Shown piece after piece: positions 1 to 64,000 of a DNA stretch of 64,000 nucleotides (the first letter of the stretch is position 1; each line of letters opens with the position of its first letter). The position numbers and the translations under genes were made by a program. Origin of the DNA: Ruminiclostridium papyrosolvens DSM 2782 (GTDB taxonomy: Bacteria; Bacillota; Clostridia; Acetivibrionales; DSM-1351). Below the pieces are notes generated by a model. That model saw only the letters and a list, made by a program, of their open reading frames with translations. It made no database searches and was not told the DNA's origin. The stretch is taken from NCBI RefSeq assembly GCF_029318685.1, contig NZ_CP119677.1, forward strand, positions 1,915,001 through 1,979,000, read 5' to 3'.

Positions 1-2284
<2,284 letters not shown>

Positions 2285-2527
2285 AAAGAAAACAGGTATT
2301 CAAAAGTAGAAGGTCTTAACCAGACAATGAGAGCTTTACATCTTCTTAAGAGAATAACATTAATCAGTTCTGAAGGTACAAAAGTATCTTAAAAAAAGTT
2401 AACAAAATTGTCAGAAGCGAGTAGTACAAGGAAGATGAGTGATGAGGAGCGGAGTTTATACACATAAATGAGCACCACAAGAACTAAATCTGACGCAGTA
2501 ATACGAAGCTTATCACAATTTTAAATT

Positions 2528-2645
2528 TTCTGGTGGAAATGACGAGATGGATACACCCGTTCCCATACCGAACACGGCAGTTAAGCATCTCAGTGCCGAT
2601 AATACTTGGCTGGAAACGGCTCGGGAAAGTAGGTCTCCGCCGGAT
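2528..2645 (+). rRNA. rrf: 5S ribosomal RNA
   Basis: The core CACCCGTTCCCATACCGAAC is the conserved loop B-C region of 5S rRNA, and the ends (TCTGGTGG and CCGCCGGA) pair to close the molecule. It follows the 23S gene by about 240 nt on the same strand, the normal order of a bacterial rRNA operon. A strong terminator follows at 2654. Confidence 0.95.
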
Positions 2646-2653
2646 TTATATGA

Positions 2654-2686
2654 AAACCTCAAGCTTATAGCTTGAGGTTTTGTTTT
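2654..2686 (+). terminator. rRNA operon terminator
   Basis: A perfect 12-bp stem (2654-2665 with 2669-2680) with a 3-nt loop, followed by TGTTTTG. It lies 8 nt after the 5S gene and ends the rRNA operon. Confidence 0.9.
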
Positions 2687-2986
2687 GCTTTAGGCGAAGT
2701 CATAGCATTCATGACTGTGTAATTCAGAAAAAAGATTTATCTAGAACCTTTGAGTAATAAAATACCTTCTTAAGTTTCAAGCAGGAAAATTTGCTAAAAA
2801 ATAATATAAGTTTACTAATAGTTCAGGATGTAAGAGAATAGCCTTATATGTGAACATGCAGTTTATATAAAACTGTGATGCAAATTATGTAAATATATAA
2901 TACTAAAATGTGAATTATCATGCATTATGTCAAAATATAAAATAAATTGTAAAATATAAGATATGATATAAAATTTTACAAAACTA

Positions 2987-3015
2987 TTGATTTATGGGAC
3001 TTTCAGTGCTATAAT
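2987..3015 (+). promoter_or_regulatory. Consensus vegetative promoter
   Basis: TTGATT at 2987-2992, a 17-nt spacer ending in TGC (extended -10), then TATAAT at 3010-3015. Transcription would start near 3022, where a small hairpin (TGTGG-CATTGA-CCACA, 3021-3036) begins. No coding sequence follows for 530 nt, so the first product is probably an untranslated RNA or a long leader of the que operon. Confidence 0.7.
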
Positions 3016-3101
3016 ACTTTTGTGGCATTGACCACACACTTCTCTCACATTAGGGTTAATCAATCTTAGAATGACATCCTCACGTATTAAAGATTTTTTT
3101 A

Positions 3102-3276
3102 TGTTTAACGGCAGTATAGACATTTGAAAATTAGAATTTGGATAGGCAACATTAGTATAGTTATGTTAACTTGACCTTCCATAAACTTGTCCTTTTGCAA
3201 CCTGCAAAAGTTATCCTGACAAGCATAATATTCAAGTAAAAAACGTGACAGATTCTAACTTTACTACCGTTAAACA
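3102..3276 (+). ncRNA. Candidate rod-shaped structured RNA
   Basis: Nested pairing spans about 175 nt. The closing stem is 3102-3116 with 3262-3276 (14 of 15 pairs). Then come 3131-3137 with 3252-3258 (7 bp), 3169-3174 with 3232-3237, 3186-3191 with 3218-3223, and a perfect 8-bp tip hairpin 3192-3199 with 3203-3210 around a 3-nt loop. A promoter lies 80 nt upstream. The size and long-hairpin shape with internal loops would fit 6S RNA, but I cannot confirm a family. No clear U-run follows the closing stem, so the true 3' end is uncertain. Confidence 0.4.
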
Positions 3277-3553
3277 GAAAAAATTAGTCACTTAAAATCA
3301 AAAGTATTTCAAACCATCAAAAAAGAATAGGTCACTTAATAATTTTTCTTTTGGTACAAGATTAAGTACAATGTAAGTCAAACAAAGAAAAAATAAATTA
3401 AGGTGGCCTATTTTTCATTAGTTTCCTAAATATGTAAACGATAAGCTATACATAAATTCTATTTAGTCGACTGTTACGGAAATTAAATTTGAAATTAATA
3501 CATATAAATGGTAAATTATTGTTATTACAGCTATAAAATGAAAGGGTTTGGTA

Positions 3554-4234
3554 ATGTTGAAAAAGGCAGTAGTTTTATTATCAGGAGGTATGGACTCCAC
3601 AACAGCTTTATACATAGCAAAATCTCAAGGATATGAAATATATGCTATATCTTTTAATTATGGACAAAGGCATTTTAAAGAGCTTGAATGCGCCAAGATA
3701 ATTTCAGAAAAAGCTGGTGTTAAAGAACACATTATTGTAAATACAAATATGGATGCATGGGGTGGCTCTGCGCTAACAGACTCTAGTATTAGTGTACCCG
3801 ACAGTAATATACATAATGGTAAAATTCCAATAACATATGTACCGGCACGAAATATGATTTTCTTGTCCTTTGCAGCATCTTACGCAGAAGTAATCGGTGC
3901 ACAAGATATATTTATCGGTGTAAGTGAAGTTGACTATTCGGGGTATGTTGATTGTAGACAAGAATTTATTGATGCTATGGAAAATGCTATTAACTTTGGT
4001 ACAGTATGTGCTGTAGAAGAAGGTAAAAAAATTAAAATTCATGCTCCTCTGGTATGTATGACTAAATCGGATGAGATAAAGTTAGGTATTAAATTAGGAG
4101 TAGACTATAGCCTTACATGGACATGCTACCGTGGCGAAGAATTGGCTTGCGGAACATGTGACAGTTGTTCCTTGCGCTTGAAGGCTTTTAAAGAAGCCGG
4201 GGAAAAAGACCCGCTACAATATACCGTGATTTAG
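3554..4234 (+). CDS. queC: 7-cyano-7-deazaguanine synthase QueC
   Basis: Converts 7-carboxy-7-deazaguanine to preQ0 using ATP and ammonia, in the cytoplasmic queuosine precursor pathway. The 226-aa product begins with the PP-loop [10 protein letters not shown] (residues 8-17) and ends with the zinc-binding cysteines of the family, CYRG then [10 protein letters not shown]. The start chosen is ATG 3554, with AAAGGG 7 nt upstream; an in-frame TTG lies six bases earlier. It is the first gene of a queC-queD-queE operon. The neighbours make all steps from the QueD product to preQ0; the later QueF reductase gene is not in the window. Confidence 0.96.
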
Positions 4235-4282
4235 ATGAAGAATTGAACCTTTAATATTATGTTAAAGTTAGGAGAGAACTGA

Positions 4283-4747
4283 TTGGGTAAAATATCTATA
4301 ACTAAAGAATTTTCTTGGGATATGGCGCACATGTTATCAAACCACAGAGGGTTGTGCAGTAACCTACATGGTCATACATATAGAATGCAGGTTCAAATAT
4401 CGAGAAAAGATAAAGGGGTACTTGAAGATACTCTTCACTCAGATGGAATGGTAATGGACTTTTCTGACCTTAAAGCAATAGTTCAGAGAAAAATAATTGA
4501 GCCTCTTGATCATGCATTTATGTTTTGGTGTGATACGAATGATTCTGTAGAACGTCAGATAGCAGAATTATTAAAGAGCAGCGGAAAGAAAGTTGCATCA
4601 GTTAAATATAGACCTACCGCAGAGGAAATGGCAGCAAGTTTTTTTGATGTTCTTACTCAGGAATTAGCTGATAGTGATATTGTGGTTGATAAAATAAAAA
4701 TATGGGAAACTACCACTAGTTTTGCTGAAGTTATCAGAGAGGTATAG
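4283..4747 (+). CDS. queD: 6-carboxytetrahydropterin synthase QueD
   Basis: Turns dihydroneopterin triphosphate into 6-carboxy-5,6,7,8-tetrahydropterin, the step before QueE. The 154-aa product shows the family zinc ligands: a histidine in WDMAHML near the N-terminus and the HGH of LHGHTYR, with the catalytic cysteine just before it (CSNLHGH). It is somewhat longer than the usual 120 or so residues because of an insert in the middle. Translation starts at TTG 4283 with GGAGAG 6 nt upstream. It lies 48 nt after queC and 1 nt before queE. Confidence 0.95.
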   Translation: MGKISITKEFSWDMAHMLSNHRGLCSNLHGHTYRMQVQISRKDKGVLEDTLHSDGMVMDFSDLKAIVQRKIIEPLDHAFMFWCDTNDSVERQIAELLKSSGKKVASVKYRPTAEEMAASFFDVLTQELADSDIVVDKIKIWETTTSFAEVIREV

Positions 4748-4748
4748 T

Positions 4749-5498
4749 ATGAAGTTACAGGATTTTGAACAGAGACGAATACCAATTATTGAGATTTTTA
4801 ACAGTGTTTCCGGTGAGGGTATATCTGCAGGTTCAGTTGTGACATTTGTAAGGGCGGCAGGCTGTAATTTGAGGTGTAATTATTGTGATACTAAGTATAG
4901 CTATAACGAGTTAGGCAATGGCATTCAAGTACTCAAGCCGGATGGAATTGTCAATATATTGGAGAGCTATAATTGCAAGAATGTATTGTGTACCGGAGGA
5001 GAGCCTCTTGAATTAAATAAAGCTAAGAGATATCTTCCCCTATATCTGGCTTCTAAAGGATTTAAGGTGCGGATTGAAACTAACGGGAGCTGCCCTTTGT
5101 ATAGTAAGACCGAGTTAAATGATTTTGCAGTAGATAATATTAGCTTTTTAACACTAAACTATGCTTTAGACGTTAAATGTCCTGACTCCGGAATGTCCAA
5201 CTATAATATTTATAATGAGAATTTTGAGTTATTAGGCCCAGAGGATGAAATAAAATTTATAGTTGGCACCAGGAGAGATTTAAAATTCGCATTTGAAACC
5301 ATTAAGGAATATAGTAATATTCTATCTAAAACAGGTGTTACTATTAATTTTTTGCCTGTTTTTGGGAAGCTGGAAGCTATTGAAATAGTTAATATGTTAA
5401 AAGAAAATAATGCGTACTTTGAGAAATACGGATTAAATGTGAGATTGAGTCTTCAAATACACAAATTCATTTGGCCCCCTGAAGCAAGGGGGGTATAA
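4749..5498 (+). CDS. queE: 7-carboxy-7-deazaguanine synthase QueE
   Basis: Radical-SAM enzyme that contracts the pterin ring to 7-carboxy-7-deazaguanine. The cluster motif CNLRCNYC lies at residues 39-46 (Cys39, Cys43, Cys46), and TGGEPL, the usual SAM-contact motif, follows near residue 82. The 249-aa protein begins at ATG 4749, one base after the queD stop, with GAGAGG inside queD as its ribosome site. A longer in-frame start within queD is possible but has no better signal. It closes the que operon. Confidence 0.95.
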   Translation: MKLQDFEQRRIPIIEIFNSVSGEGISAGSVVTFVRAAGCNLRCNYCDTKYSYNELGNGIQVLKPDGIVNILESYNCKNVLCTGGEPLELNKAKRYLPLYLASKGFKVRIETNGSCPLYSKTELNDFAVDNISFLTLNYALDVKCPDSGMSNYNIYNENFELLGPEDEIKFIVGTRRDLKFAFETIKEYSNILSKTGVTINFLPVFGKLEAIEIVNMLKENNAYFEKYGLNVRLSLQIHKFIWPPEARGV

Positions 5499-5640
5499 AG
5501 TATATCTGGTTTGTCCTCAATATTTCCCAAATTTATAAAAAACAACAATGTTCAGAGAAATAATTAAAAGCCTAAAAGCACATATTTACTTTTACAATCA
5601 GTGTACATGTGAAACAGGTGACAACTATAAAACATAAATA

Positions 5641-5690
5641 AGAGTACTACATACCTATTTTTTTACAGGTATGTAGTACTCTATTTATAT
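5641..5690. terminator. Bidirectional terminator between queE and the M23 peptidase gene
   Basis: A perfect 16-bp inverted repeat (5641-5656 with 5667-5682) with a 10-nt T-rich loop. It lies between two converging genes and can serve both the que operon and the minus-strand peptidase gene. Confidence 0.85.
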
Positions 5691-5701
5691 GTTAAATTTT
5701 A

Positions 5702-6730
5702 TTAGGGTAATGCATTGTAGGATATTACATAATTAGGATTGTAAAATGTACGGCCACTATATGTCACCTTGTTACCTGAAAACGATGTTACGTAACCATA
5801 GTACCCACCATCTGAATTAAGTGAATCTATAATTGCAAAATGAAGGTGAACTCCAGTAGCAGCTGAACCGGTTTTACCAGCAACTCCGATTTGTTGTCCG
5901 GCACTAACGGAATTACCTTTTGAAACTGAGTATGAACTAAGGTGAGCATAAAAACTATAAACGGTTGAGGAGCCTATTCTATGTTCAACAACGACATAGT
6001 TTCCGTTTGAACTGTTAAATCCAACTGCAGCAACGGTGCCTGTAGCGGCAGCATATACTTTTCCTGATGTGCCATATATATCAATACCAACATGGTAGTT
6101 ACGTCCTGAACTATTACTATTATAATTACCCCAACTTAAGTTTGTCGAAGAACTCCATGTGCAGTAATAATTATCCATTGGATACCTCCAAGTTGAAGAA
6201 GATGTTGTTGCTGCATAAATCCAGCCAATTTTATATCCGCCGGATGTTGGATAAATTATTTGCGCCTTTCCACTGGAAATTGGAGATAACATATAAATTG
6301 TATCAGTTGTATATACAGTACCGAAATGGGTACTCATATCTGATTTAGTGTAAACAGTAGTATTTTCACCCATACTAATTCTTTTGCAATAGCTCGTATT
6401 GTTAAGTATATTAGATTTATTGCAATAAGCTGTCTTAGAACCATTAGATGTGGGGTAACTAACTTTCCAATAGGTGCCTGTTGCGCTTAGCACTGTACAA
6501 AGGTCATTCGGATATATTGAACCAGATACCGTTGTACCTGAAGAAGACGTATAAGTAGTTACATTTGATGATCCTAATATGTAGAACTTGGCGTTTGTAA
6601 AGTTTGCAGTTCCGTCATCTCCAACTGAAACCGTCACGGCAAACGTACTCAGTGTTGACGCAAACATAGTTGTCAATACGAGTAATAGACTTACTAGGGA
6701 TAAGAGCTTTTTTGTTTTTAAATTTTTCAT
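5702..6730 (-). CDS. Secreted M23 (LytM-type) peptidase with SH3-like repeats
   Basis: Predicted exported cell-wall endopeptidase of 342 aa. Residues 1-31 form a Sec signal peptide (KKLLSLVSLLLVLTTMFAS, then a cleavage-like TFA). Two SH3-like bacterial domains follow (about 40-175), then a C-terminal LytM domain. That domain has its zinc ligands in HVGIDIYG (His and Asp near residue 210) and HLHFAI (near 295). The metal-binding set is complete, so it should be active, cutting peptidoglycan cross-bridges. The start has AGGAGG 9 nt upstream and a consensus promoter at 6773-6801. It appears to be a single chromosomal gene. Confidence 0.9.
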   Translation of the reverse strand: MKNLKTKKLLSLVSLLLVLTTMFASTLSTFAVTVSVGDDGTANFTNAKFYILGSSNVTTYTSSSGTTVSGSIYPNDLCTVLSATGTYWKVSYPTSNGSKTAYCNKSNILNNTSYCKRISMGENTTVYTKSDMSTHFGTVYTTDTIYMLSPISSGKAQIIYPTSGGYKIGWIYAATTSSSTWRYPMDNYYCTWSSSTNLSWGNYNSNSSGRNYHVGIDIYGTSGKVYAAATGTVAAVGFNSSNGNYVVVEHRIGSSTVYSFYAHLSSYSVSKGNSVSAGQQIGVAGKTGSAATGVHLHFAIIDSLNSDGGYYGYVTSFSGNKVTYSGRTFYNPNYVISYNALP

Positions 6731-6772
6731 ACTAATTTCCTCCTAAAGTAAAATATATTAAATGCCGTAATC

Positions 6773-6801
6773 ATTATAGCTCATTAAAAATTAAATGTAA
6801 A
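6773..6801 (-). promoter_or_regulatory. Promoter of the M23 peptidase gene
   Basis: On the minus strand, TTTACA (6796-6801), a 17-nt spacer and TATAAT (6773-6778), about 40 nt before the start codon. This is a good vegetative-sigma match. Confidence 0.65.
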
Positions 6802-6850
6802 ATAATTTAATAAATGTAAATATATGGATTAAAACTAATGAGAGTATTTT

Positions 6851-7021
6851 ATGAAATTGGATAATCAAAATGAGAATGGAAAGTTTAGTATTTTGTATCT
6901 GTTTCTACGATATAGTGTTAATTCAGAAATGCTTGATGATTATGTCAATTTGGCTAAACGGAACGCTGATGATTTAATGGCAATACAAGACCAAACCTAT
7001 GAATATATTAAAACAGCATAA
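6851..7021 (+). CDS. Small hypothetical protein (56 aa)
   Basis: An open frame from ATG 6851 coding for an acidic, helical 56-residue peptide with no recognised motif. Only a weak GAGAG precedes the start. It lies between the peptidase promoter and the tRNA-side terminator and may be a remnant of an older element. Coding status is doubtful. Confidence 0.3.
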   Translation: MKLDNQNENGKFSILYLFLRYSVNSEMLDDYVNLAKRNADDLMAIQDQTYEYIKTA

Positions 7022-7125
7022 CGACTATTTCCCATACCTATTAGAGGATTCCTAATATATCAGAAGTTAACTGATGTTAATCAAGTAAAAAATAGTATTC
7101 TGCTGAAATTACGCTTTTACATAAC

Positions 7126-7165
7126 AATAGCCACTTTCGAGAAACCTCGAAAGTGGCTATTTACT
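7126..7165. terminator. Hairpin next to the tRNA-Trp remnant
   Basis: A perfect 16-bp stem (7126-7141 with 7146-7161) around the loop AAAC. It lies directly downstream of the 3' end of the minus-strand tRNA-Trp half, where the host tRNA gene's terminator would be expected. Confidence 0.75.
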
Positions 7166-7212
7166 TGGCAGGGGAGACAGGACTTGAACCCGCAGCCGAC
7201 GGTTTTGGAGTG
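7166..7212 (-). other. attL: 3' half of tRNA-Trp(CCA)
   Basis: Read on the minus strand, the sequence runs CTCCAAA (anticodon loop, anticodon CCA), ACCGT, a T-arm with TTCAAGT, then acceptor CTCCCCTG and an encoded CCA. The 5' half is absent: the sequence beyond 7212 cannot form the anticodon stem. This is the pattern left when a phage integrates in a tRNA gene and duplicates its 3' half. The 3' end faces left, so the phage lies to the right and the intact tRNA-Trp should sit at the far (attR) end, outside the window. Confidence 0.8.
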
Positions 7213-7325
7213 CGCAAAATATATTTATTTCTTTTTATTTTAAATCGTATATTCTTGATATATCAAGTGTTACATGGAATTCAATTTATTTGTTCTTATC
7301 TTTAATATGTAATATTTAATTAAAT

Positions 7326-7358
7326 ATTTTCCCCGAATTTTCCCCAAGTTTTCCCCGA
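7326..7358. repeat. Three tandem 11-bp repeats near attL
   Basis: ATTTTCCCCGA, ATTTTCCCCAA and GTTTTCCCCGA follow one another without spacers at 7326-7336, 7337-7347 and 7348-7358. They lie 115 nt inside attL and about 25 nt before the agrB promoter. They could be arm-type sites for the phage recombinase or a regulator site. The 7022-7443 stretch holds no gene. Confidence 0.6.
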
Positions 7359-7382
7359 TATCTTTCGATGTATTAAACTAGT

Positions 7383-7410
7383 TTGATTTATTTAATACAT
7401 GCTATATAAT
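7383..7410 (+). promoter_or_regulatory. Promoter of agrB
   Basis: TTGATT (7383-7388), 16-nt spacer, TATAAT (7405-7410), giving a start near 7417 and a short leader before agrB. Confidence 0.65.
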
Positions 7411-7443
7411 TATTTTATTAATGATTTTAAATAGGAGTATAGA

Positions 7444-8061
7444 ATGAGAATAATAGAGAAATTATCATATAAAAGTGCTAATTATTTTGCTAAACAGCTC
7501 GGTCTAAATCATCAACAAAGAACAATACGCTATTTCGGGTTTCAATCATTGTATGGAGATGTAGTTAAAATCTTGATTATGGCAATAGTATCTTTAATAA
7601 TAAAATCATTTTTAGCAACTATGTTAGTTGCTTTTTCATTTGCTATTCTAAGAAGAAATGCAGGCGGGTTTCACATGAAAACTGAAATAGGTTGTATAAT
7701 ATTTACAACTTTAATTTGTGTAATTCCCGGAACCATAATCAGCTACTTTCAATTATTATCAAATATATTAACCATAATCATTTTAATAATTATATTTATT
7801 TTTTGCCATATATGCTTATTCAAATATGCTCCTAAGGGTTCTAAAAACAATATGATAACAGATAAAGATGAAATTCTAAAATTTAAAAAGAAGTCTATAA
7901 CAACACATCGGTTTTTATATATATGGGTTATTTTATTTCTTGTACTAAATAAAAATTACATATCTATATCAATAAGCATTGGTTGTATGTTGGAAGTTCT
8001 TACAATTTTACCGATAATTCAAAATACAAACAGAATGAAAAAGACAATCAAACTATATTGA
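7444..8061 (+). CDS. agrB: AgrB-family peptide-processing membrane protease
   Basis: Membrane cysteine endopeptidase that cuts and cyclises an AgrD precursor into a thiolactone signalling peptide. The 205-aa product has the hallmark AgrB stretch RRNAGGFHMKT. His77 and Cys84 are the catalytic pair, at the same positions reported for staphylococcal AgrB. Several hydrophobic segments follow (about 42-68, 84-104, 108-128, 155-165, 172-190). AGGAG lies 8 nt before ATG 7444. It is transcribed rightward from the phage end, converging on the agrD-like gene at 8141-8278. Its place inside attL makes it a phage-carried gene. Confidence 0.92.
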   Translation: MRIIEKLSYKSANYFAKQLGLNHQQRTIRYFGFQSLYGDVVKILIMAIVSLIIKSFLATMLVAFSFAILRRNAGGFHMKTEIGCIIFTTLICVIPGTIISYFQLLSNILTIIILIIIFIFCHICLFKYAPKGSKNNMITDKDEILKFKKKSITTHRFLYIWVILFLVLNKNYISISISIGCMLEVLTILPIIQNTNRMKKTIKLY

Positions 8062-8112
8062 CTGTCTAGCGTAAATTTGGTATTATTAATCGACAAGAAA
8101 TTATATTTATTG

Positions 8113-8142
8113 GCAACTTTCTCCGTAAAGTTGCTTTTTTTT
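8113..8142 (+). terminator. Terminator of agrB overlapping the end of agrD
   Basis: Stem GCAACTTT-CTCCGT-AAAGTTGC (8113-8134) followed by eight Ts. It ends the rightward agrB transcript, and its T-run touches the stop codon of the converging agrD gene. Confidence 0.85.
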
Positions 8143-8278
8143 ACTTTTTAATCTTTTTTAATGCTTTTGGAGTTTTAGGTTGATATCCCCAAAGGAAACA
8201 AAAATTGTCTGCTTTTGTTTCTGCAACTTTAGTAACTCCTGAATCAATAAGTGATAATATTTTTTTAGTGTTGTCCAT
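8141..8278 (-). CDS. agrD: AgrD-like cyclic peptide precursor
   Basis: A 45-aa precursor. The N-terminal part (MDNTKKILSLIDSGV) is a short amphipathic leader. The core NFCFLWGYQPKTP holds the single cysteine (Cys27), which in this family forms a thiolactone ring with a residue 4-5 positions on. A QP-x-x-P tail and a lysine-rich end follow, as in clostridial AgrD peptides. AAAGGAG lies 8 nt before the ATG. The start overlaps the last 14 nt of the upstream membrane-protein gene, so translation is probably coupled. Identification rests on the motif plus the adjacent agrB. Confidence 0.82.
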   Translation of the reverse strand: MDNTKKILSLIDSGVTKVAETKADNFCFLWGYQPKTPKALKKIKK

Positions 8279-9014
8279 TTTCAACACTCCTTTCTATATG
8301 ATATTTTGAAACCTTTGTTATAACCTTTATATAATGATATAATATCACAAAATTTAGAAGTCCACTACATGCACAACATAAACCTAGCAATATTTTTGTA
8401 TCCAAGCTAAATACTGGGAAATAAGCAATCACAATTTTAGTAAGATTTAGTTCAATGAAAAATAAAGTGAAAACAATAAATATAAATCCTTTAAGCCCAA
8501 TTTGATATTGCTTTAATTTTTGTATTACTGAGCTAAAGTTCCAAAAAGAAATTATAGCAATTATTTGTACGATTCTTTCAGGTATAAAACATAAAAATAT
8601 CTTTAGTGCCGGAGAGTTTAATAAATTAGCTTCGCTACCATTATAAAAATAGCGAATGCAGTAGGGGACATATAATGATTCAAAACTAATAATAAGAATG
8701 GAAAAAGCTGCTACACCTAACAACGATTCCATCCATGTAGTATTGTAGAAATATTTCAGTATTATGCAATATACTACCATATATGCAATTGATACTATAT
8801 TCATGCTAGGAATAAAAGTACCAATAAAAGAGCCAATAAATGAAACTATGCTCGCCAAAAATAATATTTTCAGTAAACTAATGATAAATTTGTTTGAATC
8901 ACATTTAAAAGGGACTTCACTTCCCTTGCCGATAACGACTAAAGAAAACATAAAACAAAGGAAAAATTGCGGTATTGATAAAATACAAGTGTTTAATATA
9001 CTAAAATTCTCCAT
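8265..9014 (-). CDS. AgrC-like seven-helix membrane protein without kinase domain
   Basis: A 249-aa integral membrane protein with about seven hydrophobic segments (near residues 5-28, 43-68, 72-92, 97-121, 137-160, 172-198 and 206-227). It ends about 20 residues after the last helix. This is the size and topology of the sensor half of AgrC-type receptors, but there is no H-box, DHp or GHKL ATPase region, and no response regulator gene nearby. The start at 9014 has GGAGG 7 nt upstream; an in-frame ATG at 9035 overlaps this signal's context and is less likely. It lies 44 nt downstream of the phage repressor and overlaps agrD. I infer a receptor for the AgrD peptide; other membrane roles, such as exclusion, are possible. 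Confidence 0.6.
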   Translation of the reverse strand: MENFSILNTCILSIPQFFLCFMFSLVVIGKGSEVPFKCDSNKFIISLLKILFLASIVSFIGSFIGTFIPSMNIVSIAYMVVYCIILKYFYNTTWMESLLGVAAFSILIISFESLYVPYCIRYFYNGSEANLLNSPALKIFLCFIPERIVQIIAIISFWNFSSVIQKLKQYQIGLKGFIFIVFTLFFIELNLTKIVIAYFPVFSLDTKILLGLCCACSGLLNFVILYHYIKVITKVSKYHIERSVENGQH

Positions 9015-9058
9015 AACAAACCTCCGTAAATTCATTTACATGACAAGAAATAAATTAA

Positions 9059-9631
9059 TTAAAGTTTTCTTGCAATAATTATATTATCCAATGGTATTCC
9101 AGAGTTTTTTATTCTTATTGCAATATTCATAAATTCTCTATTATCTAAATTTGCAGCGAATTTTATTAATTTGTTTTTTTCAGTGTTATCTTCAGAGTAT
9201 GGTTGATTCTGACCTAATAATTTATAAATACTAACACCAGAAAGATTAGCAATTTGGTTAATTGTATTTATATCTACTGACTTACCGTCTTCAATGTCTT
9301 TAATTTCTTTTACTTTTAAATCATTATATAAAGCAAATTCTTTCTGGGATAAATTCATGGTTCGTCTTAATTCTTTTATAGCTGAAGCTATATAAGTTAC
9401 ATCAACTGTATTTAACATATCATTAATGTCTTCAATATCACATCCTAACAAATAATCAATACTAACATTAAAAATCCTCCTTAGCTTTTTTAAATTTTCA
9501 ATACTGGGATACCTGCCTTCTTCTGCCAATAGTTTACTTATCGCTGATGGAGTAACTCCCAATTCGTTGGCTAAGTCGGCTGGCTTTAAATTAAACTTTT
9601 CCATCAACAATGCAAGTCTTCGAGAAAACAT
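9059..9631 (-). CDS. Phage repressor with two XRE-type HTH domains
   Basis: 190 aa. An N-terminal helix-turn-helix (about 5-60; KPADLANELGVTPSAISKLL) is followed by a second, more diverged one (about 80-138; LSQKEFALYNDLKVKEIKDI) and a short helical tail. There is no LexA-type protease domain, so SOS-style self-cleavage is not expected and another inducing signal is implied. It is divergent from the Cro-like gene across a 200-nt operator region and is the first gene of a leftward unit with the AgrC-like and AgrD genes. That order suggests the repressor and signalling genes are co-transcribed. Confidence 0.85.
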   Translation of the reverse strand: MFSRRLALLMEKFNLKPADLANELGVTPSAISKLLAEEGRYPSIENLKKLRRIFNVSIDYLLGCDIEDINDMLNTVDVTYIASAIKELRRTMNLSQKEFALYNDLKVKEIKDIEDGKSVDINTINQIANLSGVSIYKLLGQNQPYSEDNTEKNKLIKFAANLDNREFMNIAIRIKNSGIPLDNIIIARKL

Positions 9632-9664
9632 TTCAACTCCTCCATATATTATACTTTAAGTATA

Positions 9665-9693
9665 ATAATAGACTGGCAGTCAATAAATGTCAA
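9665..9693 (-). promoter_or_regulatory. Repressor promoter and operator region
   Basis: Minus-strand TTGACA (9688-9693), 17-nt spacer, TATTAT (9665-9670). A near-palindrome TATACTTTAAGTATA lies at 9648-9662, between promoter and gene. The elements GAACTATAGTCAA and GAATTATAGTCAA (near 9702 and 9764) are repeated in the intergenic region and are likely repressor or Cro operators. A rightward promoter must lie near 9730-9805, but I could not choose one sequence. Confidence 0.65.
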
Positions 9694-9838
9694 GAAAAAA
9701 TGAACTATAGTCAAAGAATGTTTAAAAAAATGGAATAATATTCATAAATCATCCATAATTATGAATTATAGTCAATATTCAAAATTGCTAATAATTGACT
9801 GATAGGATAATATGTTAATGAAAGGAAGTGATAAACAT

Positions 9839-10111
9839 TTGAGGAAAACAAAGGTAGATAAGTTAAATGCTTTAGGCAGACTTCGAGAAAATGTTGGATT
9901 AAAAAGGGAGGATGTTGAATCTAAAGTAAAAGCCCTACAAAGTGCAGAATTGAGTTGTTCTATCTCTTATCTTTGCAAATTAGAAAAACTAGGAACAGAC
10001 AAAAAACCTTCGTTACAGTTAGCTTTAGAGTTGTGTAAAATGTACGGTTGCAAGCTCGAGGATATATATCCAGATTTGAAAGAAAAACTTAGAGAGTATC
10101 AAGCTAGTTGA
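9839..10111 (+). CDS. Cro-like XRE-family regulator
   Basis: About 90 aa with a helix-turn-helix (LGRLRENVGLKREDVESKV, then SISYLCKLEK as recognition helix). First rightward gene opposite the repressor, the usual place of Cro. TTG 9839 has AAAGGAAG about 10 nt upstream; an in-frame ATG at 9812 would put the ribosome site inside the gene. Confidence 0.75.
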   Translation: MRKTKVDKLNALGRLRENVGLKREDVESKVKALQSAELSCSISYLCKLEKLGTDKKPSLQLALELCKMYGCKLEDIYPDLKEKLREYQAS

Positions 10112-10136
10112 TGAATCTTAGAAAGCAGGTTAGATT

Positions 10137-10385
10137 ATGGAAGAAAAAAACTTAACAAAGGAACGTGTAACCTGGGATGCAAAGACTGCATCAAATTATT
10201 TAGGAATATCCTATGGATTCTTACTGAAATTGGCTAGACAAAAGGAAATACCGTTCATTCATGTCGGAAGAATATACTTGTTTCGCAAAGAATCATTGGA
10301 TATATGGTTAAGAAATCAAGAAACACAGGCAATCCAAACTGAATCCACACAGCTATACGGAAAGTTAAGAAAAGTTCAAGAATAA
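10137..10385 (+). CDS. Excisionase-family DNA-binding protein
   Basis: 82 aa with the MerR/Xis-type winged helix: WDAKTASNYLGISYGFLLKL, then IPFIHVGRIYLFRKESLDIWL. Such proteins act as recombination directionality factors or small regulators. The early position fits either role. A GC-AGG ribosome site lies 7 nt upstream. Confidence 0.7.
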   Translation: MEEKNLTKERVTWDAKTASNYLGISYGFLLKLARQKEIPFIHVGRIYLFRKESLDIWLRNQETQAIQTESTQLYGKLRKVQE

Positions 10386-10417
10386 TTTCAATGCAAGCGA
10401 GAAAGGAGGCGATTTAA

Positions 10418-10567
10418 ATGTTAACTATTAAAATAAAAGAATTGAAGGAAGTACTTCATTGTGATGAAGCTAACCTCCTTCTTAACAGGGGATGGGTACT
10501 CCTTGATGTTACTATCAATGCTAATATAGTGTACATGATGGGAAGACCTGAAAACGTGGAGTATTAA
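10418..10567 (+). CDS. Small phage protein (49 aa)
   Basis: Preceded by a strong GAAAGGAGGCGA. The C-terminal half (RGWVLLDVTINANIVYMMGRP) resembles the middle of the opposite-strand gene 10564-10773 (EGWHLINAGF then TVYILGN). The two look like small paralogs. Function unknown. It overlaps the end of its converging neighbour by 4 nt. Confidence 0.65.
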   Translation: MLTIKIKELKEVLHCDEANLLLNRGWVLLDVTINANIVYMMGRPENVEY

Positions 10568-10773
10568 TCCTTTTGATTTTGAAGGATTTCAACATTTACT
10601 TTTCCGGGGACTATTTTCTTAGTGTTTCCTAAGATGTACACGGTTTCGGAATATTCCTTATTGGTTCTAAATCCGGCATTTATAAGATGCCAACCTTCAT
10701 TAATACGCTGCTGTGCAATTTGACAACTACTAACTTCAGTGATGGTTTGGTATAAAGCGTTTAATTCAGTCAT
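10564..10773 (-). CDS. Small phage protein on the minus strand (69 aa)
   Basis: Leftward gene with AAAGGAAG upstream of its ATG. It contains NEGWHLINAGF and TVYILGN, shared in outline with the gene it meets tail to tail. It is an isolated reverse gene in a rightward early region, so it may be expressed in the lysogen. Function unknown. Confidence 0.6.
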   Translation of the reverse strand: MTELNALYQTITEVSSCQIAQQRINEGWHLINAGFRTNKEYSETVYILGNTKKIVPGKVNVEILQNQKD

Positions 10774-10884
10774 AGAACATCTTCCTTTCTATTTACTCGG
10801 CTACTGCAATAGCCTGTGAAAGGATTATACCACAAAATACAAAAGATTGAAAATTTAGGAATTTAAAGAAAGGAGGCGAGCTAG

Positions 10885-11028
10885 ATGGATTATAAATCAG
10901 TAATTGAAGAACAGATAAGAACCCTTCAAAAGCTACAGGATAATGCAACTAAAAATGAGTGTTTTGAAATTTCCTGTAAGTTAGCTGAAACAATATCAAA
11001 ACTTTGTTTTCAGGCAAGAGATATTTAG
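10885..11028 (+). CDS. Small phage protein (47 aa)
   Basis: Helical, charged 47-residue product behind AAAGGAGGCG. No recognised motif. It is followed 15 nt later by another small gene, in the same early unit. Confidence 0.6.
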   Translation: MDYKSVIEEQIRTLQKLQDNATKNECFEISCKLAETISKLCFQARDI

Positions 11029-11043
11029 AAAGGAGGCAGTTTA

Positions 11044-11250
11044 ATGGGATTCAATAGAAATTTATTACATGATGGCATTTGCAGTATGGTAAAAGGTTCT
11101 GAACTTCCTGTAAGTACAGTATTAAGTGTCCTTGAATCTGTAAAGGATACAGTGTTAGCTGAAACCGTGGCATTTGATGGAGAAACTGAAAGACAAATTG
11201 TTGTAGTAAGTAAAGAAGAAAATTTAACGGCAGCGGACATTGGTAAGTAA
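11044..11250 (+). CDS. Small phage protein (68 aa)
   Basis: Starts at ATG 11044 with AAAGGAGG 7 nt upstream. No known domain; the second half looks beta-rich (AFDGETERQIVVVSKEE). The stop abuts the end of the converging 11251-11463 gene. Confidence 0.6.
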   Translation: MGFNRNLLHDGICSMVKGSELPVSTVLSVLESVKDTVLAETVAFDGETERQIVVVSKEENLTAADIGK

Positions 11251-11463
11251 TTATTTTTTCAAAGTTTTAATTGTAAGTTTTGTTGGTTCAGGAGTGTATA
11301 TCTCTTTTACCAACCTACGTACTTCTAAATATTGGTCACAATAAGATTTTGTTAATTCCTCAATATCGCTAGTTTTATTGAAGTCAAAGCGATTGAGAAT
11401 TTCAGTAATAATGCTGTGAAAGTTTTCGTTTAAAATTTCAATATTAGTTTTTTCTCTCTCCAT
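11251..11463 (-). CDS. Small helical protein on the minus strand (70 aa)
   Basis: Acidic N-terminal and basic C-terminal helical protein of unknown function. AAGGAGG lies 7 nt before its ATG, so it is likely real. It is the second reverse gene in this early region and a candidate lysogen-expressed gene. Confidence 0.55.
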   Translation of the reverse strand: MEREKTNIEILNENFHSIITEILNRFDFNKTSDIEELTKSYCDQYLEVRRLVKEIYTPEPTKLTIKTLKK

Positions 11464-11541
11464 ATAAATCCTCCTTGGTAGTCCGCTGCCAAGTACATTT
11501 TACCATTAATTGTTAAATACTAAAAGAAAGGAGGAAACCCC

Positions 11542-12237
11542 TTGAACGAATTATCAGAATTAAACCAAATGACTTCAATGGAAATCGCAGAGGTAACTGG
11601 GAAACAACACCCACATGTAATGAGAGATATAAGAGATGAAATCGAAAAGCTTGTATCCGGTGGGATTGAGTACCAATCCAAATTTGGATTGGTTGAATAC
11701 AAAGATGCAAAAGGTGAAAAAAGACCATACTACATACTTACCAAAGAAGGAGTACTTCAATTAGCAGCCCGGTATGATGCTGTAGTCAGAGCGAAATTAA
11801 TTGAACTGGCCATGAAACATGAGCCTAAACCACAATCAATAGAAGACCTGATTATAATGCAAGCTCAGTCAATGAAAGATTTGAAATCCCAAGTCAATAC
11901 GTTGCAGTTAACTACTCAGACAATAAAAGATACTGTAATAAGCACACCGGATAAGTGGAGAGATGATATAAACCGTATGCTCAATAAGATTGTAAAGGCC
12001 GTTGGGAACTCGAAGTACCGGGAGTTAAAAACAGAGAGCTACAAACTACTGGAAGAACGTGCTCATGTTGATTTAAACCGCAGGCTTAACAATCAAAGAT
12101 ACAGGATGAAGATTGAAGGAGCTGCGAAATCAGCAATAGATAAAGTAAATAAGATGGACATTGTTGAATCAGACCCAAAGCTTCGTGAAATATATTCAGC
12201 AATTGTAAAAGAGTACACAATCAAATTTGTAGCCTGA
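11542..12237 (+). CDS. Rha-family phage regulatory protein
   Basis: 231 aa. The N-terminal Rha DNA-binding domain shows MTSMEIAEVTGKQHPHVMRDI and YYILTKEGVLQLAARYDAVVRAKLI. The C-terminal half is helical and basic, resembling the antirepressor-type tails paired with Rha or BRO domains. Rha proteins modulate phage growth under host regulators. The TTG start has AAAGGAGG 10 nt upstream. It could act as an antirepressor for the lysogenic switch. Confidence 0.85.
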   Translation: MNELSELNQMTSMEIAEVTGKQHPHVMRDIRDEIEKLVSGGIEYQSKFGLVEYKDAKGEKRPYYILTKEGVLQLAARYDAVVRAKLIELAMKHEPKPQSIEDLIIMQAQSMKDLKSQVNTLQLTTQTIKDTVISTPDKWRDDINRMLNKIVKAVGNSKYRELKTESYKLLEERAHVDLNRRLNNQRYRMKIEGAAKSAIDKVNKMDIVESDPKLREIYSAIVKEYTIKFVA

Positions 12238-12251
12238 AAGGAGCCACCACC

Positions 12252-12353
12252 ATGTTAAAGAAAATCGAAACAAAATGTCGTGAATCAAATTCTTTCGCTT
12301 GGGGATTTACCGGATTCGGTATCTTACTGATGATTCTAATTTACTTACTGTAG
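12252..12353 (+). CDS. Tiny membrane protein (33 aa)
   Basis: One C-terminal transmembrane helix (FTGFGILLMILIYLL) after a short polar stretch. AAAGGAG lies upstream. It sits snugly between Rha and the next gene, whose ribosome site overlaps its stop. Confidence 0.5.
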   Translation: MLKKIETKCRESNSFAWGFTGFGILLMILIYLL

Positions 12354-12362
12354 GAGGGTAGT

Positions 12363-12626
12363 ATGAAGTATCGCAAAAAGCCTGTAGTGGTTGAAGCTTT
12401 TAACCAGAATCAAGAAGAAACGCCAGATTGGTTTATCGAGGCAATAATAAGCGGTGCAATTAAATATATAACGGTAGCCTCTGGTATTAAAGTACTTATT
12501 AAAACGTTAGAAGGGCCTATGTTAGCCGATAGTAACGACTACATAATCAAAGGTGTTAACGGTGAATTTTACTCATGCAAGCCTAATGTCTTTGAAAAAA
12601 CATACGAACCAGTAACAAACGAGTAA
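12363..12626 (+). CDS. Conserved phage protein, MKYRKKPVVVEA type (87 aa)
   Basis: The opening MKYRKKPVVVEAF, then DYIIKGVNGEFYSCKPNVF and EKTY, mark a small protein very common in Firmicutes phages whose role is unknown. GGAGGG lies 6 nt before the start. Confidence 0.75.
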   Translation: MKYRKKPVVVEAFNQNQEETPDWFIEAIISGAIKYITVASGIKVLIKTLEGPMLADSNDYIIKGVNGEFYSCKPNVFEKTYEPVTNE

Positions 12627-12696
12627 CCATCAATTTACTTCTGACAAGAGCTAAAGAAACCAAAGAACTATATTAATTTTGTCAGGAGTCGGAACA

Positions 12697-12963
12697 ATGA
12701 AAATTCTAAGTCAAGACAAGGATTTAATCTTTAATTTCAATTCATTTTCAAAAATTTATGCACAAGACAAATACATAAACGGCAGGTACTACGGGACTAA
12801 CATATTTGGCAAATCATTATTTAAGAAGCACCTTTTAGGTACATATGAGGACGGCGAAGCTCAACTTGTAGTGACTGAGATTTATAAGCTGTTAAAAGCA
12901 AACAGCAAAGTTTTTTACACAATGCCGGAGGTAGCATTGGATTTAACAGAACTATTTTTGTAA
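12697..12963 (+). CDS. Phage protein, MKILSQD type (88 aa)
   Basis: Begins MKILSQDKDLIFNF, a form seen in small phage proteins of unknown function. ATG 12697 has AGGAG 11 nt upstream. An earlier in-frame GTG would place that signal inside the gene. Confidence 0.65.
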   Translation: MKILSQDKDLIFNFNSFSKIYAQDKYINGRYYGTNIFGKSLFKKHLLGTYEDGEAQLVVTEIYKLLKANSKVFYTMPEVALDLTELFL

Positions 12964-12976
12964 GGGAGGTATCAGG

Positions 12977-13498
12977 ATGAAAGATTTTAAAGTTAGGTGT
13001 GTAAAAGGTGATTGTCCATATTTCACTAAAGGTAAAGTTTATAAAATAGAAAACGGCCATTTCATTACCAACCAAGGAATTAAAAGTTTTAAATCATATA
13101 ACAATGTCGAAGAAATAAACGAGTCTTGTTGTGCCAAATTCGAACTTGTCCCCGAACCGCAAAAGTTCACAAAGGATATGTTGAGGACGGGAGATTTAGT
13201 TATTTCAAGGGATGGCACATTTAATAAAGTAATTTTAGACCCTGCAAACGTTCTTTTAGATGTAGATGAGTGTTACTTAAATATTTCTTTATTAACTGAT
13301 GATTTAACAGTAGATTCTAATCACACTTTGGACATTGTTGAGGTGTTAAGGCCAAATCGTCATTACTATAGTTTATCTTTTGACAAATCAAAACATCATC
13401 TTCTCTGGCAACGTCCCGAACCCCGGAAAATTAATAAATCTGAAGCTGAAAAGTTGCTTTCAGAACACTTGGAAGAATTGATTCAGATTGAGGGGTGA
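12977..13498 (+). CDS. Hypothetical phage protein (173 aa)
   Basis: The N-terminal half opens like the small DUF-type modules KVRCVKGDCPYFTKGKVYKI found in phage proteins. The second half repeats a similar layout (TGDLVISRDG, HLLWQRPEP). It ends with a short acidic helix. Ribosome site AAGGGAGG. Function unknown. Confidence 0.65.
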   Translation: MKDFKVRCVKGDCPYFTKGKVYKIENGHFITNQGIKSFKSYNNVEEINESCCAKFELVPEPQKFTKDMLRTGDLVISRDGTFNKVILDPANVLLDVDECYLNISLLTDDLTVDSNHTLDIVEVLRPNRHYYSLSFDKSKHHLLWQRPEPRKINKSEAEKLLSEHLEELIQIEG

Positions 13499-13505
13499 TT
13501 GGAAT

Positions 13506-13679
13506 ATGAAATGTCCGTATTATGAGAACTCTTGCGACAAGCTCAAGAAGATAAATTGCAAACGTGGAACAGAGCGGACAAATTTTCAAGGAAAGGGATA
13601 CGATAATCAGCTTAAAAGCTACTGTGATAATACATATAACAAGTGTTGGTGTTATCAACATTTAGAGGGCTTGTGGTAA
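13506..13679 (+). CDS. Cysteine-rich small protein (57 aa)
   Basis: Seven cysteines in 57 residues (MKCPYYENSC, INC, YC, CWC), probably metal binding. ATG 13506 follows GAGGGG by 11 nt. It is translationally close to its upstream neighbour. Unknown function. Confidence 0.55.
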   Translation: MKCPYYENSCDKLKKINCKRGTERTNFQGKGYDNQLKSYCDNTYNKCWCYQHLEGLW

Positions 13680-13696
13680 TGAAAGGAGGTCTATAG

Positions 13697-13957
13697 TTGG
13701 GTGGCGGAAGAAATTATGATAGCAAAATATTTCAAACAAGTTGTCCGGAATGTTATTCAACAGCTGAATTAGTTCAACTTCTTAAAATTGATGTTTCATG
13801 TATAACTATGAATCAACTTAAACAGCTGTGGAACTGTACGGATATATACATTTACAATTGCATGGTAGAAGGGATGCCACACACTGGTACCGGTAATAAA
13901 AGCACGTTTAATCTTGATAAGTGCCAACGGTGGCACAGAGGTGAAGAAGTTATTTAA
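13697..13957 (+). CDS. Small putative DNA-binding protein (86 aa)
   Basis: TTG start behind AAAGGAGG. The middle (TAELVQLLKI) and end (GMPHTGTGNKSTFNLDKCQ, WHRG) recall winged-helix DNA-binding modules of phage excisionase or small-terminase type. The match is weak. Confidence 0.55.
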   Translation: MGGGRNYDSKIFQTSCPECYSTAELVQLLKIDVSCITMNQLKQLWNCTDIYIYNCMVEGMPHTGTGNKSTFNLDKCQRWHRGEEVI

Positions 13958-13994
13958 ACAAAAAAATATTTTTGAAAGGTAAAGGTGAATGATT

Positions 13995-14240
13995 ATGAAA
14001 AGTACAGGAGTAGTAAGGAAAGTAGATGAATTGGGAAGGGTTGTTCTGCCAGTTGAACTCAGGAGAACAATGACTATTGAAGAGAAAGACCCGTTGGAAA
14101 TCTTTACAGAAGGTGATTGCATAATTCTGAAAAAGTATACTCCCGGATGCGATTTCTGCGGAAATGTTGACGAAAATTTGAAAACATTTAAGGGTAAAAA
14201 TTTCTGTCCTGCTTGCTTAAAGGAGCTGAAAAAGCTGTGA
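13995..14240 (+). CDS. AbrB/SpoVT-type transition regulator with zinc finger
   Basis: 81 aa. An N-terminal swapped-hairpin AbrB domain (STGVVRKVDELGRVVLPVEL) is followed by two CxxC pairs (CDFC and CPAC) that likely bind zinc. Such phage-carried AbrB proteins bind DNA and may adjust host or phage transcription. Either ATG 13989 or 13995 can start it; both have an AAAGG or GAAAGG at suitable spacing. Its stop overlaps the next gene's start. Confidence 0.85.
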   Translation: MKSTGVVRKVDELGRVVLPVELRRTMTIEEKDPLEIFTEGDCIILKKYTPGCDFCGNVDENLKTFKGKNFCPACLKELKKL

Positions 14241-14446
14241 GAAAGCGAAGATTCAGGATTAAAAAGCCAGTAGCCCTAATTATTGCATTTGTCTTAGGAG
14301 TTTTATTATTACCTTGGGCGGTGGATTATGCAGACAAAGTTAGAGGATATGATGGCACAGGTAGTGAGTTTTTATTGCCTTTGGTATTTGTGGCAGCTGT
14401 TGTATTGATTTATGAGGTAAGGCCAGAACAAAAAGAAAACACCTAA
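14237..14446 (+). CDS. Small two-helix membrane protein (69 aa)
   Basis: Begins at GTG 14237 in a GTGA overlap with the AbrB stop. Basic N-terminus (RKRRFRIKK), then two transmembrane helices (VALIIAFVLGVLLLPWAV and FLLPLVFVAAVVLIYEV). Unknown function. Confidence 0.55.
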   Translation: MRKRRFRIKKPVALIIAFVLGVLLLPWAVDYADKVRGYDGTGSEFLLPLVFVAAVVLIYEVRPEQKENT

Positions 14447-14507
14447 TTTAAGGTGTTAAGAAAATAAATTCAAACAGATTATATATCGAAAGGACGGTAA
14501 TGTAAAG

Positions 14508-15683
14508 ATGGATATTATGAAAGAGGCTAACAATGCTATTAATAAAATGAGTAAAGAGGACTTGAAAGAAAATGTGATGCAACAGTTTAAGGTGCATTTT
14601 TTAACTATTGGATTAGGGTTAATGCTCATATCAGATGAAAATGGGAAAAAAGAAATTATTAACAGTACTGCGGATAAGTTTGATGGAGAGCTTAAAGCAC
14701 TTGGATTTAATCCCCCAGAAAGCATGGTTGCATGTTTATTAATGGCTGCAATTGCTAGAGCAGGACGAAGAGACAGGGAAAATTTATTTCAGAACGGAGG
14801 AATTATAGTGATTGGGAAAAACATAAAAAAGGCTTTAACTGCAAAAATAGAGGATTGGTTGAAATATGTGGACGATACAGAAATAGTTAAAATCCTTCGT
14901 GAAAACATTATTATTACAGGTGGTTGTATTGTTTCAATGCTTAATGGAGAAGAAGTTCACGACTATGATGTGTATTTTAGAACAAAAGAAGCATGTCAAA
15001 AAGTTGCTGAATACTATGCTAAAAAGTTCAATGATACGCATTGTAGCGAAGTAAAAATTGAGGATAGAGATGATAGAATACAGTGCTTTATTCGAAGTGA
15101 AGGTATTGCAAAGGACGAAGAATTCGAGGAAGAACAGGAATCAAATGGGATATCTGATGAAACTGAACCTTATGCCGAATCACCAACAATAAATGATGAT
15201 AAGCCCAAATATAGACCAGTTTTCTTTTCTACTAATGCTATATCTTTATCAGACAAAATTCAACTAGTAATAAGATTCTACGGTTCGCCGGAAGAAATAC
15301 ATAAAAACTATGATTTTGTTCATTGCACATGCTGCTATTCATTTTTTGATAATGAATTAACTCTGCCATCCCGGGCTTTAGAATCAATTATTAATAAAGA
15401 ACTGTACTATATTGGTTCCAAGTACCCTGTATGCTCGATTATACGCACAAGAAAATTCATTTCAAGGGGTTGGACTATCAATGCAGGTCAGTATCTAAAA
15501 ATGTGTTTACAGGTCGGTGAATTAAATCTGAAAGATTTTAAAACATTCAAAGACCAGTTAGCCGGGGTAGACAGTGCATATTTTTCTCAGGCAATCGCTT
15601 GTATGGAAAAAAAGGCAGAGGAAGATTCTAATTTCAAAATTGATAACACATACCTTTTTGAAGTAATAAATAGGATTTTTTAA
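14508..15683 (+). CDS. Nucleotidyltransferase-like phage protein (391 aa)
   Basis: The segment TGGCIVSMLNGEEVHDYDVY near residue 140 has the GG-x-S ... D-x-D layout of the polymerase-beta type nucleotidyltransferase fold (as in CCA-adding enzymes). An acidic linker and a C-terminal region (FVHCTCCYSFFD, SRGWTINAGQYLKM) follow. The substrate is unknown. It sits before the SbcC-like gene in a recombination block, so a role in nucleic-acid handling is plausible. Ribosome site GAAAGGA. Confidence 0.6.
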   Translation: MDIMKEANNAINKMSKEDLKENVMQQFKVHFLTIGLGLMLISDENGKKEIINSTADKFDGELKALGFNPPESMVACLLMAAIARAGRRDRENLFQNGGIIVIGKNIKKALTAKIEDWLKYVDDTEIVKILRENIIITGGCIVSMLNGEEVHDYDVYFRTKEACQKVAEYYAKKFNDTHCSEVKIEDRDDRIQCFIRSEGIAKDEEFEEEQESNGISDETEPYAESPTINDDKPKYRPVFFSTNAISLSDKIQLVIRFYGSPEEIHKNYDFVHCTCCYSFFDNELTLPSRALESIINKELYYIGSKYPVCSIIRTRKFISRGWTINAGQYLKMCLQVGELNLKDFKTFKDQLAGVDSAYFSQAIACMEKKAEEDSNFKIDNTYLFEVINRIF

Positions 15684-15811
15684 TTATGATTCTCCATGAT
15701 ACAGAAGGTGCTCCTGTGCCGGTATTGTGTGTAATGAACTGTAAGAAATATGAGATATGTAGGCTTAAATATAGAGCTAAAACATGTGAATTTGTGAAGG
15801 AGGTTCGAACA

Positions 15812-17764
15812 GTGAGGATAACACTCAAGCAATTGATAATAAAGAACTTTAAAGGTTTAAAAGAGTTCACCCTAAATGTGGACGGCAAAAATGCTGACAT
15901 TTACGGAAATAACGGTAAGGGAAAGACCACAATTAAAGATGCTTTAAACTGGCTGTTATTCGATAAGGATAGCCAGAATAAAAAGGACTTTGCAATCAAG
16001 CCACAGGATGAAGCAGGAAATGCAATTCACTTTCTGGATACAGAGGTTGAAGCTGTCATGGACTGTGACGGTAAAGAAGTCAAGCTAAAAAAGACATTCC
16101 GTGAAAAGTGGGTAAAGAAAAAACGGCAGGAGTTGCAGGAGTTTTCCGGCCATGAAACTGATTACTGGTGTGATGATGTTCCTTTGAAAAAAGGTGAATA
16201 TACAGCCAAAATTGACAGTCTGATAAATGAAAACCTTTTCAAACTGATTACGGACCCATTGTACTTCAATACTCAACTTAAATGGGAGAAAAAAAGAGAA
16301 ATATTATTTGAGCTTGCCGGAGCCAATATTTCGGATGAAGATGTAATTTTCTCAAACCCGGATTTAAAAGACTTATCAGTAATCCTGAATGGGAAATCAA
16401 TCGAGGACTATAAAAAGATAGTATCTGCAAGATTAAAAGCCTTCAATGAACAAATGACCAAAATTCCGACCAGAATAGATGAAGTTACAAAAAGTATGCC
16501 GGTTGAAGTTGATTTATCCGAAGTCGAAAAGGATATTCAACAACAACAAATTGCTTTGCAGGCAGTTGAAGCAAAACTAATGAACTTTGATGAAGCAGCT
16601 AAGGAATACATAGAGAAGCAGCAGAAATTGAGCAACCTAAAAATTCAGCTCCAACAGAGGGAAATTGATTTAACAAATGCAGCTAATAAAGCTGCTAATG
16701 AAACAATTCTAAAGAAAAACCAACTTCAATCAACAATTTCATCGGTGAAATCAGAAATTAAGAATCTTGTATCCGACAATGAAAGATATGGTGTTGAAAT
16801 TGAGGACTTGGAGAAAAAGAACTCTGAACTGAGGAATCAATGGATTGAGGAAAATGCAAAGAAATTTGTTGAGCCTACAGGGTTAACATGTCCTACATGC
16901 AGTCAGAATTTACCCGATGATATGGCAGGAGCTAAGACGGAAGAACTTAGAGTAAAATTTGAAAAACAAAAGTCAGCAACACTTGATTTAATTAACAATT
17001 CAGGAGTACCAAATAAAAAGAGAATAGAAACTTTGAAAGAACTTATTCAAAAAAATCAGGAAAGCATGGTTGTTAAACAGGGTGGACTTGATAAATTTAC
17101 AGAAACATTGAATAGCCTTCCTGACGTTCAAAAGGTAGATGTAGACCTTGATTCTGACGAGGAATATAAGAATATTTCCGAACAGATAAAAACCTTGCAG
17201 ACAGAATTACAGAAGCCTGCGGAGGACAATACCTCTGAATTGAAACAGTCAAAGGCAGTAATAGAAAGTAAAATTGCAATTCTTAATCAACAGCTTGGAA
17301 ACAAAGACACAATTGATAAGGCGAAAGCTAGGATTGAAGAGTTAAAGCAGGAGCAAAAGAACACTGCTCAACAGATTGCTGACCTTCAAAAAGACGAATT
17401 CCTTATTGAAAAGTTCACAAGGTCAAAATGTAATCTCTTGGAGGATTGCATAAACAATAAATTCTCTCTTGTTAAATTCAAGTTGTTTGACACACAAATT
17501 AACGGAGCTGTGGTTGAATGTTGCGAAACTCTTATTAATACAAACGGCTCTTACGTTGAGTTTAACAGTGCAAACAATGCCGGAAGGATAAATGCAGGAC
17601 TAGATATTATAAAAGTTCTTAACGGATTCTACAATGCATCAGCACCGATTTTTATTGATAATGCTGAAAGTGTAGTTGATTTAGCACCTGTAAATGCACA
17701 GGTTATAAGGTTGGTTGTTAGTGATACTGATAACAATTTAAGAGTAGAAGGGAGGGATATATAA
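15812..17764 (+). CDS. Rad50/SbcC-like AAA ATPase
   Basis: About 650 aa. Walker A GNNGKGKTT at residues 32-40, long coiled coils, a zinc-hook CPTC in the middle (LTCPTCSQNLP), then Walker B-like APIFIDNAES near the C-terminus. This is the plan of SMC-like ATPases that tether DNA ends. No SbcD nuclease partner is adjacent. The start is GTG 15812, with AAGGAGG 8 nt upstream. The frame is open back to ATG 15686, which would add 42 residues with a cysteine cluster but lacks a good ribosome site. It is followed 2 nt later by the next gene. Together with RecT it forms the phage recombination block. Confidence 0.85.
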   Translation: MRITLKQLIIKNFKGLKEFTLNVDGKNADIYGNNGKGKTTIKDALNWLLFDKDSQNKKDFAIKPQDEAGNAIHFLDTEVEAVMDCDGKEVKLKKTFREKWVKKKRQELQEFSGHETDYWCDDVPLKKGEYTAKIDSLINENLFKLITDPLYFNTQLKWEKKREILFELAGANISDEDVIFSNPDLKDLSVILNGKSIEDYKKIVSARLKAFNEQMTKIPTRIDEVTKSMPVEVDLSEVEKDIQQQQIALQAVEAKLMNFDEAAKEYIEKQQKLSNLKIQLQQREIDLTNAANKAANETILKKNQLQSTISSVKSEIKNLVSDNERYGVEIEDLEKKNSELRNQWIEENAKKFVEPTGLTCPTCSQNLPDDMAGAKTEELRVKFEKQKSATLDLINNSGVPNKKRIETLKELIQKNQESMVVKQGGLDKFTETLNSLPDVQKVDVDLDSDEEYKNISEQIKTLQTELQKPAEDNTSELKQSKAVIESKIAILNQQLGNKDTIDKAKARIEELKQEQKNTAQQIADLQKDEFLIEKFTRSKCNLLEDCINNKFSLVKFKLFDTQINGAVVECCETLINTNGSYVEFNSANNAGRINAGLDIIKVLNGFYNASAPIFIDNAESVVDLAPVNAQVIRLVVSDTDNNLRVEGRDI

Positions 17765-17766
17765 CA

Positions 17767-18159
17767 ATGGACGGATTAAATATTTTAAACCTTGCAAAAG
17801 GTGCATTGGTAGAACAAGCAGATATTGAGATTCAAAAAGTACTCGAGAATATTGCAGACCCAAATACTGATGATAAAAAGGCTAGAAAGTTAACCATAAC
17901 GATGACTTTCAAGCCACTTGACAGGGAATCCGCAGCAATTGAAGTTGTAACGAAGTCTACAGTCGCACCTTATAAGCCTGTTACAACTCAGGTGTTCATT
18001 GGCAGGGATGATGATAGTGGAGTGGTAACTGCTAAGGAATACATTAAAGGTCAGGTGAAAGGCCAAATGAGAGTTGTTGACGAGGACACCGGGGAAATTC
18101 TCGAAGATAATGCCGAGAAGCAAAGTTCAGGTAAGAAAATCTTAAACATAAATAGATAA
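17767..18159 (+). CDS. Conserved phage protein beside the SbcC-like gene (130 aa)
   Basis: Acidic-basic protein with LTITMTFKP and ATGs in a beta-rich core, ending in a polar tail. It is commonly placed near phage recombination genes. It may be an accessory DNA-binding or helper protein; no domain is recognised. Confidence 0.65.
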   Translation: MDGLNILNLAKGALVEQADIEIQKVLENIADPNTDDKKARKLTITMTFKPLDRESAAIEVVTKSTVAPYKPVTTQVFIGRDDDSGVVTAKEYIKGQVKGQMRVVDEDTGEILEDNAEKQSSGKKILNINR

Positions 18160-18176
18160 TGATGGAGGTATGAAAA

Positions 18177-18890
18177 ATGATTAAGGCAGCATTACAGTAT
18201 TTGATGAGTTTGAAAGACACTAAGGTTATGGAAGTAAACGGGGAATCGTATTCTACGGAAGAACTTCACCGTATCGGTAAGGTGTATGACCCAACACCGA
18301 TTGTAAGTCCAGTCAGAATTTCTACTCTTACCGGGCTAGTTGATTACATAAAGGAAAATGTTGATAAGCTCACCGGGCCACTCGTTGTACATGTAAACTC
18401 ACCAATAAGTGTAAGTGTATATTCCGAACTCAGGGACGATGCACGTAGGCATCAATATATTGAGTGCGAAGCGTGGACACCAAGGATTCGTTATGGGGAA
18501 TTTATGGACGTTGAAAATTTCAATATTATGTTACAGTCTTGCTTTTTGGAAAACCCGGACCGTGCAGCTATATTAAAGGTTGCCGGAAATATTGTTGAGG
18601 AAAACAATGTAACCACTAAGGACGATGGAGTATCACAAAAAGTTGTTGCAAAAGCTGGTATAGCAAGAGTTGAAGAAGTTGAAGTTCCTAACCCTGTTAC
18701 CCTCTGCCCATTCAGGACTTTTGCAGAGGTTGAACAACCCGAAAGTAATTTTATATTCCGTATACAGGCAGGCCCCAGAGCTGCAATATTTGAAGCAGAC
18801 GGCGGTATTTGGAGATTGTATGCAATGCAGAATGTAAAGGCCTATTTGAATGAAAAGCTTGAGGAATGCAACGTAAAGATTATTTCTTAA
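18177..18890 (+). CDS. DUF2303 (YfdQ-like) phage protein
   Basis: 237 aa with features of DUF2303: LVVHVNSPISVSVYSEL, RIRYGEFMDVENFNIMLQS, DDGVSQKVV, VPNPVTLCPFRTFAEVEQP, FEADGGIWRLYA. The family is frequent in phage recombination and replication modules; its function is not established. GGAGG precedes the ATG. Confidence 0.8.
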   Translation: MIKAALQYLMSLKDTKVMEVNGESYSTEELHRIGKVYDPTPIVSPVRISTLTGLVDYIKENVDKLTGPLVVHVNSPISVSVYSELRDDARRHQYIECEAWTPRIRYGEFMDVENFNIMLQSCFLENPDRAAILKVAGNIVEENNVTTKDDGVSQKVVAKAGIARVEEVEVPNPVTLCPFRTFAEVEQPESNFIFRIQAGPRAAIFEADGGIWRLYAMQNVKAYLNEKLEECNVKIIS

Positions 18891-18894
18891 AGGG

Positions 18895-18917
18895 ATGGGG
18901 AGTATATCTCCCCCTTA
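18895..18917 (+). terminator. Weak hairpin after the DUF2303 gene
   Basis: GGGGAG-TATAT-CTCCCC stem with little T-run. It may attenuate transcription or stabilise the mRNA rather than stop it. Confidence 0.35.
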
Positions 18918-18947
18918 ACCCTTCTTATTGAAAGAGAGGTTATATAA

Positions 18948-19187
18948 ATGTCGCAGGTTAAGAAAATAGTAAACTACTATGTTGTATTACCAAAAGATAT
19001 ATTTGTTTTTTTGGTAAGTAATAATGCAAACGGACTGGAATTTACAAAATTTAGTGAGAACGCTACATGTTTTTCTAAAGATGAAGCTTTTAAAATTGCT
19101 AGTGATTACGGACTCGCTGTTCTCGAAAGAACTGTAACTACAACAATAGAAACATGGGATAACGTAATAAAAGTGGAGGATAAATAA
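18948..19187 (+). CDS. Hypothetical protein (79 aa)
   Basis: Small protein with GAGAGG upstream and no recognised domain. It is directly joined to the next gene (stop at 19187, start at 19188), so probably co-translated. Confidence 0.55.
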   Translation: MSQVKKIVNYYVVLPKDIFVFLVSNNANGLEFTKFSENATCFSKDEAFKIASDYGLAVLERTVTTTIETWDNVIKVEDK

Positions 19188-19415
19188 ATGGATAAGGAAA
19201 CATTAAGGCCTGTAATAGTTGATATTCCTGATTGGTCAGGTTATACGCAAAAAGGTATTAACACAGGTATTCAAGAGGGATATTTTCATGGATTCTCTGA
19301 GGAAGGTACTAGAGAAGATGGCTTAAACAGTATTGCCATAGTCGAATTGAGAAATGGCAATATTGTAACGGTAATCTCTGAAAGAATAAAATTTGCAGAC
19401 AGGAAGGATACGTAA
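19188..19415 (+). CDS. Hypothetical protein (75 aa)
   Basis: Contains GYFHGFSEEGTREDGLNSIAIVEL, which looks like a short beta-hairpin module. It is packed end to end with both neighbours, ending one base before recT. Unknown function. Confidence 0.55.
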   Translation: MDKETLRPVIVDIPDWSGYTQKGINTGIQEGYFHGFSEEGTREDGLNSIAIVELRNGNIVTVISERIKFADRKDT

Positions 19416-20453
19416 ATGACAGAACAAAACGCAACAACGGCGGTTACAAAAGCTGCACCAAAGAAGTTGAATGCAAGTGAAAGATTTACGGCAATGGTTA
19501 TGAAAGAGTTTTCAAGTGGTGTCGGTGAAATACAACTTACAGACTTCCAGAAAAGGTTAGCTCGGAACTATTTTATTGTGCTTGATGCAACTTTAAAAAC
19601 AGCTGAGGCAAAGAGAATAGTAAAAAATGAAAAGACTACAAATGAGAAGTATAAAGAAACATTGTCTTTTTCATGGGAAAACATCAATATGGAAATCTTA
19701 GCAAGGAATGTTGTCTCATATGCACGAATAGGTCTTGACCCTGCTCAAAAGAATCATATCAATATGATTCCCTACAAGAACAATACTACAAAAAAATATG
19801 ATATCGGTTTTATTGAAGGATACCGAGGGCTTGAATTGAAGGGTAAAAAGTACGGCCTTGATATTCCTGACAGTGTAATTGTTGAACTTGTTTTTTCAAA
19901 AGATGTTTTTAAACCCATCAAAAAGAGTGCTTCAAATAAAATTGAAAGTTACGAATTTGAAATTACAAGTCCTTTTGACCGCGGGGAAATAGTCGGTGGT
20001 TTTTACTATCATATTTTTTCAGGAAATCCCGAACATAACAAACTTGTTATATTTAATTTACATGATATTGAAAAAAGAAAGCCTCAATATGCAAGCGTTG
20101 AGTTCTGGGGCGGTGAAAAGGATAAATGGGAAAACGGTAAGAAGGTCGGCACAGAGAAAGTCGAAGGTTGGTATGAACAGATGTGCCACAAAACGATTTC
20201 AAGAGCTGCCTACTCTGATATTACAATTGACAGCCAAAAAATTGATGATGATTACATGAGATTGAAGCAAAATGAAATTGCCTTTGCTGAAGCTGAACTT
20301 GCAGAGGAAGTTGACAAAGAAATGTGTTCTGAAACAATTGACGTTTCCGGTGCTGTAGATGTTGAATCTCAACCAGTTAATGATTCAGGACCCGAACCAG
20401 AACTACAATCAGAGAATACACAAGACGGCTCACAGAATGGACCCAAATTTTAA
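19416..20453 (+). CDS. recT: RecT-family single-strand annealing protein
   Basis: 345 aa with typical RecT core segments (MVMKEFSSGVGEIQLTDFQK, VSYARIGLDPAQKNHINMIP, YDIGFIEGYRGLELKGKKYG, WGGEKDKWENG). A polar, disordered C-terminal tail rich in E, S and Q follows. It anneals complementary strands in phage recombination. No RecE exonuclease is adjacent; the SbcC-like protein upstream may supply end processing. Confidence 0.92.
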   Translation: MTEQNATTAVTKAAPKKLNASERFTAMVMKEFSSGVGEIQLTDFQKRLARNYFIVLDATLKTAEAKRIVKNEKTTNEKYKETLSFSWENINMEILARNVVSYARIGLDPAQKNHINMIPYKNNTTKKYDIGFIEGYRGLELKGKKYGLDIPDSVIVELVFSKDVFKPIKKSASNKIESYEFEITSPFDRGEIVGGFYYHIFSGNPEHNKLVIFNLHDIEKRKPQYASVEFWGGEKDKWENGKKVGTEKVEGWYEQMCHKTISRAAYSDITIDSQKIDDDYMRLKQNEIAFAEAELAEEVDKEMCSETIDVSGAVDVESQPVNDSGPEPELQSENTQDGSQNGPKF

Positions 20454-20488
20454 CTGAGGGGTGAAAACCCCCTCCCCGTGGAGGGATT

Positions 20489-20635
20489 ATGGATGTTTTA
20501 TTAAATCTAATTGGAGTCGTTATATTCTTTGCAATACTTACTGTTGGTGTCGTAATTGCAGCTATTATTGCAGCAAATAAAACAAATAAGATTACGGAGG
20601 ATTCAGACGATGAAAATAAAAGTAGTTGGAAGTAG
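20489..20635 (+). CDS. Small membrane protein (48 aa)
   Basis: N-terminal transmembrane helix (LLNLIGVVIFFAILTVGVVI) then a polar tail. Its last 26 nt overlap the start of the metallohydrolase gene in another frame. Ribosome site GTGGAGGG. Unknown function. Confidence 0.5.
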   Translation: MDVLLNLIGVVIFFAILTVGVVIAAIIAANKTNKITEDSDDENKSSWK

Positions 20636-21335
20636 TTCTTCTGGCAACTGCTATATATTACAATCCCCAACTGGAAAGTTAATTTTTGACTGTGGAATGC
20701 CATGGAAGGACACGTTAAAAGCCTTAAATTTTGATTTAAGTAATGTGGTGGGGTGTTTAGTAACCCATTGTCATAAAGACCACTCAAAAGCTATTTTGGA
20801 CGTTCTGAACAATGGCATAACAGTTTTAACGGATAAAAATACCGCTTCAATCACTGGGACACAGTACAGCCTTATAGGAGTAGAACATAATAGTCAACAT
20901 GTAATGGGTGATTTTCTGGTAATTCCATTTAATATTGAACATGATGTGCCTAGTCTTGGATACATAATCAAGTATATTCCTACCGGGGAAACAATTCTCT
21001 TTGCTACTGATACATACATGATTCGATACAACTTCAAGGGACTTAATTATATTTTGCTAGAGACAAATTACTGCAAAGATACCTTGGATAAAAATGTAGC
21101 TGACGGATTTATTGATGTATCAATGAAAAAGAGGCTTCTAAAATCTCATTTCAGCCTTGAAAACGTAAAAATATTTCTGGATAGAACAGATTTAAGCAAA
21201 GTACAAAAGATTGTCTTATTACACCTTTCAGACCGTAACAGCGATTCTGACAGGATTTTGAGAGAGGTTAGCAAATATGCTGACACTGTAATTGCAGAGC
21301 CGGGTATGGAGATTATTTTGGGGTGTGAGTGGTAA
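20610..21335 (+). CDS. Metallo-beta-lactamase-fold hydrolase
   Basis: 241 aa. The zinc motif HCHKDH is at residues 53-58. SSSSGNCYIL at the N-terminus is like the YycJ/WalJ type of this fold, whose members act on nucleic acids or phosphodiesters. LLHLSDRNSD and the C-terminal end fit the same group. ATG 20610 has ACGGAGG 9 nt upstream. In this setting it may be a phage nuclease or a cyclic-nucleotide phosphodiesterase; the substrate is not visible. Confidence 0.82.
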   Translation: MKIKVVGSSSSGNCYILQSPTGKLIFDCGMPWKDTLKALNFDLSNVVGCLVTHCHKDHSKAILDVLNNGITVLTDKNTASITGTQYSLIGVEHNSQHVMGDFLVIPFNIEHDVPSLGYIIKYIPTGETILFATDTYMIRYNFKGLNYILLETNYCKDTLDKNVADGFIDVSMKKRLLKSHFSLENVKIFLDRTDLSKVQKIVLLHLSDRNSDSDRILREVSKYADTVIAEPGMEIILGCEW

Positions 21336-21386
21336 AGGAGAAATGACGGTGGTTGATGTAATCGGTTATGGAGGTTGATAGGGAAT

Positions 21387-21698
21387 ATGCCAATAGAATA
21401 TAAAGTTTATGGTTGTAAGTTCAAATGTGGATATAGACACAAAAGCAATATTAAAGATATAGAAGAACATGAAAAAATATGTTGGTACAATCCAGACAAT
21501 AAAACTTGTATAACTTGTGCACATGGAAGTATTGTCCATGATTATTGCGACCATCCGGAATTACCGGGAGGAGATACAGAACATTGGTTGTACAGAGAAT
21601 GTAAGATAAATTCAGAATTAGAGTTTGAGAATAATATCTATAAGCAACCTATAAAACCTAAAGTGAATTGCAAAAATTGGGAACCAAAGGAGGAATGA
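21387..21698 (+). CDS. Cysteine-rich hypothetical protein (103 aa)
   Basis: Ten cysteines in pairs (CKFKC, CWYN, CITC, CDHP, CKIN, NCKNWEP) suggest zinc binding. GGAGG lies 12 nt upstream of ATG 21387. Unknown function. Confidence 0.6.
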   Translation: MPIEYKVYGCKFKCGYRHKSNIKDIEEHEKICWYNPDNKTCITCAHGSIVHDYCDHPELPGGDTEHWLYRECKINSELEFENNIYKQPIKPKVNCKNWEPKEE

Positions 21699-21755
21699 CG
21701 TATTAAAATATCATTTAAATTATTTTTATGGAGAGTTTCCATAAGTACAAAAAAA

Positions 21756-21986
21756 TTGGATGAAGATGAAAAGATAAAATACCTTGCAAATGAATTGGTA
21801 AAGTCGATTCAAGCCAGTGGAAGAATAGTATCACTCCAAAATGTGGGAGAAGGTTTTGGCAGAATCGATATAAATTTATTCAATATAGGTACGAAAAAGG
21901 AAGAATTATGTGTTGAAAACATACTTAACAAATGGTCAATTTCAACCAAACCTACTTTTGGAAAACTGGAGGTACGTAATGAATAA
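21756..21986 (+). CDS. Hypothetical protein (76 aa)
   Basis: No domain recognised. The TTG at 21756 is the first usual start codon in the frame but has no good ribosome site, so the start is uncertain. Its end overlaps the ssb start by 8 nt. Confidence 0.45.
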   Translation: MDEDEKIKYLANELVKSIQASGRIVSLQNVGEGFGRIDINLFNIGTKKEELCVENILNKWSISTKPTFGKLEVRNE

Positions 21987-22419
21987 ATCAATACTTATGG
22001 GCCGATTGACTAAAGACACCGACCTGAGATACACCAGTGGAAACAATACAGCGGTTGCGAGCTTTACTCTTGCCGTAAACAGGCGTTTTGCAAAAGAAGG
22101 GCAGCCACAGGCAGATTTTATTAATGTAGTTGCATGGGGGAAAACTGCCGAATTTGTAGGCAAATACTTCACAAAAGGACTACAGGTTGTTGTGGTTGGT
22201 AGGATTCAGACCAGAACATGGGACGATAATGAGGGTAAAAAACATTATGTTACAGAGGTTGTTGCAGAGGAAACTTATTTTGCAGACAGCAAGAGAACAG
22301 CTCCAATTGCTAATAAGCCGGATAGTTCAGAACCTACTGTAAGTGAATCCGGGGACGGCTTCTATCCTCCTATGGAAGATGATGATTTGCCTTTTAACGG
22401 AGGGTTAGACTTCCCGTAA
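21979..22419 (+). CDS. ssb: Single-stranded DNA-binding protein
   Basis: 146 aa with the OB-fold of SSB (ILMGRLTKDTDLRYTSGN, FINVVAWGKTAEFV, VVVVGRIQTRTWDDNEGKKH). A flexible linker and an acidic tail DDDLPF follow; in SSBs this tail recruits partner proteins, though here a few residues come after it. ATG 21979 has TGGAGG 6 nt upstream. Confidence 0.95.
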   Translation: MNKSILMGRLTKDTDLRYTSGNNTAVASFTLAVNRRFAKEGQPQADFINVVAWGKTAEFVGKYFTKGLQVVVVGRIQTRTWDDNEGKKHYVTEVVAEETYFADSKRTAPIANKPDSSEPTVSESGDGFYPPMEDDDLPFNGGLDFP

Positions 22420-22504
22420 ATAAAAAGTTAACATAAATCTTTTTGACCGCCAAACATTATTTATAGTAGTAGGATTAATAGCAATAGGAAGGAGGAATAC
22501 GACT

Positions 22505-22669
22505 ATGAATTTAAAGGAACTCAGAAATAAAAAGGGACTTACACAGATTGAGGTAGCGGTAAAAGTTGGTGTTTCTGTTTCAGCATATATTTTGTGGGAA
22601 AAAGGCGGTTGCTCTCCATCTCCTGAAAATCTGGAGAAGTTGAAGGCAGTTTTAGGGGTTGAGGGGTGA
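22505..22669 (+). CDS. Mini XRE-family regulator (54 aa)
   Basis: Compact helix-turn-helix (LKELRNKKGLTQIEVAVKVG, SVSAYILWEKG) with almost nothing else. AAGGAGG upstream. It sits between ssb and the DnaD-like gene, perhaps regulating the replication block. Confidence 0.75.
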   Translation: MNLKELRNKKGLTQIEVAVKVGVSVSAYILWEKGGCSPSPENLEKLKAVLGVEG

Positions 22670-22674
22670 GATGA

Positions 22675-23499
22675 TTGATTCAACCCGTTGGATATTTTAA
22701 AACTTGGCGAGAGTTATTTACCAAACCTATATGGCTGAAAAGTACACCTGAACAAAAAGCTATATTAGTTACTTTATTAGCAATGGCAAATTTTAAGCCA
22801 AAACAATGGGAATGGGAGGGTAGAAAGTTTGAAGTAAGTATAGGTCAATTTGTTACAAGTGCAAATTCAATTATTGATTGTTGTGGTGTTGGAATCACAC
22901 GACAGAATGTAAGAACTGCTCTAGAAAGATTTAGAAAACTTGATTTTTTAACCTACAAAACAACCAAGACAGGAATCCTTGTAACCATTATAAATTGGGA
23001 GTTATACCAAAGTGATAATGAAGAAGCTAACCAACCAATTAACCAAGACCTAACCAACAGCCAACCAAGACCTAACCAAGACCTAACCACTAGAGAAGAA
23101 AGAAAGAAAGATAAGAAGGTAAAGAAGGTAAATAATAATATACCTTTCCAGTCTATTATTGATTACCTCAATCAAAAAGCAAATAAGAATTATAAACATA
23201 CTTCAGCCAAAACACAAACCCTTATATCAGCTCGGTGGAATGAAGGATTTACGGTACAAGACTTTTATACAGTAATAGATAACAAAGTAGACACATGGCT
23301 TAATGACCCCGTGATGAATAAGTATCTTAGACCGGAAACTCTATTTGGTACAAAGTTTGAAGGGTACTTGAATGAGAAAGGGAGTAAGAATGGATCCAAT
23401 AGCGGAAATAATCAACAAAATACAGAAGGGGAGTATGACTTTGCTAAAGTCATGTTTAACGGAGACACAAGTGCAGCAGACGAAGAAGTCGACTTTTGA
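22675..23499 (+). CDS. DnaD-like phage replication initiation protein
   Basis: 274 aa. A winged-helix N-terminal domain (about 1-115, like phage replisome organisers), a polar linker with an unusual NQPINQD / NSQPRPNQD repeat, and a C-terminal conserved phage domain (SIIDYLNQKANKNYKHTSAK ... WLRPETLFGTKFEGYL type). It probably melts or marks the origin and hands over to the DnaC-like loader. TTG start after GGGGTGAG. It overlaps the next gene by 110 nt in another frame. Confidence 0.82.
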   Translation: MIQPVGYFKTWRELFTKPIWLKSTPEQKAILVTLLAMANFKPKQWEWEGRKFEVSIGQFVTSANSIIDCCGVGITRQNVRTALERFRKLDFLTYKTTKTGILVTIINWELYQSDNEEANQPINQDLTNSQPRPNQDLTTREERKKDKKVKKVNNNIPFQSIIDYLNQKANKNYKHTSAKTQTLISARWNEGFTVQDFYTVIDNKVDTWLNDPVMNKYLRPETLFGTKFEGYLNEKGSKNGSNSGNNQQNTEGEYDFAKVMFNGDTSAADEEVDF

Positions 23500-24205
23500 T
23501 TGTGAATTGTGTCAGGATACAGAGTTTATATTCAATGCGGAATCTAATAGTGCTGCTCCATGTAAGTGCCGAGAGTTGAAGTTTTACAAAAGAATCATGG
23601 CAGCAAGTGGAATATCTGACAGTGATAAATCTAAAACAGTTAATGCTTATAAGCCTAAACTTGATAGCGAGGGCAAAGAACACATTGAACAAAAAAAGGC
23701 TAGAACAATAGCAACTGAGTATTTACATAACTTTCAGACTATCAAATTAGGACGAAATAATTCTATTGCTCTGTTAGGTCAACCCGGCTCAGGTAAAACA
23801 CATTTAACAATAGCAATAGCAAATGAACTGCTGAAACGTGGCATTGGAGTGCTATATATGCCTTATCGTGAGGTGGTAACACAGCTCAAGCAGATAATAA
23901 ACGATGAAGAAGAATACCAATCACGAATGGATAAATTTAAAATGGCCCCGGTTTTGCTGATAGATGATTTATTTAAAGGAGCAACTAAAGACGGAAAAAT
24001 GAATGAATCAGAAATGCGAATAATGTTTGAACTTATTAACCACAGATATCTGAAGCAATTACCTATACTCGTTTCTTCTGAGTATTATTCTAGACAATTA
24101 GTTGACTTTGATGATGCAACCGGGAGCAGGATTATTGAAATGTGTAAGGGACGAATTGTTGAATTAAAGGGAAAGGAATTAAATCACAGAATGGAGGGCT
24201 TATAA
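23390..24205 (+). CDS. dnaC: DnaC-like helicase loader
   Basis: 271 aa. Zinc-like CELC ... CKC segment near residue 36-60, then an AAA+ domain with Walker A LLGQPGSGKTHL, Walker B VLLIDDLFKG, and a sensor segment LPILVSSEYYSRQ. It loads the replicative helicase at the phage origin. ATG 23390 has AAAGGGA 6 nt upstream; the coding overlap with the DnaD-like gene is long but both frames look real. Confidence 0.88.
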   Translation: MDPIAEIINKIQKGSMTLLKSCLTETQVQQTKKSTFDCELCQDTEFIFNAESNSAAPCKCRELKFYKRIMAASGISDSDKSKTVNAYKPKLDSEGKEHIEQKKARTIATEYLHNFQTIKLGRNNSIALLGQPGSGKTHLTIAIANELLKRGIGVLYMPYREVVTQLKQIINDEEEYQSRMDKFKMAPVLLIDDLFKGATKDGKMNESEMRIMFELINHRYLKQLPILVSSEYYSRQLVDFDDATGSRIIEMCKGRIVELKGKELNHRMEGL

Positions 24206-24519
24206 TGCGACAAGGACTAATCAATGATGCGGAAATGTTAATACATAATGAACTGGTTTGGAGCTACGATGAACACGGAAAGTTTCCAAGTCAATATCAC
24301 GGGATAGCTATAATTTATGAGGAATTGCAGGAATCTCAAGAAGAATTACAGAGAGTAATGGACGGCTTTGAAAAGGCATGGGAACTTATAAGAAATAATT
24401 TGGACGCAGCTGAACAAATTAAACAACTTGGGGAAAATGCAAAGCTTTTAGCCTGCGAAGCAAGTCAAATGAGTGCCATGGCTCTGAAATTTATTGAAAG
24501 TTCGGAGGGGTGGAAGTGA
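24205..24519 (+). CDS. Helical phage protein (104 aa)
   Basis: Mostly alpha-helical, acidic. Starts at the last base of dnaC's stop region (ATG overlap) behind GGAGG. No known domain. It is packed within the replication operon. Confidence 0.6.
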   Translation: MRQGLINDAEMLIHNELVWSYDEHGKFPSQYHGIAIIYEELQESQEELQRVMDGFEKAWELIRNNLDAAEQIKQLGENAKLLACEASQMSAMALKFIESSEGWK

Positions 24520-24755
24520 GCGAGATACAAAGAGCCCAAAAAGTAATGGAACAACACAAAGGTCATTGGGAGGATGATATTGTAAAAGTTATATTTGATT
24601 CTCTTGAAAAGCAAGTGCCAAAAAAAATACTAGACATAGATAATAGGAATGCATGTCCACACTGCCGCAAAAAATTACCAAACATAGTATTTGAAAATTT
24701 GAGCTGTTGTTCACATTGCGGGCAAAAACTAGATTGGAGTGAGCCAAATGAGTAA
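24516..24755 (+). CDS. Zinc-ribbon protein (79 aa)
   Basis: Helical N-terminus, then CPHC and CSHC pairs forming a zinc ribbon. GTG 24516 lies a few bases after CGGAGGGG. Unknown function. Confidence 0.6.
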   Translation: MSEIQRAQKVMEQHKGHWEDDIVKVIFDSLEKQVPKKILDIDNRNACPHCRKKLPNIVFENLSCCSHCGQKLDWSEPNE

Positions 24756-25155
24756 TAGATTTATCGACACTATCCGTGAAAATGTTAAATACCCTAACTC
24801 AGACGGAGTATATGGAAATTGGGATATTTTAAACATAGGACAACGGAAATTCATGATTGAATGTGCGGATTACATGGAAAGTATGGAACATGTGATTGAA
24901 CAATTATTCAAAGAACAGCAGCAACAAAGGTGGATACCTGTAAGCGAGAGGTTGCCGGGTAATCCTAATCCTGAAAACGGAGAGCCTAAAGCATATTTGG
25001 TAACAATCAATAAGTTTGCGATAGTGCCAACTACTTTGTACTACATGGGTGATGGCAGATGGGTTAGAGAGTGGGATGAACCGTCAGAAATATACACCAA
25101 TATATTAGCCTGGCGGGAACTACCAGAACCATACAAGGAGGGCAACCATGAGTGA
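24748..25155 (+). CDS. DUF551-domain phage protein (135 aa)
   Basis: The C-terminal half RWIPVSERLPGNPNPENGEP ... ILAWRELPEPY is the DUF551 signature, common in phages and of unknown function. Starts at ATG 24748, overlapping the previous stop. Confidence 0.8.
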   Translation: MSNRFIDTIRENVKYPNSDGVYGNWDILNIGQRKFMIECADYMESMEHVIEQLFKEQQQQRWIPVSERLPGNPNPENGEPKAYLVTINKFAIVPTTLYYMGDGRWVREWDEPSEIYTNILAWRELPEPYKEGNHE

Positions 25156-25297
25156 CACATTGCAGATTATCGGAATCGGATTGATGATGCTTTTCATGTT
25201 AATAGCGGGATTATATGCCTATGGGCAAAAAATTAAATGGTTAAGGGCTTTATGGTGCATGATGACTGCTTTAATCCTGGGGGTGATTTTGTTTTGA
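25148..25297 (+). CDS. Small membrane protein (49 aa)
   Basis: Two transmembrane helices (IIGIGLMMLFMLIAGLYAYG and RALWCMMTALILGVILF) with a short KIKW turn. ATG overlaps the DUF551 stop; its own stop overlaps the RusA start. Unknown function. Confidence 0.5.
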   Translation: MSDTLQIIGIGLMMLFMLIAGLYAYGQKIKWLRALWCMMTALILGVILF

Positions 25298-25728
25298 TAA
25301 AACTGACAATACCGGGTGAGCCGTGTGCAAAAGGTAGGCCAAGAGTAGGTAAGTTTGGTACATATACACCTGAAAAGACACTTAACTATGAAACATTAGT
25401 TAAAGAATTATACATTATTCAACACGCCAATAAGAAACTTCAAGGACAACTCAAAATTGATATAAAAGCATATTTCAAAATCCCACAAGGCGAAATTCCC
25501 AAGGCTAAAAAACCAAAGCCCCAGACATTACAAAGATATAACGATATTCTTAACGGCAAGATAAGGCATACGAAAAAGCCTGATTGGGATAATGTCGGGA
25601 AAATTATATCTGATGCCCTCAACGGTCTTGCATATGATGATGATAGCCAGATTGTAAGTGCTATAGTTGAAAAATTCTATAGCAATGACCCAAGGGTTGA
25701 AGTAGAAATTTCAGAGGTAGCAGTATGA
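25294..25728 (+). CDS. rusA: RusA-family Holliday junction resolvase
   Basis: 144 aa. N-terminal LIKLTIPGEPCAKGRPRVGK and the catalytic segment KPDWDNVGKIISDALNGLAY DDDSQ with the conserved aspartates. Cleaves four-way junctions during phage recombination or DNA packaging. TTG 25294 has GGGGGTGA 8 nt upstream; earlier in-frame starts add residues not seen in the family. Confidence 0.92.
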   Translation: MIKLTIPGEPCAKGRPRVGKFGTYTPEKTLNYETLVKELYIIQHANKKLQGQLKIDIKAYFKIPQGEIPKAKKPKPQTLQRYNDILNGKIRHTKKPDWDNVGKIISDALNGLAYDDDSQIVSAIVEKFYSNDPRVEVEISEVAV

Positions 25729-26153
25729 TTACTGAACAGCAGAAAACAGACTTAATTCTCTTTGCTGCAATTTGCGGATATCTGACCGAAGGAGTAATGC
25801 AGTTAGGATTAAAAGGCAATGAAGTCGAAGAAGCTCAAGAACTCGGGAAGCATGGTTTAGAGTTGTTTCAGGCGATTGTTAACAGGATACCGGCTCAGGA
25901 CTGTAAGAAGATATTGAAAGCAACTAAGACCTGTGAGATTGCTGTAATTCCACCGGATAAGGTTAAAAAGAAGGTTGGAGAGAAGGAGCTCACTGTAAAA
26001 CGTGAACATCTCGATGAACTGACGGAGCAGGCGTTGACTGTCTGTGAGACTTGTACCAGAGATTACAAACGGTGCAATTTGAGGAAGACATTGAAGAAAT
26101 TAGAAGTTGCACCTTGCCACGATGAAAAAGGCAAGTGTGAGTTTAAGGTGTAG
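25725..26153 (+). CDS. Conserved clostridial-phage protein with cysteine-rich end (142 aa)
   Basis: Helical N-terminal half (LAEG-like YLTEGVMQLGLKGNEVEEAQ) and a C-terminal CETC, YKRC, APCH and KC cluster that probably binds zinc. Starts in an ATGA overlap with rusA. Function unknown. Confidence 0.65.
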   Translation: MITEQQKTDLILFAAICGYLTEGVMQLGLKGNEVEEAQELGKHGLELFQAIVNRIPAQDCKKILKATKTCEIAVIPPDKVKKKVGEKELTVKREHLDELTEQALTVCETCTRDYKRCNLRKTLKKLEVAPCHDEKGKCEFKV

Positions 26154-26193
26154 TAGACAATAGCAAAATATTACGCACAAAGAAGGTGATAAA

Positions 26194-27375
26194 TTGAATG
26201 TTGCAATAGCAGATGCAGACTTAATTGCAAATGTAAATCATAGATTCCCCAATTCATGTTGCATGCGAATAAGCGGGTACCACTTGGGGCTAGGAGATAC
26301 AACGGAACTTATAACCGAATGGAAACAAGTACACAAGTTTGACAAAGTATACATATCAAAGGTATTCACTGGAACAATTGTACCTGATGAAATATTAAAT
26401 TTACCAAATGTAGTATACGGCGGTACTGGCTTTTATTATCCTAAGACAGCCCCGAGACTGCCACCCGAGATTGAGCACCATATGCCGGATTACAATTTAT
26501 ATTCTGAATGGGTTAAAAGAATGATTGATAAAGGTTATAAAAAATCAGAATTTTTCTTTTACACTAGCTGCTCAATCGGGAAACTAACAGATGGTTGTTT
26601 TATGGGTTGCTCATTCTGTGTAAACAAGGATTGTACAAAGGTACGTTTCAATGCTCATATAGAGGAATTCCACAACAAAGATTACGGGGTATTCATTTTT
26701 CTGGATGACCAGTTTCTTGGGTATAAAGATTGGGAGCCCTTGTTGGACGAAGTAATAAAGACAGGCAAGCCGTTTCAATTTAAACAGGGCTTAGACATAA
26801 GGCTAATGACTGACAAGAAAGCCGAGAAGCTCACAAATGCAAATTATTACAAGGATTTTATTTTTGCTTTTGACAATATAAATGATGAACCAATTATAAG
26901 AGAAAAGTTGGCATTGTGGAGGAAATACACTCAGAAACGAACTAAGTTATACACTTTCTGCGGATATGAGGAAAAAAGAAACAAACTCCAAGAATATGAA
27001 ACTGAATTTTGGGTAAAGGACTTGAACAGCGTTTTTAAAAGGATTTTTATTCTAGCTGAATATGATTGTGTTCCTTACATAATGCGGCATTTAGACTACA
27101 AACTAAGTCCATTTTCAGCTATCTACAATGAAATAGCAAGTTGGTGTAATCAGCCTTGGGCGTTAAGAACAATGACATATAGACAATTCTGCATCGGACG
27201 GGGTATGGGCAAAAGATATAAGCAGTACAAACATGACCCTGAAAGATACTTGCAAGACGGACATAAAAAAGGTTCTTCTTGGGTTCAGATGGAGAAGTTT
27301 GAACAGATGTATCCCGAAATTGCGGCAAAGTATTTTGACAAAAAGTATTCGGATGCATGCATGAAAGCAGCATAG
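26194..27375 (+). CDS. Phage-encoded radical-SAM-type protein (393 aa)
   Basis: CFMGCSFC at residues 135-142 gives the three cysteines of a radical-SAM cluster. The region before it is a Rossmann-like segment beginning MNVAIADADLIANVNH, reminiscent of the cobalamin-binding half of some radical-SAM enzymes but without a clear cobalamin motif. LDDQFL and KQGLDIRLM follow as in B12-type radical-SAM barrels. The substrate is unknown. Its place in the early block suggests modification of nucleotides, RNA or a protein. TTG 26194 has GAAGGTGA 7 nt upstream. Confidence 0.75.
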   Translation: MNVAIADADLIANVNHRFPNSCCMRISGYHLGLGDTTELITEWKQVHKFDKVYISKVFTGTIVPDEILNLPNVVYGGTGFYYPKTAPRLPPEIEHHMPDYNLYSEWVKRMIDKGYKKSEFFFYTSCSIGKLTDGCFMGCSFCVNKDCTKVRFNAHIEEFHNKDYGVFIFLDDQFLGYKDWEPLLDEVIKTGKPFQFKQGLDIRLMTDKKAEKLTNANYYKDFIFAFDNINDEPIIREKLALWRKYTQKRTKLYTFCGYEEKRNKLQEYETEFWVKDLNSVFKRIFILAEYDCVPYIMRHLDYKLSPFSAIYNEIASWCNQPWALRTMTYRQFCIGRGMGKRYKQYKHDPERYLQDGHKKGSSWVQMEKFEQMYPEIAAKYFDKKYSDACMKAA

Positions 27376-27391
27376 AAAGGGGCGTGAAACC

Positions 27392-27688
27392 ATGAATTTA
27401 ATACCTCAGTTACAAAAGCGGTTAGACAGGTTTGTAAAACAGTCTGAGAAAAACGACAAGGAATACACCGAAAACAAAAAAAGTTTTGAATGCTATTTTT
27501 CCGACAGATTCGAAATTGATAAGAAGATCAACGGAGTGTTTGAGCTTCAGAGAAAGAAAATTCGAGAACAGGAATTCTCTGACAAGCAACTGGATATATG
27601 GTTGATGAAAATAGCGAACGAGAAGAAGCCGGGTAAGTTAGTACGGAATATAGAGGAAGTGCGAAAGGAAGTGAACGACATTGGGTAG
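27392..27688 (+). CDS. Charged coiled-coil protein (98 aa)
   Basis: Lysine- and glutamate-rich helical protein. AAAGGGGCG precedes ATG 27392. Unknown function; it overlaps the following gene's start. Confidence 0.55.
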   Translation: MNLIPQLQKRLDRFVKQSEKNDKEYTENKKSFECYFSDRFEIDKKINGVFELQRKKIREQEFSDKQLDIWLMKIANEKKPGKLVRNIEEVRKEVNDIG

Positions 27689-27950
27689 TAAAAAATGGGA
27701 GCAGAGTGGAGACAGGTACGTATTGTATTTTCGCCCATTCTACGATGATGAAAAAGTAGCGGAATTATTTAAGGATGAAGATGGAGATTGGTGTTATTCT
27801 TCGCCAGTTACTGACTCAACAGAGGAATTTGTTTCTGACGGGAATCGCTGTTTGCATGATGTAAAAATTGAAGTAGAAGATGCAATATATAAACACTATG
27901 AGGATGAAAGAAATTACTATCAAGACATATTAGACAGATTTAGTGAATGA
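27681..27950 (+). CDS. Hypothetical acidic protein (89 aa)
   Basis: TTG start preceded by AAAGGAAGTG. Acidic, aromatic protein with no domain recognised. Its TGA stop forms the beginning of a 35-nt repeat that also carries the next gene's ribosome site. Confidence 0.55.
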   Translation: MGSKKWEQSGDRYVLYFRPFYDDEKVAELFKDEDGDWCYSSPVTDSTEEFVSDGNRCLHDVKIEVEDAIYKHYEDERNYYQDILDRFSE

Positions 27951-27982
27951 TAGGCCAGAGGCCGGAAAGTGAGGATTTTATG
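27948..27982 (+). repeat. Translation-start cassette A, copy 1
   Basis: A 35-nt block (stop codon TGA, GGCCAGAGGCCGG hairpin-like run, GAGG ribosome site, ATTTT, ATG) repeated at 30308-30342 with one mismatch (T versus G at position 23 of the block). Looser forms occur near 31565-31591 and 37855-37878. Confidence 0.8.
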
Positions 27983-28207
27983 AGAGTAAATGACACCGCA
28001 AAAATAAAAACTGGGCCTTGTGCAGGTATTGAAGGTCTTGTTACAGGAGCTGATTTTCAATTATACAGGGTTACAATGAGACTTTCAGATGGAACATATA
28101 TAGAGACTAATTGGGAAAACGTCCAGCAAAAAAGTGAGGACACTGATACAGGTGAATCCTTGTGTAGAATTTGCGGGAAACCAGTGAGTCAATGTGACCG
28201 AGGATAA
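27980..28207 (+). CDS. Small SH3-like or KOW-like protein with zinc knuckle (75 aa)
   Basis: VNDTAKIKTGPCAGIEGLVT resembles the KOW-type beta-barrel opening. It ends with CRICGKPVSQC, a treble-clef zinc knuckle. Start behind repeat cassette A. Unknown function. Confidence 0.6.
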   Translation: MRVNDTAKIKTGPCAGIEGLVTGADFQLYRVTMRLSDGTYIETNWENVQQKSEDTDTGESLCRICGKPVSQCDRG

Positions 28208-28229
28208 AGAGAGGGAGTGAGGACGTTGA
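28208..28229 (+). repeat. Translation-start cassette B, copy 1
   Basis: A 22-nt block with GAGGGAGTGAGGACG followed by the TTG start codon, identical over all 22 bases to 30958-30979 before the MazG-like gene. Confidence 0.8.
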
Positions 28230-29173
28230 ACAAAAGTAAAATTGAGTGGTGCGACAGCACTTGGAACCCGGTAACGGGGTGTCTGCATGGTTGTGATTAC
28301 TGCTATGCTAAAAGAATAGCTGAAAGATTTGGGCAAGTGCCTTGTGAAAACGGCAATTGTAACATAAGCGGTGATTGCGAGATTGAACCATCGTTTAACT
28401 GCAAAAGATATTTACAATATGAAAAAATTCATGATTTAGAAGTAGCTATTAGAAATTTTAAGAAAAGGACACAACATGGGAAAGGGATAATACAAGCTTA
28501 CCCTTATGGCTTTGACCCAACCTTCCACAAATACCGCCTCCTAGAACCATCCCAAAAGACCAAACCTCAAAACATTTTTGTTGTTAGCATGGGCGACCTG
28601 TTCGGGGATTGGGTGCCGGATTCATGGATAGACGAAGTATTTCAGGCTTCCTTTAATGCAGACCACCACAGGTATTTGTTTTTAACCAAAAACCCAAGTA
28701 GATATAAAAGGTCAGTACAACACTATGAAAGTGAATACAATCCATATGAGACTGAAAATTGGGATAATATCTGGTTTGGAACGACTATAAATAGCCAAAA
28801 GGATGAAAGAAGAGTTGTTGAGCTATTGAACTTTGATGAAGGACACAAATTTTTAAGCATTGAGCCTTTATTGGGTGAAATAGATTTGACTGATATTCCG
28901 GGGCTAAGTTATCCGGGCTGTACTACACATGATTCGCTTGAAGGAAAACTATACCACCTTGATGATGATGGAAAATGGACACCAGATAATAAAATTGAAT
29001 GGGTAATAGTCGGAGCAGAGACAGGGCCGGGAGCAAAGCCGCCGGAACCAGAGTGGGTGCAATCAATAATAGACCAGTGCCGGGATGCCGGGATACCATT
29101 ATTTTTAAAAAATAATCTTAACTGGCCCATGAAAATACAAGAATATCCATGGGAGAAGGAGAAAGCAAAATGA
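28226..29173 (+). CDS. DUF5131 (phage Gp37/Gp68) radical-SAM-like protein
   Basis: 315 aa opening with KIEWCDSTWNPVTGCLHGCD, then YCYAKRI: Cys19, Cys23 and Cys26 form a radical-SAM-type cluster. GAETGPGAKPPEPEWVQSI and DAGIPLFLKNN mark the conserved C-terminal part of the family. The family is widespread in phages and its reaction is unknown. TTG 28226 follows the repeat cassette. Overlaps the ASCH gene by ATGA, so the two are probably made together. Confidence 0.85.
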   Translation: MNKSKIEWCDSTWNPVTGCLHGCDYCYAKRIAERFGQVPCENGNCNISGDCEIEPSFNCKRYLQYEKIHDLEVAIRNFKKRTQHGKGIIQAYPYGFDPTFHKYRLLEPSQKTKPQNIFVVSMGDLFGDWVPDSWIDEVFQASFNADHHRYLFLTKNPSRYKRSVQHYESEYNPYETENWDNIWFGTTINSQKDERRVVELLNFDEGHKFLSIEPLLGEIDLTDIPGLSYPGCTTHDSLEGKLYHLDDDGKWTPDNKIEWVIVGAETGPGAKPPEPEWVQSIIDQCRDAGIPLFLKNNLNWPMKIQEYPWEKEKAK

Positions 29174-29655
29174 AAGCAATAACACTTTATGAACCTTGGG
29201 CAACACTGGTTGCTATGGGTGAAAAGAAAATTGAAACTAGGTCATGGGCTACAAGTTATAGAGGCCCATTAGCAATTCACGCAGCGGCTTCAATGCCGAA
29301 GTGGGTAAGAGAACTCTGTCCCAAGTTTGCGAAGATACTCAAAATAAAGGATTATAATGGCTCATGGCTTTACTATCTGGAACATGGAACTGGCCCTTTT
29401 GGGAAGGTAGTTGCGACTTGTGACCTAGTTGCTTGCCTACCTATTAGGACAAAAGACGAACTCAATGAAATGGCCTATGCAGACATGGGTGAAAATTGGT
29501 ATGTAATAGACGGCAATGAGTATCATTTTGGAGATTATACGCCAGGAAGGTATGCATGGATACTCAAAAACATTAAACCACTTCCCGAACCAATCCCGGC
29601 AAAAGGGATGCAAAGAATATGGAACTGGAATAATGAAAGGATGTGTAAAGGATGA
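29170..29655 (+). CDS. ASCH-domain protein
   Basis: 161 aa with the ASCH opening MKAITLYEPWATLVAMGEKK, IETRSWATSYRGPLAIHA, and PGRYAWILKNIKPLPEPIPA. ASCH proteins bind RNA or modified nucleosides, and some are amidohydrolases acting on N4-acetylcytidine. The overlap with the DUF5131 gene suggests a shared job. GAGAAGGAGA upstream. Confidence 0.85.
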   Translation: MKAITLYEPWATLVAMGEKKIETRSWATSYRGPLAIHAAASMPKWVRELCPKFAKILKIKDYNGSWLYYLEHGTGPFGKVVATCDLVACLPIRTKDELNEMAYADMGENWYVIDGNEYHFGDYTPGRYAWILKNIKPLPEPIPAKGMQRIWNWNNERMCKG

Positions 29656-29819
29656 AGAAACTGAAAATAGTCTTTAAGGATAAATCACAGATTACATACA
29701 CAATAAAGGATTATGGTCCGTGGGAACCGTACTTCGAGAGACATTTAAAATCAGATATGGAAAGTGCTATATTGCAGCAGTACCCGATAAAAAATAATGA
29801 AACAGTAGTGTTAGTTTGA
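29652..29819 (+). CDS. Small hypothetical protein (55 aa)
   Basis: Overlaps the ASCH stop by ATGA. Basic beta-type start (MKKLKIVFKDKSQITYTI) and no domain. Unknown function. Confidence 0.5.
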   Translation: MKKLKIVFKDKSQITYTIKDYGPWEPYFERHLKSDMESAILQQYPIKNNETVVLV

Positions 29820-29835
29820 AAGGAAGGTGTAAAGC

Positions 29836-30150
29836 ATGAGGAAAGCAAGATGGAAAGCGTTTGCAATGGATGATATGAATACCGTAGCAGCTAGGACTAT
29901 GCATGAGGCGGTTGAATGGTATTGTAATGAGTTTGGAATTGACAAAGAAGATACATATCCTTATGAAGTTGATATGAAAAGCCAGTACATGGAGTACCCG
30001 ATAAGCGAGATACCATCTAACCGCAAGAGAAGGGCAACATGCAACGGAGAAGGTGGACCATGTGTTGAAATTCCACTTAAAAAAGCTCTGAAATATCAGT
30101 TAAGGCTACATAAGTATAAAGAACCGTTTATATTGTGTGTTAGTCCGTAG
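29836..30150 (+). CDS. Hypothetical protein (104 aa)
   Basis: Starts RKARWKAFAMDDMNTVAART and contains VEWYCNEFGI. No domain recognised. AAGGAAGG upstream. Related small proteins are common in Firmicutes phages. Confidence 0.6.
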   Translation: MRKARWKAFAMDDMNTVAARTMHEAVEWYCNEFGIDKEDTYPYEVDMKSQYMEYPISEIPSNRKRRATCNGEGGPCVEIPLKKALKYQLRLHKYKEPFILCVSP

Positions 30151-30193
30151 TTCAGCAAATAGAGGAAGTGCGAACCAAGAAAGGGTGAAAGAA

Positions 30194-30310
30194 ATGGTTT
30201 GTCCAAAATGTAGCAGCCCCGTGATTGAAACAGATGCAGATGAAGATTATGAGGGTAGAGAAATCAAACGGTATGAATGTATAGAATGTGATTGGTACAC
30301 ATGGGAGTGA
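30194..30310 (+). CDS. Zinc-ribbon mini-protein (38 aa)
   Basis: Two CxxC pairs (CPKC and CIEC) in a minimal zinc ribbon. AAGGGTGAAAG lies upstream. Its stop codon begins cassette A copy 2. Confidence 0.5.
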   Translation: MVCPKCSSPVIETDADEDYEGREIKRYECIECDWYTWE

Positions 30311-30342
30311 TAGGCCAGAGGCCGGAAAGGGAGGATTTTATG
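30308..30342 (+). repeat. Translation-start cassette A, copy 2
   Basis: Second copy of the 35-nt stop-hairpin-ribosome site-ATG block, differing from 27948-27982 at one base. Confidence 0.8.
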
Positions 30343-30663
30343 GGTAAAGAAATAGAGGCACAACAAGAAAATGTTAAAAACTTATTAAATCTAGTACAGG
30401 AAAATCCAGAATTAAGAATACTACCGCTAGTAGACACCGAATGTGTAGTGAGTGATGATTACGGTTCATGGGTTGCAAGATGGGACACAACTGAGATTGA
30501 TTTTGTTTTTGTAAAGGACGAAAGAATGTACCGAAAATCGGCTGATTTTGAAGATTTGGTAGACGAAGCAATGCATGATTTTGATTTCTCCGATGAAAAG
30601 GCTAGAAAAATTGTTGACGGTTACGAATGGGAGAAAGTAATACTTGTAAACATTGTGCCATAG
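30340..30663 (+). CDS. Hypothetical acidic protein (107 aa)
   Basis: Starts at the ATG of cassette A with GGAGG 6 nt upstream. Acidic, with VDTECVVSDDYGSWVARWD. No known domain. Confidence 0.55.
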   Translation: MGKEIEAQQENVKNLLNLVQENPELRILPLVDTECVVSDDYGSWVARWDTTEIDFVFVKDERMYRKSADFEDLVDEAMHDFDFSDEKARKIVDGYEWEKVILVNIVP

Positions 30664-30674
30664 AAAGGGTGATT

Positions 30675-30983
30675 ATGATGAAAAATAACAATAAATTTGA
30701 TAGACATAAACAATTGTGCGAAGAACTGAACGAAGTCTACAAGGCTAAAAACATAGCCTACGGGGACAGCTTCGGGAAGACGTTTCAGGAACTTGGAGTT
30801 ATCTCGGCTGTAACCCGTATGTACGATAAATTCAACAGAATTAAGGCACTTTCTACCGGGGCAGAAAATAAGGTCATGGATGAAAGCCTGAAAGACACGT
30901 TTAAAGACATGGCAAATTACTGCCTTATGACGTTGATAGAGTTGGAAATACAGGAGCAGAGAGGGAGTGAGGACGTTGAGTAA
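30675..30983 (+). CDS. DUF1599-domain protein (102 aa)
   Basis: KNIAYGDSFGKTFQELGVIS and FNRIKALSTGAENKVMDESL match the DUF1599 nucleotide-associated domain. A role in nucleotide pools or modified nucleotides is suggested by family context. It overlaps the MazG-like gene, an all-alpha NTP hydrolase. Confidence 0.75.
   Translation: MMKNNNKFDRHKQLCEELNEVYKAKNIAYGDSFGKTFQELGVISAVTRMYDKFNRIKALSTGAENKVMDESLKDTFKDMANYCLMTLIELEIQEQRGSEDVE
30958..30979 (+). repeat. Translation-start cassette B, copy 2
   Basis: Identical 22-nt copy of 28208-28229, here supplying the ribosome site and TTG start of the MazG-like gene from inside the DUF1599 coding sequence. Confidence 0.8.
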
Positions 30984-31260
30984 AATGAATGAAATATTAA
31001 AAAAGGCAATAGAGACATGGGGCAAAGATGCACAACTAGACATGGTTATAGAGGAAATGTCAGAACTCACAAAAGAGATATGCAAGCACAAAAGAGGTAA
31101 GTCAAACAGGGCTGAAATAATCGAAGAAATAGCAGACGTTGAAATAATGATTGAACAACTTATAATTATGTTAGAAATTGATGAGGGCGAAATTGGACTT
31201 TTTAAAAGAGAAAAAATAAATCGGTTGGCTGACAGGCTTGGAATAGAAAGGACGGTGTAA
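30976..31260 (+). CDS. MazG-like nucleotide pyrophosphohydrolase
   Basis: 94 aa all-alpha protein with the MazG acidic motif EEMSELTKEI ... EEIADVEIM (E-x-x-E ... E-x-x-D). Hydrolyses NTPs or, in some phages, lowers (p)ppGpp effects. Starts at TTG within the end of the DUF1599 gene. Confidence 0.85.
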   Translation: MSKMNEILKKAIETWGKDAQLDMVIEEMSELTKEICKHKRGKSNRAEIIEEIADVEIMIEQLIIMLEIDEGEIGLFKREKINRLADRLGIERTV

Positions 31261-31263
31261 AGG

Positions 31264-31533
31264 ATGAAATTCTTTGATTTCATTGATTTTCCATATTACG
31301 CATTGATATGCGACGAAACAGAAGAACAGGCAATAAAATTCTACGAAGAACAGGTGTGTGACATAGAAGAAGGCAACGGACCACCTAAGGAACTTACACT
31401 TGAAGAAGCAAAAGAAAAGTTTCTTAGTTGTTGTACATCTGAGGCAGACAAGCAAAAAGTACTTGATGAATTTAATATGCTAATTAGTTTTAAAGAACCA
31501 ACATTATTACTGATTGATGGATGTTTGGTATAG
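31264..31533 (+). CDS. Hypothetical protein (89 aa)
   Basis: Begins MKFFDFIDFPYYALICDETE and includes LTLEEAKEKFLSC. Likely a small alpha-beta phage protein. AAAGG precedes ATG. Confidence 0.55.
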   Translation: MKFFDFIDFPYYALICDETEEQAIKFYEEQVCDIEEGNGPPKELTLEEAKEKFLSCCTSEADKQKVLDEFNMLISFKEPTLLLIDGCLV

Positions 31534-31588
31534 TTCAGCGAATGAATAAATGTATAGCCTAAAATGGCGGAAAGTTGAGGGAAATTTT

Positions 31589-31987
31589 ATGAAAAGAATT
31601 ATTACACTTTTAATGGTTGCAGTGATGATTATTGGGTTATTTGTATTGACAGGATGCACAGAGGCAGAAAGAGTGTCCCAAAATTTATCACAAGAAGCAG
31701 ACAATTTTAATGTAGTTAGGCAATTAACAGTTATAAATTGCATACAGGGTGATGTATTGTTTCAAATGACGGGGAAGATGTCTATAACATCCGATAATAC
31801 AGACCATCAACTTGAAGTAATTGTAGAAGATGAAAACGGGTTATATCAAAAGCATTTTATTGGGTTAAGTGATAATGTTACATATGTTGTTGAACAGAAA
31901 AACTTTAAAAATGTTGATAAATACAAGTATACCTTAAACTACAATCCTAAAATGTGGATTCCTGTTGGAGTTAAAAACATTGACTAA
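31589..31987 (+). CDS. Phage-encoded lipoprotein (132 aa)
   Basis: Signal peptide with lipobox LTGC (Cys23), then EAERVSQNLSQEADNFNVVR and a beta-sandwich-like body ending MWIPVGVKNID. This lipoprotein type is frequent in Firmicutes phages and prophages. Surface lipoproteins of other phages block superinfection, so a similar role is possible. Start behind a looser cassette A. Confidence 0.75.
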   Translation: MKRIITLLMVAVMIIGLFVLTGCTEAERVSQNLSQEADNFNVVRQLTVINCIQGDVLFQMTGKMSITSDNTDHQLEVIVEDENGLYQKHFIGLSDNVTYVVEQKNFKNVDKYKYTLNYNPKMWIPVGVKNID

Positions 31988-32031
31988 TACTTAAAAATAA
32001 GTCTATTACGCACCAACAGGAGGTGGGATTG

Positions 32032-32973
32032 ATGTTAACAGCAAAGCAATTATCACTAATTGATATAAAAAGTTACGACGTTGAATCAAAATCAATAGAA
32101 TTGATTAAATACTTTGAACCATTAGCTTTGCAGCATGATCCCAGAGGTTATTGTGTTGCAATGTCTTGGGGCAAGGATAGCATGGCTAACCTAAAATTAT
32201 TTATTAAAGCCGGAGTTAAATTTTTTATACAGTGGAATATTACAGGCATTGACCCTCCAGAGCTGATTTACTTTGGACGAAGGCAAGCTTATGAACTTGA
32301 ACTAAAAGGATATAAAGTTATACCCATACATCCAGAAAAGTCTATGATTCAAATGATTGTAGACCATTGTACTCCACCAACAGCATTAATGCGATATTGT
32401 TGTGATGAATTAAAAGAAAAACGTCCTGAGATAAATAAAAATTGCATACATTCCTTTGGAGTCAGATGGGATGAAAGTCCTTCAAGAAGCAACGGAAGAG
32501 AAGCGATGGAAGTAATATCGAAAAACAAGGAAAATATAAGATTATTCAATGACAATGGCGAAAACCGAAAGCAATTTGAGGTTTGCATGGCGAAGGGGGT
32601 TAAAGCTCTAAATCCTATAATTTCATGGACTACAGAACAGATTTGGGATTATCATAAAGCCGAAAGGATAACGTATTGCAAGTTATATGATTGTGGCTTT
32701 GATAGGTTAGGTTGTGTCGGCTGTCCGCTAGCAAATAAACCAAATAGAGAATTTGAATTTAAGATGTTCCCTGAGTTCAAAAAGTATTACATGTTGGCCT
32801 TTGAAAAAATGGTAGTTGAAAGAAAAAGGCGAAAAGTTGATGAAAAAAGGATTGCTAAAGGGAAAAAGCCTATGCCTTTTGATACTGCAAAGAATGTATG
32901 GAATTGGTGGATAGAAAGAAAATCATTACCGGCATTTAATCCAAATCAAATGTACTTAGAGCCGGATGATTAG
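32032..32973 (+). CDS. PAPS-reductase-like (PP-loop) protein
   Basis: 313 aa. The PP-loop variant AMSWGKDSMAN at residues 44-53 binds ATP. CKLYDCGFDRLGCVGCPLAN supplies cysteines typical of the 3'-phosphoadenylyl-sulfate reductase / DndC-like group. Phage members are linked to sulfur transfer or nucleic-acid modification, but the reaction is unknown here. ATG 32032 has AGGAGG 8 nt upstream. Confidence 0.82.
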   Translation: MLTAKQLSLIDIKSYDVESKSIELIKYFEPLALQHDPRGYCVAMSWGKDSMANLKLFIKAGVKFFIQWNITGIDPPELIYFGRRQAYELELKGYKVIPIHPEKSMIQMIVDHCTPPTALMRYCCDELKEKRPEINKNCIHSFGVRWDESPSRSNGREAMEVISKNKENIRLFNDNGENRKQFEVCMAKGVKALNPIISWTTEQIWDYHKAERITYCKLYDCGFDRLGCVGCPLANKPNREFEFKMFPEFKKYYMLAFEKMVVERKRRKVDEKRIAKGKKPMPFDTAKNVWNWWIERKSLPAFNPNQMYLEPDD

Positions 32974-33089
32974 TACGCATTATGAATAAATTATGTACTT
33001 ATTATCTGTAATGTGATATCATAAAAACGAACAAAACATTCAATTAGTGAATCAGATAGAACAAATTATGCATGTAAAAGAGGGAACCT

Positions 33090-34034
33090 ATGGCTAAAAA
33101 GTACTTAACTCCTGAAGAGCAGCAGGAAGTAATAAAAATGTACCAAACCACAAAATACTCTTATCAGCAGATAGCAGATAATTTCTATGTAAGCAAGGGA
33201 ACAATTATAAATGTTGTTAAAGGATATCCTTACAACTGCGATAAGCAAGCCGTATACAGTCGTCTACAACAGGAGGCAAAGGGCAACCTTGATGATTGTA
33301 TTACCAGAGAAATAAAAAAGGCTCAGGAGGCGAACAGAAGGGGAAGTATGACGGCGTATAGTCTACATCTTGAAAGGTTGAAAGAATTATACAAGTATCA
33401 GGTGCAAGATAATATATACGAACCAATTAAGCAGCGAAGGTTACAGTGTGAGCAGACAGCATGGCAAGGATTAGCCGATAGTAATTACATAGAGTTTGCA
33501 ACCAATGCTGATATGTGGGAGATACTGACTGAGATTATCGGGGATTCCCGGAAAAGTCCTTTTAAGATAATGATTCAGGATTCCAACGCCCGACACAAAA
33601 GCAAGTCTGTGAGGTATAGTAATCTAATACCGCATACGGTATTTAATTCACGAACAGTAGATTATACAAGGATTTCAGACGATAGTTGGCAATTAATATC
33701 AAGGGTATTGCCAGAGCATAAGCCGTTCCGTGGTAAACAATATGCAGGAGATAGGAGTTATTTCAATGCAATTTATAATTCAATCACCACCGGTTCATCT
33801 TGGAGGTTATCCGGGAAAAAATATAAACTCGACCCTGACAACCTGAGAAAAGCATTCATTCGATGGTATCAGGCAGGTATTTTTAAAGACCTCTTGGAGC
33901 TATGCAGTGTTTGCCGGAAATTACAGGCAATAGAACCCCAATTGATTGAGCTTGAAAGAATACGGCAGGAGAAAGGAACTGTACCAAGGATGAAGGATTT
34001 ACAGAGCAATAAAATAAGCCCCGGCGATTGCTAG
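33090..34034 (+). CDS. HTH protein fused to an IS5-OrfA-like domain
   Basis: 314 aa. N-terminal helix-turn-helix (TPEEQQEVIKMYQTTKYSYQ, then ADNFYVSKGTIINVVKG), a helical middle, and a C-terminal stretch (SWQLISRVLPEHKPFRGKQY, RSYFNAIYNSITTGSSWRLS, AFIRWYQAGIF) like the DUF4096 N-terminal domain of IS5-family transposases. The catalytic DDE part is missing. It may be a domesticated DNA-binding protein acting as a late regulator or small-terminase-like factor. AGAGGGAACC upstream. Confidence 0.6.
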   Translation: MAKKYLTPEEQQEVIKMYQTTKYSYQQIADNFYVSKGTIINVVKGYPYNCDKQAVYSRLQQEAKGNLDDCITREIKKAQEANRRGSMTAYSLHLERLKELYKYQVQDNIYEPIKQRRLQCEQTAWQGLADSNYIEFATNADMWEILTEIIGDSRKSPFKIMIQDSNARHKSKSVRYSNLIPHTVFNSRTVDYTRISDDSWQLISRVLPEHKPFRGKQYAGDRSYFNAIYNSITTGSSWRLSGKKYKLDPDNLRKAFIRWYQAGIFKDLLELCSVCRKLQAIEPQLIELERIRQEKGTVPRMKDLQSNKISPGDC

Positions 34035-34043
34035 GGCTTTTTC
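34016..34043 (+). terminator. Terminator of the early operon
   Basis: AAGCCC ... GGGCTT stem overlapping the stop codon of the HTH-IS5 gene, followed by TTTTCC. Ends the long rightward early unit before the leftward island. Confidence 0.7.
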
Positions 34044-34185
34044 CATTTTGATTATATTAAATTATTGCACAAGTGGTTAGTAATAAAATTTACATTCCAA
34101 ATTGATTATATTAACCATAACAATATTATACAATTTTTACATAAAAGTCAAGCCGGAATTAACCGCCCCGGCTCGGCTTATGGGG

Positions 34186-35433
34186 TTATATTGCTTTTGG
34201 TTCGTATTTATGTAATTGCCAATCATCGTCATATACGCCAACAAAATCGCTCCATTTGTTTTTGACGATTTTTTTCTGCTTTGCAGCTTCTCCGGTGAAC
34301 TTATCCGGAATTGGAAGACCATTTTCAACAGCTATCTGTTGCAACTTAACGCCAGTTTTAGTAGTTTTAATTACCTGATAAGCTTTGTATATGCTATTGT
34401 CAGCAGGACGGCACTTACACAGAATATCACCTACTACAAAAGGATTTTTGATTTCCTCTGTCTTTTCTTTGGCTTCTACAATTTCCACAATGGCAGCGTA
34501 AGGGTCAGTCAATACCATTCCGGCAGCTCCACCATAAAGAATTTTATAAGTTACATTAACAGGTCCACACGATACAACTTCACATTGCCTTCCTGAATTT
34601 CTGATACTGACTATAAACCCCGGCTTTATATTTGCCCGACTGAATTGAATTCCGCCCAAGTCAGATAAAGCCTTTTCAAAAAATTCTAGTTTGTCGTGCT
34701 CCCATTCGTATTTTTCAAGTCTTTCAGAGATGCGTTGTTCAATATAGTCAGGCGTCAACGGTTCCCCAGAACGTTTTTTTAAGATTTCTCCTTGTTGAAC
34801 TTTATACAGTGCATTTTCGTATTTTGCAATGTTTTCTTGATGAAATTTAAGGGTTTTATTGCACTCTTTTATTTTATTATCAAGATATACCTTGTCATTC
34901 AATTTTGCATTATTTGCGGTCGTTCTGGCTGTTGCTGCTCTATCCTGATAATATTCAGACTTTTTATATTCTTCAAAACCTCTTTCATATCGTGCAATAA
35001 CTTTGTTTCTGTGTCTGGCGAACGCCTGACTTCCTGCATGACCGGCAATTATCGGCTGAGTTAACCACGACCAATCTTTACGGTATTTATTAAAGTCAGC
35101 CTGTAAGGTTACGGCTCTTTTTTCTGCATTCTCAGAATATTGTTCGTATCTTTCGGCCCTTGATTCAGCTCTCTCAGATTTACGTTCAAGTTCTTCAGCA
35201 TATGAAAGCCTTTCACCAATTGTTCCTGCATCTTCAAGACCTAATTTTTGAGCTGTTTGGATAGCCCAGTAATGATTGTTTATGCTTCGGCTTACCCATG
35301 CCCCGGCTGTACGTGACCATAAGAAGCTAGATTTTATTTCCCTTTTCTGCTGTTCTGATAAAGCCATATATTCGGTCTTGCCGAAATGAAGTTCAATTTT
35401 CTGTGTTTCCTTGTTTAATAAATATTTACCCAT
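34186..35433 (-). CDS. DUF3560-domain protein (415 aa)
   Basis: N-terminal DUF3560-type region (GKTEYMALSEQQKREIKSSF, LWSRTAGAWVSRSINNHYWA), long coiled coils rich in E, K and R (about 75-215), and a beta-rich C-terminal part (PGFIVSIRNSGRQCEVVSCG). Found on plasmids and phages; function not established. Start at 35433 has GAAAGGGG 9 nt upstream; the frame runs 30 codons further up without better signals. Largest gene of the leftward island. Confidence 0.75.
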   Translation of the reverse strand: MGKYLLNKETQKIELHFGKTEYMALSEQQKREIKSSFLWSRTAGAWVSRSINNHYWAIQTAQKLGLEDAGTIGERLSYAEELERKSERAESRAERYEQYSENAEKRAVTLQADFNKYRKDWSWLTQPIIAGHAGSQAFARHRNKVIARYERGFEEYKKSEYYQDRAATARTTANNAKLNDKVYLDNKIKECNKTLKFHQENIAKYENALYKVQQGEILKKRSGEPLTPDYIEQRISERLEKYEWEHDKLEFFEKALSDLGGIQFSRANIKPGFIVSIRNSGRQCEVVSCGPVNVTYKILYGGAAGMVLTDPYAAIVEIVEAKEKTEEIKNPFVVGDILCKCRPADNSIYKAYQVIKTTKTGVKLQQIAVENGLPIPDKFTGEAAKQKKIVKNKWSDFVGVYDDDWQLHKYEPKAI

Positions 35434-35559
35434 GATATTACATTCCCCTTTCGAATTTACCGGGAATGTGCTAAAATTATAGTTGCACATTCCCATTGTG
35501 GTTGTGTGTTCGTGGTACCTCATTACAAAGCTTTGGTCGGTTGTGTAATGGGGTATTTG

Positions 35560-35724
35560 CTATTTGCTCATACTTTCGATTTTTACACACTGTTGCATGT
35601 TGTCAACTACTGTACCTATATTAAAATACTGATTCAAAAAATATTGGTTTGCATCATCGACAGTTCCGTTAAAGCTAGTTGTAATTGTATCGCCGTTTGA
35701 ATAGATACATTTTACAGTAATCAT
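35560..35724 (-). CDS. Small hypothetical protein (54 aa)
   Basis: MITVKCIYSNGDTITTSFNG then a helical end. GAAAGGTGG precedes its ATG. Its start region overlaps another short frame (35675-35818). Similar mini-proteins occur in Firmicutes phages. Confidence 0.55.
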   Translation of the reverse strand: MITVKCIYSNGDTITTSFNGTVDDANQYFLNQYFNIGTVVDNMQQCVKIESMSK

Positions 35725-35818
35725 ATTTAACCCACCTTTCGATTAAATTTGCCTGCAGCGTTTGGACTGCATACCTTACGGTATCGGCATTAACCGGATT
35801 TCTCCGGCCCATCTGCAT
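35675..35818 (-). CDS. Possible overlapping small protein (47 aa)
   Basis: Starts in a TAATG overlap with the stop of the 76-aa gene upstream. Basic, with a helix (ADTVRYAVQTLQANLIERW). It overlaps the next gene by 50 nt in another frame, so only one of the two may be translated well. Confidence 0.35.
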   Translation of the reverse strand: MQMGRRNPVNADTVRYAVQTLQANLIERWVKYDYCKMYLFKRRYNYN

Positions 35819-36048
35819 TAAATCAAAAAATCCAATGTCAGTATACGAATAAGCTTCGCTCGCTCTCTTTGTTTCTGCTCATATTCAGTGTTTATATCAG
35901 AGCCAGAAGTATATCTTATTTGGTTTGCCTGTTTAATGTGTGCATCTGCAAGATGTTCTAATGCCTGCCTAATTGTATCAAGTTCAGCGTTTGTAAAATG
36001 CTTTGCTATTTCAATACCTCTCTCGGATTTTAAATAATTGTTATCCAT
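35818..36048 (-). CDS. Small helical protein (76 aa)
   Basis: Charged helical protein (ELDTIRQALEHLADAHIKQA) with AGGAGG 7 nt before its ATG. Part of the leftward island. Unknown function. Confidence 0.6.
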   Translation of the reverse strand: MDNNYLKSERGIEIAKHFTNAELDTIRQALEHLADAHIKQANQIRYTSGSDINTEYEQKQRERAKLIRILTLDFLI

Positions 36049-36059
36049 TCCAACACCTC

Positions 36060-36227
36060 CTATAATAATTTATCAAAGTCAGCTAAACTTTCAACAATAC
36101 TTTCAAAAGCTTTTTTAAATGCTAACATATAATCAAGGTTGTTAGCATCACAGCATATGTCATATTGCTCCCTAAATTCTTCCTCTAAAATTTCTCTCAT
36201 TTCATTTAACTTTTTGCTTTTATACAT
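36060..36227 (-). CDS. Small acidic helical protein (55 aa)
   Basis: Start at 36227 with GGAGG 8 nt upstream. Rich in E, K and hydrophobics (REILEEEFREQYDICC). Ends right at the ribosome site of the next gene. Unknown function. Confidence 0.55.
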   Translation of the reverse strand: MYKSKKLNEMREILEEEFREQYDICCDANNLDYMLAFKKAFESIVESLADFDKLL

Positions 36228-36267
36228 TTTCATTCCTCCATTCTCCCAAATTACGGGAATTAAAATA

Positions 36268-36501
36268 CTACTGAATCCTTACTATTCCTAAATTTTCCTT
36301 AAATCTGGTATTCGTAAAATCAATATATTCTCCGGCCTCATCTACACAGACTGTCATGCAACAGTTGTGTATTAAAGGTGTACCGCCTTGGCGGTTTTCC
36401 TGAATTTTTACTGATATGCTTTTGTGCATTTTTCCGTGTGTCAGTATATTTGGTACGTCGCTTTTACTGCCTATTCCGAGTAAAGTGTAATATCCTTTCA
36501 T
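36268..36501 (-). CDS. Small beta-type protein (77 aa)
   Basis: First gene behind the leftward promoter. MKGYYTLLGIGSKSDVPNIL and HNCCMTVCVDEAGEYIDFTN. GGAGG lies 9 nt before the ATG. Function unknown. Confidence 0.6.
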   Translation of the reverse strand: MKGYYTLLGIGSKSDVPNILTHGKMHKSISVKIQENRQGGTPLIHNCCMTVCVDEAGEYIDFTNTRFKENLGIVRIQ

Positions 36502-36563
36502 GTTTGAGTCCTCCATTCTTCTTAAATTCAAGTTTATAATTTAAATCTCAACTCCATAATTGA

Positions 36564-36592
36564 ATTATATTCCACGTACTTTAAATTGTCAA
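36564..36592 (-). promoter_or_regulatory. Perfect consensus promoter of the leftward island
   Basis: On the minus strand TTGACA (36587-36592), 17-nt spacer, TATAAT (36564-36569), both hexamers perfect. It should fire strongly in the lysogen unless repressed, so the island 34186-36501 is probably expressed from the prophage. Confidence 0.85.
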
Positions 36593-36682
36593 ATATATTT
36601 TTAAAATATTATTAATAATTTTAAAATAGATAGTTGAATCGTATAATCAAATGTGTTATTCTATACTCAGGAGGTGGTAGTA

Positions 36683-36901
36683 TTGTCTTTAAAGGGAGAA
36701 TTAAAAGCCTTAATAATCAAATCAGGATGGACAATGACGCAAGTTGTTGATTCCTTAAACAAAAAGCATGATAGAGATACAACAGTTCAGAATTTTAGTT
36801 CAAAATTAATTCGGGGAACCTTAAAATATAGTGAGGTTTGCGAAATTTTAGATTTAATAGGATATAAAATTGAATGGGTTCCGAAAGGGGAAAAAGTATG
36901 A
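36683..36901 (+). CDS. Small HTH (LLM/XRE-type) regulator (72 aa)
   Basis: GELKALIIKSGWTMTQVVDS and FSSKLIRGTLKYSEVCEILD match short phage XRE-like regulators. TTG start behind AGGAGGTGG. Divergent from the leftward island and a candidate controller of its promoter. Confidence 0.7.
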   Translation: MSLKGELKALIIKSGWTMTQVVDSLNKKHDRDTTVQNFSSKLIRGTLKYSEVCEILDLIGYKIEWVPKGEKV

Positions 36902-37059
36902 TTACTGCCAAAAGGGCTATCAAAATTACTACTGAGACTGATGATAATAAGCGTAATGAGTTGATTGATAAACTATCAGAGGAAGATGCAAAAATGCTAC
37001 TAAAACGCTGCTTAAAGGCCGTTATGGATAATTCAAAGCCGGATTTTGAGATTAATTAA
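36898..37059 (+). CDS. Small acidic protein (53 aa)
   Basis: ATGA overlap with the HTH gene. Helical (DDNKRNELIDKLSEEDAKML). Likely a partner of the preceding regulator. Unknown function. Confidence 0.55.
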   Translation: MITAKRAIKITTETDDNKRNELIDKLSEEDAKMLLKRCLKAVMDNSKPDFEIN

Positions 37060-37070
37060 ATATATGCTCG

Positions 37071-37105
37071 AGTACAACAAAAAAAGCAAGGGAATTATCA
37101 CCCTT
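37071..37105 (-). terminator. Terminator of the leftward gene at 37121
   Basis: Minus-strand stem GCAAGGG-TGATAATT-CCCTTGC followed by CTTTTTTT. On the plus strand the same stem may also end the 36683-37059 pair. Confidence 0.75.
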
Positions 37106-37120
37106 GCTGATTTAGTCATT

Positions 37121-37312
37121 TTATATTTCAACTTCTCCCTTGAGCCATTTCTCAAGGAGCTTTATTAAAACATCTGATTCCCGAATAGGTCCGTACACTT
37201 CATTGCTATTATTCAGCGATTCTATTTTACGGGTTACAGCTTCTTTCATTCTCGGCGTAACTCTTGCACGTACGTCCTTGTTTTTTGTTGCTTTTTTCTT
37301 TGCTTCTGGCAT
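37121..37312 (-). CDS. Small DNA-binding-like protein (63 aa)
   Basis: Very basic N-terminus (PEAKKKATKNKD) then TPRMKEAVTRKIESLNNSN, reminiscent of a ribbon-helix-helix fold. Second ATG of an ATGATG pair chosen for better spacing from GGGGTG. Confidence 0.55.
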   Translation of the reverse strand: MPEAKKKATKNKDVRARVTPRMKEAVTRKIESLNNSNEVYGPIRESDVLIKLLEKWLKGEVEI

Positions 37313-37398
37313 CATATCACCCCAATATTATTCTATTTGACTTCCTGCGACCGCCGAAGCGGTTTCGGGTGGTAGTCAGCCACCCATCATCAGGCAGA

Positions 37399-37617
37399 CT
37401 AGAAAATCTCATATCCTGTAACATCACAGTCACGGGATAATATTTCATTGTATATGTCCTCAGCATCTTCTTTGTTGAGTTCGCCATTTTCGATTACTTG
37501 TGTTGTAAGGTCGCTAGTAAAGGATACAAATACTTTACCATTGTCTAGTGTTTCAAATTCAACATTCCCAGTATGTTCTTGCCCTTCAAAATCCCAATGT
37601 ACATTCAATTTCTTCAT
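37399..37617 (-). CDS. Small acidic protein (72 aa)
   Basis: Beta-type start (MKKLNVHWDFEGQEHTGNVE) and acidic helix. TTGGAGG 6 nt upstream. Upstream of it, GTAGCAC is repeated at 11-bp spacing near 37683-37700, perhaps an operator. Unknown function. Confidence 0.6.
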   Translation of the reverse strand: MKKLNVHWDFEGQEHTGNVEFETLDNGKVFVSFTSDLTTQVIENGELNKEDAEDIYNEILSRDCDVTGYEIF

Positions 37618-37875
37618 GCATTACCTCCAATGTAGCCGACACCTTGTTGTGTCTGTCGCTCTGTTGTCTATGCTCATATTGTAGCACGAATGTAGCACAA
37701 AAGTAAATAGGGAATCGTTAGACATCTTTCGACAAATTGACCTCAAACCCTTGCAGGAGTAAGTAAAGAAATTTTGAAATTAATGGGAATAGTGCTTTTT
37801 CAGGGTTTTTGACTTGGTGTTTTAATCTGTTGTGCATAATAAGATTATAGACAGCAGGAAAGTGAGGGAACTTTG

Positions 37876-38466
37876 ATGGCTAGACGTATGAAATGGGGCA
37901 GTTTGGAGGATTTAAGAATTAAAATAGATACTTACTTTGAAACTGAGTCAATACCTACAGACGCAGGATTTTGCTTGTTTATGGGAATAACAAAAGACTG
38001 CTTTAATTATTACAAAAATGATAGATATAAGTATAAACACAAATCCGAGGATGAAAAAGCTGAAATATTAAAAGAAATAGAAACAGAAGCGGATGAAAAA
38101 GCTGAAATGGAAGCGTTAGAGGACTTTTTAACCATTGCACCCGATATGGAAGTTATTGACAATTACGATGCTTGCAGTAAGTACGATAAAAACGTAGAAG
38201 ATACTATAAAACGGCAATTGTCCGCAGAATTTAAAAAGGTGTTTTTAAGATTAGAGGATTTTAATCAAAAAGCAGGATACACAGCTAAAAACCCAGCTTA
38301 TGCTATATTTACTGCAAAAGCACTATTTGGCTACCGCGAAACAGCACCGGAGCAGTCAAACAGCAATCAACTTCCTTCAAAAATTACTATTCAGATTATG
38401 CCAGCTCCAGATAAAACAGAGCTTCAGCAACCAACAAAAGTGAGTATAAATGCAAGTAGTGAGTAA
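37876..38466 (+). CDS. Possible terminase small subunit (gp3-like)
   Basis: 196 aa. DNA-binding N-terminal region (WGSLEDLRIKIDTYFETESI, then FCLFMGITKDCF), acidic helices, and NPAYAIFTAKALFGYRE near the end, which resembles the C-terminal motif of phage small terminases that do not share sequence with TerS-HTH types. It is separated from the large terminase by about 5 kb, which is unusual. An alternative is a phage regulatory protein. Confidence 0.5.
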   Translation: MARRMKWGSLEDLRIKIDTYFETESIPTDAGFCLFMGITKDCFNYYKNDRYKYKHKSEDEKAEILKEIETEADEKAEMEALEDFLTIAPDMEVIDNYDACSKYDKNVEDTIKRQLSAEFKKVFLRLEDFNQKAGYTAKNPAYAIFTAKALFGYRETAPEQSNSNQLPSKITIQIMPAPDKTELQQPTKVSINASSE

Positions 38467-38511
38467 TTACTACGAAATTGCTATTTCGTGTAATTGATTG
38501 CGTTAAAGTAC

Positions 38512-38555
38512 TAAAGTAGCCTAGAACCATAAGGGTTTCGGGTTACTTTATTTTT
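38512..38555 (+). terminator. Terminator after the small-terminase-like gene
   Basis: AAAGTAGCC...AGAACC paired with GGGTTTC...GGGTTACTTT, followed by ATTTTTT. Confidence 0.65.
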
Positions 38556-39379
38556 TCAGCATTTTCCAAAGCGTAATTAAAATGTATTTATACAGTATAT
38601 TTATACAAGTATTACCCTATAATGTGTATACTTATACATAATAGTACATATATCACAACCACATGGGTGAGTTATAGTATCGTAACATTAAGCCAGAGCT
38701 CAGCCGGATTTATGCATCAAGCAGGAGCAGACAGCAGCAACAAACATACCTAATCCAACATACAAGGTTATAGGGGAGGGGGTACACTTAAAACGGGCCA
38801 GTCGCAGGATAGGACAGTCCACGTACGTAGTATCCACCAACCAATGTTTAACCGTATAAAAAAGCAGCCCAAAAAGAGTCCACTTGACACCAGAGTGAGA
38901 ATCTTCCGTCCCACTTTACAAAACAGCCTTAAACTTGCAAGATAATTTCACGTTATAGTGTCAAGCCGGTTGCCAAATTCAATAGCTTTTCTCCTTCTGG
39001 TTGCATTCATATTTCTGATAGGGGGAGGGATACCCTTGAAAATGCCTAATGCCTCTGAAAAAGACCTGCCAATTTTAAAATAAAATCAATAAAAAGACCA
39101 AAAACATTTATTTTCACATATTATTTTGACCAAAAACATTAAATTTAAGATTTATTATGAGAGTGAAGGAAAACCAAAAGCCTTTTGTGCCTGTTTCAAG
39201 TTTTTTCGTTCCAGTCAGAGTTGTATATATAATATATTATACGTATCTGTCTGGCGATTTCCTTGTAAACCACTAATAACAAATATTTCGGGAGTTTTGG
39301 AGTGACCCTGTAGGGTCGCAATTTCTTCAAAAGTGACCTTTTAGGGTCGTTTTATTATCAAGGAATTGGAGATATCAAG
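38556..39379. other. Non-coding gap with repeats and operators
   Basis: No convincing gene in about 820 nt. The left part is AT-rich with TATTTATACA near-repeats (38588-38610). The middle (38690-39040) is richer in G and C than anything nearby and has short stems (for example GGATA...TATCC near 38808-38830); it could hold a structured RNA, a packaging site or an eroded gene. GACCAAAAACATT occurs twice, at 39096-39108 and 39128-39140, three helical turns apart. The two operators at 39301-39350 close it. Confidence 0.5.
39301..39350. promoter_or_regulatory. Two palindromic operators before the RepL-like gene
   Basis: AGTGACCCTGTAGGGTCGC (39301-39319) and AGTGACCTTTTAGGGTCGT (39332-39350) share the inverted core GACC...GGTC and lie 31 bp apart, three turns of the helix. 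This spacing suits cooperative binding by a dimeric repressor, possibly the protein encoded just downstream. Confidence 0.7.
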
Positions 39380-39952
39380 ATGGATACATACTACAAGCGG
39401 GAAAGTGTATCAAGTGATGGTGAATTACTCGCTCAAAGGACACAGAAGTTCTATAACCCAATGAAAGAAGGGTATGGATACAACTTCAAATACAAGTCAG
39501 CAATGACAAAAAGCTACTTGTCGATTTCGTTGCCGGAATGTTTCTCGGATGCGGAACTGGGCAGGATATATAAAATATCCAGAATGATATATTCCAAGTC
39601 CAATTTACTTGCCAAGAGAACCAATGGCGGTATAGTTCCTTTAACACGGGAAGAAATACATGAAAAAATAGGTCTGCATAGAACAAAGTTCGTTCAGTTC
39701 TGGAAGAAACTCATTGAAAACAAGATTATTAAATCAATTCCTATCAGCGGAAAAAACTTTTTTTGCATAAGTCCACTTTATTTCAATTCCACAGTTTATA
39801 TTCCTGTAGATATCTTCATTGCCTTTCAGGAAGAATTAAGGGAACACCTGAGCAATAGAGTATTTGAAGCCTATATGGACATGCATGCAAGCGGAAACTA
39901 CATGCCAATTATTATGACGGACGGAGATGTGGAAGGAGAAGAATATTTATAA
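39380..39952 (+). CDS. RepL-like winged-helix protein (190 aa)
   Basis: Central winged helix (LTREEIHEKIGLHRTKFVQF) then ENKIIKSIPISGKNFFCISP, which recalls the MarR-like fold of Firmicutes RepL plasmid replication proteins. Acidic C-terminus. It may bind the operators upstream or the DnaA-box region downstream (40041-40099). A role in replication or late-gene control is inferred, not shown. Confidence 0.55.
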   Translation: MDTYYKRESVSSDGELLAQRTQKFYNPMKEGYGYNFKYKSAMTKSYLSISLPECFSDAELGRIYKISRMIYSKSNLLAKRTNGGIVPLTREEIHEKIGLHRTKFVQFWKKLIENKIIKSIPISGKNFFCISPLYFNSTVYIPVDIFIAFQEELREHLSNRVFEAYMDMHASGNYMPIIMTDGDVEGEEYL

Positions 39953-40007
39953 TTCTGCCTCATTTCCAGATAAAAATAAATAAAAGTATAAATTTAATAC
40001 GTTGTAC

Positions 40008-40099
40008 TTGATTATGATAATAACCCGGTTTATAATAAAGTTATCCACAGATATGTGTGGATAAAATGTTAATAAGTGAAGTTATTCACATGTGGAAAA
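40008..40099 (+). promoter_or_regulatory. Promoter with four DnaA-type boxes at its start
   Basis: TTGATT (40008-40013), 17-nt spacer, TATAAT (40031-40036). Four bases later comes TTATCCACA (40041-40049), its exact inverse TGTGGATAA (40056-40064), then TTATTCACA (40082-40090) and TGTGGAAAA (40091-40099). TTATCCACA is the consensus DnaA box. The transcript of the late genes would start within the boxes, so DnaA (or a phage mimic) could repress it, or the cluster could be an origin. Confidence 0.75.
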
Positions 40100-40138
40100 C
40101 TTGAACAATAGAAGTTTAGGAGGAGGAACATTAAATCA

Positions 40139-40525
40139 ATGAGAAAACATAAATTCAGAGGCAAGAGAGTAGATACGGGTGAGTGGGTGTATGGGTGCTA
40201 CATAAAAGTTACTCCATATAAAGATAGTGATGGACATAGGATTTGCACTCAGGATACTTGGCTCATAATTCCTGTTATCCCGGAAACAGTAGGACAATAC
40301 ATAGAAACCATAAATGGGCATGAAATATATCATCACGACATTGTGAAAGCCTATAAATACGGAGATACAGAAACTAGTCCATTTATATACGATATAACAT
40401 ATAGAAATGGCACATGGTGGTTTGGAAATTGGACTTGGATTGAATTCTTACAATCATTCAGATGTGTTGAAGTTATCGGCAACATACACGACAATCCGGA
40501 GATGATGGAGGTACCTCATGAATAA
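40139..40525 (+). CDS. YopX-family phage protein
   Basis: 128 aa with the YopX pattern: KHKFRGKRVDTGEWVYGCYI, VIPETVGQYIETINGHEIYH, DIVKAYKYGD and VIGNIHDNPEMM. The family is common in Firmicutes phages; function unknown. AGGAGG upstream. Confidence 0.88.
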   Translation: MRKHKFRGKRVDTGEWVYGCYIKVTPYKDSDGHRICTQDTWLIIPVIPETVGQYIETINGHEIYHHDIVKAYKYGDTETSPFIYDITYRNGTWWFGNWTWIEFLQSFRCVEVIGNIHDNPEMMEVPHE

Positions 40526-41087
40526 CGATAAGCCACTTTTTGATGTATCAAAAATAGTTATGGATAAAACTGTGCTTTATAATTCGCTTTCAGGTAAAAC
40601 TTTTAGAGCAGCAGTTGGACAAGTTGACAATATGGTCCTATTCTTATTACAAGATATAGATACCGGGAACATATATGTGATTGACGAAATTGAAATTGAC
40701 AAAGAGAATAAGCCTGAAAACATAAATCCATACTTCTTCGGACACCCGCATAACGGTACAAGTATACATAGCCCACAAGACAACATACTATCCCTTAAAA
40801 TACGTCTACCCAACAATGAAGTAGCCATAATTGACGATAAAAAAGTTGCAAAAGTCCAGGAGATTCCTGACTTAATACCGTTTTTTACTGAGCTTGTTAC
40901 CTTCCACACTGACTATTCCACGGGACAAGTAAAGTCATTACCCACTATTTACGGCATAACTAAAACTAAAAAGTGTGTTAGGCAGCTTCGAGAACTTCGT
41001 ATAATGAGGTCTAAAAGGTCAAGGAGAGTAAGCCAATATGTACTAATGGATGGGGTTTACAAGGTGGAGGAAGAAGGAGGAATATAA
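40518..41087 (+). CDS. Hypothetical protein (189 aa)
   Basis: Overlaps the YopX stop. Beta-rich N-terminal half and a basic end (RELRIMRSKRSRRVSQ). No domain recognised. It may be part of a YopX-linked operon. Confidence 0.55.
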   Translation: MNNDKPLFDVSKIVMDKTVLYNSLSGKTFRAAVGQVDNMVLFLLQDIDTGNIYVIDEIEIDKENKPENINPYFFGHPHNGTSIHSPQDNILSLKIRLPNNEVAIIDDKKVAKVQEIPDLIPFFTELVTFHTDYSTGQVKSLPTIYGITKTKKCVRQLRELRIMRSKRSRRVSQYVLMDGVYKVEEEGGI

Positions 41088-41414
41088 GTGAAGATGGAGC
41101 AATATTATGATGCTGCTACTAGTAAAGATGTATACGTTACAAAAATAAGTGAGCAAGAAAAATATCAAAATTTATATGAACCTATAATGCTGACTGTGAT
41201 TGAAAAAGTAGCACACCAAATAGCTTGTGATATTTTGGAAAAAAACTATTCTGAAATAGTTAGCAAAATTTCACCAGATGCAATAGCAAATATGGCAATT
41301 GCAGAAGCAGGAGCTAAAATTCATGAAACATTAAACAAAAAACTACCAGACAAAATATTGGAAATAGAAAAAACACAACAAAAATATATAAACAGGGAAT
41401 CTTCGGAGGTTTAA
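41088..41414 (+). CDS. Helical protein (108 aa)
   Basis: GTG start right after the previous stop (TAAGTG), with AAGGAGGA upstream. Mostly helical. Unknown function. Confidence 0.55.
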   Translation: MKMEQYYDAATSKDVYVTKISEQEKYQNLYEPIMLTVIEKVAHQIACDILEKNYSEIVSKISPDAIANMAIAEAGAKIHETLNKKLPDKILEIEKTQQKYINRESSEV

Positions 41415-41421
41415 CAAAATT

Positions 41422-41769
41422 ATGAAAACACTTAACGAAATCATTGAACAATGTAAAACCAACGGCAGACCAGAGTATGACGAATTGCGGTATTCAGTTC
41501 TGGTAATGACTGGAATACTAAATCTTGTAAACAGTGAATTAACAAAGCTTTACGTCAAAGGTGAAATGCCAAATGAATTTATACGGAAATTAAAGCTTGA
41601 TGGCGGTATATGCTCAATGTATGGAAAGGCCTTGAATAAATCTCCAAAGGAATACCTTGGATGGAATAATGACCCTGAAAACCCGGCATATCAAAAGTTT
41701 TATGCTATGGGAAATAAGCTACTAGATAAAGTCATTAAGAAGATGGAGGACAGCAATGAAAATACCTGA
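41422..41769 (+). CDS. Hypothetical protein (115 aa)
   Basis: Helical, with EYDELRYSVLVMTGILNLVN. Its last codons overlap the next gene's start by 14 nt. CGGAGG upstream. Unknown function. Confidence 0.55.
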   Translation: MKTLNEIIEQCKTNGRPEYDELRYSVLVMTGILNLVNSELTKLYVKGEMPNEFIRKLKLDGGICSMYGKALNKSPKEYLGWNNDPENPAYQKFYAMGNKLLDKVIKKMEDSNENT

Positions 41770-42064
41770 GAAAGTAAGAATTGGATATATGGATTATGAT
41801 GTAATTCAGACTGAAAACAATTTGTGTCTGGAGGGTAGAGAATGTCTAGGAATTATTCATTATGAAGATGCAAAAATAGAACTCAATACAAACCGAAATA
41901 TTCAGAAACAGCAGCAAGCATTTCTACATGAAGTTGTCCATGGAATAGTTAGGGATAGAGGTATTGAATGGGGAGAAAACAATGAATTGTACACTGATGA
42001 AATAGCAAAAGGCATTTACTGCTTAATCAGAGATAACCCCGAAATATTTAAGGAGTGTGAGTAA
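41756..42064 (+). CDS. ImmA/IrrE-type metallopeptidase-like protein (102 aa)
   Basis: HEVVH at residues 58-62 is the zinc motif, with a following acidic helix. Small phage members of this group often cut repressors to release lytic genes, or modify other phage proteins. It lies in the late region, so the target is not obvious. Confidence 0.75.
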   Translation: MKIPEKVRIGYMDYDVIQTENNLCLEGRECLGIIHYEDAKIELNTNRNIQKQQQAFLHEVVHGIVRDRGIEWGENNELYTDEIAKGIYCLIRDNPEIFKECE

Positions 42065-42190
42065 ATGAAATGTTTTCTATGGCTCAAACATAAAGTCCGG
42101 TACAAGAATGGCAAAGGTTACATATGTATAAGATGCGGTAAAACCGCTCTTGAATGTCAAAAAGATGAAAGGAGGAAAGCCGATGCCTGA
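42065..42190 (+). CDS. Basic zinc-ribbon mini-protein (41 aa)
   Basis: Contains CIRCG and one more cysteine; strongly basic. ATG 42065 directly after the previous stop. Its end overlaps the next gene's start. Unknown function. Confidence 0.45.
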   Translation: MKCFLWLKHKVRYKNGKGYICIRCGKTALECQKDERRKADA

Positions 42191-42458
42191 AACTGATTTA
42201 TACCAGTTGGCAATAAAAACAATGGATAAAAAGTGGGAAAATGAATTAATGGAACATGATGAAATAGTCCAATACATGAAATCATACGGATTCACACAAG
42301 TTTCTCCACTGATAAATAATCCCGGGCGTTATTTATGCATTACCAAAGAAGGCATAGCTTTAATTACAAAAGATGGTAAAAACTTTGAGCTAAGTGAAGA
42401 AATAACCAAAATAAAGCAACATATTCTTAGCCAACAAAATGAAGGGAGAAAAGCATAA
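42183..42458 (+). CDS. Hypothetical protein (91 aa)
   Basis: ATG 42183 behind AAAGGAGG. Winged-helix-like middle (DEIVQYMKSYGFTQVSPLIN, then GRYLCITKEGIALITKDGK). Unknown function. Confidence 0.55.
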   Translation: MPETDLYQLAIKTMDKKWENELMEHDEIVQYMKSYGFTQVSPLINNPGRYLCITKEGIALITKDGKNFELSEEITKIKQHILSQQNEGRKA

Positions 42459-42724
42459 TGGGAATGGGAAATGAAAATTTATGTGTAGCAGTAGATTGCA
42501 AATCTGAAAACCTTAGTAAACTTGCAGATAGTGTAGAAATCAAGGCATGTGACATTTTGAATGGTGTTGTATCCATCTACTCGAAGCTGTTTACTGGGAC
42601 ACAAGAAACAAAAGGCAATGCACCGGTATCAAACGGTGCAAGTATTTTAATGTCTATTAAAAGAACAGACGAAACACTTGCTCAAGTACTACATGCGTTA
42701 GCCACAATTGAAGATAACTTATAA
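42458..42724 (+). CDS. Hypothetical protein (88 aa)
   Basis: Starts in an ATG overlap with the previous stop. Helical, no domain. Lies directly before the Tad2-type gene. Confidence 0.5.
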   Translation: MGMGNENLCVAVDCKSENLSKLADSVEIKACDILNGVVSIYSKLFTGTQETKGNAPVSNGASILMSIKRTDETLAQVLHALATIEDNL

Positions 42725-42736
42725 GGAGAAGAGTAC

Positions 42737-43195
42737 ATGATTTTTAAACAAGCATTTGAAGCAATGAAACAAGGAATGGCAGTAAAACTTCCAAGTTGGA
42801 AAGGTTACTGGAAATGGCAAGACGGCACAATCAAGATGTATTGCAAGGACGGAAGGATACTAGATATAAGAGAAAGCGAAGAAATGCTTTTTACTTTAAC
42901 CAATATCTGTAGTGATGAATGGGAAGTAGTCGGAGAGATACCTACAGACCTGAATATCCAGACATTCACATTTGGTGAAGCAATCAGGAATATGAAAAAT
43001 GGTAAAAAGGTAGCCCGTAAAGGTTGGAACGGTAAAGGAATGTGTTTACAAGCGCAAATTCCTGATGAACACAGCAAAATGACATTCCCTTATCTTTACA
43101 TGACAATACCTGACTGCTCAGAAGGAATCAGAAAACTTCCTTGGCAACCGGCACAAGTAGATGTATTTAGTGAAGATTGGGTTATAGTAGAATAG
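42737..43195 (+). CDS. Tandem Tad2-domain (DUF2829) protein, likely anti-Thoeris
   Basis: 152 aa with two Tad2/DUF2829-like domains: residues 1-68 (FKQAFEAMKQGMAVKLPSWK and DEWEVVG) and 73-152 (TFGEAIRNMKNGKKVARKGW, LYMTIPDC, DVFSEDWVIVE). Tad2 of phage SPO1 sequesters the cyclic ADP-ribose signal of Thoeris defence. Most known Tad2 proteins have one domain that assembles into a multimer; here one chain carries two. Assignment as an anti-defence protein is by family. AGGAGA upstream. Confidence 0.78.
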   Translation: MIFKQAFEAMKQGMAVKLPSWKGYWKWQDGTIKMYCKDGRILDIRESEEMLFTLTNICSDEWEVVGEIPTDLNIQTFTFGEAIRNMKNGKKVARKGWNGKGMCLQAQIPDEHSKMTFPYLYMTIPDCSEGIRKLPWQPAQVDVFSEDWVIVE

Positions 43196-43203
43196 GAGGA
43201 CTT

Positions 43204-43308
43204 ATGTTGACAAACGTATTAGCTTTTATTATTAGCGTTGCAATGCTTGAAGTATACAGCAGAATTACAATGAAACAAAGATGTCGTAATTGTCAGAAGA
43301 GTAAATAA
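43204..43308 (+). CDS. Tiny membrane protein (34 aa)
   Basis: One transmembrane helix (LTNVLAFIISVAMLEVY) and a basic CRNC end. Just after AGGAGG. Could be a very small holin-like or regulatory protein; not assignable. Confidence 0.4.
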   Translation: MLTNVLAFIISVAMLEVYSRITMKQRCRNCQKSK

Positions 43309-43328
43309 AAACTACATACTCAAGGGAC

Positions 43329-43365
43329 TAACAGCACCGGGACGGATACTCGGTGTTGTTTTTTA
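43329..43365 (+). terminator. Terminator after the Tad2 operon
   Basis: ACAGCACCG (43331-43339) pairs with CGGTGTTGT (43351-43359, one G-U), followed by TTTTTT. Confidence 0.85.
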
Positions 43366-43443
43366 TATTTTGACCATCTGAACATATCCTGTCTGATATC
43401 CTACAATTGACTTCAATATTCACACTATATACCTCCTATTCAT

Positions 43444-43473
43444 GAGCTTACCTTCGGGTAGGCTCTTTTTTTT
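43444..43473 (+). terminator. Second terminator before the packaging genes
   Basis: GAGCTTACC-TTCG-GGTAGGCTC followed by eight Ts. The T-run merges with TTGACCATTCG, a motif repeated after other late terminators. Confidence 0.85.
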
Positions 43474-43564
43474 GACCATTCGTATTGCTGATTTGTTGCA
43501 GTATGTAAATATGAAATCTGGCTTCTGAGTAATCAGCAGAAGAATATGGGGGGTGGTTCATCCG

Positions 43565-45049
43565 GTGGCTAAACAAAGAAAACCAACACCAGGGCAAAAA
43601 CAAAAGGAAACAATTATTACATTAACTGAAAAGCAAGGAATTTTTGTTAATTGTGAAGCAGACGAAGTTTTATATGGTGGAGCTGCCGGGGGTTAACTGG
43701 GCGGAAAAAGTTTTGTTCAGTTGGTTGATGCTATGATTTTTGCTATCAACCACCCCGGAAGTAAGCAGTTGATACTGCGTGAAACATTTCCAGAGCTTGA
43801 ACGTTCGTTAATAATGACTTCCTTGACAATGTACCCTAGCGACCAATTTCAGTATAATGCCGGGGAACATAGATGGTATCACCTGAATGGCAGCACAATT
43901 GAATTCGGGTACTTGGAAAGCTATACAGATGTGTCTAAATATCAATCTGCGGAATATGACATTATCCGAATTGATGAAGGTACGCATATGGATGAAGCAA
44001 GAATCACGTATATGAAATCCCGTATTCGTGGTGCCAACGGTTATCCAAAACAAATGAAAATATCAACAAATCCGGGAGGCATAGGACATAAGTTCCTTAA
44101 AAAAAGGTTTAGAATCGGGGTTGAAAATGAAAACGAGATATTCACAGATTATGTTGGCAAGGATAAAAACGGCGTTGATAGGTATATAACACGATGCTAC
44201 ATTCCGGCAAAAGTGTACGACAACATATTCTTAATGGAGAAGGACCCAAACTACATAACAAACCTTATGCAGTTACCTGAACGTGAAAGGGATGCCTTGC
44301 TAGAAGGCTCATGGGATATATTTGACGACCAAGCATTTCCTGAATTTGACCCGGATATACACACTTATGACCCAGAAAAGACGTTTAAGAATGGGCAAAT
44401 TCCTAAACACTGGAAACGATGGCGGTCTGCTGATAATGGGTATGACGACCCATTTGCTTTTTATTGGCACGCTATAGACGAACATGGACATGTATGGACA
44501 TATCGTGAATACACCCGTAGTGAGAAAGACCCCAAGGTAGCATATAAAGACCAAGCTGCGGAAGTTGTTTCCCGGTCAACATACCTAAACGAAGAAACGG
44601 GATTATTAGAACCAGAAAAAATACTATATACAGTTATTGGACATGATGCTTTCTTTTCGAATGAAAGGTTAGATGCAAAGAGTATTGAGGAATTTTACAA
44701 CGAGGGAGGTCTATACGGCTTTGTCCCAACTGCTACGGACCGTAAGCTAAGAACTATAGTTGCACACGAATATTTAAAACCTTATTTTGATGAGAATATT
44801 GGGAAAATGACAGCTAAATGGCATATATCAAAAAACTGCAAGGTATTAATTGAGAAATTACCGGATGCAATTAAAGACCCAAAGGATAATGAAAAGTATT
44901 TAGATAAAGACGACCACCAGTTAGATGGTGCATTTTACGGAATATTATCGCACCATTCCAAAAAAACCAGACCATTACCGAGCGAAAAAACCGAGCTTCA
45001 AAAGCATAAGGAAAAAGCATTAAAAAAATTAAAACGCCAGAGGCGATAA
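43565..45049 (+). CDS. terL: Terminase large subunit, interrupted in the P-loop by an in-frame TAA
   Basis: ATPase-nuclease that drives DNA into the prohead. The frame opens at GTG 43565 and reads LYGGAAGG, then TAA at 43694-43696 (codon 44), then CTG GGC, then GGKS and the rest of an intact TerL: FPELERSL, Walker B YDIIRIDEGTH, and nuclease-domain residues in SADNGYDDPFAF, GHDAFF and DDHQLDGAFYGI. Deleting the nine bases TAA-CTG-GGC would restore the usual P-loop GGAAGGGKS. There is no other frame change. Either the gene is inactive, or translation skips the nine bases (a GGT to GGC hop would give exactly that product), or the base calls are wrong. Confidence 0.85.
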
Positions 45050-45063
45050 GGAGGAATAAACCC

Positions 45064-45552
45064 ATGTTAGAAATTAAAAAGTTTCCGCACAAACACAAAT
45101 GTCAAGTAAGAAGCTGCAAGAATCTTGACGTATACACAATTGGTGAAGAAAACGAACACCCGGCATTTACACAGTTATACTGTAAGGACACCTTACTTGA
45201 AATGGCAGAGGTTATAAATCAGTTCTTTTCTTCTGATGGAGAAACAAAGCGAATCAATCCGGAAGAACTCCAAGCTAGAATTGATGAATTAACTTCCCAA
45301 AACGAAGAGTTGCAAAAACAAGCTGATGGACTTGAACAGATTAAGGCAGAATTTGAATCTGCAAAAGCTTCAGCTGACTTATTCAAGGAAAAGTTGGGTG
45401 AACTTGAATCTGAGAACGAGAAACTTAAAAAAGAAAACAAGTCTCTTAAAAAGAAAGCGGAAACCGTTGAAGACAAGAAAACCGACTCTAAAACGGAAGA
45501 AAGCCCGGTAAATTCCAATGAAGGGAAGAACGCAAATGGAGACAGCAATTGA
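45064..45552 (+). CDS. Coiled-coil protein between terminase and portal (162 aa)
   Basis: N-terminal region with CQVRSCKN and then a long heptad-rich coiled coil (about 60-135) and a polar end. AGGAGG upstream. It may be a head-assembly or tail-associated factor. Unknown function. Confidence 0.55.
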   Translation: MLEIKKFPHKHKCQVRSCKNLDVYTIGEENEHPAFTQLYCKDTLLEMAEVINQFFSSDGETKRINPEELQARIDELTSQNEELQKQADGLEQIKAEFESAKASADLFKEKLGELESENEKLKKENKSLKKKAETVEDKKTDSKTEESPVNSNEGKNANGDSN

Positions 45553-45853
45553 AAAAGCACTTAAACAGATAAAAGGTAAATCTGTAAAGGTTGATAAAAT
45601 TGAAGAACCAAAAAAGAGTAAGAGTAAAGGTGACCCAATTGTTTATTCATCCGACCCACGACCCACCCTATACTTGGACGATAAGGAATTTACATCAATT
45701 CCAAAACTTACAGTTGGGGATAAGGTTGTACTAGTAGTCGAATGTGAGGTAAAGAGTGTCAGCAATTATTCAAGGCTTGATGATAAGAACAAACCTAAAC
45801 AATCATATAACTGCGACCTTGCCATTAATGCTATTTCGGACATAACGGGGTGA
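45536..45853 (+). CDS. Hypothetical protein (105 aa)
   Basis: ATG 45536 inside the end of the coiled-coil gene. Lysine-rich start, then a beta-rich stretch (KLTVGDKVVLVVECEVKSVS). Unknown function. Confidence 0.5.
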   Translation: METAIEKALKQIKGKSVKVDKIEEPKKSKSKGDPIVYSSDPRPTLYLDDKEFTSIPKLTVGDKVVLVVECEVKSVSNYSRLDDKNKPKQSYNCDLAINAISDITG

Positions 45854-45859
45854 TAAGCC

Positions 45860-46048
45860 ATGCAGACAATCATCATAGTATTTTTGTGTGTTGTAATCTT
45901 AGTACAAAATATAACTCACAGGATAGAACGTAAAGACCTGTATAACCGCATTATGGCAAATGACCTTACGGAGTATAATCAAAAGCCAATAAAGCATAAG
46001 TCAGTGAAATGTGCAATCAGAAAAAACCATGATGGAAGGAGGGAATAA
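45860..46048 (+). CDS. Small membrane-anchored protein (62 aa)
   Basis: N-terminal transmembrane helix (TIIIVFLCVVILVQNI) then a polar basic tail. It lies in the packaging operon. Unknown function. Confidence 0.45.
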   Translation: MQTIIIVFLCVVILVQNITHRIERKDLYNRIMANDLTEYNQKPIKHKSVKCAIRKNHDGRRE

Positions 46049-46049
46049 C

Positions 46050-48032
46050 TTGAAATTATTAGACTATTTCAAAGACCTATTCAGTAATAAAAATCCTATT
46101 GACGATAAATTAACTGAAAATAGCTATTATAATACAGTTGAAGTTGAAGAAGTTGTATCTTTTCTTAAAAAAGAATTTAAGCGGAGGCAAGAAGATAGAA
46201 GACCTTTTGAACTCCAATGGATTCTTAACATGAACTTCCTAAATAACAACCAATATTGCGATATTAATCTTACAGCCGGTGAAGTATCGCAAATTAGTAG
46301 GGATTTTGAATGGGAGGAAAGGGAAATATACAACCATATAGCCCCTATTTATGAAACCAGACTAGCAAAGCTCTGTAAAATTGCTCCTTCCCCTCATGTT
46401 ATTCCTGCAAATTCTTCAACAAAATCTCAGGCTGCCGCTAAAATGAGTAAATGTATACTTGAAGGTGTTGACAAAGACCAAGACATGCAGAAAAAAAGGG
46501 CTACTGCCACGGCGTGGAGCGAATTGTGCGGTTGTGTTTTTTATGGTGACAGATGGGAATCTGGTGAGGGAAGGCCTCTGTTTTACGATGAAAACGGCAA
46601 TATAATACACGAAGGTAATCTTGAAAAAGATGTTATTACTGCATTTGAAATATTTCCGGACAGTTCTTTTTCACAGGGGATTACAGGCTGCGAAAGCATA
46701 ATAAGAGCAAAAGCCATTAAGGTTAATAGTATATATGATAGGTGGGGCGTAAGAGTAAAAGGCAGAGAAGTAGATGTATTTACCCTTGACCAAACAAATG
46801 TTGGTGTAGGTGGATTTAACCGTAATTCCGTGGTATCTCAGTTCAAATCAACAAAGATAGAAAAGGCTGAAATTGTTATTGAGTACATGGAACTACCAAA
46901 TAGACGGCATCCAAAAGGCTTACACATAATCATGGCCGGAGATAATTTACTTCATTATGGTGAGTTTATATATCGGGTTGGAAACGATGGCAAATATGGA
47001 TTTCCCTTGGTGATGCAAGTTTGTGTTGAAACACCCGGACGATTCTGGCCTGTTAGTATCATTGAAAGACTAATACCTATTCAAAGAAGTTTTAATGCTT
47101 TAAAGAATAGAAAAAAGGATATATTAAACCGTAAAGCAATAGGAAATTGGGCTGTAGAGGATGATGGAAATGTAGATGTTGATGATTTAGAGGAAGAAGG
47201 TTTCTACCCTGGGAAAATACATTTCTACTCACGGGGAGGAAAACCACCGCAAGAAATACAAAACCGTTCTTCAATAACAGATTTTGATGTTGAGGAACAA
47301 AGGTTATTAGACGAATTTACAACAATCAGTGGAGTATCTCCATTTGCTTCACAGAGCCTGCCCCCTACCGGGAGTAATAGCGGTGCTACACTGGAAAAAA
47401 TCAAGGAATCAGACGATACAAGAATAGGGCTTACCGCTGAGAATATCAATATTGCTGCTATAGCCAGTTATAAAATTGACTTGAGAATGTATCGGCAATT
47501 TGCAAAGACTCCAAGGCTCCTGAGACATGTAGGGAAAAATGATGAAGTGCAAATAATCGAATGGCAGGCAAGCGACCTTACTTCCGATGATATCATTATC
47601 GAAAAAGAAGACGAACTCAGTCAGACCCCGGCACAGCGTAGACAAATGGTTCTTGACTTACTACAATACAAATTATTTTCAAATGATACAGACCCAAAAA
47701 TAAGAAATAAAGTTATTAATCAATTGCAAATGGGTGACTGGGAGAATGTTGACGACATAGAAGATGCACATGTCAGTAGGGCATTAAGAGAAAACATGTT
47801 TATTAAACAGGGAAAACCTATTCAAGTTAAAGAATATGATATGCACGACCTACATATTCAGGAGCATAACAGGTGGAGGCTTGATGTAGATTTTGAGGAA
47901 TTTGAAGCAACTCAGCCGGAATTGGCACAAGCCTTTAATCAACATGTAGCCGAACATGAAGCATTAGCACAACAAAAAGTGCAGCAGCTCATAGCAATAC
48001 AACAAGGACAGCAATTACAACAGGCTCAGTAA
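46050..48032 (+). CDS. Portal protein
   Basis: 660 aa, the length of portal proteins of short-tailed phages. Segments YNHIAPIYETRLAKLCKIAP, FEIFPDSSFSQGI, PVSIIERLIPIQRSFNALKN, and a Gln-rich helical tail are typical. It forms the dodecameric channel at the head vertex. TTG 46050 has AAGGAGGG 7 nt upstream. Position between terminase and scaffold supports this. Confidence 0.85.
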   Translation: MKLLDYFKDLFSNKNPIDDKLTENSYYNTVEVEEVVSFLKKEFKRRQEDRRPFELQWILNMNFLNNNQYCDINLTAGEVSQISRDFEWEEREIYNHIAPIYETRLAKLCKIAPSPHVIPANSSTKSQAAAKMSKCILEGVDKDQDMQKKRATATAWSELCGCVFYGDRWESGEGRPLFYDENGNIIHEGNLEKDVITAFEIFPDSSFSQGITGCESIIRAKAIKVNSIYDRWGVRVKGREVDVFTLDQTNVGVGGFNRNSVVSQFKSTKIEKAEIVIEYMELPNRRHPKGLHIIMAGDNLLHYGEFIYRVGNDGKYGFPLVMQVCVETPGRFWPVSIIERLIPIQRSFNALKNRKKDILNRKAIGNWAVEDDGNVDVDDLEEEGFYPGKIHFYSRGGKPPQEIQNRSSITDFDVEEQRLLDEFTTISGVSPFASQSLPPTGSNSGATLEKIKESDDTRIGLTAENINIAAIASYKIDLRMYRQFAKTPRLLRHVGKNDEVQIIEWQASDLTSDDIIIEKEDELSQTPAQRRQMVLDLLQYKLFSNDTDPKIRNKVINQLQMGDWENVDDIEDAHVSRALRENMFIKQGKPIQVKEYDMHDLHIQEHNRWRLDVDFEEFEATQPELAQAFNQHVAEHEALAQQKVQQLIAIQQGQQLQQAQ

Positions 48033-48046
48033 GATATTCTTTCCAT

Positions 48047-48079
48047 AAAAGTACTCAAAATAATGAGTGCTTTTTCTTT
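48047..48079 (+). terminator. Terminator after the portal gene
   Basis: AAAAGTACTC-AAAATAAT-GAGTGCTTTT (10-bp arms, G-U included), then TCTTTTT. It merges with another TTTGACCATCCG copy. Confidence 0.8.
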
Positions 48080-48143
48080 TTGACCATCCGCACATTTACT
48101 TTGTTTTACTCTGAAAACAAGAAATTTATTGCGGAGGTATAAC

Positions 48144-49184
48144 ATGAAAGAAAAAAATATCGACACACGCACACATGACCTAATACTCAATTATCAGCTT
48201 TTTGCTGAACCTAGCAATCAGAGCCAGAATCCAGAAGATGGACACGCTGCTCTTAATGTTAGTCAAAGAATTGCAGCAATACTAAATAGTGCGTCCGATA
48301 ACAATCAACCAACAAATCAAGTTCAGCAGCCAACAGGTGAGGGAAATCAAGCATCGGCTCCTACAGATGGTACACAAAATCAACAGCCCTCACAATCTGC
48401 GCAGTCTGCTTCACAAACTCCTGCACAGAATACCGACACTCCACCATCAAGTGGAACCGGGGAACCAAGTACTGGAACAGGGAACGAACCTGTAGTACCT
48501 GAAAAGCGTTATAAAGATGTTCAGGCTTGGGCAACAAGATTGAGTCAGGAAAATTCACAGTTAAAACAGGCTATTGAACAGTATCAGCAGCAACAGCAAA
48601 CTTCACAGCCTCAAACACAGCAGCAGGAACAAACTATTGACCCACAGGCTTTCTTGGATTCGCTTTACGAAAAACCTCAACAGGTTTTAGGTGGGGTGGC
48701 AAAGTCGGTAATCGATAAGGAATTGGCACCCATCATTGACTTTGTAAAGAATCAAATGAAAGTTGACAGTTGGGGTAACGCTTTAAAACAGTTTCGAAGC
48801 AGTGTTCCAGATTATGCAGACAATGAACAGTCCATTATTCAGTACATTAATGACAATGGCCTTGGGGATAGTGACAATCCAGATATTGTTTTAAAAGATG
48901 CTTACATAGCTGCAAGACAACAGAATTACCAACCTCCGCAACAGGTAGACCCAACAAGCTACCTTCAAGATGAAGATTTTGTAACTCAGAACATACTTAG
49001 CAATCCAGATATTGTTAACCGTGTTATAAAAGCTCAGGCCGAAAAAATGCAGCAAGGACAACCACCAGTTTCCATAGCATCAACAGGCGGTCAACCTATT
49101 GCTACACCAGTTGAAAAGCCTAAGAACACAGATGAATTTAGAGCTAGAGCACGGGCAATATTAGGTGGAAATTTTGGTGGATAA
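48144..49184 (+). CDS. Scaffolding protein with N-terminal QLFAE motif
   Basis: 346 aa. NYQLFAE near residue 19 is the LQLFA-type motif common at the start of Firmicutes phage scaffold and capsid proteins. A long Q, P and T-rich linker and helical C-terminal part follow. It probably fills the prohead during assembly. GCGGAGG 6 nt upstream. Directly before the capsid gene. Confidence 0.82.
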   Translation: MKEKNIDTRTHDLILNYQLFAEPSNQSQNPEDGHAALNVSQRIAAILNSASDNNQPTNQVQQPTGEGNQASAPTDGTQNQQPSQSAQSASQTPAQNTDTPPSSGTGEPSTGTGNEPVVPEKRYKDVQAWATRLSQENSQLKQAIEQYQQQQQTSQPQTQQQEQTIDPQAFLDSLYEKPQQVLGGVAKSVIDKELAPIIDFVKNQMKVDSWGNALKQFRSSVPDYADNEQSIIQYINDNGLGDSDNPDIVLKDAYIAARQQNYQPPQQVDPTSYLQDEDFVTQNILSNPDIVNRVIKAQAEKMQQGQPPVSIASTGGQPIATPVEKPKNTDEFRARARAILGGNFGG

Positions 49185-49203
49185 CTAAAAGGAGTGAAAT
49201 AAT

Positions 49204-50388
49204 ATGCCAATCACAACGGAATCAATAAATCAGGTTTTTAAGACGGTATACCTTCCTATGGTAAGCGAACAGATTAATGTAAGCTTGGCAGCGGTAGCAC
49301 AGAAGATTGAATCAACTACTACAGATATTGAGACTACGGGAACAGTCGTAAAATGTGTACCGTATGGACTTAACGGTGGAACAGGTTCTATAAATGAAAA
49401 TGACCCTTTGCCGATGAGTGGCTCTAATAAAAGAGAGAATTTCAGAAGTGAGTTAAAAACTCTGGCCGGTACTTTGGAAATTACAGATAAAGCTTGGAAA
49501 TCATCTATTTCCAACGTAGCTGCTTTTGAAAATCTTTTAACTTCAAATATGGACGGACTTAAAAAGTCTTGCCAGTTCTCAGCAGGAAGACAGTATTATG
49601 GTGACGGAACTGGTGAGCTTACACGCTGTGGTACTACCACCGATTCGTTAACGGTAGAGGTAGCAAGTACTCAGTATCTTGTAGAAGGTATGATAGTTGA
49701 TTTAATAACCAATTCAACAGGAGCAGAAATAACAAACGGATCTAAAAGACGTATCAAGTCCATTGATAGAGCTAATAAAACCATTACTCTCGAAGGAACA
49801 GCAACGGTTACAACTGCATCAACTGTAAGTGTGTATGAACAGGGTTCTAAAGATAAAGAAATGACTGGACTTGGCAAAGTATTTGCAAAGGTAGGCTCTC
49901 TCTATGGCCTTGAAAAAGCTAGTTACAGTTGGCTTGTCCCTCAGCTTTTTGAAAATGTCGGCACTTTGACAAGCAGAAAGTTTGTAACAGCTATGAGACA
50001 GGTGAGAGATTATGCCGGAGGTAATGTTGATTTCATTGCAACTGCTCCTGCTGTATACGAAGAATACTATGAATACTTGGAAACTATGCAAAGACAAGTC
50101 AATGTTGTTGACTTACAGGGTGGATTCAAGTCTTTGAGTGTAAATGGTATTCCTCTGACATCAGACAGGTTTATAAAGGATGGCGAAGCTCACGGCTTAA
50201 CCTCAAATGAATGGAAACTGCATCAGTTAGATGATTGGAACTGGATGGAAGATGATAAAGGAGCAATCATAACGTTGATTAAAGGATATGCAAAGTATAC
50301 TGCTTCTCTTATCAAATATGCTGAACTGATTTGCGACCATCCCGGAGCTAATTTCAAAATGTCCGGTATTACTGTTACAGGCGGTTAA
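49204..50388 (+). CDS. Major capsid protein
   Basis: 394 aa, the length and secondary-structure pattern of HK97-fold coats. An inserted beta domain lies at about 130-215 (TTDSLTVEVASTQYLVEGMI), and a conserved core end (FIATAPAVYEEYYEYLETMQ, SVNGIPLTSDRFIKDGEAHG) follows. AAGGAG upstream. Position after the scaffold is decisive. Confidence 0.88.
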   Translation: MPITTESINQVFKTVYLPMVSEQINVSLAAVAQKIESTTTDIETTGTVVKCVPYGLNGGTGSINENDPLPMSGSNKRENFRSELKTLAGTLEITDKAWKSSISNVAAFENLLTSNMDGLKKSCQFSAGRQYYGDGTGELTRCGTTTDSLTVEVASTQYLVEGMIVDLITNSTGAEITNGSKRRIKSIDRANKTITLEGTATVTTASTVSVYEQGSKDKEMTGLGKVFAKVGSLYGLEKASYSWLVPQLFENVGTLTSRKFVTAMRQVRDYAGGNVDFIATAPAVYEEYYEYLETMQRQVNVVDLQGGFKSLSVNGIPLTSDRFIKDGEAHGLTSNEWKLHQLDDWNWMEDDKGAIITLIKGYAKYTASLIKYAELICDHPGANFKMSGITVTGG

Positions 50389-50409
50389 TTAAAAATGTAT
50401 TCCCATTAA

Positions 50410-50450
50410 AGGGGAGGGAAAATTAAACTTCCCTTCCCTGATTTTATTTT
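50410..50450 (+). terminator. Terminator after the capsid gene
   Basis: AGGGGAGGGAA (50410-50420) with TTCCCTTCCCT (50429-50439), one mismatch, then GATTTTATTTTT. Confidence 0.75.
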
Positions 50451-50463
50451 TGGAGGTAATTTG

Positions 50464-50892
50464 ATGTTTGATTTAACTTATTTCAAAAATCGTGGTGATG
50501 TAGAACCACAATGTATACTTGTTGAAAATGACGTTTATGGGATTGTTGACAGGTTACGTGAAATTGACAGTGGATACTTTGTTGTATTTAATCCGGATAC
50601 ACAGAGGTTTGAACTTCACCATTCAGAACAAATAGACGGTTCGTATTGTTTGACATTCCCATATGAAGAGCTTGACGAAAGAGCAGTAACAAAAACATTA
50701 GAGACTTCATCAGCCAGAGCTAAGATAATACGTGCTGAAATGATAGCTCACAACGAAAAAATAGAACGTGACAGAAATAATAAAATTCAGGATGAAACAT
50801 CATGGAAAACTAGAGAAATGTATCATTATGCTTTAAGGCATGGAGTTGACGGAGAAATTGACAGTGCAGCCTATTCTACAAAATGGGCATAA
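50464..50892 (+). CDS. Head-associated hypothetical protein (142 aa)
   Basis: ATG 50464 after GGAGG. LVENDVYGIVDRLREID and FVVFNPDTQRFELHHSEQ. Directly after the capsid gene. Probably a head or connector accessory. No domain recognised. Confidence 0.6.
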   Translation: MFDLTYFKNRGDVEPQCILVENDVYGIVDRLREIDSGYFVVFNPDTQRFELHHSEQIDGSYCLTFPYEELDERAVTKTLETSSARAKIIRAEMIAHNEKIERDRNNKIQDETSWKTREMYHYALRHGVDGEIDSAAYSTKWA

Positions 50893-50913
50893 GTTTAGGA
50901 GGAGATTATAAAA

Positions 50914-51453
50914 ATGACATTAAATCCATTAAGAGAAATTTTAAACAAAGCATCATATGAAGCAGGAATGCCGATTTCTGATAAGGATTTTATTAAACAT
51001 TATAATAAATGCCTTAGTGATTTAAGCGACTTATATGATACTGCTAAAGCCACGCAGGAGCAAACTATTGTTTGTGAGGATATAAACAATAAGTTTCCTC
51101 TTTTAAATAACTGCACAGGTATAAATCAGGTACTGTCTCCTGAAGGATTTAATATAAGAAACTTCAAAATAATAGACGGAAAATACATTCAGTTCTATTG
51201 GCGTGGCACATATACGGTAAGAGAATATATTTTAAACACTCAAATTGCTAGTTTGAATGAAGATTTTGAATTAAATCCGGTATACGAAAGATGTATTCCT
51301 ATTTACATAGCAGCCCAAATGGTTAAAAAAGTTGATAAAGATAATTACAAAGAATTAATGTCAGAGTTTACAGAGCTTGCAGCATTAGCCAATAGCAGCA
51401 TCAGGAAAGTATCAAATAGATATAGACAGATAAAAGCTCCAAGATTCCGCTAA
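50914..51453 (+). CDS. Head-tail connector-like protein (179 aa)
   Basis: Helical N-terminal part (LREILNKASYEAGMPISDKD), beta-rich core and a helical end, the arrangement of adaptor proteins such as P22 gp4 or similar. AGGAGG upstream. Function by position. Confidence 0.55.
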   Translation: MTLNPLREILNKASYEAGMPISDKDFIKHYNKCLSDLSDLYDTAKATQEQTIVCEDINNKFPLLNNCTGINQVLSPEGFNIRNFKIIDGKYIQFYWRGTYTVREYILNTQIASLNEDFELNPVYERCIPIYIAAQMVKKVDKDNYKELMSEFTELAALANSSIRKVSNRYRQIKAPRFR

Positions 51454-51465
51454 GGGGGAAGGCTT

Positions 51466-52053
51466 ATGGAAATTGAAAAAGTGTACTACATAGCACTTGA
51501 TATCAAAACCCGGTTAAAGTTCGAATTTATGGAGTTTGTAAGAGGGGATACGCTTAATAAAATTAGTTTTACTATTACAAATAATGGGCAGAAAGTTAAA
51601 TTATCTGACTACGCATTTAAAATATTACTAAAACGGCCGGACGGACAGATTGTACAAAGTAGCCCTACTGTTGTCGTAGATAAATTAGTTTATAGCATTG
51701 GGACTACAGAGCTTGAAAAGTGCGGATTAGTTATAGGTACCGTAGAAATATATGAGGGTTTGGACAAGATTACAACAAAGAACTTTACGTACCGGGTTGT
51801 GAACTCATTTAATGTTGAGAATATGTTGGACAGCGAGACTGAATACCCCATAAATGAAATTACAAACTATACCCATACACAAGTAGTTCCGGCGAAAATT
51901 TGGACAGTACACCATACCTTAAATAAAAAATGTAGTGTCATTGTGGTAGATTCTGCTGACAATACGGTTTTAGGTGACATTACATACATAGACATGCAGA
52001 CAATAGAAATCAAATTTCAGGCTGAATTTTCAGGCAAGGCTTATTTAAATTAA
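51466..52053 (+). CDS. Tail protein with BppU-like N-terminal domain (195 aa)
   Basis: FMEFVRGDTLNKISFTITNN and VKLSDYAFKILLKRPDG match the BppU-type N-terminal domain of phage baseplate proteins. The C-terminal part (WTVHHTLNKKCSVIVVDSAD, FQAEFSGKAYLN) is shared with phage fibre tips. Likely part of the tail tip or fibre base. Confidence 0.7.
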   Translation: MEIEKVYYIALDIKTRLKFEFMEFVRGDTLNKISFTITNNGQKVKLSDYAFKILLKRPDGQIVQSSPTVVVDKLVYSIGTTELEKCGLVIGTVEIYEGLDKITTKNFTYRVVNSFNVENMLDSETEYPINEITNYTHTQVVPAKIWTVHHTLNKKCSVIVVDSADNTVLGDITYIDMQTIEIKFQAEFSGKAYLN

Positions 52054-52068
52054 ATGGAGGACAGAGAA

Positions 52069-52671
52069 ATGCTTGTATTAACAAATCTTAATCTTAATAA
52101 AAATGAATTACAGAATGTCAGACTTCAAAATCTTGCAACAGGGCCTTCATCACCTTTAAGCGGTATAGTATATTTTAATACTGCTGACTCGAAATTCTAC
52201 GGGTGGAATGGTAGTGGATGGATTAATCTTGGTGGAACAGGAACCGGCACAATTCCGACTAAAGTCAGTGACTTAGAAAATGATAGTGGCTTTATAACAT
52301 CAACTATTACTGACCAACTTAACACTGAAATCCAAAATATAAAAAATGTATTGGATGATGATACTGACGGGAGCATTACGGATTTTATTGCAAATTTAAA
52401 GGCACAGTGGGAAACTGCTGACAGCAATCTACAAACGCTGATAACTCAAAAAACTAATAAATATACTCAAGCAATTGGTGACGGGACGGCAACACAATTT
52501 AATGTGACTCATAATCTGAATACCCTTGATGTAAATACATCTCTTAGGTCTAATCAAGCCCCATACGATGTAGTGTTTACAGATATTACAATAGTTGATG
52601 CTAACAATATAACAGTAACCTTTGCACAAGCTCCCACTGAAAACCAGTTCAAAGTAGTTGTAATAGGGTAG
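52069..52671 (+). CDS. Tail-fibre-type protein (200 aa)
   Basis: LTNLNLNKNELQNVRLQNLA and GIVYFNTADSKFYGWNGSGW are typical of phage fibre and collar proteins. A helical middle is followed by a C-terminal fibre-tip-like domain (TQFNVTHNLNTLDVNTSLRS). ATG 52069 follows ATGGAGGA, which is the ribosome site rather than an earlier start. Confidence 0.7.
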   Translation: MLVLTNLNLNKNELQNVRLQNLATGPSSPLSGIVYFNTADSKFYGWNGSGWINLGGTGTGTIPTKVSDLENDSGFITSTITDQLNTEIQNIKNVLDDDTDGSITDFIANLKAQWETADSNLQTLITQKTNKYTQAIGDGTATQFNVTHNLNTLDVNTSLRSNQAPYDVVFTDITIVDANNITVTFAQAPTENQFKVVVIG

Positions 52672-52681
52672 GTGAGTTCTA

Positions 52682-52963
52682 TTGAAACTATTTGGAAGAG
52701 AATTTAAGTTCAACGAATTTGATGTAATACATAAAGGAAATTTAATTGTTTGGGAGGGTGTACCTTCCGAGCCTGACGAAAACGGATTTACAACCGTGAT
52801 TGATTATAAGCGTGGCGATGGAAGGAAATATCTTCAGATAAGATTTTTAAATCCAGTAGATGGTGTATATCAGAACTATAGCTTAACGTATTACGAAAAT
52901 GACGGGATAACTGTAAAGTCGGAGTACACTTATGATATTGCATTGGGAGAAGGGAGCGTTTAA
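52682..52963 (+). CDS. Small tail-region protein (93 aa)
   Basis: TTG start behind AGGTGAG. Beta-rich with VIDYKRGDGRKYLQIRFL. Likely a structural or fibre-associated part. Unknown function. Confidence 0.5.
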   Translation: MKLFGREFKFNEFDVIHKGNLIVWEGVPSEPDENGFTTVIDYKRGDGRKYLQIRFLNPVDGVYQNYSLTYYENDGITVKSEYTYDIALGEGSV

Positions 52964-52965
52964 AA

Positions 52966-53547
52966 GTGCCACAAACCATTAATGAAATAAAAATATTCCT
53001 TCAAAGCATTAAACCAGATTCCATTATAGTAAATGACCAAACAATTATACAGTTTGTGAATGAGGTTGACGGCTCAATTCATTATGAAATATACAAAGAA
53101 AAAACAAGTGTTGATTTCGCATTAGTCGAAGGCCAGTCAGAATATAACCTTCCTGATGGGGTGGTCTTTGATTATATTGACCAGGTATATGTTAATGATG
53201 AAAGTCTACAAAAAATAGATGAATCATACAAAGACACCACGGGCTTTTTAAAAGGTTCAACATCATCCAAGGTAAGAATATACCCTGTCCCTAATGATAG
53301 TGACGAGACGGGCGAAACAAACCTAACAATAGTATATCTCAAGCCATATGTAAAACATACATCTCTATTCGATACAGTGTTTGTAGATTCACCTCATGAC
53401 AAGATGTATTATGAGTACCTGTCTGCAAAGATAGGCCTATTTAAGGAGGATACTGAAACCTTCAATAATATGATAACTCTGTACAATACATCAAAGGCTG
53501 AATATACAGCATGGTATAACGAGAGACACACAAATAGAAAGGCATAA
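52966..53547 (+). CDS. Adaptor/head-completion protein (193 aa)
   Basis: Helical N- and C-termini around a beta core (LPDGVVFDYIDQVYVNDESL, KVRIYPVP). The layout matches adaptor proteins of short-tailed phages that sit under the portal. GTG start 2 nt after the previous gene, behind GGGAGCG. Assignment by shape and position. Confidence 0.55.
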   Translation: MPQTINEIKIFLQSIKPDSIIVNDQTIIQFVNEVDGSIHYEIYKEKTSVDFALVEGQSEYNLPDGVVFDYIDQVYVNDESLQKIDESYKDTTGFLKGSTSSKVRIYPVPNDSDETGETNLTIVYLKPYVKHTSLFDTVFVDSPHDKMYYEYLSAKIGLFKEDTETFNNMITLYNTSKAEYTAWYNERHTNRKA

Positions 53548-53561
53548 GGCGGTGTAAACTT

Positions 53562-54932
53562 ATGGATACTCCAAAATTAAAATCAAAATCCAAAATTCTT
53601 TCTGAGAATACAGATGTAATCACATTTAAGGGACTGAATAGGATGCCACATATAGAAAAAGGCGAACTCAGGAGCATGGTGAACGTATGTTCAGACTATC
53701 CCACCTGTATTTCTCCAAGACCTCCAAGGTATCTGTATAATTGGCTGTACAATCCAAATAAAGATGCTTGTAATATGATTGCATTAAGCAATGGCAAGTT
53801 TTGTTGGACTATAGGCAGCACTTTTTTTTATGACGGGATAGGGTTTCCCAGTACAGTAATAAATGGGACTAAAAGTATGTGTGAGTTTGGAAACTATGTA
53901 CTAATTTTCCCTGATAAAAAATATTTTGATATAAACTCAGAGACAATAAATTCATTGGGTAGTGGTACATATCCGGCAGCAGGTTCATGCCCTGATATTA
54001 AATGGGCATGTGTTTTTAATAACAGAGTATGGGGAGTAGGTGGGAACGGCGTTTATGGAAGTAAATTTAAAGACCCGTTTACATGGACAAAGTTCAGTAA
54101 TCCAGTAGAGGAATCTGATAGTATTTATTTTGAGATTGATAAGACTTACGGGGAATTAACTGGGATTAAGCCCCTTGAAAATCATATGGTATTTACAACA
54201 AGTACCACCGTATTTGAACTCTATGGGAATAAACCAACAAACTATATTCCTAGACTTGTAACTAACTCAAGTGGTTGTATATCACATAAGAGTATGGCAG
54301 AAATAGACGGAAGGGTTTTTATGCTTGACCGAAAAGGTATAAGTGTTTATGGTGGTTCTTTCCCACAACCTATTTCACTACAGCTTCAAGAAAAAGTTGA
54401 AAACTATCCGGGAGTGGGAATAGCATTCAATCATAAGTATTATATTAATTTTTCTTCAAGTGCAAACAATCAACCAACATACCCGTTATATGTTTATGAC
54501 ACCCTACTTGGCTACTGGTATCAGGAAGATTCAAATCTTCGTATTTTTGATTTTTGTGTATCAAACAATGCACTATATGCCCTTACTACAAACTCTATTA
54601 TGAAGTTATCTGGTAATTCGGATTACGATGAAACGGTTGCATGGCAAGTAGAAACAGATAGGTTTACGGAGCAGTACCTCGGCATGAAGGCTACAAGTAA
54701 GATAAAAATCGAGGTTGAATTGGAATCCGGTTCTGATATGTCAGTATTCATAAAAACAGATGGCAGCAATTACAGACCTTTAGGAACCGATACTCAATCA
54801 GGGTATCATTATTTCACTACATATGAAATTCCAAGACATGCATTTTGGTTTCAACTGAAATTGGCAGGCAATGGCAAATGCAAAGTATACTCAATTATAA
54901 GAGAAATTATTGTAAAAAGTGATATTGAATAG
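53562..54932 (+). CDS. Tail-nozzle protein, gp10-like (456 aa)
   Basis: FKGLNRMPHIEKGELRSMVN and repeated beta-blades (KWACVFNNRVWGVGGNGVYG, MAEIDGRVFMLDRKGISVYG) suggest a propeller like the tail nozzle of P22-type phages. It would close the short tail. GGCGGTG upstream. Supports a short-tailed phage. Confidence 0.68.
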   Translation: MDTPKLKSKSKILSENTDVITFKGLNRMPHIEKGELRSMVNVCSDYPTCISPRPPRYLYNWLYNPNKDACNMIALSNGKFCWTIGSTFFYDGIGFPSTVINGTKSMCEFGNYVLIFPDKKYFDINSETINSLGSGTYPAAGSCPDIKWACVFNNRVWGVGGNGVYGSKFKDPFTWTKFSNPVEESDSIYFEIDKTYGELTGIKPLENHMVFTTSTTVFELYGNKPTNYIPRLVTNSSGCISHKSMAEIDGRVFMLDRKGISVYGGSFPQPISLQLQEKVENYPGVGIAFNHKYYINFSSSANNQPTYPLYVYDTLLGYWYQEDSNLRIFDFCVSNNALYALTTNSIMKLSGNSDYDETVAWQVETDRFTEQYLGMKATSKIKIEVELESGSDMSVFIKTDGSNYRPLGTDTQSGYHYFTTYEIPRHAFWFQLKLAGNGKCKVYSIIREIIVKSDIE

Positions 54933-54944
54933 GAGGATTTTATT

Positions 54945-55721
54945 ATGGCATTAGTATTTTTACCACGGGTTTCATTGGACAAGGACGATAAAAAGTCAAT
55001 TCAGAATCTTTATGATGCGTACAACAAGATGAGAAAGGAAATGGAATTTCTTCTTGAGAACTTGGACGAGGATAACGTTGATTCAAGATTTATCAAAAAA
55101 CTCATAGCCGACTATATAAAGGCTGATTTAGTTGTAACCAATACAATAATTACTCAGAACCTGTATGCAGATTTAGGAGATATAGCGAGGCTCACAGTTA
55201 ACAGACTGCTTTCAAGTAATATTCTGACTGACCCGGCAGTAATGAATTACATAGATATAAAAGACCAGTATATTGTTTTCAAAAAAGGTGTAAGAGATGA
55301 TACTCAGCCAAAGGCACAGTATAAAAACGAGGATGGCGACCCATTGTACTGGACTATAAATAAGACTTCGGGAGAACAGGAAATAACTACAGAGGTAACA
55401 GACAATCCAGTAATGGTATATCAATACAAAACGTCTGAACGATTAAAGATTTTCTTTGATGAAAACACGGCTACCAGTTACCCTAAAATAGTATGGGGAG
55501 AAGGTAACGGGACAGGTGATGAACAAAAAGCTTTCATGTATAAGGACGATACAGGAATGTCAATAGATTATATAACTTCATCAAATGAAACTTTGTCAAT
55601 TAAACTCGGAGAGAGTGGCATATTGATAAACGGTTCACCATATCACCAAATTACATATGGAACCGGTGAACCTCCTGTGGATGGCAAGGAAGGCGATATA
55701 TATTTTAAGGTGGTGGGCTAA
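54945..55721 (+). CDS. Tail-associated protein (258 aa)
   Basis: Helical N-terminal part (LFDAYNKMRKE-like DAYNKMRKEMEFLLENL), then a beta body ending in YGTGEPPVDGKEGDIYFKVV, an ending common at fibre-attachment sites. AGGAGG upstream. Unknown exact role; stop adjoins the next ATG. Confidence 0.6.
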   Translation: MALVFLPRVSLDKDDKKSIQNLYDAYNKMRKEMEFLLENLDEDNVDSRFIKKLIADYIKADLVVTNTIITQNLYADLGDIARLTVNRLLSSNILTDPAVMNYIDIKDQYIVFKKGVRDDTQPKAQYKNEDGDPLYWTINKTSGEQEITTEVTDNPVMVYQYKTSERLKIFFDENTATSYPKIVWGEGNGTGDEQKAFMYKDDTGMSIDYITSSNETLSIKLGESGILINGSPYHQITYGTGEPPVDGKEGDIYFKVVG

Positions 55722-56735
55722 ATGTCAGGACTTACCCCGTTAACTGAATATCCCGGAGGATTAAATATATATAATGATAGTGCTTTTTCTATCGAAACAA
55801 AGATATTCGCAACATCAAATAACAGCACTTGGTATCAATATGACCTTAACACAAATACGTGGACATTGATTCCTTTATCATGGAACAAATCTTATATAAT
55901 GGCCTACGACAACGATAGAATTTACATTTGGGGATATGACTACAATAGCTATTATTATGATATAAACACAGGTGATGTAACACCAAATAGTGGACTTCCT
56001 CTTGATCATAAAGCGTCAGTTATCGTGAATGGTATTATTTACTCGTTTTTTTATTTTAATAGTAATGGGATAGACAGATTTTGCAAGCTTCAAAATAACT
56101 CATGGGTTAGTCTTTCAAAACCAGATATGGGGAACACGTCTAATTTTAGATACCTGCACGTATGGAACAATTATATTTATTTGTTTAATATTAATGGAAC
56201 TTATAGGTATGATGTTCTTACAAATACATGGGTAACATTAACCCTTCCGACTGGTACGTACTCCCAATATTACGGTAACAATGAAAAACCAATAGAATAC
56301 AATGGCAAACTATACTTTTTGTTTTATATCTTTTTATTTATTTTTGATTTGGTGACAGAAACGTGGCAACAATCCATAAGACCAACACTACCTCGTTATT
56401 ATGATACATACGGAGCCTCGTATTTGTCTTGTGTCAATGGGTTATTTGCCATTAATGAACAGAACAGTTGCTTAATGCAATTAAACTTACAGACAAATAC
56501 TTGGAGCTTTGTAGACACTACAAATATTATTACAGAATTGCACAACTATTCTACAACAAGTTTGTTTGCAATAAAAGGAAAAACAATACTAATGTATGGT
56601 TCAAGCGGAAATCCAAACATAATATTTTTACGCTCATCAGGTGTTTGGAAAGAACCAGTACCATATTTAAAAACAAATACTGCTTGGAAAAATAGTATAA
56701 CACCAAATATCAGAATTAACGGAACTTGGAAATAA
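55722..56735 (+). CDS. Kelch-like beta-propeller tail protein (337 aa)
   Basis: NTNTWTLIPLSW, LTNTWVTLTLP, VTETWQQSIRP and LQTNTWSFVD are kelch-style blades. It ends PNIRINGTWK, a pattern of fibre C-termini. Possibly the receptor-binding protein. It is joined to the preceding gene without gap. Confidence 0.65.
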   Translation: MSGLTPLTEYPGGLNIYNDSAFSIETKIFATSNNSTWYQYDLNTNTWTLIPLSWNKSYIMAYDNDRIYIWGYDYNSYYYDINTGDVTPNSGLPLDHKASVIVNGIIYSFFYFNSNGIDRFCKLQNNSWVSLSKPDMGNTSNFRYLHVWNNYIYLFNINGTYRYDVLTNTWVTLTLPTGTYSQYYGNNEKPIEYNGKLYFLFYIFLFIFDLVTETWQQSIRPTLPRYYDTYGASYLSCVNGLFAINEQNSCLMQLNLQTNTWSFVDTTNIITELHNYSTTSLFAIKGKTILMYGSSGNPNIIFLRSSGVWKEPVPYLKTNTAWKNSITPNIRINGTWK

Positions 56736-56748
56736 CCTTTAAAAACAA

Positions 56749-56776
56749 AAAGCAGGGGGATTAACCCTCTGCTTTA
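56749..56776. terminator. Bidirectional terminator
   Basis: AAGCAGGGGG-ATTAA-CCCTCTGCTT (one G-U) between the rightward fibre gene and the leftward moron; the moron's stop codon lies in the loop region. Confidence 0.8.
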
Positions 56777-57444
56777 ATTATTGGTAACATTGTGTTTTCG
56801 TAATAATCAAGTGTAAAATATTCTAAATCATTTATATAAAGGTATTCAACTTCGTAAATTAACTCTTTCTTGTCAGATGTACGTTTTAAAGCAAGAATAT
56901 ATTTTTGTGGAATCGTACCATCTGCTGTTTTAAACCTAATTGAATGGTATTTTGAAAGTATATCATTTGATAAAACAAATTTCTGAGGATTATTTTTATA
57001 AGTGTAAACATATAAACCATCAGAAGTTTTTTCCTCACATAGGTTTAATTTACCAAACAACTTAGTATGCCTATCCATATTATCATTCGGAATAATATCA
57101 TCTTTAGAGGTCTTTGGAATTATAGGAGCTTCGGTATTGGTTTGGCTGCCATTTGTAGATGTACCGGGAGAAGGTACCGCAGTATTGTCAGAAATATTAA
57201 CAGTACTGGTTTTTCCATCCCATTGAACTTTAGCTCCTAAAGCTTCAGCAACATATTTGGCAGGAACGTAGGTTCTGCTGTTTATTGTTACTGGTTCTTC
57301 ACCATTTGCAAATGATACTTTCTCACCATTTATAACAACTTTTACCCCGTTGAATATTGCCTGAACTGTATCGGTTTTAGCCAAAGAGGGTATTGCACAC
57401 ATTAGCACTGCACCCATTATAAAGCCCAATATAAATTTTTTCAT
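56761..57444 (-). CDS. Secreted moron with copper-amine-oxidase-type stalk domain
   Basis: 227 aa. Signal peptide (MKKFILGFIMGAVLMCAIPS), then VVINGEKVSFANGEEPVTIN SRTYVPAKYVAEALGAKVQW, the family's N-terminal stalk domain, a Ser/Thr-rich linker and an unknown C-terminal part. Such domains are common in clostridial exported proteins. Transcribed against the late genes with its own start and terminator, it is probably expressed in the lysogen. ATG 57444 preferred over 57450 for ribosome-site spacing. Confidence 0.8.
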   Translation of the reverse strand: MKKFILGFIMGAVLMCAIPSLAKTDTVQAIFNGVKVVINGEKVSFANGEEPVTINSRTYVPAKYVAEALGAKVQWDGKTSTVNISDNTAVPSPGTSTNGSQTNTEAPIIPKTSKDDIIPNDNMDRHTKLFGKLNLCEEKTSDGLYVYTYKNNPQKFVLSNDILSKYHSIRFKTADGTIPQKYILALKRTSDKKELIYEVEYLYINDLEYFTLDYYENTMLPIIKAEG

Positions 57445-57550
57445 ACTCATTTCTCCTTACATATAAAAAATATACCTCTAATTACATTATATCCCATAAG
57501 TGTTACTAAATAAACAGTCTTATAAAATTTTTAAAGTATAAACGTCATAC

Positions 57551-57635
57551 TTGCTAATGGATAAAATAGGACTTATAATAAAGTTATCCACAGAATTATC
57601 AACAGGGAGGTTGTGGATAAGTGAAATAATCCACA
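57551..57635 (+). promoter_or_regulatory. Second promoter with DnaA boxes
   Basis: TTGCTA (57551-57556), 17-nt spacer, TATAAT (57574-57579), then AAAG and TTATCCACA (57584-57592), with TTATCAACA (57596-57604), TGTGGATAA (57612-57620) and TAATCCACA (57627-57635). This is the same layout as at 40008-40099, including TATAATAAAGTTATCCACAG over 20 identical bases. Confidence 0.75.
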
Positions 57636-57658
57636 AGAAAATAATGGGAGGAAAATAG

Positions 57659-58414
57659 ATGCAATTAATTAAGTCAGAAAGCTTTGGTTCAGTTCAATGT
57701 GACGTATGGAAGGATGAAAATGGCGAAATGTGGTTTACCAGAGAACAGATAGGCCAAGCCTTGGAGTATGGTACGCCAAGAATAGCTATTGCAAATATTC
57801 ACGAAAGAAACGCAGATAGGATTGATAAATTTTCAGCTGTAGTCAAATTGAGTACACCTTCAGGAATACAAGAAACGTATATTTATAGCCACAAAGGTTT
57901 AAACGAAATATGCCGTTTCAGTAGACAGCCAAAAGCAGATGCTTTTATGGATTGGGTATGGGAAGTAATTGAATCTATCCGTAAACATGGCATGTATGCT
58001 AAGGATGAATTGTTAGATAATCCTGATTTAATGATAGAGGTAATAACACAGCTTAAAAAAGAGCGTGAAGAAAAGAAACTTCTTCAAACAGAAAATAAGT
58101 TGTTGTCACAGGAAAAACTTACTTGGGCAGACAGGAAGGTTATTGAAGCTATTGTCAAAAAGATAGGGAGTAACATTGGCTATGACGTAGCTTGGAAAGA
58201 GTTTAAAAAGGAGCTTCTTTACTCACATGGAATATGCCTTAATTCAAGGATTACGAATTGGAGAAATTCTACTGGGAAAAAGACTGGTCCCAGAACATTG
58301 GACATGATAGATGATGATGAATTACAGGCATGTCTTGCTACAGCGACTGCATCTGCAAGGCACCACGGTATAGATATTTCTGACATCATTAAAAAATTTG
58401 AGAAGTCGGCTTAA
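57659..58414 (+). CDS. BRO-N antirepressor-type protein
   Basis: 251 aa. BRO N-terminal domain (SVQCDVWKDENGEMWFTREQ, GQALEYGTPRIAIANIHERN, SHKGLNEICRFSRQPKADAF), a coiled linker and an ORF6C-like C-terminal domain (ITNWRNSTGKKTGPRTLDMI). Such proteins antagonise repressors or regulate DNA. It is inserted in the late region with its own promoter, so it may be a moron acting on a different switch. GGGAGG upstream. Confidence 0.85.
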   Translation: MQLIKSESFGSVQCDVWKDENGEMWFTREQIGQALEYGTPRIAIANIHERNADRIDKFSAVVKLSTPSGIQETYIYSHKGLNEICRFSRQPKADAFMDWVWEVIESIRKHGMYAKDELLDNPDLMIEVITQLKKEREEKKLLQTENKLLSQEKLTWADRKVIEAIVKKIGSNIGYDVAWKEFKKELLYSHGICLNSRITNWRNSTGKKTGPRTLDMIDDDELQACLATATASARHHGIDISDIIKKFEKSA

Positions 58415-58554
58415 ATGGGATAAATAAATCTACTCTTGGAAGGGTTGTATTTAAAAAGGAATCCTAAAAACAAACAAAGGTTGGATACCAGAACCAAGCT
58501 TATATATATGGAAAACATAAATAACTAAATTGAACATATTTGACCAAACATTAC

Positions 58555-58590
58555 AAGCTACTGTGTAACAATGACAGTAGCTTAATTTAT
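58555..58590 (+). terminator. Hairpin before the ejection genes
   Basis: AAGCTACTGT (58555-58564) pairs perfectly with ACAGTAGCTT (58574-58583), followed by AATTTAT. A TTTGACCA copy lies just before. Confidence 0.6.
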
Positions 58591-58609
58591 GTTTTAAGGA
58601 GGGCTAAAT

Positions 58610-59875
58610 ATGGCAGTACTAACCAACACGAATAATATAACTACCGCAAAAAAAGCCGTTACTTCTACTGTGAGTAATCCACAAACTCCCAAAAAAACTA
58701 CTGCTCCAACCGGGCTGTCAGCAATGCAAAAGGCATATGTAAACTTGACTCCTGAGGAAGAAGCAGCAATAACGGATGCTCAAATAAGGTATGGAAATGC
58801 TACGACCGACAAAGATAGACAGAAGGCTCACGCTGATGCGGAACAAATACGTGCAAAGCATGATTTCAGCGGAGGTGCAAGCGGTACGGATTATGTAAAA
58901 ATTCCGTCTGCAATGGAAAAAGCATTAGGAAGTACATTAAGTGAAGGTGGGTATACATCAACACTTACACCTGAAATCGCTTCGTTGCTTAAATCAATTA
59001 ATACAAGTTCATTTAACTACGACCCTACTAAAGATGAACAGTTTCAAAAGTACAAAGGACAAATGATAGATGCAGGACAAAAAGCATATACCAATTCTGT
59101 AGCAGGAGCAAGTATTCCGGGAGTATCAACAAATAGTGTCGCTGAACAAATAGCCCAAGGTGCAAATACACAGTACTTGAATAAAATTGGTGATGCTGAA
59201 TCTACATACATGGACAAAGCATATCAGCGGTTTATGGATGATAGGACAAATAACTATAACCAAGTCAACGCACTTTTGGGAATAGATAATACCGGGTATA
59301 GTCGCTATGCCGATAACAGGAACTTTAATCAGGACGTAAAACAACAGAACTGGCAGAACGGATTTAGCCAAAAACAATTTGACGAAAACGTAAGACAGTT
59401 TGACAAGAATTTCTCTGAAAATCAAAGGCAATTTAATAAGAGCTATGCTTTTGACGAAAGAAAGCAAAGCTTTGCCGAAAGGCAGGCACTAGTTCAAAAT
59501 GCAATGCAGCAAGGACAGTTAAGCGTACAACAGGGACAGTTGCAACTAGAAAGGGATAAATATAAGTCCGACAATAATCCTGATAGTTTTGATAACCAGT
59601 TGAAATTAAAGTCGGCCGGCATGACTGCAACAAAAAATAAAAACGGCGGTTATACTATTTCTACTGACCCGGCAGCAACACTAGGCAGCAAAAATAGTCT
59701 GGCATATAAGGATTACAACACAATAGGTAGAGGTATGTTGGATAAAGCGACATATGATACTTATACCGGTTCATACAAGAAATTGTATTCTCCAGACCAA
59801 GTTAAGCAATGGGCGTTGGGATTACCGCTGACAGATGCAGAAATAGCAAGATTACTGTCTGACTTAGGAGTGTGA
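58610..59875 (+). CDS. Putative internal virion (ejection) protein (421 aa)
   Basis: Polar helical protein, rich in Q, N and K, with heptad-like repeats (QFDENVRQFDKNFSENQRQF). Such proteins occur late in podovirus genomes just before the large ejection protein. AAGGAGG upstream. The role is inferred from composition and position. Confidence 0.6.
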   Translation: MAVLTNTNNITTAKKAVTSTVSNPQTPKKTTAPTGLSAMQKAYVNLTPEEEAAITDAQIRYGNATTDKDRQKAHADAEQIRAKHDFSGGASGTDYVKIPSAMEKALGSTLSEGGYTSTLTPEIASLLKSINTSSFNYDPTKDEQFQKYKGQMIDAGQKAYTNSVAGASIPGVSTNSVAEQIAQGANTQYLNKIGDAESTYMDKAYQRFMDDRTNNYNQVNALLGIDNTGYSRYADNRNFNQDVKQQNWQNGFSQKQFDENVRQFDKNFSENQRQFNKSYAFDERKQSFAERQALVQNAMQQGQLSVQQGQLQLERDKYKSDNNPDSFDNQLKLKSAGMTATKNKNGGYTISTDPAATLGSKNSLAYKDYNTIGRGMLDKATYDTYTGSYKKLYSPDQVKQWALGLPLTDAEIARLLSDLGV

Positions 59876-59879
59876 TAAC

Positions 59880-62800
59880 ATGGCAAGGTATACAGCCGAT
59901 GATATAAAAAATTTAAGAGAAGGTTCAGCAAATACATATCGTCAAGCTTATACGGCAGATGATGTTATAAAAATGCGTGAAGAATTGAAAGCTAAACCGT
60001 CAAAGCCAGTAGAGACAATAAAGCCGACTGTAGATTTATTAAAAAAAGACCAGGATATTAAGAATTTTATGCTTGATGATTTGGGGAAAATGGCTGCTGT
60101 TAAATCTCCTGAAACAAATACAACGGTTAAACCTTCTTTCATTGATAATGTAAAAAGCCTTTTTTCTAGTAACTTGGGTTCTATAACTAAGGATATTATT
60201 GGTGGTAAGGCTCATATAAAGTCGGATGAAGAAGTATATAAGGGTATGAACCCGTTTCAAGCAGCACTTGAAAAAGGAACGACAGAATTTCTTACTGGTT
60301 TAAATAATGCTCCCAGAGCTGTCTTGAAAGCAACTGGAATAGAAACCCCGGAACTTGATAAGATTGCGGTAAGTGGTGATAAGCGACTTGAAAATATCCA
60401 GAACTATAGCGGATTAAAAGATGTTTCGGGTTTTAAGAAAACTGCTACAGATATGGTTGAATCAGTCGGAAATATGCTGCCATCAATGGTACTTCCCGTA
60501 GCGAAACTTGCTTCAATTGGGATATCATCCGGCGGTAATTCCGCAAGAAAAGCAGAACTTGAAGGAGCTACACCACAGCAAGCACTGGCTTACGGTGCAT
60601 TATCTGGAGGGATTGAGGCAGGAACTGAAAAAATGTTCAGTGCAATTCCCTTCTTAAATAAATCGGGTGTTGCGGATAATGCTATTAAAAGAATTATAGA
60701 ACCTATCGACAACAAGATTGTAAAAACTCTGGCAAATAGGGCGGTAGGAGCAGCCGGAGAAGGTATCGAAGAAGTAGTGTCAACAGCTTTAGACCCTTTA
60801 GCACAGAAAATTACATATAATGAAAATGCAAAGCCTGCAAGTGCAGGAGATTTGGTTAATTCATTTACAACGGGTGCTGCTCTGGCAGGTGTTTTGGGTT
60901 TGCCTTCTACAGTTGTTGATATTTACAATACCCGTGACAGTTCAACCCCTCAAAAGGCACAGGAAATCGCTCAGACATTACCAGATACTTACGAGAGTAA
61001 AAATATAACTGTTCCTGTTTCTGAAATGTCTGTGCCGGAGCAAACCGCTTATGTTGATAAAGTAAAGGCAGATGTACAGGATTATGCGACAAATAAGGTA
61101 AATCAGCTTGCTAATCTGGATGAACAGGAGGAATTTAAAAGGATACAATCAACACAACCAGTTACACCAGTCGTACAAAATACCGATATTTTATACCCTG
61201 TACAGGAAATAACGTCCGTAGCTCAGCCAACTATTGAAACCCCGGTGTCTGTAGGGACAGTAAATAACATAGAACCTGCTGCCCAAACTATACCAACAGT
61301 CGAACAGTCGACGGTAAGAGCCAATACACAATCCGTTATTACCCCGGTTGAATCATCCGTTGCAAACAACAATATCCAAGCTCCTGAAACAAGCCCTATA
61401 AATCAAGTGCAAGCAGAGAATCAACCGACTTCAAATGGTGTCACCCTTACAGAACGTGGTTATAGTACTGCCGGGAAAGATGCCTTAATAAGCAAAAAGA
61501 ATGTTAAAGCATATCAATTTGATAATCCGGAAGTTAAGCCTTTTTATCAAGACTACGCAAAATACATACTTGATAATGAATTTGTTCCTAACAAAAATCT
61601 TAATCGTGATACTAAAGTAATGAAAATGCTTAGAGAAGATACAGGTCTTACACCAAAGGACATTAAAACAGGACTTGAGAAGTTAGTTGTGAATCAAGGA
61701 CAGGAAAATGTTGCAGCTGCAAAAAGGATTGAATTAGTTATTGATGATATGCTCACTAAAGGATTTGATTCGGTTGTAGCCGGGAATATTCCACCAGTTC
61801 AAGATTATATTGACATTAAAAACAAACTTGAAGGTACAAACTACACAGTACCAATACAGGAGGATGAAGATTTACCGATTCCAGATATAAATAATAATCT
61901 AGTAAAGTCAACAGTGCCTGAAAATGTTCAGGAACCCCAACCCGTTTCTGTAGTAAATGAACCTGTGAAGAATACTATCAATAATTCAAAGCAGCAGAAA
62001 ACACCTGACGAAAAAAAATACGATACATTAAAGGGTTTGCTTGATGAATTAATAGCAAAGAAAGCAAAGGCCACAACCAATGATGAAATTAAGGCACTTG
62101 AAAATGACATTGAAAAGGTTAGAATAAACCTTCAGCTATTCGCTCAAAATTCAAGTAAGGCTCTTACAGGTGAACAGGCAGTAAGTGATTTTTATAAAAA
62201 CAGTGTGCTGAAATCCTATATTGTCCCTGAAAATGTTAAGAGTACTTTAGATGAATTAAATTACCTGTACGATATGGAAAGTAATGCCGGTCAACTTGAA
62301 CAGGCAGTAATAAACATCAACAAGGATATGCCGGAAGTAATAAATAGATTAAAAAGTCAGAAGTCGTTGCAAAGTGGTACAGACACAGCCGAAGCCTTGA
62401 TAATCGAAAAGATATTTATTGAACAGGCAAAAGATACCGGGGATTTTTCAGAACTTGACAATTGGTTGCAGATAGTAAGAGAAAGGGTAACACCGACAGC
62501 ACAGGCATTACAGGCAATGAATATGTTCAAACGATTCACCCCGGAAAACACTCTCTTACAGGCTAAAAAAATTGTTGATGAATCGAGGACACCAGCGGAT
62601 AACAAAGAGATAGACAATAAAGCCAAAAGGCTAAAAGATGAACTTGATAATATTCAGGACGATACCGGAGAAGTTGCAAAAGATGCCGTAAAAAAAGCCA
62701 AGGAGTTAGAGCGAAAATCACGTGCTAAAAAGCAAGCTATAGAAGGTAAGGACAATCCAAATGGGATATCACAGAAAGATATTGACGATATGGATCCTGC

Positions 62801-64000
62801 AGAACTTCTAATGGTGAAAATTGAAAGTACATTAAAAGAACCAAAAGCCAAAGAACACGATTTTGTTAATGACATGGTTAATGAGCTATTTAATGTAGCC
62901 AAAGAATCTCCTTTACCTGAGAGAGTTACACAGAAGGACGAGCCGTTAAATTTCATGGCACAGGCTATTCAAAATAGGGAGCAGTATAGAAATATATGGC
63001 TTAAAGCAAAGGAAGGTTTAAAGGCTAAATACGAAGGTACGGAGCAATTCAAAATGTTATCGGACTACTTTGAAAAGGGTATCAAACCTACTTTTTCCGT
63101 AAAAACCTTAGATGCTGCAATAGGTAGATACGTTTCCTCTCTGAAATCAAGTAATGGCGAAGGAACTGTCAAAGAAACGAAAACAAGTCTTGATGATATT
63201 GTTAAGAACTACTACAAGGTTGGAGAAAAAACTATTTCAAATATGGTTAATGAAATGGTGGAACGTGCCGGACTTAATAAGCAGGATGCTGCTACACTTG
63301 AAAAATATGTCCGTAACCGTATGCATGTACTGACAAAGGCAAAAAGAGAATCTATTCTTGCTAGTATTTTTAATGAAAAACCACCGCAGGAGGTTGACAG
63401 GCTTAGAACTGTAAGGCAGCTGTCAAACTTGGGAGCATTCAAACATGAAACTTATGCCAACAAAGCTTTTAAAAAATTAAGTGCTGAAGCTAAAAAGATT
63501 GTTGCAAAATCCGGTATTGATTTTGGAAAGGTTGCTTTAAGTAGTGTTGAGAATGAACAATTAAATAAAGTTAAACTTTTAAAGGAAGTCAGCGAGAAGT
63601 TAGACATAAACGATACTGATTTGAAGCTTGTTGTAAATGCCATAAGTGATGAATTTGACAGGGTTCTTGAGAAGAAGAAGGACAGTATAGCTAATGTATT
63701 CTCCAAAAGAGAGATTAAGAAAAAGGCCTTTTATGATAAACTTCTTGATTACTACGATAAAGGATATTTCAACAATCCAAGACTGAGAGAGATTATCGCT
63801 GAAAAAATGGGATTACCAAGTCTTACTGATGGAGCTATGGAAAAGCTTATATCAGAGACAGAACAACTGGCAAAGTTACCAAAGCAAGGTTTTAATAACT
63901 TTGTACAGAGGGAAGAAATTGAAACCCGTATACTCACGGACTTAAAGAACATTGTGCCTGCAAGTTGGTCTAAGAAGGTATCTACAGTACAAGCTATAAT
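59880..64000 (+). CDS. Giant virion-type protein, runs off the window
   Basis: At least 1373 codons with no stop. Residues 1-300 hold repeats RYTADDIKNLRE / AYTADDVIKMRE and glycine-rich hydrophobic helices (QALAYGALSGGIEAGTEKMF). Then comes a P/T/Q-rich linker (about 430-520), an internal NLQLFAQ at residues 750-756, and long helical coiled coil to the window's edge. The architecture fits a large ejection or polyvalent protein of short-tailed phages. The ATG follows the previous stop by 4 nt. The C-terminal part, and any enzymatic domain, is outside the window. Confidence 0.75.
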   Translation, partial: MARYTADDIKNLREGSANTYRQAYTADDVIKMREELKAKPSKPVETIKPTVDLLKKDQDIKNFMLDDLGKMAAVKSPETNTTVKPSFIDNVKSLFSSNLGSITKDIIGGKAHIKSDEEVYKGMNPFQAALEKGTTEFLTGLNNAPRAVLKATGIETPELDKIAVSGDKRLENIQNYSGLKDVSGFKKTATDMVESVGNMLPSMVLPVAKLASIGISSGGNSARKAELEGATPQQALAYGALSGGIEAGTEKMFSAIPFLNKSGVADNAIKRIIEPIDNKIVKTLANRAVGAAGEGIEEVVSTALDPLAQKITYNENAKPASAGDLVNSFTTGAALAGVLGLPSTVVDIYNTRDSSTPQKAQEIAQTLPDTYESKNITVPVSEMSVPEQTAYVDKVKADVQDYATNKVNQLANLDEQEEFKRIQSTQPVTPVVQNTDILYPVQEITSVAQPTIETPVSVGTVNNIEPAAQTIPTVEQSTVRANTQSVITPVESSVANNNIQAPETSPINQVQAENQPTSNGVTLTERGYSTAGKDALISKKNVKAYQFDNPEVKPFYQDYAKYILDNEFVPNKNLNRDTKVMKMLREDTGLTPKDIKTGLEKLVVNQGQENVAAAKRIELVIDDMLTKGFDSVVAGNIPPVQDYIDIKNKLEGTNYTVPIQEDEDLPIPDINNNLVKSTVPENVQEPQPVSVVNEPVKNTINNSKQQKTPDEKKYDTLKGLLDELIAKKAKATTNDEIKALENDIEKVRINLQLFAQNSSKALTGEQAVSDFYKNSVLKSYIVPENVKSTLDELNYLYDMESNAGQLEQAVININKDMPEVINRLKSQKSLQSGTDTAEALIIEKIFIEQAKDTGDFSELDNWLQIVRERVTPTAQALQAMNMFKRFTPENTLLQAKKIVDESRTPADNKEIDNKAKRLKDELDNIQDDTGEVAKDAVKKAKELERKSRAKKQAIEGKDNPNGISQKDIDDMDPAELLMVKIESTLKEPKAKEHDFVNDMVNELFNVAKESPLPERVTQKDEPLNFMAQAIQNREQYRNIWLKAKEGLKAKYEGTEQFKMLSDYFEKGIKPTFSVKTLDAAIGRYVSSLKSSNGEGTVKETKTSLDDIVKNYYKVGEKTISNMVNEMVERAGLNKQDAATLEKYVRNRMHVLTKAKRESILASIFNEKPPQEVDRLRTVRQLSNLGAFKHETYANKAFKKLSAEAKKIVAKSGIDFGKVALSSVENEQLNKVKLLKEVSEKLDINDTDLKLVVNAISDEFDRVLEKKKDSIANVFSKREIKKKAFYDKLLDYYDKGYFNNPRLREIIAEKMGLPSLTDGAMEKLISETEQLAKLPKQGFNNFVQREEIETRILTDLKNIVPASWSKKVSTVQAI

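Follow-up and report, generated by a model that had tools for sequence, protein, structure and literature searches.

The window, i.e., the whole stretch of DNA analysed, comprised 64,000 nt of the Ruminiclostridium papyrosolvens DSM 2782 genome (NZ_CP119677.1, 1,915,001-1,979,000), and all coordinates are given in its numbering. The agr-type module and the adjoining prophage region contained the following features:

7166-7210: core of attL, a 45-bp stretch from the tRNA-Trp 3' end
7368-7377 / 7391-7400: 10-nt inverted repeat overlapping the agrB promoter-like site (repeat search; not evidence of function)
7383-7410, plus strand: agrB promoter-like site TTGATT-16-TATAAT (consensus scan; not evidence of function)
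7444-8061, plus strand: agrB, encoding a membrane protease of 205 aa that processes the peptide (Pfam AgrB, 116 bits against a cut-off of 23)
8042-8135: convergent terminator-like hairpins, after agrD (8067-8042, minus) and after agrB (8112-8135, plus) (terminator scan)
8141-8278, minus strand: agrD, 45 aa (TIGR04223, 47.2 bits, cut-off 19; alignment with 16 other AgrDs)
8265-9014, minus strand: AgrC-like sensor of 249 aa that lacks a kinase and has seven longer helices (AgrC sensor domains matched in profile searches)
8656-8631: weak terminator-like site within the sensor gene (terminator scan)
9059-9631, minus strand: 190-aa phage repressor with two HTH stretches (HTH_3, 63.5 bits; PHROG transcriptional regulator)
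9062-9181, minus strand: repressor C-terminal tail, last 40 residues, common to sensor-linked XREs (held-out profile match)
9632-9811: repressor/cro control region with promoter-like site, palindrome and repeats
9693-9665, minus strand: repressor promoter-like site TTGACA-17-TATTAT (consensus scan)
9671-9681: control-region palindrome GACTGGCAGTC, present unchanged in G004 and not seen in G005
9700-9714 and 9761-9775; 9663-9675 and 9789-9801: control-region repeats
9812-10111, plus strand: HTH gene of cro type, pointing away from the repressor gene (E 8e-4 with HTH_31, short of the model's cut-off), with relatives in G004 and G005
10137-10385, plus strand: excisionase-like gene (HTH_17, 36.7 bits)
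11542-12237, plus strand: Rha-type antirepressor (Phage_pRha, 63.9 bits; PHROG anti-repressor)

The initial annotation had placed the module directly at attL, and the attachment site proved to be real: the 45-bp tRNA-Trp repeat occurred again at 69938-69982 and in the intact tRNA-Trp gene. Its remark that an integrase is usual at this place was misleading. A tyrosine recombinase was encoded at the opposite end of the prophage, outside the window (68346-69797), and it therefore adjoins agrB in the circular phage genome. The assembly contained the prophage twice, in tandem, and the 62,772-bp copies were identical except for gaps at the edge of the alignment. No AimR-type intracellular receptor was recognized by eye in the lysogeny region examined. 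The Rha-type antirepressor is possibly another route to derepression.

The repressor, sensor and agrD genes lay in this order on one strand and agrB was convergent to them, as had been read earlier for the genes behind the repressor. The spacing noted before followed from the open reading frames when the ATG codons at 9014 and 8278 are taken as starts: 44 nt separated the repressor from the sensor (9058 to 9015), and the sensor overlapped agrD by 14 nt (8278 to 8265). The earliest start codons would give a sensor of 256 aa (to 9035) and an AgrD of 48 aa (to 8287); the inner starts were favoured by relatives. A promoter and terminator scan was compatible with a single repressor-sensor-agrD transcript, save one weak site. 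The repeat motif TATAGTCAA of G000 was absent from the control regions of G004 and G005.

The agrB gene was correctly named at the outset, and the catalytic residues His77 and Cys84 were invariant across 10 aligned AgrBs. Likewise, the AgrD-like peptide was recognized as a true AgrD by the TIGR04223 model. The ring Cys/Ser and the recognition segment were present in the prophage AgrD in the 17-sequence alignment, giving a predicted ring C27-F-L-W-G31 followed by YQPKTPKAL. For G004 and G005 the predicted ring is an SFLWG lactone. Single-sequence searches of INPHARED and IMG/VR with AgrB returned no match, nor did an AgrB profile search of IMG/VR; the AgrBs of two other loci gave weak matches only (best E 5e-5) to six unannotated faecal phage records.

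The membrane protein had been described as shaped like the sensor half of AgrC, and the profile match to AgrC sensor domains, together with N-terminal homology to kinase-bearing proteins, showed that it is related by descent to the sensor half of such kinases. It scored 257 bits with profile A1, of which it is itself a member, and a search with the single sequence reached distant relatives at 1e-7; the match to a second AgrC clade was 74% only. No HATPase was found in the sensor by the Pfam scan, and the reading frame stopped after the last helix (residues 204-247). Nothing in Pfam matched the sensor at E ≤1, and its matches in PHROG (E of 0.05 at best) and in NCBIfam (E of 5) were at chance level only. 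The AF2 model (pLDDT 84, pTM 0.78) had no Foldseek match in PDB or BFVD at E 0.001 or better, and a sequence search of PDB returned none. Single-sequence searches of INPHARED and IMG/VR were also negative, while the sensor profile retrieved one IMG/VR contig, the ORFs of which were those of the G004 prophage. The Pfam scan covered the module's own proteins, and the window ORFs of at least 90 aa and those of the prophage right end were judged by eye; no AgrA (LytTR response regulator) was seen among them.

The suggestion that the gene order might recur in other clostridial prophages was pursued, and the module was found in three further Ruminiclostridium prophages. The order was the same in G004, a prophage carried by R. 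hungatei DSM 14427, and in G005, with an IS3-like element between repressor and sensor in the latter, and rearranged in G007. A second XRE/cro pair was present in G004 and a separate CI/cro pair in G007, so the module there need not be the immunity switch. No AgrD was recognized beside the sensors of G007 and G009:C37.

The kinase-less sensor family had matches in 27 of the 58 genomes of the order. For the linkage counts, 66 rows were fetched and 4 kinase-bearing ones were subtracted, and the resulting 62 loci included the window module, G004, G005, L028 and L148; some loci were cut by contig ends, the shortest frame being 137 aa. The profile hits left unfetched were the second prophage copy, G029:C789, G032:C51 (a 79-aa fragment) and G010:C26 (a near copy of G001:C9), together with the class-level hits G209, G187, G165, G079, G186, G086, G337, G112, G120, G093, G362, G164, G156 and G390, mostly short frames or weak. 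An AgrD lay directly downstream of the sensor at 48 of the 62 loci, prophages included, and an AgrB within 1 kb at only 15. An XRE gene was detected within 400 bp at 38/62 loci versus 1/66 control genes, a control rate that may lean low because the XRE model used for both counts was trained on linked XREs. The remaining 24 loci, among them the C. thermocellum-like one, had no XRE within that distance. Since loci of sister species are not independent, genera were also counted, and an XRE-linked locus was present in 14 of 17. A local truncation as the origin of the missing kinase was rejected; the kinase-less relatives formed a family spanning 17 genera among the 62 loci. The absence of a kinase is thus a trait of the family and not of the window locus alone, and the family often has an XRE regulator as neighbour.

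The sensor-linked XREs had a common C-terminal tail. The tail profile was trained with 8 of the 40 linked XREs left out: the three prophage repressors, held out on purpose, L024 and L134, where the nearest XRE was of another, 108-aa type, and L142, L163 and L181, where the tail was unclear by eye. The held-out prophage repressors matched this profile. The window repressor was the weakest match among them (E 8e-5, or 6e-3 with L028 and L148 also held out); it was also found by profile A9, which includes that repressor. In the leave-one-out test, L134 passed by just 0.1 bit, and L024 and L163 failed. A tail common to all XREs was not borne out: none of 26 unlinked XREs matched at E <1e-2, and over 15 whole genomes 23 of the 26 matches at E <1e-10 fell within 4 kb of a sensor. 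One apparently unlinked match (G009:C20) adjoined an ORF that, judged by eye, looks like an AgrB. The window repressor had HTH domains only, with no peptidase domain in Pfam, and its AF2 model (pTM 0.47, tail of low confidence) was set aside as evidence. With AgrD directly 3' of the sensor and a tail-bearing XRE adjacent, the window module fits the kinase-less sensor/AgrD/XRE cassette. The sensor's homology and family, its AgrD and XRE linkage, the common tail, the recurrence in Ruminiclostridium prophages and the occurrence of an AgrD of C. thermocellum type beside such a sensor are new here, and no report of an XRE link of kinase-less AgrC-like sensors was found in the literature searched.

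Compared with the agr system (AgrB, AgrD, AgrC, AgrA), the module shares AgrB and AgrD by curated models and a sensor homologous to AgrC sensor domains, but it has no kinase or AgrA, its agrB is separate and convergent, and an XRE repressor belongs to the unit. The C. difficile phage phiCDHM1 also carries agrB, agrD and an agrC-like gene. As the initial annotation had noted, its AgrC is kinase-bearing, with a HATPase domain, and in the phiCDHM1 report (PMC3901668) these genes are placed near an endolysin gene and not behind the repressor. That report (PMC3901668, 2014) also lists membrane proteins lacking a HATPase, along with AgrB and a putative AgrD, in the Brevibacillus phages Davies (KC595518), Abouo (KC595517) and Emery (KC595516). 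In Davies and Abouo the agr cassette likewise has the integrase on one side and the repressor on the other, with an XRE gene next to it; however, in these phages it occupies the strand opposite to the repressor and the AgrD lacks the QPKxPK pattern. The Davies membrane proteins gave no match to the sensor profile. For the chromosomal C. thermocellum AgrD Clo1313_2818, a lactone pentapeptide was confirmed by LC-MS/MS, and no receptor candidate is reported by its authors (PMC5322536). An AgrD with the same landmark residues was found 83 bp behind the kinase-less sensor of G024, at which no XRE or AgrB was found within 4 kb. Arbitrium of Bacillus phages (AimR-AimP-AimX) shares the idea that a peptide signal made by the phage influences the lysis-lysogeny choice. 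Its peptide is linear and imported and its receptor intracellular, whereas the system proposed here would use a ring-shaped peptide and a receptor in the membrane.

At the level of sequence, the genes, their order, family membership, prophage recurrence, AgrD/XRE linkage and common tail are established, and the following mechanism was proposed. AgrD would be cut and cyclised by AgrB to a predicted Cys-Phe-Leu-Trp-Gly thiolactone, which would leave the cell and bind the sensor on the same or neighbouring lysogens. As the sensor lacks a kinase, the signal may reach the phage repressor without an intermediate; a protein contact is suggested by the conserved XRE tail, and the sensor probably binds this tail at the inner membrane face, holding or releasing the repressor. 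Repressor, sensor and precursor appear to come from one transcript made in lysogens, so the peptide level would track lysogen density. By analogy with arbitrium, abundant peptide would most likely favour repression and lysogeny, and at little peptide the unliganded sensor would weaken repression. A peptide read-out of prophage density that influences the lysis-lysogeny choice is plausible. We give an even chance to the reading that the prophage has taken up, as its lysogeny switch, a one-component agr system whose receptor controls an XRE regulator directly.

The agr genes could instead be lysogenic-conversion cargo, with a peptide acting on host receptors or behaviour and a sensor that does not touch the repressor; they would ride behind it because lysogens express that unit. 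What lies between integrase and repressor is often cargo, the G007 module lies beside its separate CI/cro pair, and the host genome encodes four further AgrBs and AgrC-type kinases besides the prophage module. Host-directed roles were also proposed by the phiCDHM1 authors (PMC3901668). We nevertheless consider cargo rather unlikely, since the sensor-XRE linkage also recurs outside phages, the prophage repressors bear the tail of sensor-linked XREs, and the predicted ring is unlike those of the host's two other kinase-less loci.

Homology to the sensor halves of histidine kinases and the contact suggested by the XRE tail argue against a membrane protein that, instead of being a receptor, serves the maturation or export of AgrD as a partner or immunity protein and is tied to the XRE by shared regulation only. 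That explanation is improbable, even though sensor and AgrD are adjacent far more often than an AgrB is near, and something may stand in for AgrB at such loci. A sensor without a kinase, expressed, if at all, together with the repressor in lysogens, might also soak up peptide or block superinfection without any input to the repressor; this leaves the recurrent XRE partner unexplained and sits poorly with AgrD and AgrB being kept beside the sensor, and we judge it still less probable. Decay of an ordinary agr locus after kinase loss would account for the missing kinase and response regulator, but it is very improbable given the spread of kinase-less loci over genera and a dN of ~0.2 against a dS of at least 1 for sensor and agrD among three prophages.

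Beyond the proposed one-component switch, we tentatively suggest, with somewhat less than even confidence, a further mode of ring-peptide sensing in Gram-positives, in which a kinase-less receptor acts on an XRE through the conserved tail and a phage repressor may serve as the effector. This mode would occur widely in the order to which Ruminiclostridium and C. thermocellum belong, and its phage form would be an agr-based counterpart of arbitrium. The role of phage-borne agr genes, raised for phiCDHM1 in 2014, and the receptor of the C. thermocellum ring peptide become testable questions. The predicted rings are short and synthesizable, which would allow direct tests of prophage induction in clostridia that degrade cellulose. 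If the proposal is true, the module would be a communication system for the phage lysis-lysogeny choice that uses agr chemistry instead of arbitrium, with a type of receptor that needs neither a kinase nor peptide import.

The genes of the module and the attL-side start of the prophage were located as follows (window coordinates).

7166-7210: 45 bp of tRNA-Trp, attL-side prophage start
7444-8061, + strand: agrB, full AgrB with the His/Cys pair
8141-8278, - strand: agrD, last of the repressor-sensor-agrD series
8265-9014, - strand: sensor, between repressor and agrD
9059-9631, - strand: repressor, HTH domains only in Pfam

The module was thus found as described in the initial annotation, including the His/Cys pair of AgrB, the repressor-sensor-agrD order, the 44-nt gap between repressor and sensor and the 14-nt overlap of sensor and agrD on the - strand. 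The top-scoring - strand promoter-like site of the stretch (TTGACA-17-TATTAT, 11/12) was located upstream of the repressor; single sites of this kind mean little, since shuffled sequences also gave 20.9 against the 35 observed. The terminator scan gave a single weak - strand site (8656-8631) between repressor and agrD, and hairpins facing each other in the agrB/agrD intergenic space. A 180-bp region with repeats separated the repressor from the cro-like gene opposite; its palindrome, sitting between -35 and -10, was identical in Ruminiclostridium hungatei DSM 14427 (G004).

The window (G000:C1:1915001-1979000) belongs to a 5.03-Mb genome, in which the 62.8-kb prophage formed a head-to-tail tandem dimer at one tRNA-Trp site (window 7155-64000 on to 132752, loci L007-L010). 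The first copy ended at 69937, where the second started, and the intact tRNA-Trp was located after the second. Both copies were 62,772 bp long and identical except for gaps at the alignment edge; the dimer either reflects a genuine tandem lysogen or arose in assembly. A tyrosine-recombinase integrase was carried at the right prophage end, and therefore adjoins agrB across attP in the circular phage. A functionally unassigned 1998-aa phage ORF ran from 59880 to 65876, beyond the window end.

When the same gene order was sought in other clostridial prophages, it was found in two, those of G004 (also IMG/VR contig 2711768659_000002) and G005, each with agrB, agrD, sensor, repressor and cro-like gene ordered as in the window. 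The 11 genomes covered for the host's family, G004 included, fall into one genus, which makes the host a Ruminiclostridium. Eleven window prophage ORFs, module genes among them, were matched in 120 kb of G004; the G005 comparison covered 20 kb. The integrase was of the tyrosine type in G004 and a large serine type in G005, and both AgrDs had Ser in place of Cys. For sensor and agrD, dN was 0.18-0.26 against a dS of at least 1, often saturated. In G005 an IS3-like element, recognized by eye, lay between repressor and sensor. The G004 prophage had two XRE/cro-type pairs (G004:C1:156358-161500), the first close to the integrase, the other accompanying the agr module. A G007 prophage with terminase and tape-measure genes had an XRE gene followed by a sensor (G007:C1, about 1328500-1332300; L148). 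AgrB, DUF5317 and an integrase were encoded opposite, and a CI/cro pair was present separately; contig C37 of G009 (L028) resembled this arrangement. No AgrD was recognized alongside either sensor. The DUF5317 membrane protein adjoined AgrB in both loci.

The window sensor matched no family model. By hhalign, a profile of 23 kinase-less relatives matched the sensor domains of AgrB-linked AgrC kinases (92%, E 6e-7) and a second AgrC clade (74%, 3e-5), but not AgrB (0.6%). In genome searches the profile also retrieved four closely similar HATPase/SPOB_a proteins of 452-453 aa, aligning to their N-terminal part. The AlphaFold2 model was confident (seven longer helices, pLDDT 84, pTM 0.78), and the structure search matched it to no solved fold.

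Sensor profile A1 was present in 27 of 58 genomes and 13 of 30 genera of the order, with a longest frame of at most 359 aa. Of 391 genomes sampled from the class, 33 gave a match to profile A6; six candidates were scored per genome, and hits were partly short or kinase-bearing. The neighbourhoods of 62 kinase-less sensor loci (33 genomes, 17 genera, frames of 137-336 aa, prophage loci counted) were surveyed. An AgrD-like gene lay 3' of the sensor on the same strand in 48, an XRE regulator within 400 bp in 38 (15 upstream on the same strand, 23 convergent downstream) and AgrB within 1 kb in 15. In the control, 20 randomly chosen 20-kb stretches from this genome group, an XRE lay within 400 bp of 1 of 66 size-matched genes, and neither the AgrD pattern nor AgrB was found. 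Linked XREs had served as the training set of the XRE model behind these counts and the control; Pfam HTH_3, an independent model, gave 43 matches across the whole 5.03-Mb genome. Of the TIGR04223 AgrDs, those lying immediately 3' of a kinase-less sensor numbered 4 out of 5 in G000 (both prophage copies included), 1 out of 1 in G004, 2 out of 5 in G005, where the other three were near kinase genes, and 2 out of 3 in G024.

The sensor-linked XREs shared a C-terminal segment of about 40 residues. Training a tail model on 32 of the 40 linked XREs, with the prophage repressors held out, gave matches to the repressors of the window (E 8e-5), G004 (3e-8) and G005 (1.4e-9); the window match fell to 6e-3 when L028 and L148 were also held out. 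The 26 unlinked XREs used for comparison, taken from 20 places in the host genome, all gave E values above 1e-2 (best 0.036). On leave-one-out, 38 of 40 linked XREs outscored all 26, one by just 0.1 bit. Over 15 whole genomes the profile gave 41 matches, of which 27 had a sensor within 4 kb; this held for 23 of the 26 strong ones (E < 1e-10). The regions concerned make up 0.47% of the sequence. Since these matches include training rows, what counts is the scarcity of strong matches elsewhere (3 of 26), one of which adjoined an ORF reading as AgrB. In the host genome a sensor lay no more than 3 kb from each of the four matches, two of which were the repressor copies.

In C. thermocellum, the AgrD Clo1313_2818 was confirmed by LC-MS/MS to give rise to a secreted lactone pentapeptide, with a cut at A24/S25, a ring S25-F29, then Y30 and P35; the authors named no AgrB, AgrC or AgrA candidate for it (Verbeke et al. 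2017, PMC5322536). G024 encodes an AgrD whose landmark residues are identical to these. It lies 83 bp 3' of a sensor belonging to the same kinase-less family (L165/L061); neither XRE nor AgrB was found within 4 kb. G024 is presumably C. thermocellum ATCC 27405. Nearby, in place of an XRE, were a small ORF and a conserved gene that is amidotransferase-like. Peptides of this type are therefore made, and the adjoining sensor is a candidate receptor of the ring peptide.

Unlike the window module, the agr genes of phiCDHM1 include a kinase-type AgrC, and three Paenibacillus (now Brevibacillus) phages are described with AgrB, AgrD and membrane proteins lacking HATPase (PMC3901668). Davies (KC595518) and Abouo (KC595517) carry the cassette on the strand opposite to the repressor, flanked by integrase and repressor and adjacent to an XRE gene (gp51, gp49); for Emery the cassette start was examined. 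The Davies membrane proteins did not match the sensor profile, and the Davies/Abouo cassette with its extra XRE is possibly an independent parallel. Searches of the accessible literature, which included few subscription papers, preprints being outside its scope, turned up no description of a kinase-less AgrC-XRE pair.

Because sensor, AgrD and tail-bearing XRE recur together, direct control of the XRE by the sensor is suggested. It was proposed that control would proceed by membrane capture and release of the regulator, which in the phage is the repressor; the capture of E. coli Mlc by PtsG is a parallel. By analogy with arbitrium, the peptide would be expected to favour lysogeny, the direction not being given by sequence. 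The earlier reading, peptide signalling built into the lysogeny switch, was thus strengthened in kind: the gene arrangements point to a recurring, putative signalling cassette whose regulator, here, is the phage repressor.
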